From positions 31,468 through 83,457 of the forward strand of contig PCUY01000071.1 of assembly GCA_002787815.1 (NCBI GenBank): a DNA stretch of 51,990 nucleotides, given 5' to 3'. A model generated the notes under the pieces. It made no database searches and was not told the origin of the DNA. It was given only the letters and a program-made list of their open reading frames with translations. This DNA comes from Bacteroidetes bacterium CG12_big_fil_rev_8_21_14_0_65_60_17. GTDB taxonomy: Bacteria; Bacteroidota; Rhodothermia; Rhodothermales; UBA10348. The translations under genes and the position numbers were made by a program. Positions 1 through 51,990 of the stretch are shown here, piece by piece. Within the stretch, counting starts at the first letter, position 1; the number at the start of each line of letters is the position of its first letter.

Positions 1-1
1 G

Positions 2-424
2 GGCATCCTGTTGCCGGCCGATGCCTGCCTCATGGTCTCATCCTTCGGTGTGGAGCGCCGCGAAGCGGTGCCCATGGCGCGCGGGCGCATGGTGCTTCTG
101 GGAGATGCAGCGCACGTCGTGAGCCCCATCGGTGGTCAGGGAATGAACCTGGGCTGGCTGGAGGCTGAGGCCCTCGTGCGGCACCTGGGGCACGGCGCGC
201 CCCTGCGAGAGGGCGGGCAGGCGCAGCCACGGGAACGCACAGCTGGTCGACAAGCGCGGCGATTCCGGGCGGCCGCGCGCCGGGCGGAATTCAACATGTG
301 GATGGGCGCCCCGTGTGCAGCCGGCGGCGCGGCCGCCCGGTACGCGCTCTTGCGGACCCTCATGCTTCCTGTCGTGCGCGGCTTGTTCCTGAGACGCTTT
401 ACCATGCACGGGCTGGACGCATAA
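2..424 (+). CDS. FAD-dependent monooxygenase, C-terminal part (5' end outside window)
   Basis: The frame is open through the left edge, so only the last ~140 residues are seen. They contain GDAAHVVSPIGGQGMNLG, the FAD-ribityl/pyrophosphate motif (GD...P..GQG.N) of the UbiH/PHBH group of flavin monooxygenases, followed by a helical tail. Such enzymes hydroxylate aromatic or polyprenyl substrates with NAD(P)H and O2. The substrate cannot be told from this fragment. A 5-bp GC hairpin (456-470) without a T-run lies after the stop. The family call is firm and the specific enzyme is unknown. Confidence 0.8.
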   Translation, partial: GILLPADACLMVSSFGVERREAVPMARGRMVLLGDAAHVVSPIGGQGMNLGWLEAEALVRHLGHGAPLREGGQAQPRERTAGRQARRFRAAARRAEFNMWMGAPCAAGGAAARYALLRTLMLPVVRGLFLRRFTMHGLDA

Positions 425-532
425 CGTTCGGCGGCCTGGCCCCGGCACTTAAGTTGGCGGGAATGCCGCCGAAAAGAGGAGAACAACACGGTTCCATTGC
501 TTTCCTTCCACTGTATTCATTCCCAGCGTCAC

Positions 533-1576
533 ATGTCAGATTCTCCAAGGTGTGATTCGCTCTTGTCCCCGGGTATGGTATGCCTGCTGGTGCTTCTGTC
601 CGGCGCTCTGCAGAGCGCCGTTCCGGCACATGCCCAGTCCGGGCCCGGTGATTCATCCACGGAATACGTTGCTGTAGTACCGGAGCGGGGAGAAGGCATC
701 TGGGCACTGCTCCGGAGAAATGGAATCGTCCCAACGCCCGCGTCGGTTGCCGAATTCAAGGAACTCAACGCAGATCGCCTCCGCGGCCGTGAAACCCTCC
801 GTTCCGATATTTCCTATCGCTTGCCAGGCGGGACGCGCGCATCCATCCATCCCATTTTCGGGCCTGCATACGAGCGCGTCGTGCACAAATCCCGGGTGCT
901 CGAGGGGCATGTGTATTACCTGGTGAGTGGCCATGGCGGGCCAGACCCCGGTTCCATCGGGACCTATCGGGGAAAGCGTGTATATGAGGATGAGATTGCC
1001 TATGACACTATGCTCCGGACGGCACGCGAGCTGATTGCGCACGGTGCAACCGTCGAAATAATCATCCAGGACGATGATGGCATCCGGGATGAGGAGCATC
1101 TGGAGGGTGACAAGGACGAGCGTCATGCGGATGGCAGCGCGATTGCCTTGAATCCTGTCAAGCGACTCAAGGCACGTACGGAACTGATCAATACACTGTA
1201 CCGCAAACACCGGAAGACGGCGAAGGAGCAGCGTGTGCTGGCCTTCCACGTCGATGCCACCGGGCTTCGGGTCGAGCCGCAGATCGATGTGCATTTCGTG
1301 CACGCCACTCCGGGGGGCTATGCAGTGAGTCGGACCCTTTCAAATACGATGCGGGCCAAATACGCGGCGCATCAGCCAGGGCGCGGATACCGTCAGCGGA
1401 TTGAGCGCCGCAATCTGTACATCCTGCAAAACACGATTCCCGTCGCCGTACTGGTTGAGCTCGGGAATATCCGCCACCAGGGCGACCAGATCCGCCTCAT
1501 GAAGCCGGGCAACCGGCAGGCACTGGCCGAGTGGCTGACCGATGGCATCCTGGCTACTGCCGGCGTGAAGGTGTAA
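533..1576 (+). CDS. Secreted N-acetylmuramoyl-L-alanine amidase (Amidase_3)
   Basis: This is a predicted zinc amidase that cleaves the lactoyl-Ala bond of peptidoglycan in the periplasm. From the ATG at 533 it is 347 aa with an N-terminal signal peptide (hydrophobic core LSPGMVCLLVLLSG, cleavage near AHA|QS). The Amidase_3 signatures are present: SGHGGPDPG with His134, the Glu pair in YEDEIAYD (~152-154), FHVDA (second His) and VLVELGN near the end (catalytic Glu). An in-frame TTG at 497 would add 12 residues before the signal peptide and is less likely. No clear Shine-Dalgarno is seen at either start. The ~100 residues before the catalytic domain may be a LysM-like or other binding segment, which I cannot assign. 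It is followed by an outer-membrane barrel gene 54 nt downstream. Confidence 0.85.
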   Translation: MSDSPRCDSLLSPGMVCLLVLLSGALQSAVPAHAQSGPGDSSTEYVAVVPERGEGIWALLRRNGIVPTPASVAEFKELNADRLRGRETLRSDISYRLPGGTRASIHPIFGPAYERVVHKSRVLEGHVYYLVSGHGGPDPGSIGTYRGKRVYEDEIAYDTMLRTARELIAHGATVEIIIQDDDGIRDEEHLEGDKDERHADGSAIALNPVKRLKARTELINTLYRKHRKTAKEQRVLAFHVDATGLRVEPQIDVHFVHATPGGYAVSRTLSNTMRAKYAAHQPGRGYRQRIERRNLYILQNTIPVAVLVELGNIRHQGDQIRLMKPGNRQALAEWLTDGILATAGVKV

Positions 1577-1630
1577 GGCAACCCTTTCGGGCATGCGTCG
1601 TAGATGGGCGAAATCATCACCCCGACGTCC

Positions 1631-2371
1631 ATGCGATATTCTGTTGTCACCTCCAATCTCGTGCTGGCCATGTTGGCTCTGTATCTGCTCCCTGATGCCG
1701 CCGCCCAGTCGGGTATCGGTGCGCGGGGTGAGGCAGGGCTGACATTCACCGTGGGTTCGCCGCAGGGCGAATTCGGCGATCAACTCTCGAGTACGGGATT
1801 CGGAGGTTCACTCTACGGGGCCGTTGGTCTGGCCCATTCACCGGTCCTGTTCGGAGTGGATCTCGGTTTTCTGATCTACGGCCGGGAAGTACGCCGCGAA
1901 CCGTTCTCCACGACGATTCCCGACGTGCGCGTGGACGTGATCACGACGAACAATATTTTCCTCGGGCATCTCTTTCTGCGCCTGCAACCGCCCACAGGTG
2001 AATTCCGACCGTATGCCGACGCGCTGTTCGGGCTGAAGTACCTGTTCACGGACACGCGTATCCGCTCGGATGGCTTCAACAACAACGGTGACAACACCGT
2101 CGCGCGCAGCACGAATTTTGACGATACGGCGCTCAGTTACGGGTTCGGGGCGGGCGTGCAGTTCCAGGTCTGGGACGGTACGCAGCGGGCGAAGGATTCC
2201 GGCCCGGACGCGGTATATGTGGACCTTGGTGCGCGTTACCTGTTCGGCAGCCACGCCGAATACCTGCAGGAGGGGTCGGTTCGGCGTGAAAATGGCAACG
2301 TAATATTCGATGTGAACCGCTCGAAAACCGACATCCTGAATTTCCGGATTGGCGTCGGCATGCGATTCTGA
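1631..2371 (+). CDS. Outer-membrane beta-barrel protein
   Basis: This is a 246-aa protein with a signal peptide (VTSNLVLAMLALYLLPDAAA|QS). Alternating hydrophobic/aromatic strands follow, and the C-terminus FRIGVGMRF ends in Phe, the usual recognition signal for the BAM barrel-assembly machinery. It resembles the small porin-like outer membrane proteins of Bacteroidota, with glycine-rich strands such as GFGGSLYGAVGLAH. An ATG at 1604 would put nine polar residues before the signal peptide, so 1631 is preferred. The function of the barrel (structural, pore or adhesin) is not visible. It converges on the minus-strand gene ending at 2377, only 5 nt away. Confidence 0.7.
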   Translation: MRYSVVTSNLVLAMLALYLLPDAAAQSGIGARGEAGLTFTVGSPQGEFGDQLSSTGFGGSLYGAVGLAHSPVLFGVDLGFLIYGREVRREPFSTTIPDVRVDVITTNNIFLGHLFLRLQPPTGEFRPYADALFGLKYLFTDTRIRSDGFNNNGDNTVARSTNFDDTALSYGFGAGVQFQVWDGTQRAKDSGPDAVYVDLGARYLFGSHAEYLQEGSVRRENGNVIFDVNRSKTDILNFRIGVGMRF

Positions 2372-2376
2372 GACCG

Positions 2377-2643
2377 TCAGTCATCCAGTGCTGACATACC
2401 GGCGTTCTGTCTGAATACCTTGTCCAGGAGTGGCCGGAAGGGGCCATCTTTCCCGAAATCACGGTCCACCTGTTCATTGACCCATTCCTGTTCCAGGAAG
2501 GCCATCATTTCGACGCCGTACGTATCCCGGAAGTGGGACACAATGGCATCGGATTCAGAGAGTTCGGGGTCGGGACGAATACCTGCGCTCAGCAGGAACG
2601 ACCGGATTTTTACAGACAGACTGTCCATGGCTTCGGTGCGCAT
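2377..2643 (-). CDS. Small hypothetical protein, faintly acyl-carrier-protein-like
   Basis: About 88 aa from the ATG at 2643; 2628 is an alternative. A much longer start at 2781 would overlap the upstream STAS gene by 47 nt and is unlikely. The segment DTYGVEMMAFLEQEW resembles the ACP helix-II region (DS-hydrophobic-G-V-..-E-..-AFLE-E) with Thr where the phosphopantetheine Ser should be and one residue missing. If it is an ACP fold it could not carry the usual prosthetic group. It is the third gene on the strand after the SpoIIE phosphatase and the STAS protein, so it may belong to that module. The resemblance is by eye only. Confidence 0.5.
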   Translation of the reverse strand: MRTEAMDSLSVKIRSFLLSAGIRPDPELSESDAIVSHFRDTYGVEMMAFLEQEWVNEQVDRDFGKDGPFRPLLDKVFRQNAGMSALDD

Positions 2644-2734
2644 GACTCGGAAAGGTTTCTCTGGTCCGGGTATCGGCACGGCCGCAGTCCGATTCAAACG
2701 GTCGGCTGAAAAAAATCCGCTGCCGCGACACGCC

Positions 2735-3076
2735 CTATCCGAACGACTTCGCGGCTTCTTCCACAGAGTCGTAGTCGTCAAAGACCGGACCCAACAGGCG
2801 CGTGAGCAGGAAGAGGTTTTTGATACGCTCTTTCATCCTGGCCAGCTTCATATCACCGCCCGCCTTTTTTATGGAGGTCAGTGCACCGATCAGGGTACCA
2901 ATGCCCGAGGAATCCATGAAGTCCGCCTTTGACAGGTCAATGACGACACGTGTTTTCCCGGCTTCTTTGAGCTCTTCAATTTTTTCTTTGAAAGCCGGTC
3001 CTTCGATGCTTCCGAGGAATTTGCCCGTGATCGAAATCACGACGGCCTGGTATTTTTCGCTTGTACTGAACGGCAT
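2735..3076 (-). CDS. Anti-sigma factor antagonist, STAS domain (SpoIIAA/RsbV-like)
   Basis: A single 113-aa STAS domain. The motif MDSSGIGTLIGAL carries the Ser that is phosphorylated by an anti-sigma kinase in SpoIIAA/RsbV proteins. When dephosphorylated, such proteins bind the kinase and release its sigma-factor partner. The start is the first ATG (MPFSTSEKYQ). The gene is 40 nt downstream of a GAF-SpoIIE phosphatase on the same strand, the enzyme that would dephosphorylate it. No anti-sigma kinase (RsbW/SpoIIAB) or sigma factor is in the window, so the controlled output is unknown. Confidence 0.88.
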   Translation of the reverse strand: MPFSTSEKYQAVVISITGKFLGSIEGPAFKEKIEELKEAGKTRVVIDLSKADFMDSSGIGTLIGALTSIKKAGGDMKLARMKERIKNLFLLTRLLGPVFDDYDSVEEAAKSFG

Positions 3077-3116
3077 TGGGTACGGGTAAAAAGGGTTGAG
3101 AGCCCGTCTGAAGGGC

Positions 3117-4409
3117 TTACGTTCTTCGAACTACGAGCATGGTAATATCGTCATTGGGAGGCGAACCTGCAGTATGCTTTTTTACATCGGTCCATACCGC
3201 CCCGACGACATCGGAAGCAGACTGTCCGAAAAGGGTCGGCAGCAGGGCTTCAAGACGATCTTCGTCATACTGGTCATGCGCGGCGTTCATGGCTTCTGTA
3301 ACACCGTCTGAATATACGAAAAGTGTGTCACCCCGCTCCAGGTGCCGGGTTGATTCCGTGTAGGACTGGCTTGCCATGAAGCCAACCACCAGACCGCCTT
3401 CCTCGAGCTTCTCGAGCGTGCCGTCGGCACGCAGGATATAGGGTTTGTTGTGGCCGGCATTGACGTAGGTCACGCTGTGATTGAGCGGAGAGAGCACGGC
3501 GTAGAAAATGGTCACGAACGATCCCCGCTTGATACTCTGGCTCAGCAGTTTGTTCGACCGCTCGATGGTTCCCTTGGCAGAGTCAAGGAACAGGGCCTGT
3601 CCGCGAAGGGTCGCCTGTACATTGGACATCATGAGCGCGGCCGGCATGCCTTTGCCCGATACGTCTCCAACGCAGACGGCAACTTTGCCGTCGAGCGTTT
3701 CAATGAAGTCGAACAGATCACCGCCCACACTCTGTGCAGGTACGGTCATGCCGTGGATATCGTAGCCGTCGATTTCGGGCGCTGCCGCCGGCAACAGGCG
3801 TGACTGGATGTCGAAGGCGAGACTGAGCTCCTGGTTGACGCTTGCCAGCTTTTTCTCCTCTTCATAGAGCCGCGCCGTTTCCACGACCTGGGCTGACTGG
3901 CCGGCGAGGATGGACAGGAGACGCTGGTCCTCCTGACTGAACTCCCTGTTCTGCTTCTTGTTGTAAAGCGTAAGTACGCCAATCAGGCGGGAGTGGACGA
4001 CCATCGGCACGGCCAGCACCGACCGGACCGAGTCGCTCCAGCGGACACCCTTGAATCGGTCATCGCCCCTCGGATCGTTGATGATCAGGGCGCGGCGGTT
4101 CATGTACATCCATCCAAGCAGGTTCTGATCGGGCGAATAGGCCTCCCGATCTCCCGAACTCGACATGGTTCGGACGAGGGTCTGCGTGGGATCGGCCTGG
4201 TCTTCACCTACCAGTGTAATAACGCCCTGCTCGGCGCTGATAGCCTTGATGGACCTCCGGATGATGGTCTGTATGATGTCCTCCGTCGTGCGGGACGAAC
4301 TGATGGCAACCGACAATTCGTTCAATATGGAGAGTTCCTCGACTGCGCGGCGCAGCTGCAGGTTCTCCTTCTCGAGGGCTTGTAGTCGTCGTTGGGTGGT
4401 GTCGGACAT
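3117..4409 (-). CDS. GAF-domain PP2C phosphatase of the SpoIIE/RsbU type
   Basis: A 430-aa cytoplasmic protein. A short coiled coil (residues ~1-35) leads into a GAF sensor domain (~45-190), a second helical linker, and a SpoIIE phosphatase domain (~235-430). The metal-binding motifs are visible: GGDLFDF, GDVSGKGMPAA, YVNAGHNKP, YSDGVTEA and the final NDDITMLVV. The role is Ser dephosphorylation of the STAS protein encoded next to it. The ATG at 4409 starts directly at the coiled coil. The frame continues upstream to 4526, but that extension is low-complexity and overlaps the divergent ABC gene. A Bacteroidota-type promoter element ends only a few bases before this ATG. Confidence 0.88.
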   Translation of the reverse strand: MSDTTQRRLQALEKENLQLRRAVEELSILNELSVAISSSRTTEDIIQTIIRRSIKAISAEQGVITLVGEDQADPTQTLVRTMSSSGDREAYSPDQNLLGWMYMNRRALIINDPRGDDRFKGVRWSDSVRSVLAVPMVVHSRLIGVLTLYNKKQNREFSQEDQRLLSILAGQSAQVVETARLYEEEKKLASVNQELSLAFDIQSRLLPAAAPEIDGYDIHGMTVPAQSVGGDLFDFIETLDGKVAVCVGDVSGKGMPAALMMSNVQATLRGQALFLDSAKGTIERSNKLLSQSIKRGSFVTIFYAVLSPLNHSVTYVNAGHNKPYILRADGTLEKLEEGGLVVGFMASQSYTESTRHLERGDTLFVYSDGVTEAMNAAHDQYDEDRLEALLPTLFGQSASDVVGAVWTDVKKHTAGSPPNDDITMLVVRRT

Positions 4410-4413
4410 GAGC

Positions 4414-4446
4414 CAAATGTACGACAATGGCGCGGATCTGTGACAA
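4414..4446 (-). promoter_or_regulatory. Bacteroidota-type promoter of the phosphatase gene
   Basis: Read on the minus strand, TTG (4446-4444), a 22-nt spacer, then TACATTTG (4421-4414), matching TAnnTTTG exactly. The spacer is one to two bases longer than usual. Transcription would begin within a few bases of the ATG at 4409, so the mRNA would be almost or fully leaderless. Confidence 0.4.
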
Positions 4447-4524
4447 GTTCTGTGCGTTTCGGGAACACATCGAAGCGCGCGTGACTCCTTTTCCGCCTGA
4501 AACCCGATCCCGAACGGCACGCTC

Positions 4525-6321
4525 ATGGGCCCGCTGAGCCGACTGAATTCCTACTACTGGACGTACAGGCACCTGTTCATCCCGGGGCTGCTGTTTGCCG
4601 TGATTTCGTCCGTATTCGCCATGATTGTCCCGACAGTCGTGCGGCGCGCAATCGATGCCATCCCACAGTTTGTGGTGACCTGGAATGCCGTCCGGGGTAC
4701 GCCCGTTGAAAGCCTCGTCTATTGGGACCTGTTTTCCACGCTGGCTTTCATGGGCGTTGCCATTGTCGGGCTGTCCATATTGAGCGGGATTTTTTCGTTC
4801 CTCATGCGGCAGACCGTCGTTGTCGCGTCGCGTCACATCGAGTTCGACCTCCGCAACCGGCTATATGATCATCTGCAGCGGCTGTCGTCAGGTTTCTACA
4901 TGACGCATCCGACCGGGGACCTGATAACGCGCTCCACGTCTGACATCGAGCAGGTCCGGCGCTACATCGGTCCGGCCATCATGTACACGACGCGTGCAGT
5001 TGTGACCATTGGCACGGCGCTCACGGTGATGTTTGTGATTTCGCCGAAATTGACACTCTATGCACTGATACCGATGCCGTTTCTGGGACTCTCCGTCTTC
5101 CTGGTGGCGCGCATGGTACATGTCCGCTCCGACAGACTGCAGGCGCAGTACTCGGTATTGTCATCGCGCGTACAGGAAGCGCTCGCCGGAATCCGGGTCG
5201 TGAAAGCCTATGCGAGTGAAGCCGTGGAAGAGGAGCGTTTCAAGAGGGAAAGTGCAGCCTACCGTGAGCGCAGCCTGGACCTGGCACGGGTCGAGGCCGC
5301 CTGGCGTCCCGTATTCGTGTTTCTGGTGGGCCTGTCGAGCATTTTCGTGGTCTGGAAAGGAGGGGCGCTCGTTATCGAGGGCTCCATCTCCCTCGGCAAC
5401 ATTGCCGAGTACATGATCTACGTGGCGCTCATGACCTGGCCCGTGGCGTCGATGGGCTTCGTGATTACCATGGTCCAACGGGCGTCGGCGTCCATGACGC
5501 GGCTCGGGGATGTGTTCGACGCCGAGCCCGAAATTGCCGGGCCGTTACAGCCCGGGGATACCCGGGTGCGTGGCGAGATCACGTTTGAACACGTGTCATA
5601 CCGGTATCCGGATACGGACCAGACCGTACTCGATGGCATCTCACTCCATATTCCAGCGGGCACGACGGTAGCCATCGTGGGCCGAACGGGATCGGGCAAA
5701 ACAACGCTCATGGAGCTCATTCCACGCCTTGTTGATCCAGTAGCCGGCCGCGTCCTTGTCGACGGCCGGGATGTGCGCGAGTGGCCACTCGAGGCGCTGC
5801 GCGCCGGTATCGGATACGTGCCGCAGGATGTTTTCCTCTTCAGCGACACGGTAGGCAACAACATCCGGTTCGGACGGATGGATGCGGACCAGGAGGCGCT
5901 CCGCGAAGCCGTGCTCGATGCCGATCTTGCCGATGCCGTCGAGGCGTTCCCGAAAAAATATGAGACATTCGTGGGTGAGCGCGGCATTACGCTCTCCGGC
6001 GGTCAGAAGCAGCGCGTCTCGCTTGCCCGGGCGCTCATCCGCGAGGCTCCGATCCTGCTGCTGGACGATGCCCTCTCGGCGGTCGACACCGGCACGGAGC
6101 GTGCCATTCTTGAGCGCCTCCAGCGGCACTACGGCCGGCGGACGGTCGTGCTCGTCACGCACCGCGTATCGGCCGCGCAGAGCGCCGATCAGATACTGGT
6201 ACTGGATGAGGGCGCGATCGTGGAGCGTGGAACGCACGCGCAGCTGGAGGCGGCTGGCGGGTTCTACGCAGCGCTCTGTCGCAAACAGCAACTCGAAGCA
6301 GAGTTGGAGGCCATGGCGTGA
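4525..6321 (+). CDS. ABC exporter half-transporter, subunit 1 (degenerate-site Walker B)
   Basis: A 598-aa fusion of a six-helix ABC transmembrane domain (~1-330) and an ATPase domain. Walker A is GRTGSGKT (386-393), the signature LSGGQ is intact (490-494), and Walker B is ILLLDD with Asp515 where the catalytic Glu is normally found. That substitution is typical of the non-hydrolysing member of heterodimeric exporters such as BmrC/BmrD or TM287/288. The stop overlaps the next gene by 4 nt (GTGA), so the two are translationally coupled. It is expected to sit in the inner membrane and export lipids or drugs. The substrate is unknown. Confidence 0.92.
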   Translation: MGPLSRLNSYYWTYRHLFIPGLLFAVISSVFAMIVPTVVRRAIDAIPQFVVTWNAVRGTPVESLVYWDLFSTLAFMGVAIVGLSILSGIFSFLMRQTVVVASRHIEFDLRNRLYDHLQRLSSGFYMTHPTGDLITRSTSDIEQVRRYIGPAIMYTTRAVVTIGTALTVMFVISPKLTLYALIPMPFLGLSVFLVARMVHVRSDRLQAQYSVLSSRVQEALAGIRVVKAYASEAVEEERFKRESAAYRERSLDLARVEAAWRPVFVFLVGLSSIFVVWKGGALVIEGSISLGNIAEYMIYVALMTWPVASMGFVITMVQRASASMTRLGDVFDAEPEIAGPLQPGDTRVRGEITFEHVSYRYPDTDQTVLDGISLHIPAGTTVAIVGRTGSGKTTLMELIPRLVDPVAGRVLVDGRDVREWPLEALRAGIGYVPQDVFLFSDTVGNNIRFGRMDADQEALREAVLDADLADAVEAFPKKYETFVGERGITLSGGQKQRVSLARALIREAPILLLDDALSAVDTGTERAILERLQRHYGRRTVVLVTHRVSAAQSADQILVLDEGAIVERGTHAQLEAAGGFYAALCRKQQLEAELEAMA

Positions 6322-8081
6322 GCGACGCATCTACCCTCAGGAGAATTGTCGAATACCTGCGTCCCTATTCGGTCTGGGTAGGCGTGGCGCTGGTCTCGGT
6401 GCTGGCCACATCGTTCCTTGGTCCGTTGATTCCGAAGCTCGTTCAGGTCACGATTGACCAAGAAATCGTGGCGGGCGATGTGGAGGGTATCCGGCGCATG
6501 ATCGTGCTGCTCATCGGGGTCCTGGCGGCGGAAAGTGTGCTTTCGTTCGTGAATGCCTATCTCACGCAGTGGATCGGCCAGCAAGCCATCTATGATCTGC
6601 GAACGCGTGTGTACCGGCACATCCAGCGGCAGTCGCTGCGTTTTTTCGATGGACAGCCCATAGGGCGGCTCATTACGCGGGCGACGAGCGATGTGGAAAG
6701 CCTGAGCCAGGTCCTGTCGGCGGGGCTTGTGACCATTCTGGGGGACGCCTTCAAGATCTTCTTCATTGCCTGGTTCATGTTTTCGCTCAACTGGCAACTG
6801 GCGCTCGTGACCATCAGCGTCATGCCGATCATGTTGTACGCCACGTTCTGGTTCAAACGCAAGGTGCGCGATGCCTACCGTGATACGCGGGCGCAGGTGG
6901 CGCGGCTCAATGCGTTCATGCAGGAGCACGTATCGGGAATGCGGATTGTACAGCTGTTCGGGCGTGAGGGCGAGGAAATGCGCCGGTTCGAGGCGGTCAA
7001 TGACGACCACCGCGAGGCCCATCTGCGGACCATATTCTATTTTGCGTTGTTCTGGCCGGCCATTGACCTGGTGTCCTCGATTGCGCTTGGACTGGTGATC
7101 TGGTACGGCGGGCTCTCGGCCATGACCTCGACGCTCACCGTCGGCGTCCTGATTGCCTTCATCCAGTACGCGCGACAGTTTTTTGAGCCCATGCGCAACC
7201 TCTCGGACCAGTTCAATACACTCCAGAGCGCCATGGCCGGAGCCGAGCGCATTTTCGATCTACTCGATACGGACGCATCGATTCTCGAGGCCAGTGAGCC
7301 GCGGGCGCTCGGCACGGTCCGCGGCCGGATAGCATTCCGGAACGTGTGGTTCAGTTACGATCCCGAGGCGCGCGTAGGCGACGACGGTGCGGAGTGGGTA
7401 CTGAAGGATGTGAGTTTTGAGGTCAAACCGGGTCAGTCGCTCGCCATTGTGGGCGCAACGGGGGCGGGAAAGACGACCATCATCAGTCTACTGCTGCGTT
7501 TTTACGATATCCAAGGGGGAGACATCCTGCTGGACGGCGTGTCAATCAGGGACGTACGGCTGCGTGAACTGCGGGACCAGATTGGACTCGTGCTGCAGGA
7601 CGTGTTTCTGTTCTCGGGCACTATCGGGGAGAACATCACGCTGGGCCTGCCCGGAATCGGGACCGATGCCTGTGAACGTGCTGTGGATGCGATCGGAGCC
7701 AGGCCGTTCGTGGGGCGTCTGCCGGGCGGTCTGGACCATGAAGTGCGCGAGCGTGGTGCGCTGCTCAGTCACGGCCAGCGGCAACTCGTGTCCTTTGCGC
7801 GGGCGCTGGTACACGATCCACGCATTCTGGTGCTCGACGAGGCTACGTCGAGTGTCGATACCGAGACGGAGGAGGTCATACAGCGTGCGCTCGAGCGGCT
7901 CATGGAGGGGCGCACGACGGTAGCAATCGCGCACCGGCTCTCGACCGTGCAACACGCGGATCAGATACTCGTCCTGCACCACGGACAGATCCGCGAACGG
8001 GGCAGTCACCAGGAGCTGCTTCGACAGGATGGCCTCTACCGGCGCCTCTACGAACTCCAGTACAGTGAACAGGCGGCGTGA
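6318..8081 (+). CDS. ABC exporter half-transporter, subunit 2 (consensus Walker B)
   Basis: A 587-aa protein with a membrane domain followed by an ATPase. Walker A is GATGAGKTT (from residue 379) and Walker B is ILVLDEATSSVD with the catalytic Glu508. The signature is LSHGQ (483-487), with His replacing the first Gly. In a heterodimer this altered signature faces the degenerate Walker B of subunit 1, so one ATP site is canonical and one is not. The start is GTG at 6318, overlapping the previous stop. There is no terminator-like structure in the 18 nt before the convergent thioredoxin gene. Confidence 0.92.
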   Translation: MSDASTLRRIVEYLRPYSVWVGVALVSVLATSFLGPLIPKLVQVTIDQEIVAGDVEGIRRMIVLLIGVLAAESVLSFVNAYLTQWIGQQAIYDLRTRVYRHIQRQSLRFFDGQPIGRLITRATSDVESLSQVLSAGLVTILGDAFKIFFIAWFMFSLNWQLALVTISVMPIMLYATFWFKRKVRDAYRDTRAQVARLNAFMQEHVSGMRIVQLFGREGEEMRRFEAVNDDHREAHLRTIFYFALFWPAIDLVSSIALGLVIWYGGLSAMTSTLTVGVLIAFIQYARQFFEPMRNLSDQFNTLQSAMAGAERIFDLLDTDASILEASEPRALGTVRGRIAFRNVWFSYDPEARVGDDGAEWVLKDVSFEVKPGQSLAIVGATGAGKTTIISLLLRFYDIQGGDILLDGVSIRDVRLRELRDQIGLVLQDVFLFSGTIGENITLGLPGIGTDACERAVDAIGARPFVGRLPGGLDHEVRERGALLSHGQRQLVSFARALVHDPRILVLDEATSSVDTETEEVIQRALERLMEGRTTVAIAHRLSTVQHADQILVLHHGQIRERGSHQELLRQDGLYRRLYELQYSEQAA

Positions 8082-8099
8082 CCCGGGGCTTCTCTGAGG

Positions 8100-8912
8100 T
8101 CAGTAGAGCCACATGTCGAACGTGCGGCGCTTTGAGCGTGTGACTTCGTGTCCCGGTCCCAGGACGGTGAACAGAGCAACGCCCAGTTTGCGGGCGCCAT
8201 CGTCGTCCAAATACCGGTTTTTTCCGAGCACCTCAATGAGGAGGTCAATGGCGGCGCCAGGCTGTCCCTCGCGGATGGCCTCGATGGCGCCCCGGTAGGG
8301 TCCCACACCGTCTTCGCCTTCCAGGTCCGAGAAATCGTCACGCAGCAGGGCGTGGGCCAGCGTCTGAACGGCATGGGCCGCCTGCGCGAAGCGGGGCTCG
8401 GCGGTGGCGGCCGTGCCGGCGAGTTCCATGGCGCGCTCCGGGTCCTGCAGTACAACGAGCGGGGCGAGGAGGCCAGCCGCTTGGGCGTTGGTGGGCTCGG
8501 ACAGCAATACCTGCTCCAGTTTACCCATGGCCTCGGCCACCTGGCCCTCCTCGATCAGCGCCTCGGCCGCCGCAATATCCTTTTTCTCCTCCGTCGGGAG
8601 GGCCTTGTCCAGCCATTGCCGCACGGCGTACTCGGGAAGCGCACCCGTGAATTCATCCACGGCGCGGCCATTCACAATCAATTTCACGGCCGGAATACCC
8701 CGGACCCCGAACTGCTGCGCCAGGTCCTGGTGCTCATCCGAGTTGATCTTGACCAGCTCCCAGCGGCCCGCCTGCTCGGCAGCCAGTTTTTCCAGCACCG
8801 GACCCAGCGTACGACACGGCCCGCACCACGGGGCCCAGAAGTCCACGACGACCGGGATGGTCCGGCTGCGCTCCAGTACGTCTTCTTGAAAGTTTTTCAG
8901 TTCGTATGACAT
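8100..8912 (-). CDS. cnoX: CnoX/YbbN-like thioredoxin with TPR tail
   Basis: A 270-aa cytoplasmic protein. The N-terminal thioredoxin domain carries the active site WAPWCGPCR, the conserved GIPAVKLI cis-Pro loop and FTGALPEYAV. It is followed by about 150 residues of helical tetratricopeptide-like repeats. This is the architecture of CnoX (YbbN), which protects proteins from over-oxidation and hands them to GroEL/DnaK. Here the site is a full CGPC, so real oxidoreductase activity is likely, unlike the SxxC form of E. coli. The ATG at 8912 gives the standard domain start. The reading frame runs on past it into the divergent lipoprotein gene, but that part is antisense noise. Confidence 0.85.
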   Translation of the reverse strand: MSYELKNFQEDVLERSRTIPVVVDFWAPWCGPCRTLGPVLEKLAAEQAGRWELVKINSDEHQDLAQQFGVRGIPAVKLIVNGRAVDEFTGALPEYAVRQWLDKALPTEEKKDIAAAEALIEEGQVAEAMGKLEQVLLSEPTNAQAAGLLAPLVVLQDPERAMELAGTAATAEPRFAQAAHAVQTLAHALLRDDFSDLEGEDGVGPYRGAIEAIREGQPGAAIDLLIEVLGKNRYLDDDGARKLGVALFTVLGPGHEVTRSKRRTFDMWLY

Positions 8913-8978
8913 GGGTTGTATAGACTTGCTGAGGTTTTCGCCGTAACTGCTCCCGACTTTATCTGTGTTGTAAAACTC

Positions 8979-10124
8979 ATGACCAGCCGCATCGGATTCT
9001 CCGTATCCACGATTTTCATCTTTTCCGTGTTCCTTGTCGCGGCCTGTGGGAGCAATGCGCCAGCGGGTCACGGTGCGCATGCTGCCCCGGCAGCCCCGTA
9101 TGACGCGGCACTCGATACGCTTCGCATGGACGGTGAAGTTCATCTGCGCAATGTGAAACAGCTTACCTTCGGCGGCAACAATGCTGAAGCCTACTGGAGC
9201 CGCGACGATGACCACCTGGTATTCCAGAGCGACTGGGACCGGATCAATGGGCAGGGGTGCGATCAGATCTATGTCATGGACCCGGATGCCGATCTCACCG
9301 GCAGCCCCTCCGACTACACGCTCGTATCTACCGGAATAGGGCGGACGACATGCAGCTATTTCCTTCCGGACGGGCGTATTCTGTACGGGTCGACGCATGA
9401 ACAAAACAGGGCGTGTCCGGAGCCGGTCATATTCGAGCAGGGCCGCTACGTGTGGCCCATTTACGATACGTACGACATATTTGCAGCCAGTCCGGATGGT
9501 TCGGGCACGGAATTGCTTATTGGCGGGCCGGGGTATGATGCCGAGGCAACGGTGTCGCCCAACGGCCGGTACATTGTTTTCACGAGTACGCGATCGGGAG
9601 ATCTCGAACTCTGGCGTTACGAGATTTCCACGGGCCAGCTGCTGCAGCTGACGAGCGAGTTGGGCTACGACGGCGGGGCGTTCTTCTCGCCGGACTCGAG
9701 ACAGATCGTCTGGCGCGCATCGCGGCCAACGGGCGTCGATGCCGATGCTTACAAAGGCCTGCTCGCCGACGGGTTTGTGGAGCCAAGTGACATGAACGTG
9801 TTCGTGGCCGACATCGATGGCAGTAACGTGCGCCAGGTGACCGACCTGCCGGGCGCGAACTGGGCGCCTTACTTCCATCCGTCGGGTGAGGACATCCTGT
9901 TCGCATCGAACCACCACACGCAGGACATGGGCGGACGCGTGTTCAACATCTTCGCCATCGGCGTAGACGGTTCCAACCTGCGCCAGATCACGTTCTCAAA
10001 GACGTTCGATTCGTTTCCCATGTTTTCCTACGACGGTACGCGGCTGGCCTTTTCCTCGAACCGCACGGCGAGCGGAGAGGAAACGCGTGAAACGAATGTG
10101 TTCGTGGCCGAGTGGGTGGAATGA
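8979..10124 (+). CDS. TolB-like beta-propeller lipoprotein (PD40 repeats)
   Basis: A 381-aa protein with a lipoprotein signal peptide (STIFIFSVFLVAAC; lipobox VAAC, Cys acylated). It has several WD40/PD40 blades of the TolB type, for example AYWSRDDDHLVFQSD, EATVSPNGRYIVFTST, GAFFSPDSRQIVWRA, APYFHPSGEDILFASN and FPMFSYDGTRLAFSSN. Bacteroidota have many such propeller lipoproteins of unknown partner. No Pal or Tol genes are nearby, so I would not call it TolB itself. The ATG at 8979 places the signal peptide properly. An upstream in-frame start near 8916 would add 21 unlikely residues. Confidence 0.8.
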   Translation: MTSRIGFSVSTIFIFSVFLVAACGSNAPAGHGAHAAPAAPYDAALDTLRMDGEVHLRNVKQLTFGGNNAEAYWSRDDDHLVFQSDWDRINGQGCDQIYVMDPDADLTGSPSDYTLVSTGIGRTTCSYFLPDGRILYGSTHEQNRACPEPVIFEQGRYVWPIYDTYDIFAASPDGSGTELLIGGPGYDAEATVSPNGRYIVFTSTRSGDLELWRYEISTGQLLQLTSELGYDGGAFFSPDSRQIVWRASRPTGVDADAYKGLLADGFVEPSDMNVFVADIDGSNVRQVTDLPGANWAPYFHPSGEDILFASNHHTQDMGGRVFNIFAIGVDGSNLRQITFSKTFDSFPMFSYDGTRLAFSSNRTASGEETRETNVFVAEWVE

Positions 10125-10152
10125 CAGGTTCCGCGCGCCCGGTGCCCATGTT

Positions 10153-10171
10153 TTAGGCGAGGCTAAACTTT
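10153..10171 (+). promoter_or_regulatory. DtxR/MntR/IdeR-type operator upstream of the metal transporter
   Basis: The 19 bases TTAGGCGAGGCTAAACTTT match the classical DtxR/IdeR box TTAGGTTAGGCTAACCTAA at 14 of 19 positions by my count. They contain an inverted TTTAG/CTAAA pair around the centre. The site lies 55 bp before the start of the metal-binding lipoprotein gene, where an iron- or manganese-dependent repressor would act. Confidence 0.5.
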
Positions 10172-10226
10172 TTTGGATGTGTGTCGTTCGGGGGTCGTAG
10201 TTGAACCAAACTGCGATTACCGAGCC

Positions 10227-11192
10227 GTGCATGAACTGACCCGTAGACTTCATTTCGTTTCGGCCGTCTTGATGGCCACAATTCTTTTTGGATGCGCTGG
10301 TGGAGGTGCCTCCGAACGCGGCCCCGTAACGCCCGACAATCCGCTTCGGATTGTAGCCACGACCAGCATGATCGCGGACCTGGTGCAGGTGGTCGGCGGC
10401 GAGCTGGTCCGTGCCGAGGGGCTCATGGGCCCGGGCGTTGACCCGCATCTCTACCAGGCCAGCCAGGGTGATGTGTCCCGGATGGCCGGTGCCGACGTGG
10501 TGTTCTACAACGGGCTGCATCTGGAGGGCAAGATGGCGGAGATTTTTGAGCAGATGCACGGGCGTGGCCAGCGGGTGTTTGCCGTAACCGACGCCGTTGC
10601 CGAGGACGAGCGCCTGCAGTCGGAACTGTTCACCGGCAACTATGACCCCCACATCTGGTTTGATCTGTCGCTCTGGCAGAAGGCGGCGCGCTTCGTGGGC
10701 GATCGCCTGGTGGAGGTTGACGCATTGAACGCCGAAGCGTACCGTTCGCGGGCCTTGGCATTTGTTGATACGCTCGGCGCGCTCGACGAGGAGATCCGTG
10801 CATCGCTTTCACGCGTGCCGGAGGAGCACCGTGTGCTTATAACGTCCCACGATGCCTTCGGCTATTTCGGACGCGCCTACGACTTTGACGTGCGCGGCCT
10901 GCAGGGCATATCGACCGCTACCGAGGCCGGCACGGCGGACGTGCAGGGCCTGGCGGAGTTTGTCGCCGAACGACGCATCCCGTCGATGTTCATAGAGAGC
11001 TCGATATCGCCACGCGGCATTGAAGCGGTCCGCGAGGCCGTGCGGGCCCGGGGGTTTGATGTCCATATTGGAGGTACATTGTATGGCGACGCCCTGGGAC
11101 CTGCAGGGTCCGGTGCGGACAGTTACACCGGGATGGTCCGGGCAAATACAGCAACAATTGTAAACGGTCTGGCAGGGAGCGGCGAGGAATGA
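10227..11192 (+). CDS. Metal ABC transporter substrate-binding lipoprotein (TroA/YtgA type)
   Basis: A 321-aa cluster A-I binding protein anchored as a lipoprotein (hydrophobic segment then LFGC). Metal ligands are read as His74 (DPHLYQ), His142 (DPHIWF), His208 (SHDAFGYF) and Asp288 (YGDALG). The set and spacing resemble Treponema TroA, and there is no His-rich loop as in ZnuA, so Mn/Fe/Zn are all possible. GTG at 10227 is chosen because it gives a normal lipoprotein signal. A TTG at 10173 is also in frame, but lies just after the operator. First gene of a four-gene operon, overlapping the ATPase gene by 4 nt (ATGA). Confidence 0.88.
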
Positions 11193-11932
11193 CAACTCAT
11201 GCGATCGATGTACGCGACCTGACGGTTGCCTACCGAGAAAAACCCGTGCTCTGGGATATTGATCTTCGTGTCCCTGCGGGCGTTCTGATGGCCATAGTGG
11301 GTCCCAACGGAGCGGGCAAGACGACGCTTCTGAAGGCCATCCTGGGACTTGTACGACCGGCTGCGGGGTCCATCCGGATCCATAGCGAGCCCTACCGGCG
11401 CGTGCGCAGCCGCGTGGCGTACGTGCCGCAACGCGGGAGTGTGGACTGGGACTTTCCGACCAACGTGCTGGATGTCGTCACGATGGGACTGTACGGGCGG
11501 CTGGGGTGGATCCGTCGTCCCGGGCGGAGGGAGCGAGAGCGGGCGCTGCGCGCGCTGGACCAGGTGGGCATGGAGTCGTTCGCCGAGCGGCAGATTGCGC
11601 AGCTCTCAGGCGGGCAGCAGCAGCGTGTGTTCCTGGCGCGGGCGCTGGTGCAGGATGCGGACGTCTATTTCATGGACGAGCCGTTCCAGGGGGTCGATGC
11701 CATGACCGAAAAGGCCATCGTGGATCTACTGCGCGCGCTTCGGGAGCGTGGCAAGACCGTACTGGTCGTACACCATGACCTGCAGACCGTGCCGGAATAC
11801 TTCGACCATGTGCTGCTGCTCAACGTGCGCCGGATTGCCGCGGGCCGGGTCAAGGACGTCTATACAGAAGAGAACCTGCGGCTCACCTACGGCGGGCGTG
11901 TTTCTTTCGTGCGCGCTGCGGCAAGCCAGTAA
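11189..11932 (+). CDS. Metal ABC transporter ATPase (TroB/YtgB type)
   Basis: A 247-aa ATPase. Walker A is [10 protein letters not shown], the Q-loop region is [13 protein letters not shown], the signature LSGGQQQR, Walker [12 protein letters not shown], and the switch His is in VVHHDL. The sequence [15 protein letters not shown] is characteristic of the manganese/zinc/iron cluster. It powers uptake through the two permeases encoded immediately downstream. It overlaps the binding-protein gene by 4 nt and is followed 13 nt later by permease 1. Confidence 0.93.
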
Positions 11933-11945
11933 ACGGACGAGCGCC

Positions 11946-13085
11946 ATGATGCAGGAACTGTTTACCGACTATACGCTTCGCACGGTTGCCCTCGGGGCTG
12001 GACTGCTCGGCCTTGTGTCGGGTGCACTCGGCGCGTTCGCGGTCCTGCGCCGGCAGGCGCTGCTCGGGGATGCCATTTCGCACGCCGCGCTGCCGGGTAT
12101 TGCACTGGCGTTTCTCGTCACGGGCAGCAAGGCGCCGCTCGTGCTGGTTGTGGGCGCCGCACTGGCGGGGTGGCTCGGCGCTGCGCTCATCACATCGGTG
12201 ACCCAGCGCACGAAGGTGACCTACGATTCGGCGCTCGGCATCATGCTGTCCGTATTTTTCGGCATTGGTCTCGTAATGCTGACGTACATACAGCGCATGC
12301 CGGCGACAAACCAGGCGGGCCTTGACTCATTTCTCTTCGGACAGGCTGCGGCGCTCGTGACGCGTGATGTGCAGACCATAGGCTTTCTGGGGGTGCTCGT
12401 GCTGGTCGTTGTGGCCCTCTTCTGGAAAGAGTTCAAACTGCTCTCGTTCGATGCCGGGTTCGCGGGCACTCTCGGCTTTCCGGTATCGCGGCTTGACCGC
12501 CTGCTGACGGCGCTGCTCGTGGTCGCCATCGTGATTGGACTCCAGACGGTCGGTGTCGTGCTCATGAGCGCCATGATCGTGGCACCGGGAGCGGCGGCGC
12601 GACAGTGGACGAACCGGCTCGGCACGATGGTTCTCCTGTCCGGTTTCATGGGAGCTGTCTCGGGCGTCGGCGGAGCCATTGTGAGTGCGCGCTCGGCGAA
12701 TGTGCCCACGGGGCCGGCCATTGTACTGCTGGTCAGTGGCGTGGTCGTTTTTTCGCTTCTGCTGGCCCCCGAGCGTGGTCTCCTCTGGCGACGCCTGCGG
12801 GAGTGGCGCGAAGGCCGTGCGCTCAGGGTCGATGCCGTGCTGGCCGATCTCTACGCCATGGCATCGCAGCACGAATCGAGCGGCCACCCCCACAGCCGGC
12901 GCGCCCTGGATGTAATGTCGGAAACGAGCGCATCTACCCGGAAAACGCTTCGGCTGCTGCGCGTACTGGGACTCGCCCGCCGGGTGGACCGCGACCACTG
13001 GGCGTTGACCCATGAAGGGGTGGAGCGGGCGCAGCGGGTCATGCGGCGGCAGTACGGAGGCGGAAACGCGGACGGCAGCCGATGA
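11946..13085 (+). CDS. Metal ABC permease 1 with C-terminal DtxR-like winged helix (YtgCR-like)
   Basis: A 379-aa protein. Residues ~1-285 form an ABC-3 permease (GDAISHAALPGIALAF near the start, VVLMSAMIVAPGAAA near helix 7). From about residue 291 a soluble tail begins, with HSRRALDVMSETSASTRKTL, LRVLGLARRVDRDHWALT and HEGVERAQRVMRRQ. This pattern (helix-turn-helix, wing ending in LT..G...A) resembles the N-terminal domain of DtxR/MntR repressors. In Chlamydia the corresponding permease YtgC is fused to the repressor YtgR, which is released by cleavage. The stop overlaps the next start (ATGA). The permease call is secure and the repressor-like tail is by motif comparison only. Confidence 0.88.
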   Translation: MMQELFTDYTLRTVALGAGLLGLVSGALGAFAVLRRQALLGDAISHAALPGIALAFLVTGSKAPLVLVVGAALAGWLGAALITSVTQRTKVTYDSALGIMLSVFFGIGLVMLTYIQRMPATNQAGLDSFLFGQAAALVTRDVQTIGFLGVLVLVVVALFWKEFKLLSFDAGFAGTLGFPVSRLDRLLTALLVVAIVIGLQTVGVVLMSAMIVAPGAAARQWTNRLGTMVLLSGFMGAVSGVGGAIVSARSANVPTGPAIVLLVSGVVVFSLLLAPERGLLWRRLREWREGRALRVDAVLADLYAMASQHESSGHPHSRRALDVMSETSASTRKTLRLLRVLGLARRVDRDHWALTHEGVERAQRVMRRQYGGGNADGSR

Positions 13086-14194
13086 TGGGACCCTCCGCTG
13101 AAATACAACTCATTGCCGTCGTCGTGGCGGTGGCGTGTGCGCTGCCGGGCGTCTTTCTGGTGCTGCAGCGCATGGCCATGATGAGCGATGCCATCAGTCA
13201 CGCGATCCTGCCGGGTATCGTGGTGGCCTTCTTCCTGACGGGAGATCTTGGCTCGCCCCTGCTCATCCTGGGGGCGGCGGCGACGGGCATGTTGACGGTG
13301 GCGCTCGTGGAACTGCTGCGCCGGTCCGGACTGCTCGGTGAGGATGCGGCCATCGGGATCGTCTTCCCGGCGCTTTTCAGCGTGGGCGTGCTGCTTATTG
13401 CACGCTACGCTGGCGATGTGCACCTCGATATCGACGCCGTACTGCTCGGCGAACTGGCTTTCGCGCCATTCAACCGCTTCACGCTCGGGGGGGTGGATCT
13501 GGGCCCGCAGGCGCTCATCGTGATGGGTGTCATCCTGGTGCTGAACTTGGTACTTCTGGCGCTTTTTTACAAGGAACTGAAAGTGGTTACGTTCGATGCG
13601 TCGCTCGCGGCGGCCCTCGGGTTTGCGCCCGGTGTTGTCGTGTACGGACTGATGGGCATGGTCAGCGTGACGGCCGTGGGGGCGTTCGATGCCGTCGGGT
13701 CCATCCTCGTTGTGGCGCTCATGGTCGCGCCACCGGCAGCAGCGTGGCTCTGGACGGAGCGGCTGGAGGTCATGATTGGCCTGTCGGCACTCTTCGGTGT
13801 GGCGTCGGCGATCGGTGGTTACCACGTGGCCTTCGCGCTCGATGCGTCCATTGCAGGCTCCATGGCGGGTATGGCTGGGGTGATCTTCGTGATCTCCTTC
13901 CTGGCGGCACCCGGTCAGGGTCTCGTACCGCAGTTCCTGCGGCGGCGCGCCCAACGTGAGGACTTCGGATGCACCATGCTGATCATCCACCTGCTGCACC
14001 ATGAAGGGCTCGAAAATGCAGCCGAGGAGTGCTCCGTGCGGCACCTGGAGGAGGAGTTGCGCTGGGAACATGCGTTCGCGGCCGTGGCCGTCCGGGCTGC
14101 ACTGCGTGAGGGTTTTGCGGAGCAACATGGCGATGTCCTTTCGCTCACAGCACATGGCCGCGGGCAGGCGCAGAAGCGGCTGGCCAGGACCTGA
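13082..14194 (+). CDS. Metal ABC permease 2, also with a winged-helix tail (YtgD-like)
   Basis: A 370-aa ABC-3 permease (AMMSDAISHAILPGIVVAFF; SILVVALMVAPPAAAWLW). After the last membrane helix, from about residue 296, a cytoplasmic tail of ~75 residues follows. It runs from CTMLIIHLLHHEG through VRHLEEEL to DVLSLTAHGRGQAQKRL, again ending in the LT..G...A wing pattern of DtxR-type winged helices. Two permeases with similar tails suggest a pair of regulatory or metal-sensing domains at the membrane face of the transporter. Last gene of the operon. A 138-bp AT-richer gap follows before the giant secreted protein. Confidence 0.88.
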   Translation: MMGPSAEIQLIAVVVAVACALPGVFLVLQRMAMMSDAISHAILPGIVVAFFLTGDLGSPLLILGAAATGMLTVALVELLRRSGLLGEDAAIGIVFPALFSVGVLLIARYAGDVHLDIDAVLLGELAFAPFNRFTLGGVDLGPQALIVMGVILVLNLVLLALFYKELKVVTFDASLAAALGFAPGVVVYGLMGMVSVTAVGAFDAVGSILVVALMVAPPAAAWLWTERLEVMIGLSALFGVASAIGGYHVAFALDASIAGSMAGMAGVIFVISFLAAPGQGLVPQFLRRRAQREDFGCTMLIIHLLHHEGLENAAEECSVRHLEEELRWEHAFAAVAVRAALREGFAEQHGDVLSLTAHGRGQAQKRLART

Positions 14195-14332
14195 GGCCGC
14201 GGCCACCCACACCGTCGACCAGGTGTTGAAATAAAAATTTTTGCGTCAACGACGCGAATACGGGAAATTTACTCGTTCCTTTCGGTAGATCAGTATATTA
14301 CCACGACATCCCGCCCATACAGTCACGCTATC

Positions 14333-17300
14333 ATGAATTACAGAGTTACAATCCTGGCGCTCTTCCTGGCCATTTTCGGCCTTTCCTCGGCATCGGCCAC
14401 GGATCGATTCGTTGATCCGGCTGGCAGTGACGCCGGGCCCAACGACTGCACATTGATTGGCAGTCCGTGCGCCACGATTGCGCACGCGCTCACACAGGCG
14501 TTGCAGGGTGATACGATCGTCCTCTTTGCCGGTAAAACGTTTCCGGAAGGCAACCTTGTTATTGATAAGGACTTTATTACCATCCGCAGTGACTGGGGCG
14601 CAGATGCTCCCATTTTTGACGGCATCAACAGAACGTTCAATCCGGCCTCGGGTCTGGGGTCCGTAATATGTGAAGCGGGCGAAGCATGCCTGGATACGGA
14701 TGGCTTTGATTTCGGAATTGAAATCCAGGCGAACAACGTGACGATTGATGGTCTTCAGATCGTGGGCGACGCGGATGACACGGGAGCCGAAGACACCTAT
14801 GCCGGCGTTGTGGTTCGTACGGGAGCACTCCGCTGGACGGTCAAGAACACGATCATCCACAACATCGGACAGAAAGTGGCGGGTTGGGAATTCAATCATG
14901 CCTACGGTATTTTTGTCGATACACAGACCACCTCCGGCTCTGTTACGACGACTGGTGGTGAAGTCGCCGACAACTTCATCTTCAAGCTGGGTGGTGTCAA
15001 TCTGGGCGGCGCGGATGTATCGGCCGGTGTGGCTGTGCATATGGAAGGACTCTCGGGCGATGTGTCGAAGTGTGACAGCATCAACAAGTTTGCGTGTGGC
15101 GCGTGGGTCCATGACAACGATTTCCGGGATCTGGCCCGCGGCCTGAATATCAACAACTTCGACGAATTCGTGGATGGCCGCGAGCAGTCCATCGGCGTAT
15201 TCATTCGTCAGGACCCGCAGAATGCACTACCGAACAATGGTGCGCGCGTCAATGACAACAACTATACGGACCACAGTGTGGACGGAACGCGTCTTGACGT
15301 AGGCGTATTCATCGGAATCGGTGGATCGGCTGTTGAAGAGCCGAACGGAAGCTTTACGGGTACATTGACCAACCCGGTCATTGCCTATGTCTTCAATGCG
15401 GGGCGTGGGGCCGACGTGGACGAGCTCGCGCTCGCACCGTTTTTCAAATCGCTCAATCCGAATCCTCAATCGCTCCTGGGTCCCAGTTCGGATGCGTATT
15501 TCTCGGACAATACGGGTTTGTTCAAGTTTGCCGACGACAACTCGGACGAAACGGCTACCATCGTAGAACTGTCAGTTGGACCCCTGCATGTTCTTGAGGT
15601 ATTTCCAGGCGGCGAAACCACGAGTGTACGCGTGTCCATTGACAACGACGGAGATCTGAATGTCCGCGAGGGTGCACGCCTCCTCTATGACGATGCCTTT
15701 GGCACGGCCGCTCCTGCCGTTGCAGGCGTCGCCCAGGTGCTCTTGAATGGTACACAGGGAGACGATCTTCTGACACTCGACTTTGTGAATGGTAACCCCA
15801 TTCCAGAGGGCATTGCTGGAGGATGTGCACTGCTTGAGCATCCGGATTCAGACGATTGTGGTCTCCAGTTCGATGCTGTGGGCGGGTTTGACGCCGTAAC
15901 GCTTCGCGGTGCGGAGCAGGTTACGGACCAGGCTTACTATATGGGTAATGGGGGTCTGGGCACGGCCTCTGACGAAGGAAGCGGCAGCATTGTTTTCGAG
16001 TACGCAGGCCTTTTTCCCCCGACCATTACGGCTGGGACTACAAAGATCGTGAACTTCCTGAATATTGAGCCCATCAATGATGTTGTGATCACGAACGGTA
16101 CGTTCGCGGTCGTCGCGCAGGATGACGTGGACCACGAGATCAACCTCATTGACGGACCGACTGTGTTCGGCCTGAATACATTCCAGATCAACAGTGGTGC
16201 GACACCCACGTTTGAGAAGATCAATTTCCGCAATAAAAAGAATGTCGTCATTCATGGCGCAGAGGATGCAACGGTCTCAGGATTCGGTAGGGACATTTTC
16301 ACCGTGTTTACGCCCGATGGAAATGCGCCGGCACTGCTTCAGTCCGTCTCCCTGTTCGGTGGAAAAGCAGCCGTAAACCCGACGCTGGACGACTACTTCG
16401 TCGTGCGTCCATCGGCCGATTTCCCGATTTCCGTGGATGGTCAGGATGCGGCAGGCAGCGACTGGTTCTTCGTTGACTGTGCGTTGGTCCCTGGTTGCAT
16501 TCCGCTTTCGTCTCCGATAGCGGCTGCGGGTACGGTTACCGTGCCTGGCTTCGAAGATGTGGACTGGGCAGGCATGGAGGCGACGGCGCTGACGCACACG
16601 GAAGACCTCACGATTTCCAAGACGGTCAATACGTTTGGTGACGCGCACCCTGGAGATGTGGTCGAGTACACGGTCACGGTCACGAACAATGGTGCGGCAC
16701 CTGTTGACTTGACTCTGCTCCCCATCTGGGTCACGGATGTCATTGACCATCGCTTGTCAGTTCAGGATCAGAGCATCGTGGTCGACGAGGGTACGGTTAA
16801 CATAACGTCAAACCGCGCATTGCTCTGGCGTCTTGACCAGGATGGATCGTTCGCCGTTGGAGAAACGGCCACATTGACCTATTCGACCATTGTAAATACG
16901 CTCATCACGACCGAAAGCATCATCAACTGGGCGTCCATTCTGAATCCGGATGGTGCACTCGCTGACAACCACGACGATACGACGGTAGAGATTGAACGTG
17001 TGTTCGGCTTCCCGGCCAAGGCCGCGATCCAGGCGAGCGTATTCGCGCCGACGGATGCTGGTCCGCGCTACATAGTTGGCCTGTTTGGTGGCGCGGTGGA
17101 TCCGGGTACGCTGAACATTGGCGCGGTCATGTGCCGCGTTCCCGACCAGAACAAGGCCGTCGGCTGGGATGGCGGACTTGGTAATCTCTGGTACTCATGT
17201 TCGGAAGGCCTGCCGGCCAAGGATGGACTGTTCTCACCGCTTGTGGTAACGGACCTTTTCCGCGATCAGAGTGGCCGCATCTGGTTGACGTCCTGGGGCT

Positions 17301-18331
17301 TCAACGGACTCTACTTCTCGGATGACGATGGCAAGACCTGGACGGCGCCGGTGCTCGACCTCGGTGGCGGTCCCGGAAATGCGCCCGATGGCAATCCGGA
17401 TACTTTCAACCAGATATACGCCATCAGCGAAGACATCAACGGTACGCTCTTCATCAGCGCGAACAATGGCGACATGTTGCGCAGCTTTGATGGCGGTGTG
17501 ACGTGGCAGCGTGCCAAGCAGCTACCGCTTGGCTCGGCCGACACGCCATGGTCGCTGGAAGCCGATCCGACGACGCCTGGCAAACTCTACGCTGGTACGT
17601 TTGGCGATTCGCTCTACGTCACGTCCGATTTCGGTGAGACGTGGCAGAGGCCGGACGGAAATGGCCTCGGTAATGGCAACATTTTTGATATCGAGTTCGA
17701 TCCGATTTCGGGCAACCTGTTCGTGGGTACGGCGCTCGGCGTCTACTACACGGCCGACGAAGGTGACAACTGGACGGGTCTGAACACGGCGTTCCCCATT
17801 CCATCGGTTCCGCCGGAAGTGCGCCACGTGGCGTTTGACGAGAACGGTGTGTTCTTCGCAGGCACGTGGGGGCAGGGCGTCTGGGTATCACCGAACTGGC
17901 AGGGTACGGCGCTCAGCGAATTCGCTCTCAAGGCCGGCGAGATTGCCGATATCGCTTTTGGCGACGGTGGTGTGTACATCCTGAGCTCAGGCGCTGAGAT
18001 GTTCCGATTCGATCGCGTGGACTTCGCATCGGCTGTTGACACGGAGGAGCCCGGTACGGAGCTTCCGAACGCATACTCATTGAACCAGAACTATCCGAAC
18101 CCGTTTGGCGCGCAGACGACCATCCAGTTCTCGCTGCCTGCCTCGCAGGATGTGCGTCTGGAGATCTATGATGTCCTGGGTCGCCGCGTGGCCACGCTGG
18201 TGGATGGTACGATGACGGCCGGACAGCACGCGGTGCAGTTTACGGCGCCCAACCTGTCAAACGGCATGTACCTGTACCGGCTCTCTACGCCAACAGGTTC
18301 AGAGACGAAGTCCATGGTGCTGCTCAAGTAG
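14333..18331 (+). CDS. Giant T9SS-secreted protein A: beta-helix, DUF11 and propeller domains
   Basis: 1332 aa. A signal peptide (ILALFLAIFGLSSASA) is followed by a right-handed beta-helix-like region (~25-300, with NNVTIDGLQIVGDADD and paired Cys) and a middle region I cannot assign (~300-755). A DUF11-type beta-sandwich follows (~757-885, SKTVNTFGDAHPGDVVEYTV), then a sialidase/BNR-like propeller (~890-1230, repeats such as DDDGKTW, FDGGVTW, SDFGETW, ADEGDNW). It ends in a T9SS type A sorting domain (from ~1242, NQNYPNPFG...DVLGRRV...GMYLYRL). It should be exported by Sec and then secreted or anchored at the surface. It is the first of two tandem paralogs. No catalytic residues for lyase or sialidase activity are obvious; an adhesive or structural role is only a guess. 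Confidence 0.85.
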   Translation: MNYRVTILALFLAIFGLSSASATDRFVDPAGSDAGPNDCTLIGSPCATIAHALTQALQGDTIVLFAGKTFPEGNLVIDKDFITIRSDWGADAPIFDGINRTFNPASGLGSVICEAGEACLDTDGFDFGIEIQANNVTIDGLQIVGDADDTGAEDTYAGVVVRTGALRWTVKNTIIHNIGQKVAGWEFNHAYGIFVDTQTTSGSVTTTGGEVADNFIFKLGGVNLGGADVSAGVAVHMEGLSGDVSKCDSINKFACGAWVHDNDFRDLARGLNINNFDEFVDGREQSIGVFIRQDPQNALPNNGARVNDNNYTDHSVDGTRLDVGVFIGIGGSAVEEPNGSFTGTLTNPVIAYVFNAGRGADVDELALAPFFKSLNPNPQSLLGPSSDAYFSDNTGLFKFADDNSDETATIVELSVGPLHVLEVFPGGETTSVRVSIDNDGDLNVREGARLLYDDAFGTAAPAVAGVAQVLLNGTQGDDLLTLDFVNGNPIPEGIAGGCALLEHPDSDDCGLQFDAVGGFDAVTLRGAEQVTDQAYYMGNGGLGTASDEGSGSIVFEYAGLFPPTITAGTTKIVNFLNIEPINDVVITNGTFAVVAQDDVDHEINLIDGPTVFGLNTFQINSGATPTFEKINFRNKKNVVIHGAEDATVSGFGRDIFTVFTPDGNAPALLQSVSLFGGKAAVNPTLDDYFVVRPSADFPISVDGQDAAGSDWFFVDCALVPGCIPLSSPIAAAGTVTVPGFEDVDWAGMEATALTHTEDLTISKTVNTFGDAHPGDVVEYTVTVTNNGAAPVDLTLLPIWVTDVIDHRLSVQDQSIVVDEGTVNITSNRALLWRLDQDGSFAVGETATLTYSTIVNTLITTESIINWASILNPDGALADNHDDTTVEIERVFGFPAKAAIQASVFAPTDAGPRYIVGLFGGAVDPGTLNIGAVMCRVPDQNKAVGWDGGLGNLWYSCSEGLPAKDGLFSPLVVTDLFRDQSGRIWLTSWGFNGLYFSDDDGKTWTAPVLDLGGGPGNAPDGNPDTFNQIYAISEDINGTLFISANNGDMLRSFDGGVTWQRAKQLPLGSADTPWSLEADPTTPGKLYAGTFGDSLYVTSDFGETWQRPDGNGLGNGNIFDIEFDPISGNLFVGTALGVYYTADEGDNWTGLNTAFPIPSVPPEVRHVAFDENGVFFAGTWGQGVWVSPNWQGTALSEFALKAGEIADIAFGDGGVYILSSGAEMFRFDRVDFASAVDTEEPGTELPNAYSLNQNYPNPFGAQTTIQFSLPASQDVRLEIYDVLGRRVATLVDGTMTAGQHAVQFTAPNLSNGMYLYRLSTPTGSETKSMVLLK

Positions 18332-18361
18332 GCACCTCACTGTAGACTTCCTGCTGCATTG

Positions 18362-18401
18362 AAAAAGGGCGGCGGGCCGCAAGGCCCGCCGCTCTTTTTT
18401 T
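18362..18401. terminator. Intrinsic terminator after giant protein A
   Basis: The stem 18369-18378 (GCGGCGGGCC) pairs with 18383-18392 across a GCAA (GNRA) loop, extended by two pairs at the base. It is followed by TCTTTTTTT and preceded by AAAAA, so it could work in both directions. Confidence 0.85.
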
Positions 18402-18626
18402 CGTCCTGGAATTTATCGCCTGATGGCTTCTCTCATGGATGAGCGGGCAGCGTGTACGAGAAAAACTGATGTATTTGCGTTTTCGTAAGTAATTGCAGCA
18501 CAACGAAATAATAGAAATATGGTCCGCGCAAATCGACGCATATTTGTCGTACTCCAATAGTGACAAACCGCAGCCTCGGCTGCTCGAGGCACCTCCACTA
18601 CCGGTGCACCATCAAAGTCATTAATT
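18402..18626 (+). other. AT-rich intergenic leader of giant protein B
   Basis: This 225-bp gap is visibly richer in A/T than the flanks. It contains near-matches to the -7 element (for example CATATTTG at ~18538-18545), but none with a correctly spaced TTG upstream. It presumably holds the promoter and a 5' untranslated region; I cannot place the start. Confidence 0.35.
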
Positions 18627-21600
18627 ATGAATCGTCGTTTTACAGTACTCGCACTGCTGCTCACTTTTGTATTCGTGGGTAGCGCAGAAGCCACGGACAG
18701 ACTGGTCGATCCTTCAGCGCTGGGCGCCATTGATGCGGGCGACTGCTCCGTCACTCCCTGCGTGACGGTAGGGTACGCGCTGTCACAGGCTCTTCAGGGC
18801 GACACCGTCGTGCTCGCCCATGGCCACGCCTATGCCGTCAGCGCAGGTCCCAATCCAGGACCCTGGGATATCACGGAATCGTTTGTGACTATTCGAAGCT
18901 CACGCGGAAGCGACGTTGCTGTCGGAGCGGGCGGCCGATTTACTCCTTCGACACCAGGCGCTTTGTCCTGCGACGGGTCGGAGGCCTGTATTGATGTTGC
19001 CGGAAACGCCTATGCGTTCCGCATCCAGGCGAACAATGTGACGATTGAAGGGATTGAGTTCCTGGGAGATGCGGACGACGGCGGCGCTTCTGTTGCCTGG
19101 GCGGCCGTGGTCATCGAAGGCGATGTCAATCGCTGGACGGTGCGGCATAATGTGATCCACAATTTTGGCCAGATTCGTCCCGGACATCCATTCAATCATG
19201 CCTTTGGTGTGTACGCCGACGCGCAGTCCACAAGCGGATCCGTGACCATGACCGGTGGCGAAGTGCGCGGTAACAGCGTGTACGATATGGGTGGCGTAGG
19301 ACTTGCCGGGGCCAACGTTACGGCGGGAGTGGGTGTACACGTTGAGGGTATATCAGGTGATCCGGCCAAGTGCAACATCATCAACAAGTTTGCATGTGGA
19401 GCCTGGATACATGAAAACACCTTTTTTGACCTTGTAAGAGGACTTAATCAGGACAATTTCAATGAGTTCGTGGACGGGCGTGAGCCAGCCATCGGAGTTC
19501 GTATTGTACAGGACGCCGAGAATCAGCTTCCGAACAACGGAGGACGTGTCGAAGGAAATACGTATGCGGGCCACACGCCCGATGGAGACGATCTGGACAT
19601 CGGTGTATTTGTTGATGTAGGCAATACGGATATCGTTGAAGACAACGGCAGCTTCTCGACCACACTGGCATACGTCCACAACGCAGGCCGTAAAGCCAAG
19701 GTCGACGAACTCGCCCTGGCGCCGTTCTGGAAAACGCTCAACCCGAACCCGCAGTCGCTCCTGGGACCTGACTCGGATGCCTATTTTTCATCGCAGTCAC
19801 TGGCACAAGACAATTCGGCTGACGGTGCGACGATCGTAAACCTCGCAGGAACCCTTACACCTGGCCTTGATCCGTTCGATCTGACGGTTTTTCCGGGTGG
19901 CGAGTCCACATCGTACAAGGTCGGGATAGAGCTGAACGGAGATTTTTCGGTCCGCGAAGGGGCACGGGTTCTTTTTGCGGGAGATGCATTTGACCCAATT
20001 GGTCCTTCATTCTCTGACGGCATTCGGGCTATCGTGCTCAATGGAACGGCTGGTGACGACCTTCTGACTATCGATTTCAACAACGGAAACCCCATTCCCA
20101 ACGGCCTCGGTAGTGCGGTCTGTAAGGGTGGCGTTACGCCGCTCTCCGCCATCTGTGGTCTGGAATTCAATGGAGAAGATGGGTTCGACCGCGTGGTACT
20201 GCGCGGCAGCGAGCAGGTGACCAAGCAGGCCTATGTGATGGGTAACTGGGGGAGCATACCCGGGGTATCGTCGACGGGGAGCGGCTCGATCCTGTTTGAA
20301 TACGATACGCTGTTTCCGCAGACGATCACGGCGGGCACCACAACGATTGTCAACTTCCTGAATATTGAACCCATCGATGACGTGATCATTACCAACGGGG
20401 CGTACAGCGTGCTGCTACCCCCCGATACGGACAATGAGGTCAATGTCATCGACGGCCCGACCGTATTCGGTCGGAATACATTCCGGATCGGTAGCGGTGC
20501 AGACCCGACATTCGAACTCATCAATTTCCGTAACAAAAAGGACGTCCGTATCTACGGTAGCGACGATACCGGCGGTGTGGTGGATGGCCAGGACGTATTC
20601 ACCGTCTTTACGCCCGACGGTGATGCGCCCGATCTGCTGCAGACACTGAGGCTGTTTGGAGGTCAGGGGGGCGGCGCGAGTGACGACTACTTCGTGGTCC
20701 GTCCGTCAAAAGATTTCGATATCATTGTGGACGGTATCTCCGGCACGAACCACTTCTTCCTGGACTGCGCCGATGTCGGCGGAGCATGCGACCCGGACCT
20801 GATTCCGGTCCTGCCTATCGTCGCATCGCCCACAGCTGTAGGCGCAATTGCAGGCTTCGAGACCGTCACGATCGACAACATTGCCGAAACAGCATTTGAT
20901 TACGAGACCATCACGGATTTTCGCGTCTCGAAAACCGTCAATACGTTCGGCACGGCTCATCCGGGAGATGTCATCACGTTTACGGTGACGGTCGAAAATC
21001 TTGCTGGCACGACGGTTGACCTGGATCCGACGTCGGCAGGACCAGGAAACCCCCTCTGGGTAACAGACGTCACAGATCACCGGTTCTCGCTCAATGAGCA
21101 GAGCATTGTCGTGGACGAGGGCACGGTCGACGTCACGGGAAACCGGAATATGCTCTGGCGGCTCGATTCAGATCAGTCATTCAATGTCGGCGAAGTCAAG
21201 ACGATGACGTACGACGTTATCGTGAATACGCTCATTACGACAGACGAAATTGCCAACTGGGCGACGCTCCTGAATGACGACGATGTGCTCGCCAACAACG
21301 TGGACAGCACGAGCGTTGAGCTCGACCGCGTATTCGGTTTCCCGGCGAAAGCTGCCATACAGGCGAGCGTATTTGCGCCGACCGACGCCGGCCCTCGCTA
21401 CATTGTTGGCCTGTTTGGTGGCGCACTTGACCCCGGAACGCTCAATATCGGCGCGGTCATGTGCCGCGTACCCGGTCAGAACCGCGCCGCCGGCTGGGAT
21501 GGCGGTCTGGGAAACCTGTGGTATTCCTGCGGTGAGGGACTCCCGGCGAAGGAAGGACTTTTCTCGCCACTCGTCGTAACCGACCTGTTCCGCGATCAGA

Positions 21601-22661
21601 GTGGCCGTATCTGGCTGACGACGTGGGGCTTCGGTGGCCTGTACTATTCGGACGATGACGGCAAGACGTGGACCGATCCATTTCTCGACCTGACGGGTGG
21701 CCCAGGCGGCTCGCCGGACGGCGTAGACGATCCGTTTGCACAGGTCTATGCCATCAGCGAGGACATCAATGGAACGCTCTTCATCAGCGCCAACAACGGG
21801 GAGATGTACCGTAGTTTCGATCGCGGGGGGACGTGGCAGAAGGCCAAGCAACTGCCGCTTGGCTCGGCCGATACGCCGTGGTCGCTGGAAGCCGATCCGA
21901 CGACGCCCGGCAAGCTCTACGCAGGCACGTTCGGAGACTCGCTCTATGTGACCTCCGATTTTGGCGAGACGTGGCAGCGTCCCAAGGGGAATGGCCTCGG
22001 AAACGGACACATTTTCGACATCGAGTTCGACCCGGTTACCGGCAACCTGTTCGTTGGGACGGCACTTGGCGTGTACTACACCGCCGACGAAGGGGATAAC
22101 TGGACCGGCCTGAACACGGCCTTCCCCGAGCCCAATGTACCTCCGGAGGTGCGTCACGTGAGCTTTGACGAAAATGGTGTATTCTTCGCCGGCACATGGG
22201 GCCAGGGCGTCTGGGTATCACCGAACTGGCAGGGTACGGCCCTTACCGATTTTGCGCTCAAGGCCGGTGAAATCGCGGATATCTCCTTTACGGATGAAGG
22301 GGTGTACGTGCTCAGTTCCGGTGCGGAGATGTTCCGGTTCGATCCGATCGAGTATGCCTCGTCTGTCGACACGGAAGAGCCGGGCGTCGAACTGCCCCGC
22401 GCCTACTCGCTGAACCAGAACTACCCGAACCCGTTCGGCGCACAGACGACCATCCAGTTCTCGATTCCGGCCGCTCAGGATGTGCGTCTGGAAGTCTACG
22501 ATGTCCTGGGTCGCCGCGTCTCGGTACTGCACGATGGCGGACTGCCAGCCGGTCAGCATGAAGTGCGTTTTGAGGCGCCGAACCTGACAAACGGCATGTA
22601 CCTCTACCGACTCACAACACCGGGAGGATCGGTTACAAAGAGCATGGTACTTCTCAGGTAA
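18627..22661 (+). CDS. Giant T9SS-secreted protein B, tandem paralog of protein A
   Basis: 1344 aa with the same architecture as the preceding gene. It has a signal peptide (VLALLLTFVFVGSAEA), a beta-helix-like region (NNVTIEGIEFLGDADD), an unassigned middle and a DUF11-type domain (from ~764, SKTVNTFGTAHPGDV). The propeller runs from ~900 and the T9SS sorting domain from ~1254. The propeller and sorting segments are nearly the same as in protein A over long stretches, whereas the N-terminal half differs at roughly every second residue. It lies 295 bp downstream of A, behind a strong terminator and an AT-rich stretch, so it probably has its own promoter. The function is unknown. Confidence 0.85.
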   Translation: MNRRFTVLALLLTFVFVGSAEATDRLVDPSALGAIDAGDCSVTPCVTVGYALSQALQGDTVVLAHGHAYAVSAGPNPGPWDITESFVTIRSSRGSDVAVGAGGRFTPSTPGALSCDGSEACIDVAGNAYAFRIQANNVTIEGIEFLGDADDGGASVAWAAVVIEGDVNRWTVRHNVIHNFGQIRPGHPFNHAFGVYADAQSTSGSVTMTGGEVRGNSVYDMGGVGLAGANVTAGVGVHVEGISGDPAKCNIINKFACGAWIHENTFFDLVRGLNQDNFNEFVDGREPAIGVRIVQDAENQLPNNGGRVEGNTYAGHTPDGDDLDIGVFVDVGNTDIVEDNGSFSTTLAYVHNAGRKAKVDELALAPFWKTLNPNPQSLLGPDSDAYFSSQSLAQDNSADGATIVNLAGTLTPGLDPFDLTVFPGGESTSYKVGIELNGDFSVREGARVLFAGDAFDPIGPSFSDGIRAIVLNGTAGDDLLTIDFNNGNPIPNGLGSAVCKGGVTPLSAICGLEFNGEDGFDRVVLRGSEQVTKQAYVMGNWGSIPGVSSTGSGSILFEYDTLFPQTITAGTTTIVNFLNIEPIDDVIITNGAYSVLLPPDTDNEVNVIDGPTVFGRNTFRIGSGADPTFELINFRNKKDVRIYGSDDTGGVVDGQDVFTVFTPDGDAPDLLQTLRLFGGQGGGASDDYFVVRPSKDFDIIVDGISGTNHFFLDCADVGGACDPDLIPVLPIVASPTAVGAIAGFETVTIDNIAETAFDYETITDFRVSKTVNTFGTAHPGDVITFTVTVENLAGTTVDLDPTSAGPGNPLWVTDVTDHRFSLNEQSIVVDEGTVDVTGNRNMLWRLDSDQSFNVGEVKTMTYDVIVNTLITTDEIANWATLLNDDDVLANNVDSTSVELDRVFGFPAKAAIQASVFAPTDAGPRYIVGLFGGALDPGTLNIGAVMCRVPGQNRAAGWDGGLGNLWYSCGEGLPAKEGLFSPLVVTDLFRDQSGRIWLTTWGFGGLYYSDDDGKTWTDPFLDLTGGPGGSPDGVDDPFAQVYAISEDINGTLFISANNGEMYRSFDRGGTWQKAKQLPLGSADTPWSLEADPTTPGKLYAGTFGDSLYVTSDFGETWQRPKGNGLGNGHIFDIEFDPVTGNLFVGTALGVYYTADEGDNWTGLNTAFPEPNVPPEVRHVSFDENGVFFAGTWGQGVWVSPNWQGTALTDFALKAGEIADISFTDEGVYVLSSGAEMFRFDPIEYASSVDTEEPGVELPRAYSLNQNYPNPFGAQTTIQFSIPAAQDVRLEVYDVLGRRVSVLHDGGLPAGQHEVRFEAPNLTNGMYLYRLTTPGGSVTKSMVLLR

Positions 22662-22702
22662 TCCTCACGCGACACACAGTTTTTCCTGGATGAAGCACGA
22701 AA

Positions 22703-22732
22703 GGGGCGGCGGGCCGGAAGGCCCGCCGCCCC
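22703..22732. terminator. Strong hairpin after giant protein B, without T-tract
   Basis: A perfect 13-bp GC stem (22703-22715 with 22720-22732) closed by a GGAA (GNRA) loop. The core GGCGGCGGGCC is the same as in the terminator after protein A, but the run of T is replaced by ATGTGCG. It may be a processed 3' end, a leaky terminator or a stabilising structure rather than an intrinsic terminator. Confidence 0.5.
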
Positions 22733-22772
22733 ATGTGCGTTATATTGGGCAGAATCTTGACCCGATGATAAA

Positions 22773-24890
22773 ATGTGTTCATCAACCAGGCACGGCGTGG
22801 TTTCGCTGGCGATTACCATTCTTCTTGCCGCACCGGCCAGCGCACAGCAGTTCACCGAAGCTTCGCATCTGCTCGACGTGCAGACACGCCAGGGCGCATC
22901 GACGTGGGCTGCCGGCGTTGTGGATCTCAACGCAGACGGGTACCTGGACATCTATCAGCCCGGCCGCATGTATCTTTCGCGCGGCGCCGACACGGGGTTT
23001 ACGGCCAGCTTCGACAGCCTGCTAGGCCGCACATACCAGCCGGGATTCGTGTTCGGGGCCACATGGGCCGACGTGGACGATGACGGGTTTCCGGAGGGCT
23101 ACGAAAGCGTGCTGCTTGGCGCTGCCAGCCGCTTCTACCGTAACGATGCCGGTATGCGGCTGGTGGAGGACACGGAGGCCAGCGGTATCGACTTCGACGG
23201 CTTGGCACAGGGCGTCGTGTTCGCGGACCTGAACGGCGATGGCCCGCTGGATATCTTCATCGGGGATGATCGTGGCGGCAGCCAGGTCTACTTCGGTGAC
23301 GGCTCGGGGCAGTTCGTCGCATCTCCCCAGAACACGGAGCTCGGTGCGTTCATTGAAAAGGCCTATGGCGTAGCTGCGGCCGATTATGACGGGGACGGGG
23401 ATCTGGACATCTACATCGGCGCATGCGATGCCCTGACGCGGGAGAAATCCGTGAACCTGCTGCTGCGAAACCGCGGAGACGGCACATTCGACGAGGTGGG
23501 CGTGGCCGCAGGTGTTGCCCACGACGGTGCCGCCTGGGGCGTAGAATGGCTCGACTACGATGGCGACGGCCTGCTTGACGTGTACGTGGCCAACATGCCG
23601 GCATCCGACGGGCGTGATGGCGCCAATGTGCTCTACCGCAACAATGGCGACGGAACGTTCACCGATGTCACGGTGGATGCCGGCGTCAGCGGTCCGCCCA
23701 CCGCGCAGACTTTCGGCACAGCGGCGGCCGACTTCAACAACGATGGGTACATGGATCTGTACGCGGCGACGCAGCTCGGCGGTGCGGCGAGTCTCTTCCG
23801 CAACAACGGCGACGGGACGTTCACTGACGTGTACGCCGAGGCGGGGCTGCTCGTCTCGCTGGGAGGCAATCCGCCGTCGGCTCATTCCCATCTGTCCGTG
23901 GCCGCAGGCGATTTTGACCGGGATGGCCGGATAGATCTGTTTCAGGGCTCGAATACCGATCCGTTCAACCGCGTCATGCTCAACGAAGACCCGGCGGCCG
24001 GGCACTGGGTGACGGTGCGGCTGAATCAACCGGCACCGAACCGGGACGCTGTCGGGGCGCGGCTCGATATACATGCTGCGGGAAGGCACATGGTGCGGGA
24101 AGTCCTGGCGGGACAGGGTTTCATAAGCCAGCATACGGGAGCGGGCGTACATGCCGGGCTCGGGAATGCGGCGAGGATTGATTCGCTCATTGTCCGCTGG
24201 CCTGACGGTCAGGTGGAGCGGTACGTGGGCCTGGATGCCGATCAGCATCTGGTAATTGGAAAGGGAAGGGGTGTGGACGCACCTCCATTGGCCGCACAGC
24301 CTGCCGATGCACTGGTCGTAGACAACCGTATCGTGCTGACCTGGACGGTCGGCGTCGATCCCGATGCAGTTATCGTCGACGCGCCGGCGGCTCCACTCGA
24401 ATACCAGGTGGCGCTTCAATCGCCGATCGGGGAGGTCATGCTGAGCGGATGGACGGAAAATACGTCCTACGAACTGCTCCTTGACGCGTTGCCCGAAGGC
24501 CGCTGGCGGTGGAGCGTAATGACGCGCGATGCATCGACCATGGTGCGGAGTACGGTGGCACCTGTCTTCGAGACCGGTGCCGTGTCGAGGGTGGAAGGGG
24601 ACGAACTGCCGGGTGGCTTTGCGCTCGCGGGTGTGTATCCGAACCCGCTGCGGGGCGCAGGTCAGCGCCTGTCGATCGACATCGTGAACAGGGCCTTTCA
24701 GGATGTACGGGTGGACGTGTTTGACGTCCTCGGTCGACGCACGTCTGCAACGCACATTGTCGGGGTACCGCCGGGAAAGAGTCGCCACCGAATTGATCTT
24801 GGCACTGTATCAGCCGGGCAGTACCTGGTGCGTATCACCGGAGTGGACACGGGAGACCGCTCCTCGGGATTTGTCCTGCGTATACCGTGA
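22773..24890 (+). CDS. FG-GAP/VCBS repeat protein with ASPIC/UnbV domain and T9SS signal
   Basis: 705 aa with a signal peptide (VVSLAITILLAAPASA). About eight FG-GAP-type repeats carry calcium-binding loops such as DLNADGYLDIY, DVDDDGFPEGY, DYDGDGDLDIY, DYDGDGLLDVY and DFNNDGYMDLY. An ASPIC/UnbV domain follows (~410-500; VGARLDIHAAGR, DSLIVRWPDGQVE), then a fibronectin-like stretch and a C-terminal type A sorting domain (VYPNPLRGAG...DVLGRRT...AGQYLVRI). This is the CRTAC1-like layout common in Rhodothermota and Planctomycetes, thought to form an extracellular integrin-like propeller. The last 81 bp overlap the opposite-strand REC-HPt gene. Confidence 0.88.
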   Translation: MCSSTRHGVVSLAITILLAAPASAQQFTEASHLLDVQTRQGASTWAAGVVDLNADGYLDIYQPGRMYLSRGADTGFTASFDSLLGRTYQPGFVFGATWADVDDDGFPEGYESVLLGAASRFYRNDAGMRLVEDTEASGIDFDGLAQGVVFADLNGDGPLDIFIGDDRGGSQVYFGDGSGQFVASPQNTELGAFIEKAYGVAAADYDGDGDLDIYIGACDALTREKSVNLLLRNRGDGTFDEVGVAAGVAHDGAAWGVEWLDYDGDGLLDVYVANMPASDGRDGANVLYRNNGDGTFTDVTVDAGVSGPPTAQTFGTAAADFNNDGYMDLYAATQLGGAASLFRNNGDGTFTDVYAEAGLLVSLGGNPPSAHSHLSVAAGDFDRDGRIDLFQGSNTDPFNRVMLNEDPAAGHWVTVRLNQPAPNRDAVGARLDIHAAGRHMVREVLAGQGFISQHTGAGVHAGLGNAARIDSLIVRWPDGQVERYVGLDADQHLVIGKGRGVDAPPLAAQPADALVVDNRIVLTWTVGVDPDAVIVDAPAAPLEYQVALQSPIGEVMLSGWTENTSYELLLDALPEGRWRWSVMTRDASTMVRSTVAPVFETGAVSRVEGDELPGGFALAGVYPNPLRGAGQRLSIDIVNRAFQDVRVDVFDVLGRRTSATHIVGVPPGKSRHRIDLGTVSAGQYLVRITGVDTGDRSSGFVLRIP

Positions 24891-25586
24891 CATGAGGCTC
24901 TTGATATCACGGGAAACCAGATCAAGGGCTTCTTCAAAGGTGGGCATGTCGCGGGATATGGCGTCCAGGTCGTTCTCTTCCGCGAGATGCTCGAGACGCC
25001 CACACAGTTCGGCCATCGTATCAGCCCCGAAGATGGCACTGTTGGCCTTGAGGGTATGCATGGCACGCCGCACGGCGGGGCCATCGCCTGACGCCAGCGC
25101 GGCGTGTGTCTCGGATAGACATGAGTGGGCATCGGCAAAGAAATCCTGGAACAGCTCGCGGAGGAACGCCGGGTCATCACCAATGCTGGACAGGAAGACA
25201 TGCAGTACGGAAGGATCTATGGCATGGAGCCCCCGGTCCGGTACGCGTTCGAGCACAGCGCGGAGCTGATCGAGAGAAAAAGGCTTCGAAAGGAAGTCGT
25301 TCATCCCCGAGGCCATGCACATGCTCCGGTCCCGGGACGTGGCGTTCGCCGTAAGGGCCACCATATGGACGGTGTTTCCGGCTTCACGAATGGTGCTTGC
25401 AGCTTGCATTCCGTCCATCTCAGGCATCATCATGTCCATCAGTATAACATCGTACGTGGACCTTTCTGCCTCTTCGACAGCTTCCCGTCCGTTCGTGACG
25501 ACATGAACGGAATGGTCCATGCGTCCCAACATTCGCCGTACCACCTGCTGGTTGATCGGGTTGTCTTCTGCGAGCAGAATATGCAT
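24810..25586 (-). CDS. Response regulator receiver fused to an HPt domain (no kinase core)
   Basis: 258 aa. A receiver domain (1-115) has an acidic pocket (AEDN), phospho-acceptor Asp51 in MDMMMPEMDG, the Thr/Ala site ALTA and Lys101 in SKPF. An HPt domain (~120-225) follows, with His177 in AMHTLKANSAIFG. These are the last two modules of a BarA/ArcB-type hybrid kinase, but an in-frame TAG sits just before the start, so no kinase core is fused. It would act as a phosphorelay intermediate for a kinase elsewhere. The C-terminal ~26 residues are antisense to the end of the FG-GAP gene. It starts 51 nt after the ccmF stop and may be co-transcribed with it. Confidence 0.85.
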   Translation of the reverse strand: MHILLAEDNPINQQVVRRMLGRMDHSVHVVTNGREAVEEAERSTYDVILMDMMMPEMDGMQAASTIREAGNTVHMVALTANATSRDRSMCMASGMNDFLSKPFSLDQLRAVLERVPDRGLHAIDPSVLHVFLSSIGDDPAFLRELFQDFFADAHSCLSETHAALASGDGPAVRRAMHTLKANSAIFGADTMAELCGRLEHLAEENDLDAISRDMPTFEEALDLVSRDIKSLMSRYTQDKSRGAVSRVHSGDTHQVLPG

Positions 25587-25637
25587 GGATTCGGAGGTGA
25601 AAGTCCCGGATGTCTACACCTCCCGTATCGGCATTCG

Positions 25638-28094
25638 TCAGCTCAACTTGAGTGCCCGCTCCCGATTCATACGCACATCCTGAGCGCGACGCAGGATGGC
25701 AATGACAAATCCGGCCGTCAGGATGATGAAACCAATCCAGACGAGAGAGATCAGGGGCTTTTCATAGGCCTGGACCACGAGCCAATCTTCTGGCGTGACC
25801 CGCACTCCGTCAATACCCAGCGTGATTTCTCCATTATCGACGTTCATCCCAGTAAAGGCTACGGTAATACCCCAGTCAGTGATGGTGTTCTGGACATATT
25901 GAACCGAGCGGTCCTGCATGATCATGTAGACAGGGCGAACCGTCTGCGTCCTTCCCGTGCTTACTTCGCGCACGTCAACGGCGGCGCCGACGGCTACATC
26001 GGTTGAGTCGGAGAGCAGATCTGGATCCACATTCAGTTGGAACTCACGGAATCGGATACTGTAGCGCCCCTCACCCACCAGGGCAGAATCGCCGCGCGCC
26101 AGACTCAACGTTCCCTGCCGCCCTTCTCCGTCCTGATCAAACATGACGTTCGGGGAGACGGCCAGGAAAAGGTCCTTCTCCACGAATTTGCGCACGTCCG
26201 GGTTCTGGATCCACTGCCCCTTGTTGGACAGGTAGACGACGGGATTCATATCGTACTGCCGTCCATACGGGTCCGTAATATCGAGCCGGTAGAAGGGGTG
26301 GCCCTCATCGTTGATGGCCTGTCCGGTGTATGAGAAGGTATACCCTCCCAGCGCCAGTGTCTGGCCGCGCGCAAGGATGAAGTTGTCCCGGTTGTCTCCA
26401 ATCTGCACGCCGCCCCGGTATACTGGCGAACTCAGCCCGGAGGACACAATGATGCCCAGTACCATGATGGCCAGGCCGACGTGGGCCATGGCACCGCCGG
26501 CAAGGCGCAGGTTGCCACGTGCAATGCGCCACAATACGGCGCCATTGCCGAACAGGGCAAAAAACGACACAAAAACAATCATCACAATGCCGAGCCCGTA
26601 ACTGTTGGCCGACCACCAGGCTTCCAGGGCATTTCCGATTCCTGCCGTCTGCAGTTCAGCCGAACCGGCGGCAACACCCTTCCACGCCACAACCTCGCGG
26701 AAAGGACTGAATATCATGAGAAGAATGGTGCCCACGACCGAAAAAATTACCGGCTTGACGAGCACGCGGTTGATGGTCTCGACGTTCATCTTGTGCCACC
26801 AGAAGAGCTGTGCCATGCCGGCGAGGAACATGAACACGACGGTCAGTGGCATGGACCAGGTATTGTAGAACTCAAGCGGAACGACGGACGGGCTGTCCCG
26901 GAATATGCGTCCGAGGATGGGTGAACTTGTACCCACGAGAACGACCGCCCCCAGAGCGCAGAGCAGCATGGCGCCCGAAAAGATCATGAACTCCCGGGAG
27001 AGAAGTTCGGGCTCCTCATTGGGTACAGGTAGCTCGCGGTACCGGATGGCAAACAGGCCGAAACCGAGCGCACCCATAGCCAGAATCCACAACAACAGCT
27101 GGTTATACAGGCCCAGATCCACGAAAGAGTGGACGGAAACCTCGCCCAGAATGCCTGACCGGGTCAGGAACGTAGAGTAGACGACCAGCATGTAGGCGCC
27201 AATACTCAGGAACAGACTGGCCTTCTGGCTGTGTCCCGACCGCTTCTGCACAATCATCGTGTGCAGGGCTGCCACGCCTACCAGCCAGGGAACGAGCGAC
27301 GAGTTTTCGACCGGGTCCCATGCCCAGTATCCACCGAAAGACAGTGTTACATAGGCCCAGTAGCCGCCCAGTACAATACCAACGCCCAGGGCCATTACGG
27401 CGAACAGTGTCCAGGGCAGGGCGGGACGTACCCACTCCGTGTACCTCCGCTTCCATAGTGCAGAAATTGCAAAGGCAAACGGCACAATCATGGATGCGAA
27501 ACCCGAAAACAATATGGGCGGGTGAATCACCATCCAGTAGTTGCGAAGCAAGTCATTGAGACCCTGCCCGTCGGCCGGTATAATCCCGGCCTGGATCATG
27601 GGCGCATCCGGGAATTTCTCAGCCAGCGTGGCAAACGGACTTGAGCCTATAGGGAGCGGCCCGAACTGGATACCTGCTATCATGGAAATCAGAAAGACCT
27701 GGCAGAGCGCTATGACAGCCATCGCCGGCTTGCGATATTCAGCCCCGGCCAGATGAATTACCGCGACGCCCGTCAGGGCGTTCAATACAATCCAGAGGAG
27801 GAACGAGCCCTCCTGTCCGGCCCACGCTGCAGAAATGAGGAATTTGAGCTCCAGATCGCGTGCGGTGTTGGAGTAGATGTACGCATACTCAAACGCATGC
27901 GTAATGCTCAGGTAGACGAGTACGCCAAATGCGGTCACGACAGCGCCTGTCATGACCCACCAGAGCGCTGCGGCGGTTCTGGCCAAGGCCCGGGGCTGGC
28001 TCTCGTCACGGGCCGATCTGAAAAACAGGATCCCGGACACCGTGCAACTGACGATGGCCACGAGGATCAGGACTTTTCCAATGATTCCGAGCAT
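25638..28094 (-). CDS. ccmF: Cytochrome c biogenesis haem lyase CcmF
   Basis: An 818-aa multi-pass membrane protein. The tryptophan-rich WWD haem-handling motif GGYWAWDPVENSSLVPW is at ~254-270. Conserved His motifs flank it (NYWMVIHPP at 185-193), and WAGQEGSFLLW is at 91-101. The C-terminal part has a large periplasmic domain (~620-780) and a final helix. It ligates haem to apocytochrome c in System I. The ATG at 28094 opens with a proper first helix; the frame continues upstream to 28238 but crosses a structured RNA gene and is rejected. Other ccm genes are not in the window. Confidence 0.92.
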   Translation of the reverse strand: MLGIIGKVLILVAIVSCTVSGILFFRSARDESQPRALARTAAALWWVMTGAVVTAFGVLVYLSITHAFEYAYIYSNTARDLELKFLISAAWAGQEGSFLLWIVLNALTGVAVIHLAGAEYRKPAMAVIALCQVFLISMIAGIQFGPLPIGSSPFATLAEKFPDAPMIQAGIIPADGQGLNDLLRNYWMVIHPPILFSGFASMIVPFAFAISALWKRRYTEWVRPALPWTLFAVMALGVGIVLGGYWAYVTLSFGGYWAWDPVENSSLVPWLVGVAALHTMIVQKRSGHSQKASLFLSIGAYMLVVYSTFLTRSGILGEVSVHSFVDLGLYNQLLLWILAMGALGFGLFAIRYRELPVPNEEPELLSREFMIFSGAMLLCALGAVVLVGTSSPILGRIFRDSPSVVPLEFYNTWSMPLTVVFMFLAGMAQLFWWHKMNVETINRVLVKPVIFSVVGTILLMIFSPFREVVAWKGVAAGSAELQTAGIGNALEAWWSANSYGLGIVMIVFVSFFALFGNGAVLWRIARGNLRLAGGAMAHVGLAIMVLGIIVSSGLSSPVYRGGVQIGDNRDNFILARGQTLALGGYTFSYTGQAINDEGHPFYRLDITDPYGRQYDMNPVVYLSNKGQWIQNPDVRKFVEKDLFLAVSPNVMFDQDGEGRQGTLSLARGDSALVGEGRYSIRFREFQLNVDPDLLSDSTDVAVGAAVDVREVSTGRTQTVRPVYMIMQDRSVQYVQNTITDWGITVAFTGMNVDNGEITLGIDGVRVTPEDWLVVQAYEKPLISLVWIGFIILTAGFVIAILRRAQDVRMNRERALKLS

Positions 28095-28191
28095 GGGAGT
28101 GGGGGCTTGCGTGGGAAATGGAATCCGCCTGATTCCGTCTTGATCCCCGAAGAACGTACGAATCGAACAGGGGAACGCGCCGTCACGGCAC

Positions 28192-28394
28192 AAAAAAAGC
28201 ACGATCCCGCTCCAGAGGATGAGAAGAACCTCTCTCAACCACAGTGTGGGTACCGCTCACCGTCTTCCAACTTCCCCGGTTACACCGAAGTGCGGTCCGC
28301 CAAAGCGGATGGGGCCTGTCGTCCGACGTTGAAGATGGGTTCCCAGGACGTAAACGTTAGGTTCTTACTATGCGTCCAAAGCAGGCATCGTGCC
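28192..28394 (-). ncRNA. ssrS: Structured ~200-nt RNA, probable 6S RNA
   Basis: On the minus strand this gap between zapA and ccmF folds into one long, interrupted stem. The outer arms GCACGAT (28393-28387) and CCTGCT (28385-28380) pair with 28199-28205 and 28206-28211 with one bulged base. After an asymmetric loop, AAGAACCT (28366-28359) pairs with 28224-28231. Further in, TGGGAACC (28345-28338) pairs with 28247-28254 around one mismatch, and 28337-28328 pairs with 28261-28271. The tip holds small hairpins, one with a TTCG loop. Seven T follow the outer stem (28198-28192). Length, long stem with internal bubble, and position right after zapA are those of 6S RNA, which binds RNA polymerase holoenzyme. 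The 6S name rests on shape and neighbourhood, not on a model search. Confidence 0.62.
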
Positions 28395-28400
28395 TTGACA

Positions 28401-28432
28401 GCAACCTACGGGCTGGACACGTCATGATGCAA
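28401..28432 (-). promoter_or_regulatory. Promoter of the 6S-like RNA
   Basis: On the minus strand TTG (28432-28430), a 21-nt spacer, then TAGGTTGC (28408-28401), close to TAnnTTTG. The first base of the folded RNA (28394) lies about 7 nt further on, the expected distance to a transcription start. Confidence 0.45.
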
Positions 28433-28496
28433 GGTAAATCGGCATCCTTGCGCATATTCAAGTGGCCTTCAAACGATGCCGGGCCAGTATCAGGCC

Positions 28497-28793
28497 TTAT
28501 CTCGAGAGCAGCGCGTCGGAGAGTTTGCGCTCCATGTCGGCCAGCGAGCTGTTCACATAATCGCCAGGGTCAAGCTTCCGGGCTCGTTCCACGAACAGTT
28601 CTTCGGTGACCGCAAGGCCCGAAATGAGCGCGGCCGTAAGGTCAGACTGTTCGGGATGTTCACGTTTGAAGGTGCGCAATTTGGCATCCAGATACTCGGC
28701 CATTTCGAGCGTAGCCAGTTCGTCCTCTTCCGTAACACGGAGTGTGTAATCCTTCCCGAGGAAACGAACCTTGATGGGCTTGAGTGCTGGCAT
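28497..28793 (-). CDS. zapA: Cell division protein ZapA
   Basis: A 98-aa protein with the ZapA pattern: an N-terminal beta-strand region (IKVRFLGKDYTLRV), a helix beginning EEDELATLEMAEYLDAKL, and a long C-terminal coiled coil. ZapA binds and bundles FtsZ filaments at the division ring. The ATG at 28793 is chosen because the extension up to 28844 overlaps the upstream gene and has no conserved character. It starts 2 nt after the preceding coiled-coil gene stops, so the two are co-translated. Its position just before the 6S-like RNA is a known conserved neighbourhood. Confidence 0.85.
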   Translation of the reverse strand: MPALKPIKVRFLGKDYTLRVTEEDELATLEMAEYLDAKLRTFKREHPEQSDLTAALISGLAVTEELFVERARKLDPGDYVNSSLADMERKLSDALLSR

Positions 28794-28794
28794 G

Positions 28795-29133
28795 TCAGGA
28801 CTCCGTTGATGTGGTTGCACGGGCCTGCTCCAGGTGGGCGTCAATCGATGCGATGAGTTCGCGGATGTGCTCCTTCAACTCGTCCGGACTCTCCGCGAAC
28901 GTAACGCTCGTACCTTCACCCTCCGGCAGTGCACCCTGGCGAAGCGACTCCACTTCCTTTCGCAGCGCTGCATTTTCCGACCGGAGCCGTGCCAGTTCTT
29001 TGACGATCAGGTCAATGCGGACCTTCAGACTTTCAAGGGCCCGGGTCGGTTTCTGATGCCTGGGCACATCAACGCGCCCCGTGCGACGTACCGGGTCCTG
29101 ATCGTCAGGAAACATGTTCTGTTGCTCGGCCAT
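28795..29133 (-). CDS. Coiled-coil protein between pheT and zapA (ZapB-like?)
   Basis: A 112-aa protein without signal peptide. After a polar N-terminus (MAEQQNMFPDDQDP) it is a heptad coiled coil (LESLKVRIDLIVKELARLRS, then NAALRKEVESLRQ), and a second helix runs from DELKEHIRELIASIDAHLEQ. It sits 15 nt after pheT and abuts zapA. Small coiled-coil proteins are common at this spot in Bacteroidota. A partner role for ZapA (as ZapB has in E. coli) is an inference from the position. Confidence 0.75.
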   Translation of the reverse strand: MAEQQNMFPDDQDPVRRTGRVDVPRHQKPTRALESLKVRIDLIVKELARLRSENAALRKEVESLRQGALPEGEGTSVTFAESPDELKEHIRELIASIDAHLEQARATTSTES

Positions 29134-29148
29134 GATGCAATATACACG

Positions 29149-31632
29149 TCAGGCCCGAAGTTGTGCACCATGTTTGGTAGCTACGGCTTCGAGAATACGT
29201 GTGACCGCCGTGTCGACATCGTTGTCGCGCAGGGTTCTATGGGCACCGAACGTGAGTGAAAATGCCACACTGCGCTCTTTTTCAGACAATTGCCCGCCTT
29301 CGAACACGTCGAACACGGAAGCATCCATGAGAAGATCGCCGCCCGCCTCGACAATATCTGCCAGAAGCGTCCCCACGGGCACCTGTTTATTGACCACGAG
29401 CGCCAGATCACGATCTACACGCGGATACCTTGAAATACGCTCAAAACGGACGGTACCCAGCGAAAGAGCGGCCGCGGACACCGCATCCCAGTCCAGCTCC
29501 GCAAAACACACGGCCTGGCCGGTCACGTCCGACGCATAAGTACACCCGATGATTCCCATGTACGTATTGTCCCACTCCATGCGCGCAAGCTGCGGGAAAG
29601 GGCCGTCGGCCGGCAGGAACCGGACGCCAACGAGACGAAGCGATGCAAAAATGGCTTCAACGTGCCCCTTGATGTCGAAAATGTCGACATCGCGTTCGCT
29701 TCCCGTCCACCCCTGTTTTTTCCACACACCGCTGGCAGCGAGGAGCAGCGTTTCGATCTCGGTAAAGCCGTCAATTACGGAACGGTCCGACTGCTTTCTG
29801 ACGTGCACCCGCCCCAGCTCGAAAAAACGCACGCCACGCCGACCGTGATTCCGGTTGAACCGGATGGCGTCAAGCGCACCGGGAAGGAGGGAGGGACGAA
29901 GCGCAGCCATTTCCGTCGTGATCGGGTTGAGCGTCTCCACGACACGCTCGCCCAACTGGCCCGCAGGCAGAGCCGGGTCCAGAAAAGCCTGAGCCTTTTC
30001 GACGGGTAGCATGGAATTGGTATAGATTTCCCGGAAGCCCCTCGAAGCAAGCTGCGACCGGACTCGTGCTTTCAGTCCCCGCTCCAGGTCGGGATCCGGC
30101 GTGAAATTGGGAATGGACGATCGCTCTGGTTCCGGAATGTTGTCGTATCCATGCAGGCGGGCTATCTCCTCGATGACGTCGATTTCGCGTTCCATATCCG
30201 GACGGTACGGCGGGAGCGTGACATCCCATACGGGTGTGTCCTGTCCGGGAAATCCGTCCTTCTCCAGGCGCACCGGTGTACATCCGATGGCAGCAAGCAG
30301 TCCCTCTACGCGCTCTACCGGGATGTCCACGCCGATGATGGCCCGTGCACGTTCACCACGCACATGGACCGAACGCGGCTCGTACGGTGTCGGGTGCGCA
30401 TCGACCATGCCATCGACGAGTGTACCGCCTGCGAGCTCGCACATGAGCTGCGCGGCACGCGCCGCCGCCCAGGCCTGGCCCGTTGGGTCGACACCGCGTT
30501 CAAACCGGTAACTTGCATCGGTCTGTAGACTCAGCGCCTTGGCTGTCCGCCGAATGGATGAGGGCTCGAACCACGCGCTTTCAATCAGCACGTCCGTCGT
30601 CTCATCGGTGACTTCCGAGTTCTGTCCTCCCATCACCCCGGCAATAGCCACCTCACGCGCACCGTCACAGATCATGAGCGTTCCTTCGGGCAGCCTCCGC
30701 TCTTTGTCATCGAGCGTCACGAACGCCTGCTCCGTACGCGTCGCACGCACCCGGATACGTCGCCCTTCGACCATGGCCAGGTCGAACGCGTGCAGCGGCT
30801 GACCACACTCGTGCATGACGAAATTGGTGATATCGACAACGTTGTTGCGCGGGCGAAGGCCAACGGCTGTGAGCCGCTGCTTGAGCCATGCAGGCGATTC
30901 CCCGATTCGAACGCCAGTAACCACCATGCCGACATACCTGTGGCACAGCTCCGGCGCTTCTATGTCAATCGAGATCCGATCGGCGGCGGCTCCACCGGGC
31001 TCCGGAACGGCCACCTCCGGGAGTCGCAGGGGAGATGCGACGAGTGCCGCCACATCCCGCGCCACTCCGATGTGGGATATGGCATCGGGTCGGTTGGGCG
31101 TAATGGCCACGTCAATGGCATGATCATGGACCGATACGCGCTGCTCGGCGAGCCAACGGGCGAAGGATTCGCCCACGGGCGCATCTCCAGGAAGCACCAT
31201 GATCCCGTCGTGGTTGTCGGAGAGCCCCAGTTCGTCCTCGGCGCAGATCATGCCCTCGGAAAATTCCCCACGGAGTTTCACTTTTTTCAGCGTGACGGGT
31301 GTTTTCCGGGCGGGATCGTTCCGGTCCGGCAGGAGCAGCGTGGTGCCGACGGTGGCAACGGGTACGCGTTGACCCTTCGCGACGTTTGGTGCCCCACAAA
31401 CGATCTGAAGCGGATTTCCCGTTCCAAGCGAGACCGTACAACAGGTCAGGCGGTCCGCATTCGGGTGGGGAGCCGTGTGCTCGATCTGACCAATGACGAC
31501 TCCGTCGAGATCGGAACCTATCTGCTCAAGGCCGTCGACCTCCAGGCCGCACATTGTGAGCAGGTTTTCGAGCGCGTCGATGCCGAGTCCGTGGTGGACG
31601 TACGCGGACAACCAATTGGCACTGATTATCAT
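29149..31632 (-). CDS. pheT: Phenylalanine-tRNA ligase beta subunit
   Basis: An 827-aa full-length bacterial beta subunit. It begins [12 protein letters not shown] and has the EMAP-like tRNA-binding domain ([18 protein letters not shown]), the B3/B4 editing region ([17 protein letters not shown]), and the B5 domain. The catalytic-like core contains [20 protein letters not shown], and the C-terminal anticodon-binding FDX-ACB domain contains [14 protein letters not shown]. With PheS it forms the alpha2-beta2 enzyme that charges tRNA-Phe. The start overlaps the pheS stop by 4 nt (ATGA), which couples their translation. Confidence 0.96.
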
Positions 31633-32630
31633 GACTTGAACTGTTTGAGGAAGCGCACATCGTTTTCGTAGAGGGTGCGGATGTCATCAATGCCATAGCG
31701 CAACATGGCAATGCGTTCCACACCCATACCGAACGCATATCCGGTATAGACCTCGGGGTCAACATCGACCGCCTCCAGTACATTGGGGTCAACCATTCCA
31801 CATCCCAGGATTTCCAGCCAGCGCCCACCGCCGGGCAGATCAGGATCCGGCCACCAGATGTCAACTTCAGCACTCGGCTCCGTGAAGGGGAAGAAGGAAG
31901 GCCGGAATCGCATGCGTACATCGTGACCGAACAGGGTGCGCGCAAACGCGTGCAGAATGTGTTTCAGGTCGGCCATACTCACACCTTGGTCCACGTAGAG
32001 TCCTTCGACCTGGTGGAACAGGCAGTAGGACTTGTAGGAAATAGCCTCATTGCGGTAGACGCGGCCGGGTACGATGACGCGGACCGGAGGCGGCTGCGAC
32101 TTCATGACGCGGATCTGAACGGGCGAGGTGTGTGTGCGCAGCAGTGTTTTTCCTTCTTCGATGAAGAACGTGTCCTGCATGTCCCGGGCGGGGTGGTCTT
32201 CCGGGAAATTCAGTGCCGTGAAGTTGTGCCAGTCATCCTCGATTTCCGTGCCTTCCGCAATCTGAAAGCCGTATGACGAGAAGGCGTGGACAATCAGGTC
32301 CATGGTCTGCGTCAGCGGATGCAGACTGCCTTCCGGTACCACTCGACCGGGAAGCGTAATGTCTGTCTGGTCAGTTCCCGGTGCGTTGCTCGATGAGAGC
32401 GCCTGCTGGGCCTCTTCCAGGCGTGCCTCGACGCGCTGTTTCAGGGCATTGACATCCTGGCCGTAGGTCTTTCGGTTTTCCGGCGCGATGTCCGGAATAC
32501 GCTTCATGAGAGCCGTGATGACTCCCTGTTTGCGGCTCAGGAATCGGATTCGGAAGCCATCGATGGCCTCTTCCGTCCCCAGTGGGGTGTCTTCGATTTC
32601 CTGGCGGAGGGTAGCGAGATCTTCTGACAT
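31629..32630 (-). CDS. pheS: Phenylalanine-tRNA ligase alpha subunit
   Basis: 333 aa. An N-terminal coiled coil is followed by the class II catalytic core. Motif 2 area: [27 protein letters not shown] and [19 protein letters not shown]. Motif 3: [18 protein letters not shown]. The ATG at 32630 gives the normal family length; a longer frame to 32678 would run into the terminator hairpin. The gene lies just behind that terminator and so needs read-through or its own promoter, which I could not identify in the 46-bp gap. Confidence 0.96.
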
Positions 32631-32676
32631 GATCTTGTGTGGCGGCGTGGCAGCGAGCCTTTCAGGGATACTCCAC

Positions 32677-32714
32677 AAAAAAAGTCCCGCCTGTGACAGA
32701 GCATAGGCGGGACT
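32677..32714 (-). terminator. Intrinsic terminator after rplT
   Basis: On the minus strand AGTCCCGCCT (32714-32705) pairs perfectly with AGGCGGGACT (32692-32683) over a 12-nt loop and runs into seven T (to 32677). It begins 25 nt past the rplT stop and separates the ribosomal genes from pheST, at least partially. Confidence 0.85.
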
Positions 32715-32738
32715 CGAATGTGCATGGGATATGTGCGT

Positions 32739-33083
32739 TTACGAGGCCGCCTTGACGACCTTGGTAAACGTATCCGGATCGTGCATGGCCAGATGGGCCA
32801 GCACTTTCCTGTTCAATTGGATATCTGCCTTGCGCAGATCTCCTGTGAGGCGGGAATAGCTGGTGCCGTTCGTTCTGGCCGCTGCGTTGATACGCGAAAT
32901 CCAGAGACGACGGAACTGACGTTTTCGTGCCCGGCGGTCACGATACTGGTACGTGAGGGCTTTCTCGACGGCATTCTTGGCTACCGAGTAGACGTTCTTC
33001 CGACGTCCCCAGTACCCCTTTGCCATCGACATGATTTTTTTGCGACGACGGCGCGATGCGACTCTGTTTGTTGCGCGTGGCAT
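32739..33083 (-). CDS. rplT: 50S ribosomal protein L20
   Basis: A 114-aa, strongly basic L20 of the standard length. It begins [18 protein letters not shown] and has the conserved [20 protein letters not shown] and the C-terminal RNA-binding domain ([26 protein letters not shown]). L20 is needed for early 50S assembly and, in well-studied bacteria, represses its own operon by binding mRNA. It follows rpmI by 29 nt and ends before a strong terminator. Confidence 0.97.
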
Positions 33084-33112
33084 GTTTTCTTACAAATACG
33101 TTGTGCAGACGG

Positions 33113-33307
33113 TTATGCGCCGATCATGCGTTTCATGCGGGCTTCATCGGTCTTGTCGACCACGGTGCTCTTACGCAGATTACGCTTGCGCTTCTGGGAC
33201 TTCTTCGTGAGGATATGGCTCGTGAAGGCCTTCTTGCGCTTGACGCGCCCGGATCCGGTCAGCGTAAAACGCTTCTTGGCTCCACTGTTTGATTTCATTT
33301 TCGGCAT
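33113..33307 (-). CDS. rpmI: 50S ribosomal protein L35
   Basis: A 64-aa, very basic L35 beginning [14 protein letters not shown] with the conserved [12 protein letters not shown] core and the usual Arg/Lys-rich C-terminus. It comes between infC and rplT as in most bacteria. A Bacteroidota-type promoter sits in the 149-bp gap behind infC, about 25 bp before the start, so rpmI-rplT can be made independently of thrS-infC. Confidence 0.97.
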
Positions 33308-33332
33308 AACAGCGCAAAATCTGATGAGCCTG

Positions 33333-33364
33333 CAAAAGTACGAAACGACGGTTCTTCCTGCAAA
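33333..33364 (-). promoter_or_regulatory. Promoter of rpmI-rplT
   Basis: On the minus strand TTTG (33364-33361), a 20-nt spacer, then TACTTTTG (33340-33333), a full match to TTG-N19..21-TAnnTTTG. The leader to the rpmI ATG would be ~20 nt. The rest of the 149-bp infC-rpmI gap (33365-33456) has no further element I can name, though an L20-binding fold is possible. Confidence 0.7.
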
Positions 33365-33456
33365 CGGGACGTGCCGGTCCGGTGCGGAAATTCCATGAAG
33401 GTCGATAGCGCAGCCGAGGTGCCGTCAGCGGACTCCGACGTAGTGTGAACACGCCC

Positions 33457-33981
33457 TTAACTGCTCTTGTTTCTGGCCGGGCTCAGAATGGTTGTCATCC
33501 GGCGGCCTTCCATCTTGGGCTCCTGGTCAATCTTGGCATAGTCCGCAAGCTCCTGGATGAACCGGGCCAGCAGTTCCATGCCGTGATCCTTGTATATGAT
33601 GTCGCGTCCACGGAACTGGACGTACGCGCGCACCTTGTCGCCGTCGGTAAGGAATTTCTTGGCATGCTTGACCTTGAAATCAAAGTCATGCGTGTCCGTA
33701 TGCGGGCGGAAGCGTACCTCCTTCAGCTCAACCGTGTGCTGCTTCTTCTTGGCTTCCTTTTCCTTTTTCTGCTGTTCGTAGCGGTACTTCCCATAATCCA
33801 TGATTTTGCAGACCGGCGGTTCCGCGTTGGGAGAGATTTCGACCAGGTCCAATTGCTGGTCCTCTGCCATGCGGAGTGCATCGTCAATGGGGAAAATACC
33901 GTGATTGCCTTTCGGGTCGACAACGCGGACCTCTCTGGCCCGGATTCGGTCGTTCACCCGCGTATTCTGGTTTGCGATAAT
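33457..33981 (-). CDS. infC: Translation initiation factor IF-3, with a non-AUG start
   Basis: IF-3 of ~174 aa with both domains: the N-domain (VNDRIRAREVRVV, EDQQLDLVEISPNAEPPVCKIMDY), the Lys-rich linker, and the C-domain (EVRFRPHTDTHDFDFK, VRAYVQFRGRDI, DQEPKMEGRRMTTILSP). No ATG lies upstream in frame. A GTG at 33957 would delete the conserved residues just before NDRIRAREV. Reading back from it the frame gives ATT ATC GCA AAC CAG AAT ACG CGG GTG before a TGA at ~34008. I therefore place the start at ATT (33981) or ATC (33978). Rare AUU/AUC starts are typical of infC because IF-3 rejects them, giving self-control. Confidence 0.93.
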   Translation of the reverse strand: MIANQNTRVNDRIRAREVRVVDPKGNHGIFPIDDALRMAEDQQLDLVEISPNAEPPVCKIMDYGKYRYEQQKKEKEAKKKQHTVELKEVRFRPHTDTHDFDFKVKHAKKFLTDGDKVRAYVQFRGRDIIYKDHGMELLARFIQELADYAKIDQEPKMEGRRMTTILSPARNKSS

Positions 33982-34051
33982 TGTTGGAGGTCTTGTTCCT
34001 GGATATCATGAAAATATACGAAGCAGAAGTCAATCAAACTGCCATGGGGCG

Positions 34052-35995
<1,944 letters not shown>

Positions 35996-36021
35996 GATTG
36001 TAACAGTATTCGTCTGATCGG

Positions 36022-37599
36022 TCAGTTCATGCTCCGCCTTGGAGCGCGGCAGGGGCCCCATGTGCGGGCATTCCCCATACGGTCCGCGCCCGGGAGGTTT
36101 GCCTGCTCGCGCCCGAACCGGTTCGGATCTTCCGAGGCACCGTACGCCAACATGGCGGCAAGCGTTGCATTTTCCTTGAGATCATCGAAAACGATCTTGT
36201 CATACGTGTCGCGATTGGTGTGCCACGTATACTGACGGTACTCATCATACGGGGACTGGAGCCGGAAGGAAGGTGCCCCGGCGCACACGAACGAGGTATG
36301 GTCGCTTCCTGCATTGGCCTGCGGGCCGGGCAGTTCCAGCAGCACCCGCGATGCCATTTCGGTAGGCACGGGATTCATCCATCGCGGCAGGTGGTTGGCA
36401 GCGTCCGCAAACCCCTGACCATCGATTTTTTCAAAGCGCCAGGTGCCGTTGTCCTGGTTGAAGGCAGCTTGCAGACCGTCGACCACGTCAGGATGGTCCT
36501 CCCGGAACGATCCGGAGCCAATCAGACCCTGCTCTTCGGCACCCCAATGGCCGACCAGGATGGTTCTTCTCGGTTCAGGGTAGGTTTCCCGCAGAATGCG
36601 CATGGCCTCCAGCATGACCAGTGTACCGGTGCCGTTGTCCGTGGCTCCCGTGGCCGCATGCCACGAGTCGAGGTGGGCGTGAAGAAGCACATACTCGTTC
36701 GGCAGTTCCGTTCCGGTGATCTGCCCGATCACATTGAACTGCTCGACAGTGCCGCGGCGCTCGGCTTCTGCCATGATCTGCAGGTGCGGCGTATGTCCCG
36801 ATTCGGCAAGGCGGACCAGCAGTCCGTAGTCTTCGCACGACACATCCACTTCCACGACATCACTGCCCGCGCTGAAGACCTTGTTGACGCCCCACCCGCC
36901 GGACCACCGGGAGGTGATCACACCGGCAAGTTCCAACCCGGCTGGCGATCTGGCTTCCCGCACGATCCCCATCCGTTCTCCCCACTGGCGCCGAAGTGCC
37001 AGGCGCTCCTCGGCCAGCGCATCTACCGTTTCCTGGCGTGCGTTTGCTTCCAGTTCCTGCGCGGCGCGGCACATGGGTTCGGGTGCGGATGCGAGGAGGA
37101 ATTTGCCGCGAGCGGCCGCTGTCCATGATGCCAGACTGTCCGGATCCGAGGACGTCGGCGGCAAAACGACGTCGGCCCGGACGGGACCATCCGTTCCGGC
37201 GCTCCATGCGAGCAGCTTCGCCTCGAGTGACGTACGCCGCGGCGTCAACATGTCCACGTGCAGAAGACCCTGTTCCCAGCCCTGCCAGCTTCCATAGGCC
37301 TCTCGGTGCGCCTCAATGCCCCATTCGTCGTACCTGGACAGCAGCCAGTCCTGGGCGCGGGCCAGCCCCTCGGTGCCTGTCAGCCGCGGCCCAATCACGT
37401 CGAGCAGTTCGTGAGCCAACTCCTCGACCCTGGAGTGTATTACTCCGGTCTCCCACATGGCATTGATTACGGGGTCATCAACCGGATACGTCTGGGCATG
37501 CACGCTGCCCGGGAAAACGCCGGAGCCGATTGCAGTGAGTGCGAAAAGAAGAGGTGCGGCGGCCAGGCGCACGCGGGTTGTGGATGAAATGCGTTTCAT
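36022..37599 (-). CDS. Secreted M28-family zinc peptidase with PA-like insert
   Basis: 525 aa with a signal peptide (LAAAPLLFALTAIGSGVFPGSVHA). The M28 metal-ligand set is complete: His and Asp in LLHAHLDSW, Asp in GATDNGTGT, the Glu-Glu pair in GHWGAEEQGLIGS, Asp in FNQDNG and His in GSDHTSF. The ~150 residues before the metal site resemble the PA lid domain that such carboxypeptidase Q-like enzymes carry. It would be a periplasmic or extracellular exopeptidase. The ATG at 37599 is chosen for the signal peptide; the longer frame to 37722 overlaps the divergent lipoprotein gene. Confidence 0.88.
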   Translation of the reverse strand: MKRISSTTRVRLAAAPLLFALTAIGSGVFPGSVHAQTYPVDDPVINAMWETGVIHSRVEELAHELLDVIGPRLTGTEGLARAQDWLLSRYDEWGIEAHREAYGSWQGWEQGLLHVDMLTPRRTSLEAKLLAWSAGTDGPVRADVVLPPTSSDPDSLASWTAAARGKFLLASAPEPMCRAAQELEANARQETVDALAEERLALRRQWGERMGIVREARSPAGLELAGVITSRWSGGWGVNKVFSAGSDVVEVDVSCEDYGLLVRLAESGHTPHLQIMAEAERRGTVEQFNVIGQITGTELPNEYVLLHAHLDSWHAATGATDNGTGTLVMLEAMRILRETYPEPRRTILVGHWGAEEQGLIGSGSFREDHPDVVDGLQAAFNQDNGTWRFEKIDGQGFADAANHLPRWMNPVPTEMASRVLLELPGPQANAGSDHTSFVCAGAPSFRLQSPYDEYRQYTWHTNRDTYDKIVFDDLKENATLAAMLAYGASEDPNRFGREQANLPGADRMGNARTWGPCRAPRRSMN

Positions 37600-37657
37600 G
37601 GATATCCGTGTTTGTGCTGCGTCATGATCATCCCGTATAATAGAAACCAATTTCATC

Positions 37658-38314
37658 ATGACCACCACCATGCTTCGTTTTCGACATCTTCTCACAGCCA
37701 CGGTGCTCACGGGCGCCATCATGATGGGGTGCGCATCGTCCGATCCTCTCTACAGTCCATCCTTCGCCACGCTCAACCGCCCGGCACCGGATTCCTTCGA
37801 CGTCGAAGTCCTGACGAGTGCCGGCATGTTCGAGCTGCGCCTCATCCGGGACTGGTCACCACTCGGAGTCGACAGGGCCTTCTACCTGTTTCGCAACAAT
37901 TTCTACGAAGGGGCCCGTTTCTACCGCGTCATCGACGGGTTTGTGGCGCAATTCGGGGGTTCGGGAGATGCGGCGCTCGACTCCATCTGGCGCGCCCTGC
38001 CCATCGCCGACGAGCCCGTTCGCCGAACCAACGCGCGCGGTACGCTTGCCTTCGCCCGGGCCGGTGCCCGGTCACGTTCCATGACCATGTTCATCAACCT
38101 CGCCGACAATGCGCGGCTCGACTCGGTCGATTCGGGCGACGTGGTTGGCTTTCCGCCCCTCGGCCGGGTGACACGTGGCATGGATACGGTCGACTCCCTC
38201 TTCTCAGGCTACGGACCCGTGCCCATGCGGTCAGACCTGACGGCCGCGACGCTCCGCGAACAATATCCGCAGCTCGACTCGATTGCGGCGACTCATGTCA
38301 CGAGGATGTACTGA
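37658..38314 (+). CDS. Cyclophilin-type peptidyl-prolyl isomerase lipoprotein
   Basis: 218 aa with a lipoprotein signal (LLTATVLTGAIMMGC; Cys as lipidation site). The cyclophilin core is seen in LFRNNFYEGARFYRVIDGFVAQFGG (in part), which keeps the catalytic Arg of the RVI motif, and in ARGTLAFARAGARSRSMTMFI. It probably helps fold outer-membrane or secreted proteins in the periplasm. Its last 17 bp overlap the end of nhaA on the other strand. A TATAAT at ~37636 lies 20 bp before the start, but this lineage does not favour that box. Confidence 0.82.
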   Translation: MTTTMLRFRHLLTATVLTGAIMMGCASSDPLYSPSFATLNRPAPDSFDVEVLTSAGMFELRLIRDWSPLGVDRAFYLFRNNFYEGARFYRVIDGFVAQFGGSGDAALDSIWRALPIADEPVRRTNARGTLAFARAGARSRSMTMFINLADNARLDSVDSGDVVGFPPLGRVTRGMDTVDSLFSGYGPVPMRSDLTAATLREQYPQLDSIAATHVTRMY

Positions 38315-39602
38315 GGCGGCTGAGCACAACCCAGCCGACAATGCCCGACAGGAACGATCCTGCCAGGATACCCATTTTGGCGCGGTCAAGCGCCGCTGCG
38401 TCGTCGAACGCCAGACCGGCAATGAATAGCGCCATCGTGAAGCCGATGCCCGCCAGGCAGGCTACGCCGTAGACCGCCTTCCAGGTAACGCCGGCCGGGA
38501 GTTTGGCAAGTCCGGACTTGACCGCCGCCCAGGCGAAGGCAAGCACGCCCACCTGCTTCCCTATGAACAATCCGAGAAGCACACCCAGCGAGACGGGGTG
38601 GAGAAGCGCCTCACCGACATTGATTCCCTCGAACGATACGCCGGCGTTGGCGAGTGCAAAGACCGGCATGATGAAAAACGCCACCCAGCCGTGCAGTGCA
38701 TGCTCCATGCGTACCAGCGGCGTCTCGGCCCGCTTGGCGGTTTCCTCCACATGATGGATGATGTCCTGCTGCTCGCCCGAAGTCCAGTGCGGGAAGGCAT
38801 CGTTTGGCGAACTGCTCCGCATGCGTTCGGCGAGATGCGCCAGTTTCTGCTTGAAGGTATCCGTATCGATTTCGCGGCGGGCGGGTATCGTCATGGCGAG
38901 CAGTACGCCCGCAACCGTGGCATGCACACCGGACTTGAGGACGGCAACCCACAGGATGAGGGCGAAGAAGACGTAGACGGCTGTTCGCCTCACGCCCATC
39001 CTGTTCAGGATGGTGAGCAGCACGAGGACACCTCCGGCGACCAGGAGGGAGCCGGTGTTCAGCTCGGCCGTGTAGAAGAGCGCAATCACGAGGACCGCTC
39101 CCAGGTCGTCGACAATGGCCAGCGCCGTGAGGAAAATCTTGAGCGCCACAGGCACGCGCGAGCCGAGCAGCGCCAGAATACCAAGAGCGAACGCGATGTC
39201 TGTAGCCATGGGGACGCCCCACCCGGAGAGAAACGGCGTGTTTCCCGTGACGGCGACGTAGACGAGTGCCGGAACGACCATGCCACCAAGGGCGGCCGCC
39301 ATGGGGAAGATGGCCTGCCGCGCATCGGCCAACTCGCCAACGAGCATTTCACGTTTGATTTCCAGGCCCACCAGGAAGAAGAAGATAGCCATCAGCCCGT
39401 CATTCACCCACAGGAGCAGGGGCTTGGATATCTCATGGGATCCAAAACCGGTCGTGACATAGGTCTGCCAGAGGCCGAAATATGCATCGGAGAAGCCCGA
39501 ATTGGCCCAGACAAGGGCTATGACAGCAAAAACGAGCAACAGTACACCGCCGGCTGCTGCTGTGCGGAAAAAAGACTGAAAACTTGCTATGACGTTTTTC
39601 AT
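38298..39602 (-). CDS. nhaA: Na+/H+ antiporter NhaA
   Basis: A 434-aa membrane protein with the NhaA signatures WVNDGLMAIFFFLVGLEIKRE, PMATDIAFALGIL and the ion-binding Asp pair in ALAIVDDLGAVLVIALFY. It exchanges sodium for protons across the inner membrane for pH and salt balance. A hydrophilic segment near residue 270-300 is somewhat longer than in E. coli. The start overlaps the upstream CPA2 antiporter stop by 4 nt, so the two are made together. Confidence 0.95.
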   Translation of the reverse strand: MKNVIASFQSFFRTAAAGGVLLLVFAVIALVWANSGFSDAYFGLWQTYVTTGFGSHEISKPLLLWVNDGLMAIFFFLVGLEIKREMLVGELADARQAIFPMAAALGGMVVPALVYVAVTGNTPFLSGWGVPMATDIAFALGILALLGSRVPVALKIFLTALAIVDDLGAVLVIALFYTAELNTGSLLVAGGVLVLLTILNRMGVRRTAVYVFFALILWVAVLKSGVHATVAGVLLAMTIPARREIDTDTFKQKLAHLAERMRSSSPNDAFPHWTSGEQQDIIHHVEETAKRAETPLVRMEHALHGWVAFFIMPVFALANAGVSFEGINVGEALLHPVSLGVLLGLFIGKQVGVLAFAWAAVKSGLAKLPAGVTWKAVYGVACLAGIGFTMALFIAGLAFDDAAALDRAKMGILAGSFLSGIVGWVVLSRLSTSS

Positions 39603-41359
39603 GAATCGAGAACGATGAGGATGTCTTCCGGGTGGTATTTGAAGTGGGTATGTATGGGCAGGACGTCCCTGCCACGCCGGACTGCAAGCAGTCCGGCTGG
39701 CAGTTCATCCTTCAGGACGGTGCCGTCGGCACGTGTCGGCACCGGTGCTTCACAGACGGTCGCGGAACCCTCCATTATACGGCGGTCCCATTCGTCGAGC
39801 GCGAAAGATCCGGTAAACGACGTCTCGCCAAGGACGTGAGCCTTGGCGTTCTGATGCGCCGAAGATTTCATGCGCGATGCATCGAAGAGCAGATGCACAT
39901 GGGGAATACTGAACACCTGGCGTGCGAGCCTCCCTACGAGGGCATCGATCCCTGGATTACCCGTGTGGGCCAGGAGGTAGGCCGCTTTGCCGGCACCCGC
40001 CTCGGTAAGCGTTACGTCTTCGAGAGCGCTGCCCTGAACGGCCACAAGCCCGGCCTCACGGGCGGCCGCGCAGTGGTCCTCGCGCGTGTCAATCAGTGTT
40101 ACGGGCATGCTGTCGGCAAGCACCTTGCCGAGCAGGCGATTGAGCGGTGACGCACCAATGATGATGGCGCCGGTGCGGCTTTCACGGGCAGTAACCAGTT
40201 CGCCCCGGGCGCGTAGCCAGGTAACGCCGAGTTTAAGCAGCACAGGGACCGTGGCAGTCGTCGCAATGGCCATTACGACGAGTACGGAGAACATCTCCTG
40301 CGAAATAATACCTGCCGCGAGCCCGATCTGTGCAATGATGATTTCGACAGCACCCCGACCGTTCATGCCCGCACCCAGTACCAGACCTTCGCGCCATCCG
40401 TAACCTGTAGGAAGGTAAAACAGGGCGGTACCCAGGATTTTGCCCACCGTCGCTACACCGACCACAATCACGACCAGCATGGTGCTGTCAACAAGTACGG
40501 CCAGGTCCACCTGGAAGCCCGCCGTGACAAAAAAGACCGGAGCCAGGAATCCGACGGCACCTCGACGGACCCAGGTCATGATATCCCGGCTGACCGTGTG
40601 GCCAATCACGTTTTCACGAAGGAACATGCCGGCAATGAAGGCGCCCAGGATGCCGTGGGCACCAGCCAGATGGGCCGCTTCCGAGAACAGGAGCAGCACC
40701 AAGATCACGACCGGAAAGACACCGGCCGTACCCATGCGTTGCAGTGCTCCTGCGAACCGGGGTAACAGATACGTTCCGGCTGCCCATGTTCCCCCGAAAA
40801 ACAGCACGACCTTGCCTGCAACGAGCCACAGACTGCCGCCGTCCTCCGGGTTGGCGACGCTTATCAGACCGGCAAAGATGACCAGGGAGAGCGTGTCGGC
40901 AATGAGCGCACCGGCCATCATCACATGCGCTATGCGTGTATCCAGGAGTTTCAGATCCACGAGGATCCGGCTCTTCGTGGCGAGCGATGTAACGCCGGCC
41001 GCCATACCGACAAAGAGTCCCTCCATCGTGGAGCCGCCCCACGATGTGACAACCCAGTAAGCGAGTACAAACGGCGTAATGAACCCGCCGAGCGCCGCCA
41101 GAATGCCTCCCTTGGACGCTCTGCCCAGCTCGGACGGGTCGATCTCCATGCCCACATAGAGCATCATGAGCAGGATGCCGAGTTGAGCCAGTACATCCAG
41201 CGCCGGATGTGAGGTGAGCAGTCCGAGCAGGGGTGGACCGAGCACGATGCCCGCCATGAGTTCGCCGAGGACGGACGGGTAGCCTATGCGTTCAGCCAGT
41301 TTGCCGGCCAGAAAAGCTGAGGCCAATACCGCGAGGAGCGGTAACAGGGGAAGTTCCAT
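39599..41359 (-). CDS. CPA2-family cation:proton antiporter with a nucleotide-binding-like tail
   Basis: 586 aa. A CPA2 transporter domain (~1-385; RIGYPSVLGELMAGIVLGP, LTSLATKSRILVDL-like core, GMNGRGAVEIIIAQIGL) is followed by a cytoplasmic RCK/TrkA-N-like domain (GAIIIGASPLNRLLGK, an altered Gly-rich loop, then VTLIDTRED) and a C-terminal TrkA-C-like portion. Proteins of this type exchange K+ or Na+ for H+ under control of a bound nucleotide. Here the Gly-rich loop is degenerate, so nucleotide binding is uncertain. It leads the operon with nhaA. A 10-bp inverted repeat sits in its leader just before the ATG. Confidence 0.88.
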   Translation of the reverse strand: MELPLLPLLAVLASAFLAGKLAERIGYPSVLGELMAGIVLGPPLLGLLTSHPALDVLAQLGILLMMLYVGMEIDPSELGRASKGGILAALGGFITPFVLAYWVVTSWGGSTMEGLFVGMAAGVTSLATKSRILVDLKLLDTRIAHVMMAGALIADTLSLVIFAGLISVANPEDGGSLWLVAGKVVLFFGGTWAAGTYLLPRFAGALQRMGTAGVFPVVILVLLLFSEAAHLAGAHGILGAFIAGMFLRENVIGHTVSRDIMTWVRRGAVGFLAPVFFVTAGFQVDLAVLVDSTMLVVIVVGVATVGKILGTALFYLPTGYGWREGLVLGAGMNGRGAVEIIIAQIGLAAGIISQEMFSVLVVMAIATTATVPVLLKLGVTWLRARGELVTARESRTGAIIIGASPLNRLLGKVLADSMPVTLIDTREDHCAAAREAGLVAVQGSALEDVTLTEAGAGKAAYLLAHTGNPGIDALVGRLARQVFSIPHVHLLFDASRMKSSAHQNAKAHVLGETSFTGSFALDEWDRRIMEGSATVCEAPVPTRADGTVLKDELPAGLLAVRRGRDVLPIHTHFKYHPEDILIVLDS

Positions 41360-41363
41360 GATG

Positions 41364-41414
41364 ACGGTAGGGTTTGGTGGGGGACGGGTAGACTGCCGGT
41401 CGTTACCCTACCGT
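41364..41414 (-). promoter_or_regulatory. 10-bp inverted repeat in the antiporter leader
   Basis: ACGGTAGGGT (41364-41373) and ACCCTACCGT (41405-41414) are perfect inverted copies 31 nt apart, ending 4 nt before the ATG at 41359. In the mRNA this would be a hairpin next to the start codon; in DNA it could bind a dimeric regulator. Confidence 0.45.
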
Positions 41415-41771
41415 TCAAGCGGCGTACACAGGCCAAGCCAGAGGAGGCGGCCACAGGAATATGTCGTCGTCATGCACATGACGGAATAATACCCATCGCC
41501 ATCCATTCGTGCTCGTTAAATTGTCTTCACACGCAATGTGCTCAGTCCCGCCTGCACGGCTACTCGTGCCGGTAGCGCAGGATGAGTTCGGGATGACGAG
41601 TTGCGGCGAGGATGTCTCCGCACTTGCGACACGCCCACTCAATGCGTTCCGGACGGCTATTGGAAACCGGAACATTTGGCCCTCGGACTCACTCACACGC
41701 TGTCCGGGGTCATTGGCGTGGGATATGGGCGGGGAGTGTGAACACGCCCAGAAGGCATCCCGCGGCAGGTG
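41415..41771. other. Gap between antiporter operon and tRNA-Val, probable gene remnant
   Basis: No intact gene is seen in these ~360 bp. On the minus strand 41688-41560 reads as a 42-residue peptide with protein-like character around WACRKCGDILAATRH (a CxxC knuckle) and ending LRYRHE before TAG. It follows a TGA and has no ATG, GTG or TTG in frame. A GTG at 41696 and an ATG at 41675 exist in a neighbouring frame. This would fit a small zinc-knuckle protein broken by a frameshift, or an overlooked non-AUG start. Confidence 0.3.
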
Positions 41772-41845
41772 TGGGTCCTAGTGGATTCGAACCACCGACC
41801 TCTACGATGTCAACGTAGCGCTCTAACCAACTGAGCTAAGGACCC
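41772..41845 (-). tRNA. tRNA-Val (anticodon GAC)
   Basis: A complete 74-nt cloverleaf on the minus strand: acceptor GGGTCCT/AGGACCC with discriminator A, D-loop AGTTGGTTA, anticodon stem CTACG/CGTAG around TTGACAT (anticodon GAC at positions 34-36), and T-loop TTCGAAT. The CCA end is not encoded. It reads codons GUC and GUU. Confidence 0.97.
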
Positions 41846-41882
41846 GCAAGTCGGCCTGTTCAGGCCGCGGACAGAAGGACGC

Positions 41883-41915
41883 CAAATATAGGGTGCCGGC
41901 CCGACGCGAGTCAAA
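41883..41915 (-). promoter_or_regulatory. Promoter of tRNA-Val
   Basis: On the minus strand TTTG (41915-41912), a 21-nt spacer and TATATTTG (41890-41883) match the Bacteroidota consensus fully. The predicted start is ~30 nt before the tRNA. Confidence 0.7.
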
Positions 41916-42043
41916 CATCTCGCCATCCATTCACCAAAAGTTGAATGCTCCCGGACGCATTCAGTCAGGCATGTACCGGACGATCATGCAAAGGGTCCCT
42001 TTCAGGACAGACTACCGCCCCGCAATCCTCCCATCAACTGACC

Positions 42044-42379
42044 ATGCCCTACACCGTAACCATCAACACGAGCCCGAATCCCCACACAGAGCATGTGTCC
42101 CGGCGATTCATTCGGCGCTTACCGCCTGTCCTGCAACTCATTACGCCGATCGATCCTGCCATCGAGCACCAGCTTGACGCCCTCATCCGTGCCGCCTGGC
42201 GCGCCGACAAGGATGTAAAAACCATCTGCCGCGCCCTGGAGGCCGTAATGCAACGTCTCGGCTACCGCGTCAGAATCGGCATGAAGGAGATCCACGTGGA
42301 CCAGGTACCGTCCTTCCCGGGTGAGACCGTGGCATCGGCCCTTATTCTGATGAATGCGGAGCACCGTCAGGGCCTGTAA
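42044..42379 (+). CDS. Hypothetical 111-aa protein
   Basis: I do not recognise a family. From the ATG at 42044 (MPYTVTINTSPNPHTEHVSR) the protein is soluble, with no signal peptide or membrane segment. A predicted mixed helix region (IEHQLDALIRAAWRADKD, CRALEAVMQRLGYRVRIG) is followed by a strand-rich end. It precedes the malic enzyme gene by 61 nt on the same strand. Codon use and the proper spacing make it a likely real gene. An in-frame extension to 41945 is lower in coding character. Confidence 0.6.
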   Translation: MPYTVTINTSPNPHTEHVSRRFIRRLPPVLQLITPIDPAIEHQLDALIRAAWRADKDVKTICRALEAVMQRLGYRVRIGMKEIHVDQVPSFPGETVASALILMNAEHRQGL

Positions 42380-42440
42380 ATGTCGGCCAGAACGCGTACC
42401 ATAAGGACGCAATAATTATTCGCAATCAAGGTGGCAGGAC

Positions 42441-44054
42441 GTGGCACGAACAACAGGCAAGGAACTACTGAGAAACCCGACTCTGAACAAAGGAACGGGA
42501 TTCACCGCAGAAGAGCGTGATGAACTCGGTCTGAGGGGGCTGCTACCCTACAACCGGTGCAGTCAGCAGGTCCAGATGGAGCGCATCCTGGGGCATTTTC
42601 GGCGCAAGGAGTCGGACATTGAGCGCTACATTGCCCTCAATGCGCTCCAGGACCGCAATGAACAGCTCTATTTCCGTGTGCTCATGGAGTATGTGGATGA
42701 ACTCATGCCCATCGTCTATACGCCGACGGTGGGGCAGGCGTGCCGGGAATTCGCGAGCATTTACCGTCGCCCCAAGGGATTCTACATTTCGCCCGATGAC
42801 CGGGGTCATGTCCGCCGTATGCTCGACAACTGGCCGGAAGACGATGTCCGCGTCATTGTGGTAACCGACGGGGAACGCATACTGGGACTCGGTGACCTGG
42901 GCTCCAACGGTATGGGTATCCCGATCGGAAAGCTGGCACTCTATGTTTCGCTCGCCGGCATCCATCCGTCCTGGTGTTTACCCGTCATGCTGGATGTGGG
43001 CACGGGAAACAGCGAACTCCTCAAGGATCCGCTGTACATGGGCTGGCCCCACGAGCGCGTTCGAGGAGATGCGTACGATGCGCTCATGGAAGAGTTTATT
43101 GCCGCGGTCACCGACCGCTGGCCCCACGTTCTGGTGCAGTTCGAGGATTTTGAGACGACGAATGCGCTCCGACTGCTTGACGTGTGGCGCGACAGGACGC
43201 TTTGCTTCAACGATGACATCCAGGGGACAGCGGCTGTTACGCTCTCGGGTGTACTGGCCGCCACCCGTGTGGCAGGCACCCCGTTCGAAGATCTGCGCAT
43301 CCTGTTTGTTGGAGCAGGATCGGCAGCGACTGGTATAGGGCATCTCATGGCGTCGGCTTTCGTTGAACACGGGTTGTCCGCTGCTCAGGCCAAGAGGCGT
43401 CTGTGGTTCGTGGATTCAAAGGGCCTCATTGTGAAGGATCGGGGCGACGATCTGGCACCACACAAGCAGTCCTTCGCCCACGATCATGCTCCCATGCAAC
43501 TTGAGGAGGCGATTGAAGATATCCGCCCCAACGTGCTTATTGGCGCGACAGGAGCGCCAGGCACATTTACCGAGTCGGTGGTGCGAAAAATGGCCGACGT
43601 CAACGAACGGCCAGCTGTTTTTGCGCTCTCCAACCCAACGTCCCAGGCCGAGTGCACGGCCGAGGAGGCGTACGCGTGGTCGGGTGGCCGGGCCCTTTTC
43701 GCATCGGGCAGTCCGTTTGCTCCGGTGGAGTATGAAGGCAGAACGTATCACCCGGCCCAGGGAAACAATGCCTACATTTTTCCCGGTGTGGGGCTCGGGG
43801 TCATCGCCTGCCGGGCCGAGCGCGTAACGGACACCATGTTCATGGCGGCGGCAAAGCGGCTGGCGAGTCTCGTCTCAGACGAGCAACTGGAACGCGGTGC
43901 GCTGTATCCCCCCATGAAAAACAGCCGGCAAGTCAGCCTTGAGGTGGCCCACGCCGTGGCTGAGGTGGCCTTCACGGAGGGGCTCGCCCGGGCGGAGCGG
44001 CCGGACGACCTGAGGCGTGTCCTGCGCGACATGCAATATGATCCCAGCTACTGA
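42441..44054 (+). CDS. NAD-dependent malic enzyme
   Basis: 537 aa, the size of the large SfcA/MaeA-type malic enzymes. Visible are the N-terminal LNKGTGFTAEERDELGLRGLLP, the active-site Tyr in PIVYTPTVGQACREF, VVTDGERILGLGDLGSNGMGI, the metal-binding FEDFETTNA and FNDDIQGTAAV, the NAD fold GAGSAATGIG and FALSNPTSQAECTAEEAY. It converts malate to pyruvate, CO2 and NADH. The start is GTG at 42441 behind AAGGTGG (42428-42434), one of the few Shine-Dalgarno-like sequences here. It is followed 6 nt later by a transporter gene. Confidence 0.93.
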   Translation: MARTTGKELLRNPTLNKGTGFTAEERDELGLRGLLPYNRCSQQVQMERILGHFRRKESDIERYIALNALQDRNEQLYFRVLMEYVDELMPIVYTPTVGQACREFASIYRRPKGFYISPDDRGHVRRMLDNWPEDDVRVIVVTDGERILGLGDLGSNGMGIPIGKLALYVSLAGIHPSWCLPVMLDVGTGNSELLKDPLYMGWPHERVRGDAYDALMEEFIAAVTDRWPHVLVQFEDFETTNALRLLDVWRDRTLCFNDDIQGTAAVTLSGVLAATRVAGTPFEDLRILFVGAGSAATGIGHLMASAFVEHGLSAAQAKRRLWFVDSKGLIVKDRGDDLAPHKQSFAHDHAPMQLEEAIEDIRPNVLIGATGAPGTFTESVVRKMADVNERPAVFALSNPTSQAECTAEEAYAWSGGRALFASGSPFAPVEYEGRTYHPAQGNNAYIFPGVGLGVIACRAERVTDTMFMAAAKRLASLVSDEQLERGALYPPMKNSRQVSLEVAHAVAEVAFTEGLARAERPDDLRRVLRDMQYDPSY

Positions 44055-44060
44055 AAACGC

Positions 44061-46322
44061 ATGGTAACCACGACTTCGGAGCAGGCGGGAGCCGCAACGG
44101 ACGGCCGGCGCGGCCACGGATTCGGTGTATTGCCGGTCTTTCTGGCGGGAATCAGCACCATCCTGGGTGCGATCATGTTCCTGCGGTTCGGCTATGCCGT
44201 AGGGCATGTCGGATGGCTCGGGGCCATGGTTATCATTCTGCTTGGCCACATGGTGACGATTCCCACGGCGCTCGCCCTGGCCGAAATCGCGACGAACCGG
44301 AAAGTGGAGGGTGGGGGCGAGTATTTCATTATTTCACGCTCGTTCGGGACGTCGATTGGAAGCGTGATCGGAATTTCTCTATACCTGTCGCAGGCCATTT
44401 CCGTAGCGTTCTATATGATTGCCTTTGCCGAGGCATTCCAGCCCTTTGCGTCGGCATTCGAGGCCTACACGGGCTATGCCATGGATCCGCGGTTCATCTC
44501 GTTTCCGGCGACGCTGGCTCTGGTCGCGATCATGATCTTCAAGGGCGCATCGATGGGTGTGCGTATGCTCTACGTGGTGGCGGCAACGCTCGGTGCAGCG
44601 CTTGTGATGTTCTTTCTGGGATCGCCCGTCGACGGGTTCGATCCGGGCACAGCCAGTATTTCGGGGACCATTGCGAATGCCGATCCGCTGGTGCTCGTGT
44701 TTGCCATCGTCTTTCCGGCTTTCACGGGCATGACGGCGGGCGTCGGCCTGTCGGGAGATCTGGCCAATCCGCGGAAGGCCATTCCACGGGGCACCATCGC
44801 CGCGACGCTCGTGGGTATGGTCGTATATGTCGCCATCGTGACCAAGTTGGCGTTCTCAGCCAGCGCGGAGGACCTGGCCACCGACCAACTCATCATGATG
44901 CGGATATCGGCCTGGGGTCCCATTATCCTGATTGGGCTCGGTGCGGCCACCATCAGCTCGGCCATTGGATCCATACTCGTAGCCCCCCGCACCATCCAGG
45001 CGCTTGCCGTCGACGCATCGCTCCCCGTGGGCCGACTGAACCGGTGGCTGGCCCGCGGAGAAGGGGACGTCAATGAGCCCCGCCGCGCCACGATCGCCAC
45101 GGGCAGTATAGCCCTTTTTGTAGTCCTTCTGGGAGATGTGGACTTTGTCGCGCGGCTGATATCCATGTTCTTCATGGTCACCTACGGCTCGCTCTGCGCC
45201 ATCAGCTTCCTGGAAAATTTCGCGTCCCGCCCGAGCTATCGCCCGAGCTTCCGCTCGAGGTGGTATATCTCACTCTTTGGGGCGCTGATCTGCCTGTTCA
45301 TGATGTTCCAGATGGATCCGCTCTTTGCCCTGTTGGCCCTCGCCGTCATGGTCGGCCTCTACCAGGTGATTGCGCGCTCCACAGCGGGATCGGGACACGA
45401 CCTGGCCGATATGTTTGAAGGCGCCATGTCACAGCTTACGCGCTATCTGCATGTCAAGCTGCAGGTGCGCAGTGGACACGAGGTGGACCGCGAATGGCGT
45501 CCAAGTATGATCATGGTCAACGAGCGGACGTTCGACCGCCGCGCGCCGCTGCAGCTGCTCCGCTGGATTTCCCACCGCTACGGATTTGGAACATACCTGC
45601 ATTTCATTCCGGGTGTGCTCAACCGTGAAACCTACCAGGAAAGTGTCCGGCAGCGGGATAGGCTGTTGGAACTTGTTGAGGGGCAGGACAATGCCGTATA
45701 TCTGGACACCATTGTGAGCCCGTCCATGACGTCGGCGCTGGCGCAGAGTCTTCAATTGCCGGGTGTGTCGGGCATTGCCAACAACTCCATCATGTTCGAA
45801 TTCTCCATCCACGATCCGCGCGAGGTGGTGTCGGAAATCGTGGACAGTGCGGAGTTCTCCGCATCGACCAATATGTCCCAGTTCGTGCTTCGACACGGAG
45901 ACCATTTTTTCGGCGACCAGAAGCGGATCCACATCTGGCTGACGTGGAACGATGACACGAACGCCAACGTGATGATCCTGCTGGGTTATATCCTGCTGGG
46001 TCACAGGGACTGGGACGATGCCGAGATCAGCGTCTTCGCCGCGCTCCCGAAGGACCAGATCGTGGAACAGCGACTGGAGATCGAGAAGCTCATAGACGAG
46101 GGGCGGTTGCCGATTTCGGAGAAAAACATCACGTACCTGGCCACCGATGACCGTCATGAATTCCTGGACCTCGTGACCGAGCGTTCGGCCGATGCCGATC
46201 TGACCATCATCGGCTTCGATGGCGAAGGCCTGGCCGAGCGTCGTGAGGACCTTTTCCTGAATCACCCGGCGCTTCCGTGCGTGCTTTTTGTGCGCGCCGC
46301 CCAGGAAATCCAGATGGAATGA
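44061..46322 (+). CDS. SLC12-like cation-chloride/amino-acid cotransporter
   Basis: 753 aa. About 12 membrane helices (1-425) of the APC fold start with FGVLPVFLAGISTILGAIMFLRFGYAVG, a typical SLC12/CCC first helix. The conserved FPAFTGMTAGVGLSGDLANPRKAIP follows (helix 6 region). A soluble C-terminal domain of ~320 residues resembles the SLC12 cytoplasmic domain and ends in a USP-like stretch (ADLTIIGFDGEGL). In eukaryotes this family moves Na+, K+ and Cl- together; bacterial members are poorly known. The stop overlaps the next start (ATGA). Confidence 0.82.
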   Translation: MVTTTSEQAGAATDGRRGHGFGVLPVFLAGISTILGAIMFLRFGYAVGHVGWLGAMVIILLGHMVTIPTALALAEIATNRKVEGGGEYFIISRSFGTSIGSVIGISLYLSQAISVAFYMIAFAEAFQPFASAFEAYTGYAMDPRFISFPATLALVAIMIFKGASMGVRMLYVVAATLGAALVMFFLGSPVDGFDPGTASISGTIANADPLVLVFAIVFPAFTGMTAGVGLSGDLANPRKAIPRGTIAATLVGMVVYVAIVTKLAFSASAEDLATDQLIMMRISAWGPIILIGLGAATISSAIGSILVAPRTIQALAVDASLPVGRLNRWLARGEGDVNEPRRATIATGSIALFVVLLGDVDFVARLISMFFMVTYGSLCAISFLENFASRPSYRPSFRSRWYISLFGALICLFMMFQMDPLFALLALAVMVGLYQVIARSTAGSGHDLADMFEGAMSQLTRYLHVKLQVRSGHEVDREWRPSMIMVNERTFDRRAPLQLLRWISHRYGFGTYLHFIPGVLNRETYQESVRQRDRLLELVEGQDNAVYLDTIVSPSMTSALAQSLQLPGVSGIANNSIMFEFSIHDPREVVSEIVDSAEFSASTNMSQFVLRHGDHFFGDQKRIHIWLTWNDDTNANVMILLGYILLGHRDWDDAEISVFAALPKDQIVEQRLEIEKLIDEGRLPISEKNITYLATDDRHEFLDLVTERSADADLTIIGFDGEGLAERREDLFLNHPALPCVLFVRAAQEIQME

Positions 46323-47608
46323 AAGCGCGGCGTTGGGTTGCTGCGGCCATGCTGTTATCCGGTCTGGTGGCCTGTAGGCCTCCGGAGTACACCATTACAG
46401 CAGAGGGAGTGGCGGCCCAGGTCGAAGAGCTCCGCGCTGGTGCCGGACGGGCGACTGTTGCGGCCCTGGCATTTCGCCGCCTTGGCCTGGCTACTTTTGG
46501 CGGAGACAGTGATTTCGAGCAGGTGTTTACGGTAACGGCGAGGCGCGCTGGCGAAGTCTCCGTCATCCTCGACGGCGTGAAGGTGCCGGCGGAGCGTGTG
46601 GCGGCATCGCTGTCATCGGAGTACATCCGGTGGACGGACCAGGATTCGATTTCTGTAGTACGTGTCGGCCCCGAGAGAGACCCGATGAATGCGTGGCTCA
46701 TTTGGCGCGGCGCCGCTGGAAAAATTCTGTTTCTCGTCGATGCGCAGCACGTAGACCGGTTCAATGATGTTGCCCGCCGCATGGCCGAGCCCGTGACCGG
46801 GCTCGAGGTTGTTGATGGACACGACATGGTGGCCGTACTTTCATCCGCGACTCCGCGGGCGTTTCGGGTCGAGGGGTCGGCGCACTCGGAAGTCCGCGAA
46901 ATGGCGAACGTGGTGGGGCTTCTGCCCGGTAAGCGGCCCAATGAAATGATTGTGTTTTCGGCCAGTCGGGATCATGTTTCGGGCACGTCGGCCATCCTGG
47001 AACTGGCGCGCTACTACGCGCGGCGCGACCGGCCAGAGCGGACGCTCGTCTTCGTGCTCTATGCCGAGCGGACCTCGGCGCCAGCGTTGTTCGATGTGTC
47101 CGGGCCACCGGAGAATTATGGTCCACCAGATGATTTCGGGGCCCTGCATTTTTCGCTGTCGGTCGACCCCACCCACATCATTGCGCTTCTGCACGTAGAC
47201 CGGATCGGGGAGCCCGCGGACTACAGGGAAGCCATGGAGGCTGGGACGAAGGGCGGGAACGAGAGGAGTTTGGCTGCCGCCACCTGGGTCACGGGGTACG
47301 ACCGGTCCACACTTCTGGAACTTATGCAGGCGGCGCGCGGCGACAGCCTCCAGCCTGCGTTCGGGCCCGACCCCTACCCGTGGTTCAATCTGTTTGAGCT
47401 GCTCAGCAATGCCCCCATGGCGGAGCGCGGTGTTGTGGCGCACGCTGTCGGAACGAGTCCGGTCGAGGAAACCGGCACGTGGTTTCCGGACGTAAACGCC
47501 CCCGAGCTCCTTGATCCGGCCCACATGGCGGGCGTCATTCGGGCACTTACGGCCGGCATTCGACCTGTTGTGGAGGGGGAAGCTACACCAATCCGGCTTG
47601 ACCGGTAG
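46319..47608 (+). CDS. M28-like lipoprotein lacking metal ligands (pseudo-peptidase)
   Basis: 429 aa with a lipoprotein signal (VAAAMLLSGLVAC). The core IVFSASRDHVSGTSAILELARYY...TLVFVLYAERTS follows the M28 scheme seen in the peptidase at 36022-37599. The His-x-Asp of the metal site is missing, the Glu-Glu pair is Glu-Arg, and the later Asp/His ligands are not found. It is therefore probably catalytically dead and may bind peptides or act as a partner protein. Translationally coupled to the SLC12-like transporter by a 4-nt overlap, which hints at a shared role. Confidence 0.7.
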   Translation: MKARRWVAAAMLLSGLVACRPPEYTITAEGVAAQVEELRAGAGRATVAALAFRRLGLATFGGDSDFEQVFTVTARRAGEVSVILDGVKVPAERVAASLSSEYIRWTDQDSISVVRVGPERDPMNAWLIWRGAAGKILFLVDAQHVDRFNDVARRMAEPVTGLEVVDGHDMVAVLSSATPRAFRVEGSAHSEVREMANVVGLLPGKRPNEMIVFSASRDHVSGTSAILELARYYARRDRPERTLVFVLYAERTSAPALFDVSGPPENYGPPDDFGALHFSLSVDPTHIIALLHVDRIGEPADYREAMEAGTKGGNERSLAAATWVTGYDRSTLLELMQAARGDSLQPAFGPDPYPWFNLFELLSNAPMAERGVVAHAVGTSPVEETGTWFPDVNAPELLDPAHMAGVIRALTAGIRPVVEGEATPIRLDR

Positions 47609-47617
47609 CTGATTTAA

Positions 47618-47638
47618 ATGTAACAATGAAAGTTACAT
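47618..47638. terminator. AT-rich hairpin between convergent genes
   Basis: ATGTAAC (47618-47624) pairs with GTTACAT (47632-47638) over a 7-nt loop in the short gap between the convergent genes. T-rich sequence follows on the plus strand (ATTATTTTG). The stop codon of the minus-strand gene lies inside the stem. Confidence 0.4.
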
Positions 47639-48535
47639 ATTATTTTGCGTCGTCAGATCGTATTTCATGCCCGGCGCAAGCACGAAGTAGGGCTTTTCCC
47701 AGGGGAGGTACACGCGCCTATTGTCATGGATGGTAACCATATAGCGCCCAATCACTTCCAGCGCACCATCCTCTACCACGATGGCCGTCGATTCTGACAG
47801 TCCAATGCCCAGAAGGTTGGGATGCGCCTCAATGACAGGAATGAGGTCGTCCCAGCGGCCGCGCGTATCGATATGCTGATCGACGGCCGTTCCCGGCAGA
47901 AAATCGAACCCATACATGTGGTTGGGCTCGTCCGTCATTACGATGTCCGAGCCCTCCGTATCGCCCCGAACCAGGTACGTACCCTGGATGGTCGCGCCAG
48001 CCGAGCTGCCGCCGATAACGCCGCCGCGGACAAGTAGCCCGTGGAAGGCCTCGAGCGTGCGCGTGCCAGCGTAGGAATCGACAATATTCCACTGCCGGCC
48101 GCCGGTGAACCATAGCGCGGTGGCATCATCGACGACCTCTACGAAGTCATCCGAGTTGGCGATTTCGCGGGCGTGCGTGTGCAGCATGCGGACGTGCCGA
48201 AGGCCCAAGGCCCGCCAGGGAGCGAGCACCTCGTCCTCATTGAAAACGCGGACATTTCCGTCACGCGTGTAGTTGCCCCCCGCCGTCGGGACAATTACGA
48301 AGCGGCCGTTTTCGGCGCCGCCTCCGCGCTCAATAAAGGTTTCCAGTATGCCGGTGCCTGCGAGCGGGCCGCCTCCAGCGAGGATCAGCGTGCCAGGATA
48401 GGACGACGTCGCGTTGGGACGATTCTGGGCGGCGGCCGTCTGAATTCCAGCCATGGGGATAGAAAAAAGAAGGACGGGTGCAAGCAGGACAGAGACAAGG
48501 AAGACGGGCAGAAGGCGGCGTAACGAGGCAGACAT
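47633..48535 (-). CDS. Secreted S51-family peptidase, cyanophycinase-like
   Basis: 300 aa with a signal peptide (LLPVFLVSVLLAPVLLFS...AAA|QN). Family S51 motifs are present: FVIVPTAGGNY, LWFTGGRQWNI and the nucleophile Ser178 in VIGGSSAGATIQG; His221 in DQHIDTRGRWDDL and GIGLSEST follow. Cyanophycinases split beta-Asp-Arg polymers, and related S51 enzymes cleave other Asp dipeptides. Export suggests the substrate is external. No cyanophycin synthetase is nearby. The stop lies in a hairpin shared with the convergent gene. Confidence 0.82.
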   Translation of the reverse strand: MSASLRRLLPVFLVSVLLAPVLLFSIPMAGIQTAAAQNRPNATSSYPGTLILAGGGPLAGTGILETFIERGGGAENGRFVIVPTAGGNYTRDGNVRVFNEDEVLAPWRALGLRHVRMLHTHAREIANSDDFVEVVDDATALWFTGGRQWNIVDSYAGTRTLEAFHGLLVRGGVIGGSSAGATIQGTYLVRGDTEGSDIVMTDEPNHMYGFDFLPGTAVDQHIDTRGRWDDLIPVIEAHPNLLGIGLSESTAIVVEDGALEVIGRYMVTIHDNRRVYLPWEKPYFVLAPGMKYDLTTQNNM

Positions 48536-48703
48536 GGCGTGCTGGTTGCAAAAGTGAAAAGGCCCGGGGTTGCGCTGTCGGGAACGGTGAAAAAGCGGGA
48601 TGTCGGATGGTCAATAAGTCAATATACTGCCAGGCAGGGCTTCGCGACTCCACGTAACGATACGTACATTGCCCATCAGGTCTCGCTGCAACCCACCCAT
48701 ATC

Positions 48704-49777
48704 ATGAAGTCCGTACTCATCATCGACGATGATCAGCCCATCCTGACCATGTTTTCGTTCACGCTCGAAAACGCAGGCTACAGGGCGCTTATTGCCCAGT
48801 CGGGTGCGGAGGGCGTTGAACTGGCGCAGGAAGAAGAGCCGGACGTCATCCTGTGCGACGTCAACATGCCCGGCATGAACGGATGGGATGTGCTCTGGGC
48901 CATCCGGTCCGATCCACAGATCGCGCATGTGCAGTTCATCCTGATGACGGGCAACACGCGGGACATTACGCCGCGGGCCGGGATGGAGGTGGGGGCCGAT
49001 GACTTTCTGGCCAAGCCGTTTGGTCAGGATGAATTGCTCAAAAGTGTGGAAGCGCGGCTGCATCGGGCTGAAATCAGTGCGCGGTTGGCGCAGCGGGCGG
49101 AGTCGGAGCTCCGGGTAAGCCTGCGGTCCACATTGCCGCACGAATTTTTTACGCCACTGGCGGGAATACTCGGAATCGTGGAACTGCTGCGAGACAAGAA
49201 TGCACAGGTGGACGCGAAAGAACTGGACGAATTCCTGGCCGATATCCAGAAGTCCGGCTGGCGGCTGCACCGCACGCTGAACAACTATTTCACTGCCATC
49301 GACCTGGAGTCAAGTCCTGCCAGTCCTGAACACGCCCCTTCGATTGACGCCGACCGGGTGCGGCGCGCCATGGAAGTAGGCGTTGACAACGCCATGTTGC
49401 GCCACGATCGGCAGGATGACGTGCAGGTCTCGCTCGCTCCCTGCGCGCTGCGTGGCCTGACGGGCGACTTCACGGTTCTGGTCGAGGAGCTGGTGGACAA
49501 CGCATGCGCGTATTCGCCCAGAGGTGCGCCCATCGCTGTCACGTGCACGCCGGACGGCGAACTCACGGTCCGGGACGAAGGGCGCGGTATGACACAGGCT
49601 CAGCTCAGCACGATAGGCGCCTTTCGGCAGTTTGACCGCAAGAAATACGAACAGCAGGGCCTGGGTCTCGGACTTTTCCTGGTGCAGAAAATTGCAGAGC
49701 GGTGCGGCGCGACGCTGTCGGTAGACAGCGCACCGGAGGAGGGAACGATGGTCCGCGTTTCGTTTGAGAAATCGTGA
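48704..49777 (+). CDS. Receiver-histidine kinase hybrid (REC-HisKA-HATPase)
   Basis: 357 aa, soluble. The N-terminal receiver has acidic residues in IIDDDQ, phospho-acceptor Asp in VILCDVNMPGMNG and Lys in AKPFG. The kinase part has the His in LPHEFFTPLAGI, the N box VEELVDNACAYS, G1 DEGRGM and G2 QQGLGLGLFLV. A receiver placed before the kinase suggests that an upstream kinase controls this one. The ATG at 48704 starts the receiver directly. The frame is open to 48539, but that stretch is not conserved in character. First of three signalling genes in a row. Confidence 0.88.
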   Translation: MKSVLIIDDDQPILTMFSFTLENAGYRALIAQSGAEGVELAQEEEPDVILCDVNMPGMNGWDVLWAIRSDPQIAHVQFILMTGNTRDITPRAGMEVGADDFLAKPFGQDELLKSVEARLHRAEISARLAQRAESELRVSLRSTLPHEFFTPLAGILGIVELLRDKNAQVDAKELDEFLADIQKSGWRLHRTLNNYFTAIDLESSPASPEHAPSIDADRVRRAMEVGVDNAMLRHDRQDDVQVSLAPCALRGLTGDFTVLVEELVDNACAYSPRGAPIAVTCTPDGELTVRDEGRGMTQAQLSTIGAFRQFDRKKYEQQGLGLGLFLVQKIAERCGATLSVDSAPEEGTMVRVSFEKS

Positions 49778-49869
49778 TGTCACGACCGGATCGCGGCCAG
49801 GTACGCCGTGCCCATTCAGCGCATTTACCTGGATATCCTGCAACCTGCACAATACGAAGTCAGGAGACG

Positions 49870-50323
49870 GTGGGAATTGGGCGTCATAAGCCAGGACGCA
49901 GACTTCAGCTGCTCAATGAACTTTCGCGCGTGAACAACGAACCAGACCCTCGTCCACGTGCAGCGGGAGCTTGCCAGGAAAATTGCACGGTTGATGTCGC
50001 TGATTGAGGAAAAAAATCGTTTACCGGGTACAGCCGCTTATGATTTACGAACTCCCCTCGGTGTCATTTTGACATACAGCGACCTTCTGGAGCACGAAGC
50101 CCGCAGTGTTTTTTCCGAAGAACACCGGGACTTTGTTGCGACCATTCTCTTCAAGCCGTTTGTAAAGACAAGCGTTCTCGCAACGGAAGGCGAGCCGAGC
50201 ACCAGACTGGGGCTCGCCACTCTGCACCGTCTGGTAACGGCACACGGCAGCGAGACAGGAGCCGTCAGCACCGAGGGCAAAGGCTCCACGTTCTGGTTCA
50301 CATTGCGTGGCGTAGCCATCTGA
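49870..50323 (+). pseudogene. Decayed histidine kinase remnant
   Basis: Three lesions are visible. First, LQLLNELSRVNNE lies in one frame and continues as QTLVHVQRELARK in the next, so a frameshift sits near 49938. Second, the phospho-acceptor His is Tyr (TAAYDLRTPLGVI instead of AHDLR). Third, after HRDFVATI the sequence jumps to LFKPFVKTSVLATEGEPSTRLGLA and GKGSTFWFTL, so the N box and G1 part of the ATPase domain are gone. What is left is the ends of a HisKA-HATPase protein. It lies between two intact kinase genes. Confidence 0.8.
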
Positions 50324-51990
50324 ATGAACGAGCCTGCCATGCCACACTCTTCTCTGATACTTGTCGTAGACGACACCCCGGCCCTCTTGAAAGCGGCACT
50401 GCGCCTGCTTGGCCGGGAGGGGTACCGTGTCACGGGAGTGGGCAGTGGCCATGAAGCGCTGGATGTCGTACAGAAATCCCGTCCTTCGGTCGTACTGCTC
50501 GCTGTGGCACTTCCGGACATGGATGGATTCGAAGTCCTGCGTGCCATTCGAAGCCTGAAGGATCTGCCTCAGCCGTCCATCATCATGATGAGTGCGGCGC
50601 AGACGCTGTCCGAAGATCAGGCAGAAGTGCTTGCGCAAAGCGCAGACGGATACCTGGCGCGGCCCATTTCCAACGCGGAGCTTTTGGCGCGCGTGGGACT
50701 GCTTGTGAGGAATCACGAATTGGTGGCACAGCTGCGACGCAGCGAGGCTCAGATGGCACGCGCGCAGCGCATTGCCCACGTGGGCAGCTGGGAACTGGAT
50801 GTCGTGCGGGACGAACTGACCTGGTCCGACGAAGTCTACCGGATTTTCGGAAGGGACAGGGAAACGTTCGAACCCTCGTTCAATGCCTTCATGGCGTGCG
50901 TCGTCGAAGAGGACAGAAAAGACGTTCTTACAGCGCAGGAGCGGGCTCTCGCCGGGCGGGAGGCGCTGAACATCACACACCGGATTACGCGGCCCGACGG
51001 TACGGTCCGTTGGGTACACGAACTCGGCGAATTGGAGTCTGGAGACGATGAGCAGGCCCTTCTCCTGACTGGCGTCGTGATGGACATCACCGAGCGCCAT
51101 GAGAACGAGCGGCACATGCGCCTCCAGCAAGCGGCGCTTGAATCAGCGGCAAACAGTATTGCCATCACCGATCATGAAGGACGCCTGCTTTGGGTCAATC
51201 CGGCCTTTGCCACGAGCTATGGCTACGAAGAGGAAGAACTGACAGGTAAAAGGCCGGGTGATATCGTCAAGTCCGGTGTGCACGACACGGCATTCTACAA
51301 GGAGATGTGGGAGACCATCCTGTCGGGTCGCGTATGGTTTGGTGAGATAGTGAACAAGCGCCGGGACGGATCGCTGCTGACCGAAGAACTGACCATTACG
51401 CCCATACGAGACGCCGAGGGGAAGGTAGCCAATTTCATTGCCATCAAGCAGGATATCACTGAGCGCAAACGCATGGAAATGCAGTTCCTTCGTTCGCAGC
51501 GCATGGAAAGCATTGGGACGTTGGCTGGTGGCATTGCCCATGATCTGAACAACCTGCTCGCGCCGATCGTAATGGGCGTGGACCTGCTGGCAGAACGGGT
51601 AAACGATGATGCGCTACAGGTGGTCATCCGGAATATGGGTCAGAGTGCAAGCCGTGGAACGAGTCTGGTGCGGCAGGTACTCTCGTTTGCCCGGGGCGTT
51701 GAAGGGGCGCGCGTTACGCTCTTCCTCGACCAAGTCCTGCGGGAAGTGGTAACGATGGCAAAGACCAGCTTCCCCAAGAACGTGCGGATACAGACCGAAT
51801 CTGACGACGATCTCTGGCCCGTCATTGGGGACCCCACGCAGCTCAACCAGGTCATCCTCAACCTTTCGGTGAATGCCCGCGACGCCATGCCCGACGGAGG
51901 GACGGTTCGTCTCTTGACGCGTAATGTCACGATCGACGACCAGTATGCCTCCATGCGACGCGATGTGGAGCCTGGCGACTATGTCCTTCT
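50324..51990 (+). CDS. REC-PAS-PAS histidine kinase, pseudo-receiver (3' end outside window)
   Basis: At least 555 aa, open at the right edge. The N-terminal receiver (~1-125) has the DD pair (LVVDDTP) but Ala in place of the phospho-acceptor Asp (VVLLAVALPDMDG) and Arg in place of the active-site Lys (LARPIS). Two PAS domains follow (~140-260, AHVGSWELDVV and GVVMDITERH; ~265-385, TDHEGRLLWVNPAF and KQDITERK). Then come HisKA (TLAGGIAHDLNNLLAPI) and the N box of the ATPase domain (NLSVNARDAMPDGG). The start is ATG at 50324, 1 nt behind the pseudogene's stop; ATG 50339 is also possible. Probably a cytoplasmic sensor. Confidence 0.88.
   Translation, partial: MNEPAMPHSSLILVVDDTPALLKAALRLLGREGYRVTGVGSGHEALDVVQKSRPSVVLLAVALPDMDGFEVLRAIRSLKDLPQPSIIMMSAAQTLSEDQAEVLAQSADGYLARPISNAELLARVGLLVRNHELVAQLRRSEAQMARAQRIAHVGSWELDVVRDELTWSDEVYRIFGRDRETFEPSFNAFMACVVEEDRKDVLTAQERALAGREALNITHRITRPDGTVRWVHELGELESGDDEQALLLTGVVMDITERHENERHMRLQQAALESAANSIAITDHEGRLLWVNPAFATSYGYEEEELTGKRPGDIVKSGVHDTAFYKEMWETILSGRVWFGEIVNKRRDGSLLTEELTITPIRDAEGKVANFIAIKQDITERKRMEMQFLRSQRMESIGTLAGGIAHDLNNLLAPIVMGVDLLAERVNDDALQVVIRNMGQSASRGTSLVRQVLSFARGVEGARVTLFLDQVLREVVTMAKTSFPKNVRIQTESDDDLWPVIGDPTQLNQVILNLSVNARDAMPDGGTVRLLTRNVTIDDQYASMRRDVEPGDYVL

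Follow-up and report, generated by a model that had tools for sequence, protein, structure and literature searches.

Which RNA, if any, is encoded in the gap between zapA and ccmF? The window, the whole analysed stretch of 51,990 nucleotides, holds at 28192-28432 an RNA-coding stretch of the minus strand of about 205 nt, located between these two genes. A minus-strand RNA of about 200 nt had been proposed for the gap after zapA by the first-pass annotation, and its coordinates and features were verified in the sequence. Most bacteria are known to have 6S RNA, a small RNA that mimics an open promoter and in this way blocks RNA polymerase. The RNA of the window is almost certainly such a 6S RNA (ssrS), with its own Bacteroidota-type promoter, a stop at a U tract and a presumed decoy-promoter mode of action. 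The locus is composed as follows:

28192..28399, minus strand: 6S RNA gene, in all probability; predicted transcript of about 205 nt, starting at 28399 or a few nt to either side
28497..28793, minus strand: zapA, upstream neighbour (PF05164, 42.2 bits, cut-off 23.8)
25638..28094, minus strand: ccmF, downstream neighbour (PF01578 and PF16327 above cut-off)

The ATG start of zapA was our choice. For ccmF, the ATG at 28094 is the start common to relatives; a longer, TTG-started reading frame reaching into the RNA (28238) is mechanical and was discarded. Further upstream, before zapA, are genes for a coiled-coil protein of 112 amino acids, pheT and pheS. The coiled-coil protein (28795-29133, minus strand), directly before zapA, has a weak likeness to DivIC and ZapB, in all cases below the Pfam cut-offs.

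At the Rfam gathering threshold, a scan of the whole window yielded tRNA only, the 6S RNA gene was not listed. In a permissive scan of a 701-nt stretch, RF00013 (6S) was the only one of 4227 families to match, over all 187 model positions from 28399 to 28192 with 22.3 bits (E 0.022). This is below the gathering score of 46.4 bits, a curator's cut-off for automatic listing and not a property of the molecule. Of the two Rfam models suggested for an Infernal check, RF00013 thus aligned over its full length at a sub-threshold score, whereas RF01685 (6S-Flavo) gave no direct match in the window, its own genome or the sampled genomes of the order. RF00013 also matched relatives at the same gene. As a survey tool for whole genomes of the order it was too insensitive, matching 3 of 60 at E 1.

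All 11 zapA loci fetched by protein similarity had the RNA gene directly behind zapA, in one case (L006) only its beginning before the contig end. A covariance model built from 14 sequences of relatives (R1) scored the window gene with 191.7 bits and found one copy per genome in 91 of 114 genomes of the order, with matches in 66 of the 77 more complete ones and in 25 of 27 genomes of the window's family. R1 also matched genomes of other classes in the phylum sample, and RF00013, run separately on this sample, pointed to the same places wherever both models matched. One homologue found by R1 (L083) reached 47.1 bits with RF00013, above the gathering score. A widened model (R2) recognised each of the five 6S-Flavo loci tested (E 8e-7 to 0.012) and so linked the two Rfam entries; E. 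coli ssrS was not matched by R2 at E 1.

One genus, g22 of family f13, was absent from the results of R1 and R2, with zapA present and several genomes 98-99% complete (G038, G048, G057, G097-G100, G102; loci L103-L109). R1 with filters off found nothing behind zapA in this genus and in a few other genomes lacking a match, and R2 run over the class still found nothing in g22. Either the gene was lost there or it has changed beyond the reach of the models.

The place of the gene was determined by comparing the RNA matches with PF05164 matches. In 75 of 89 genomes of the order the RNA lies 55-389 nt behind zapA on the same strand, and in all 24 other genomes tested, two of them 6S-Flavo carriers (G264, G285), it lies 34-156 nt behind. 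In the remaining 14 genomes of the order, including families f14, f4 and some others, the RNA is located away from zapA with its structure kept. In E. coli K-12, zapA and ssrS are 41 nt apart. The statement that 6S RNA genes commonly follow zapA holds across the phylum, and this comparison of genomes supports a single copy whose place is conserved.

A rod with internal loops, as described before, was predicted by folding of the window RNA. Its elements, all on the minus strand, are:

28375..28396, minus strand: closing (outer) stem, 5' arm, 21 bp with one bulged G (minimum free energy fold; RNAalifold on alignment A5 with compensatory changes)
28196..28216, minus strand: closing stem, 3' arm (minimum free energy fold; RNAalifold on A5)
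28359..28366, minus strand: 5' strand of helix P2, AAGAACCU, putative pRNA template, pairing with 28224-28231
28224..28231, minus strand: 3' strand of P2, AGGUUCUU (covariation; fold)
28345..28358, minus strand: 5' strand of the central bubble (14 nt), flanked by P2 and the GGG/CCC helix and aligned with the 5' bubble of RF00013
28232..28247, minus strand: 3' strand of the central bubble, 16 nt (RF00013 alignment; fold)
28336..28344, minus strand: GGGAACC strand closing the bubble on the inner side, pairing with GGUACCC at 28248-28256

Of the helix sizes given earlier, the 8-bp helix AAGAACCU/AGGUUCUU was recovered, but the outer stem of 13 bp was not: it is predicted with 10 + 11 bp around one bulged G (28396-28375 with 28216-28196).

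The absence of compensatory changes among relatives had been named as a refutation of the RNA; strong compensatory changes were found in all three alignments, A3, A7 and A5. In A3, 95.7% of the cells were paired and double changes occurred in 20 of 29 pairs, with a covariation score of 0.392 vs 0.187 after shuffling and at most 0.107 after sliding. The phylum-wide alignment A7 had 94.4% of cells paired, double changes in 23 of 29 pairs and a score of 0.509. Because A3 and A7 had been fitted to the model structure, their counts are biased in its favour. A5, a structure-blind alignment, was not fitted; here RNAalifold itself arrived at the inner stems as well as P2 and the closing stem, and 25 of the 39 pairs carried double changes. 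P2 was paired in 99.1% of cells and each of its eight pairs showed double changes somewhere in the order; for the GGG/CCC helix closing the bubble, 98.2% of cells were paired and four of six pairs had double changes. Structure and bubble are thereby supported by comparison of relatives.

The RNA is preceded by promoter boxes and ends in a T tract:

28430..28432, minus strand: TTG, -33-like (read from the sequence)
28401..28408, minus strand: -7-like box TAGGTTGC (read from the sequence and compared with relatives)
28192..28198, minus strand: U7 tract after the closing stem, putative intrinsic terminator (read from the sequence)

TTG and TAGGTTGC are separated by exactly 21 nt (28432-28401), in agreement with the promoter proposed earlier, and the spacing TTG-N21-TAnnTT is common to the close relatives L004 and L005. 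Upstream of the RNA, TTG-N18-22-TAnnTT was present in 7 of 42 relatives (0.6 expected) and the looser T[TG]G-N19-23-TAnnWW in 20 of 42 (3.4 expected); the expectations derive from mononucleotide shuffles and the 42 relatives are not independent. The seven T after the stem were likewise found, as U7 at 28198-28192, and the T tract is conserved within the window's family. In several relatives (L031, L033, L036-L040, L042-L044, L050-L055) a GC-rich inverted repeat or CCCCGG followed by T lies behind the rod and resembles a separate terminator, in contrast to the window, where closing stem and U7 form the terminator. Among 24 members of the order that do not belong to the window's family, 16 carry another motif, GGAAC, 22-57 nt upstream of the RNA (1.5 expected; L037, L039, L044, L048-L051, L053-L055, L057, L059, L060, L062, L064, L067); none of 18 members within the family has it. 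Several carriers have a TATA about 20-23 nt further downstream. As a -35 element, GGAAC is typical of ECF sigma factors, and control of the 6S RNA may lie with another sigma factor in these order members.

6S RNA of the E. coli type is described to release the polymerase when, during pRNA synthesis, its 3' bubble folds into a 9-bp hairpin that uses the 3' strand of P2; the smaller 3'-bubble hairpin of B. subtilis 6S-1 is present already in the free state (PMC8876501). A candidate for this element was found in the window RNA:

28217..28240, minus strand: predicted alternative 3'-bubble hairpin GG.UGAGAG-AGGUUC-UUCUCA.CC, exclusive with P2 (folding of relatives; fold with blocked template)

The hairpin pairs the 3' bubble strand with the 3' strand of P2. 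Since its arms shift in register on MAFFT alignments, each sequence was folded separately and the arms were listed explicitly instead of being counted by column. In 38 of 44 distinct relatives the hairpin was more stable than shuffles (Wilcoxon p 2.8e-10; the relatives are not independent). Its arms vary together, e.g., UGAGAG/UUCUCA in the window, UAUGAAG/CUUCAUA in L014 and GUGUCGA/UCGACAC in L007, so that the comparison speaks for the alternative hairpin. In the predicted fold of the window RNA, the expected pairs of the hairpin rose from 0.03 in the free state to 8.0, the complete hairpin, with 14 template nt blocked in imitation of a pRNA, and in L007 and L031 it was predicted already in the free fold. 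According to these folding predictions, the P2 strand would be able to refold on pRNA synthesis. For the 5' bubble strand, a hairpin surpassed the shuffles in 28 of 44 (Wilcoxon p 0.004); this weaker signal is not claimed.

Three other explanations have to be weighed. A chance fold of a GC-rich sequence could be suspected from the folding energy of the window RNA, with a z-score of only -1.72 and 11 of 200 shuffles folding as well. Energy alone is weak evidence and was dismissed as a proof of structure; it is the comparison of sequences that lifts the structure above chance. With homologues in 91 of 114 genomes that carry compensatory changes, a chance fold is refuted because of the covariation, and we assign it a negligible probability. 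A cis-acting structure, either the 3' UTR or terminator of zapA or a leader of ccmF, would suit the position between both genes on their strand, and the closing stem with U7 would be able to terminate transcription. However, the structure persists where the RNA has moved away from zapA, a covarying rod of about 200 nt with a conserved bubble exceeds the needs of a terminator, and promoter boxes precede the RNA, so this origin is very improbable.

Equally improbable is an RNA like Ms1, another polymerase-binding rod whose partner is the core polymerase and not the holoenzyme. PMC9130861 describes Ms1 as structurally related to 6S RNA, and rod shape alone cannot separate the two. Yet RF00013 matches the window RNA and several relatives over the full length, R2 reaches 6S-Flavo loci, and P2 and the hairpin of a pRNA-driven release are conserved among the relatives. 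Furthermore, Ms1 is located by HAD-hydrolase genes, whereas the window RNA follows zapA, as ssrS does.

The window RNA is a divergent but ordinary member of the 6S family: its rod, about 200 nt long, comprises a closing stem, a central bubble and an inner stem, its helices show compensatory changes, and it is present in one copy at a conserved place, often behind zapA. With RF00013 it shares the full-length alignment, the closing stem, the central bubble, the inner stem closed by GGG/CCC and the place behind zapA; it differs in the sub-threshold score, the P2 sequence AAGAACC/GGUUCUU and its own inner loop sequences. 6S-Flavo belongs to the same phylum, follows zapA in the two genomes examined for it and is found by R2, but its model is shorter (108 positions) and passes over the window and the sampled order genomes. 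In Bacteroides thetaiotaomicron, a member of the same phylum, 6S RNA and pRNAs have been seen experimentally (PMC7366714); the likeness to the window RNA drawn on here is that of phylum. No earlier report of a 6S RNA for the order was found in the open-access literature searched.

By analogy to the family, polymerase binding, pRNA start and growth-phase control may be expected in the window organism. Transcription would begin at the gene's own Bacteroidota-type promoter behind zapA and stop at the U tract after the closing stem. When nutrients run out, the rod with its central bubble would serve the holoenzyme of housekeeping sigma factor and RNA polymerase as a decoy open promoter. On return of NTPs, synthesis of a short pRNA by the polymerase would begin on the 5' bubble strand (28345..28358), probably at or just inside its 5' edge; with the template ...AAGAACCUAAC the product would be about 5'-(GUU)AGGUUCUUAC... 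Its synthesis would open P2 and free AGGUUCUU for the hairpin with the 3' bubble strand, and the polymerase would be released as in 6S RNA of the E. coli type.

The family itself is known; new are the comparative evidence, the link of two Rfam entries within the phylum and the predicted release hairpin. We see about equal chances for and against a wider reading. Under it, RF00013, RF01685 and R1/R2 would all match the same orthologous gene in Bacteroidota, which would have stood behind zapA since before the phylum split and would carry a 3'-bubble hairpin switch of the E. coli type (the preferred free fold already in some relatives); in one genus of the order this gene would have been lost or become unrecognisable. 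For annotation, a gap is closed: the standard Rfam scan leaves the 6S RNA of the order unlisted, and the new alignments and models recover it. These alignments and models also join the Rfam entries 6S and 6S-Flavo within one phylum, and a prediction of the release hairpin backed by covariation is supplied. The physiology to be expected would be that of 6S RNA in general.
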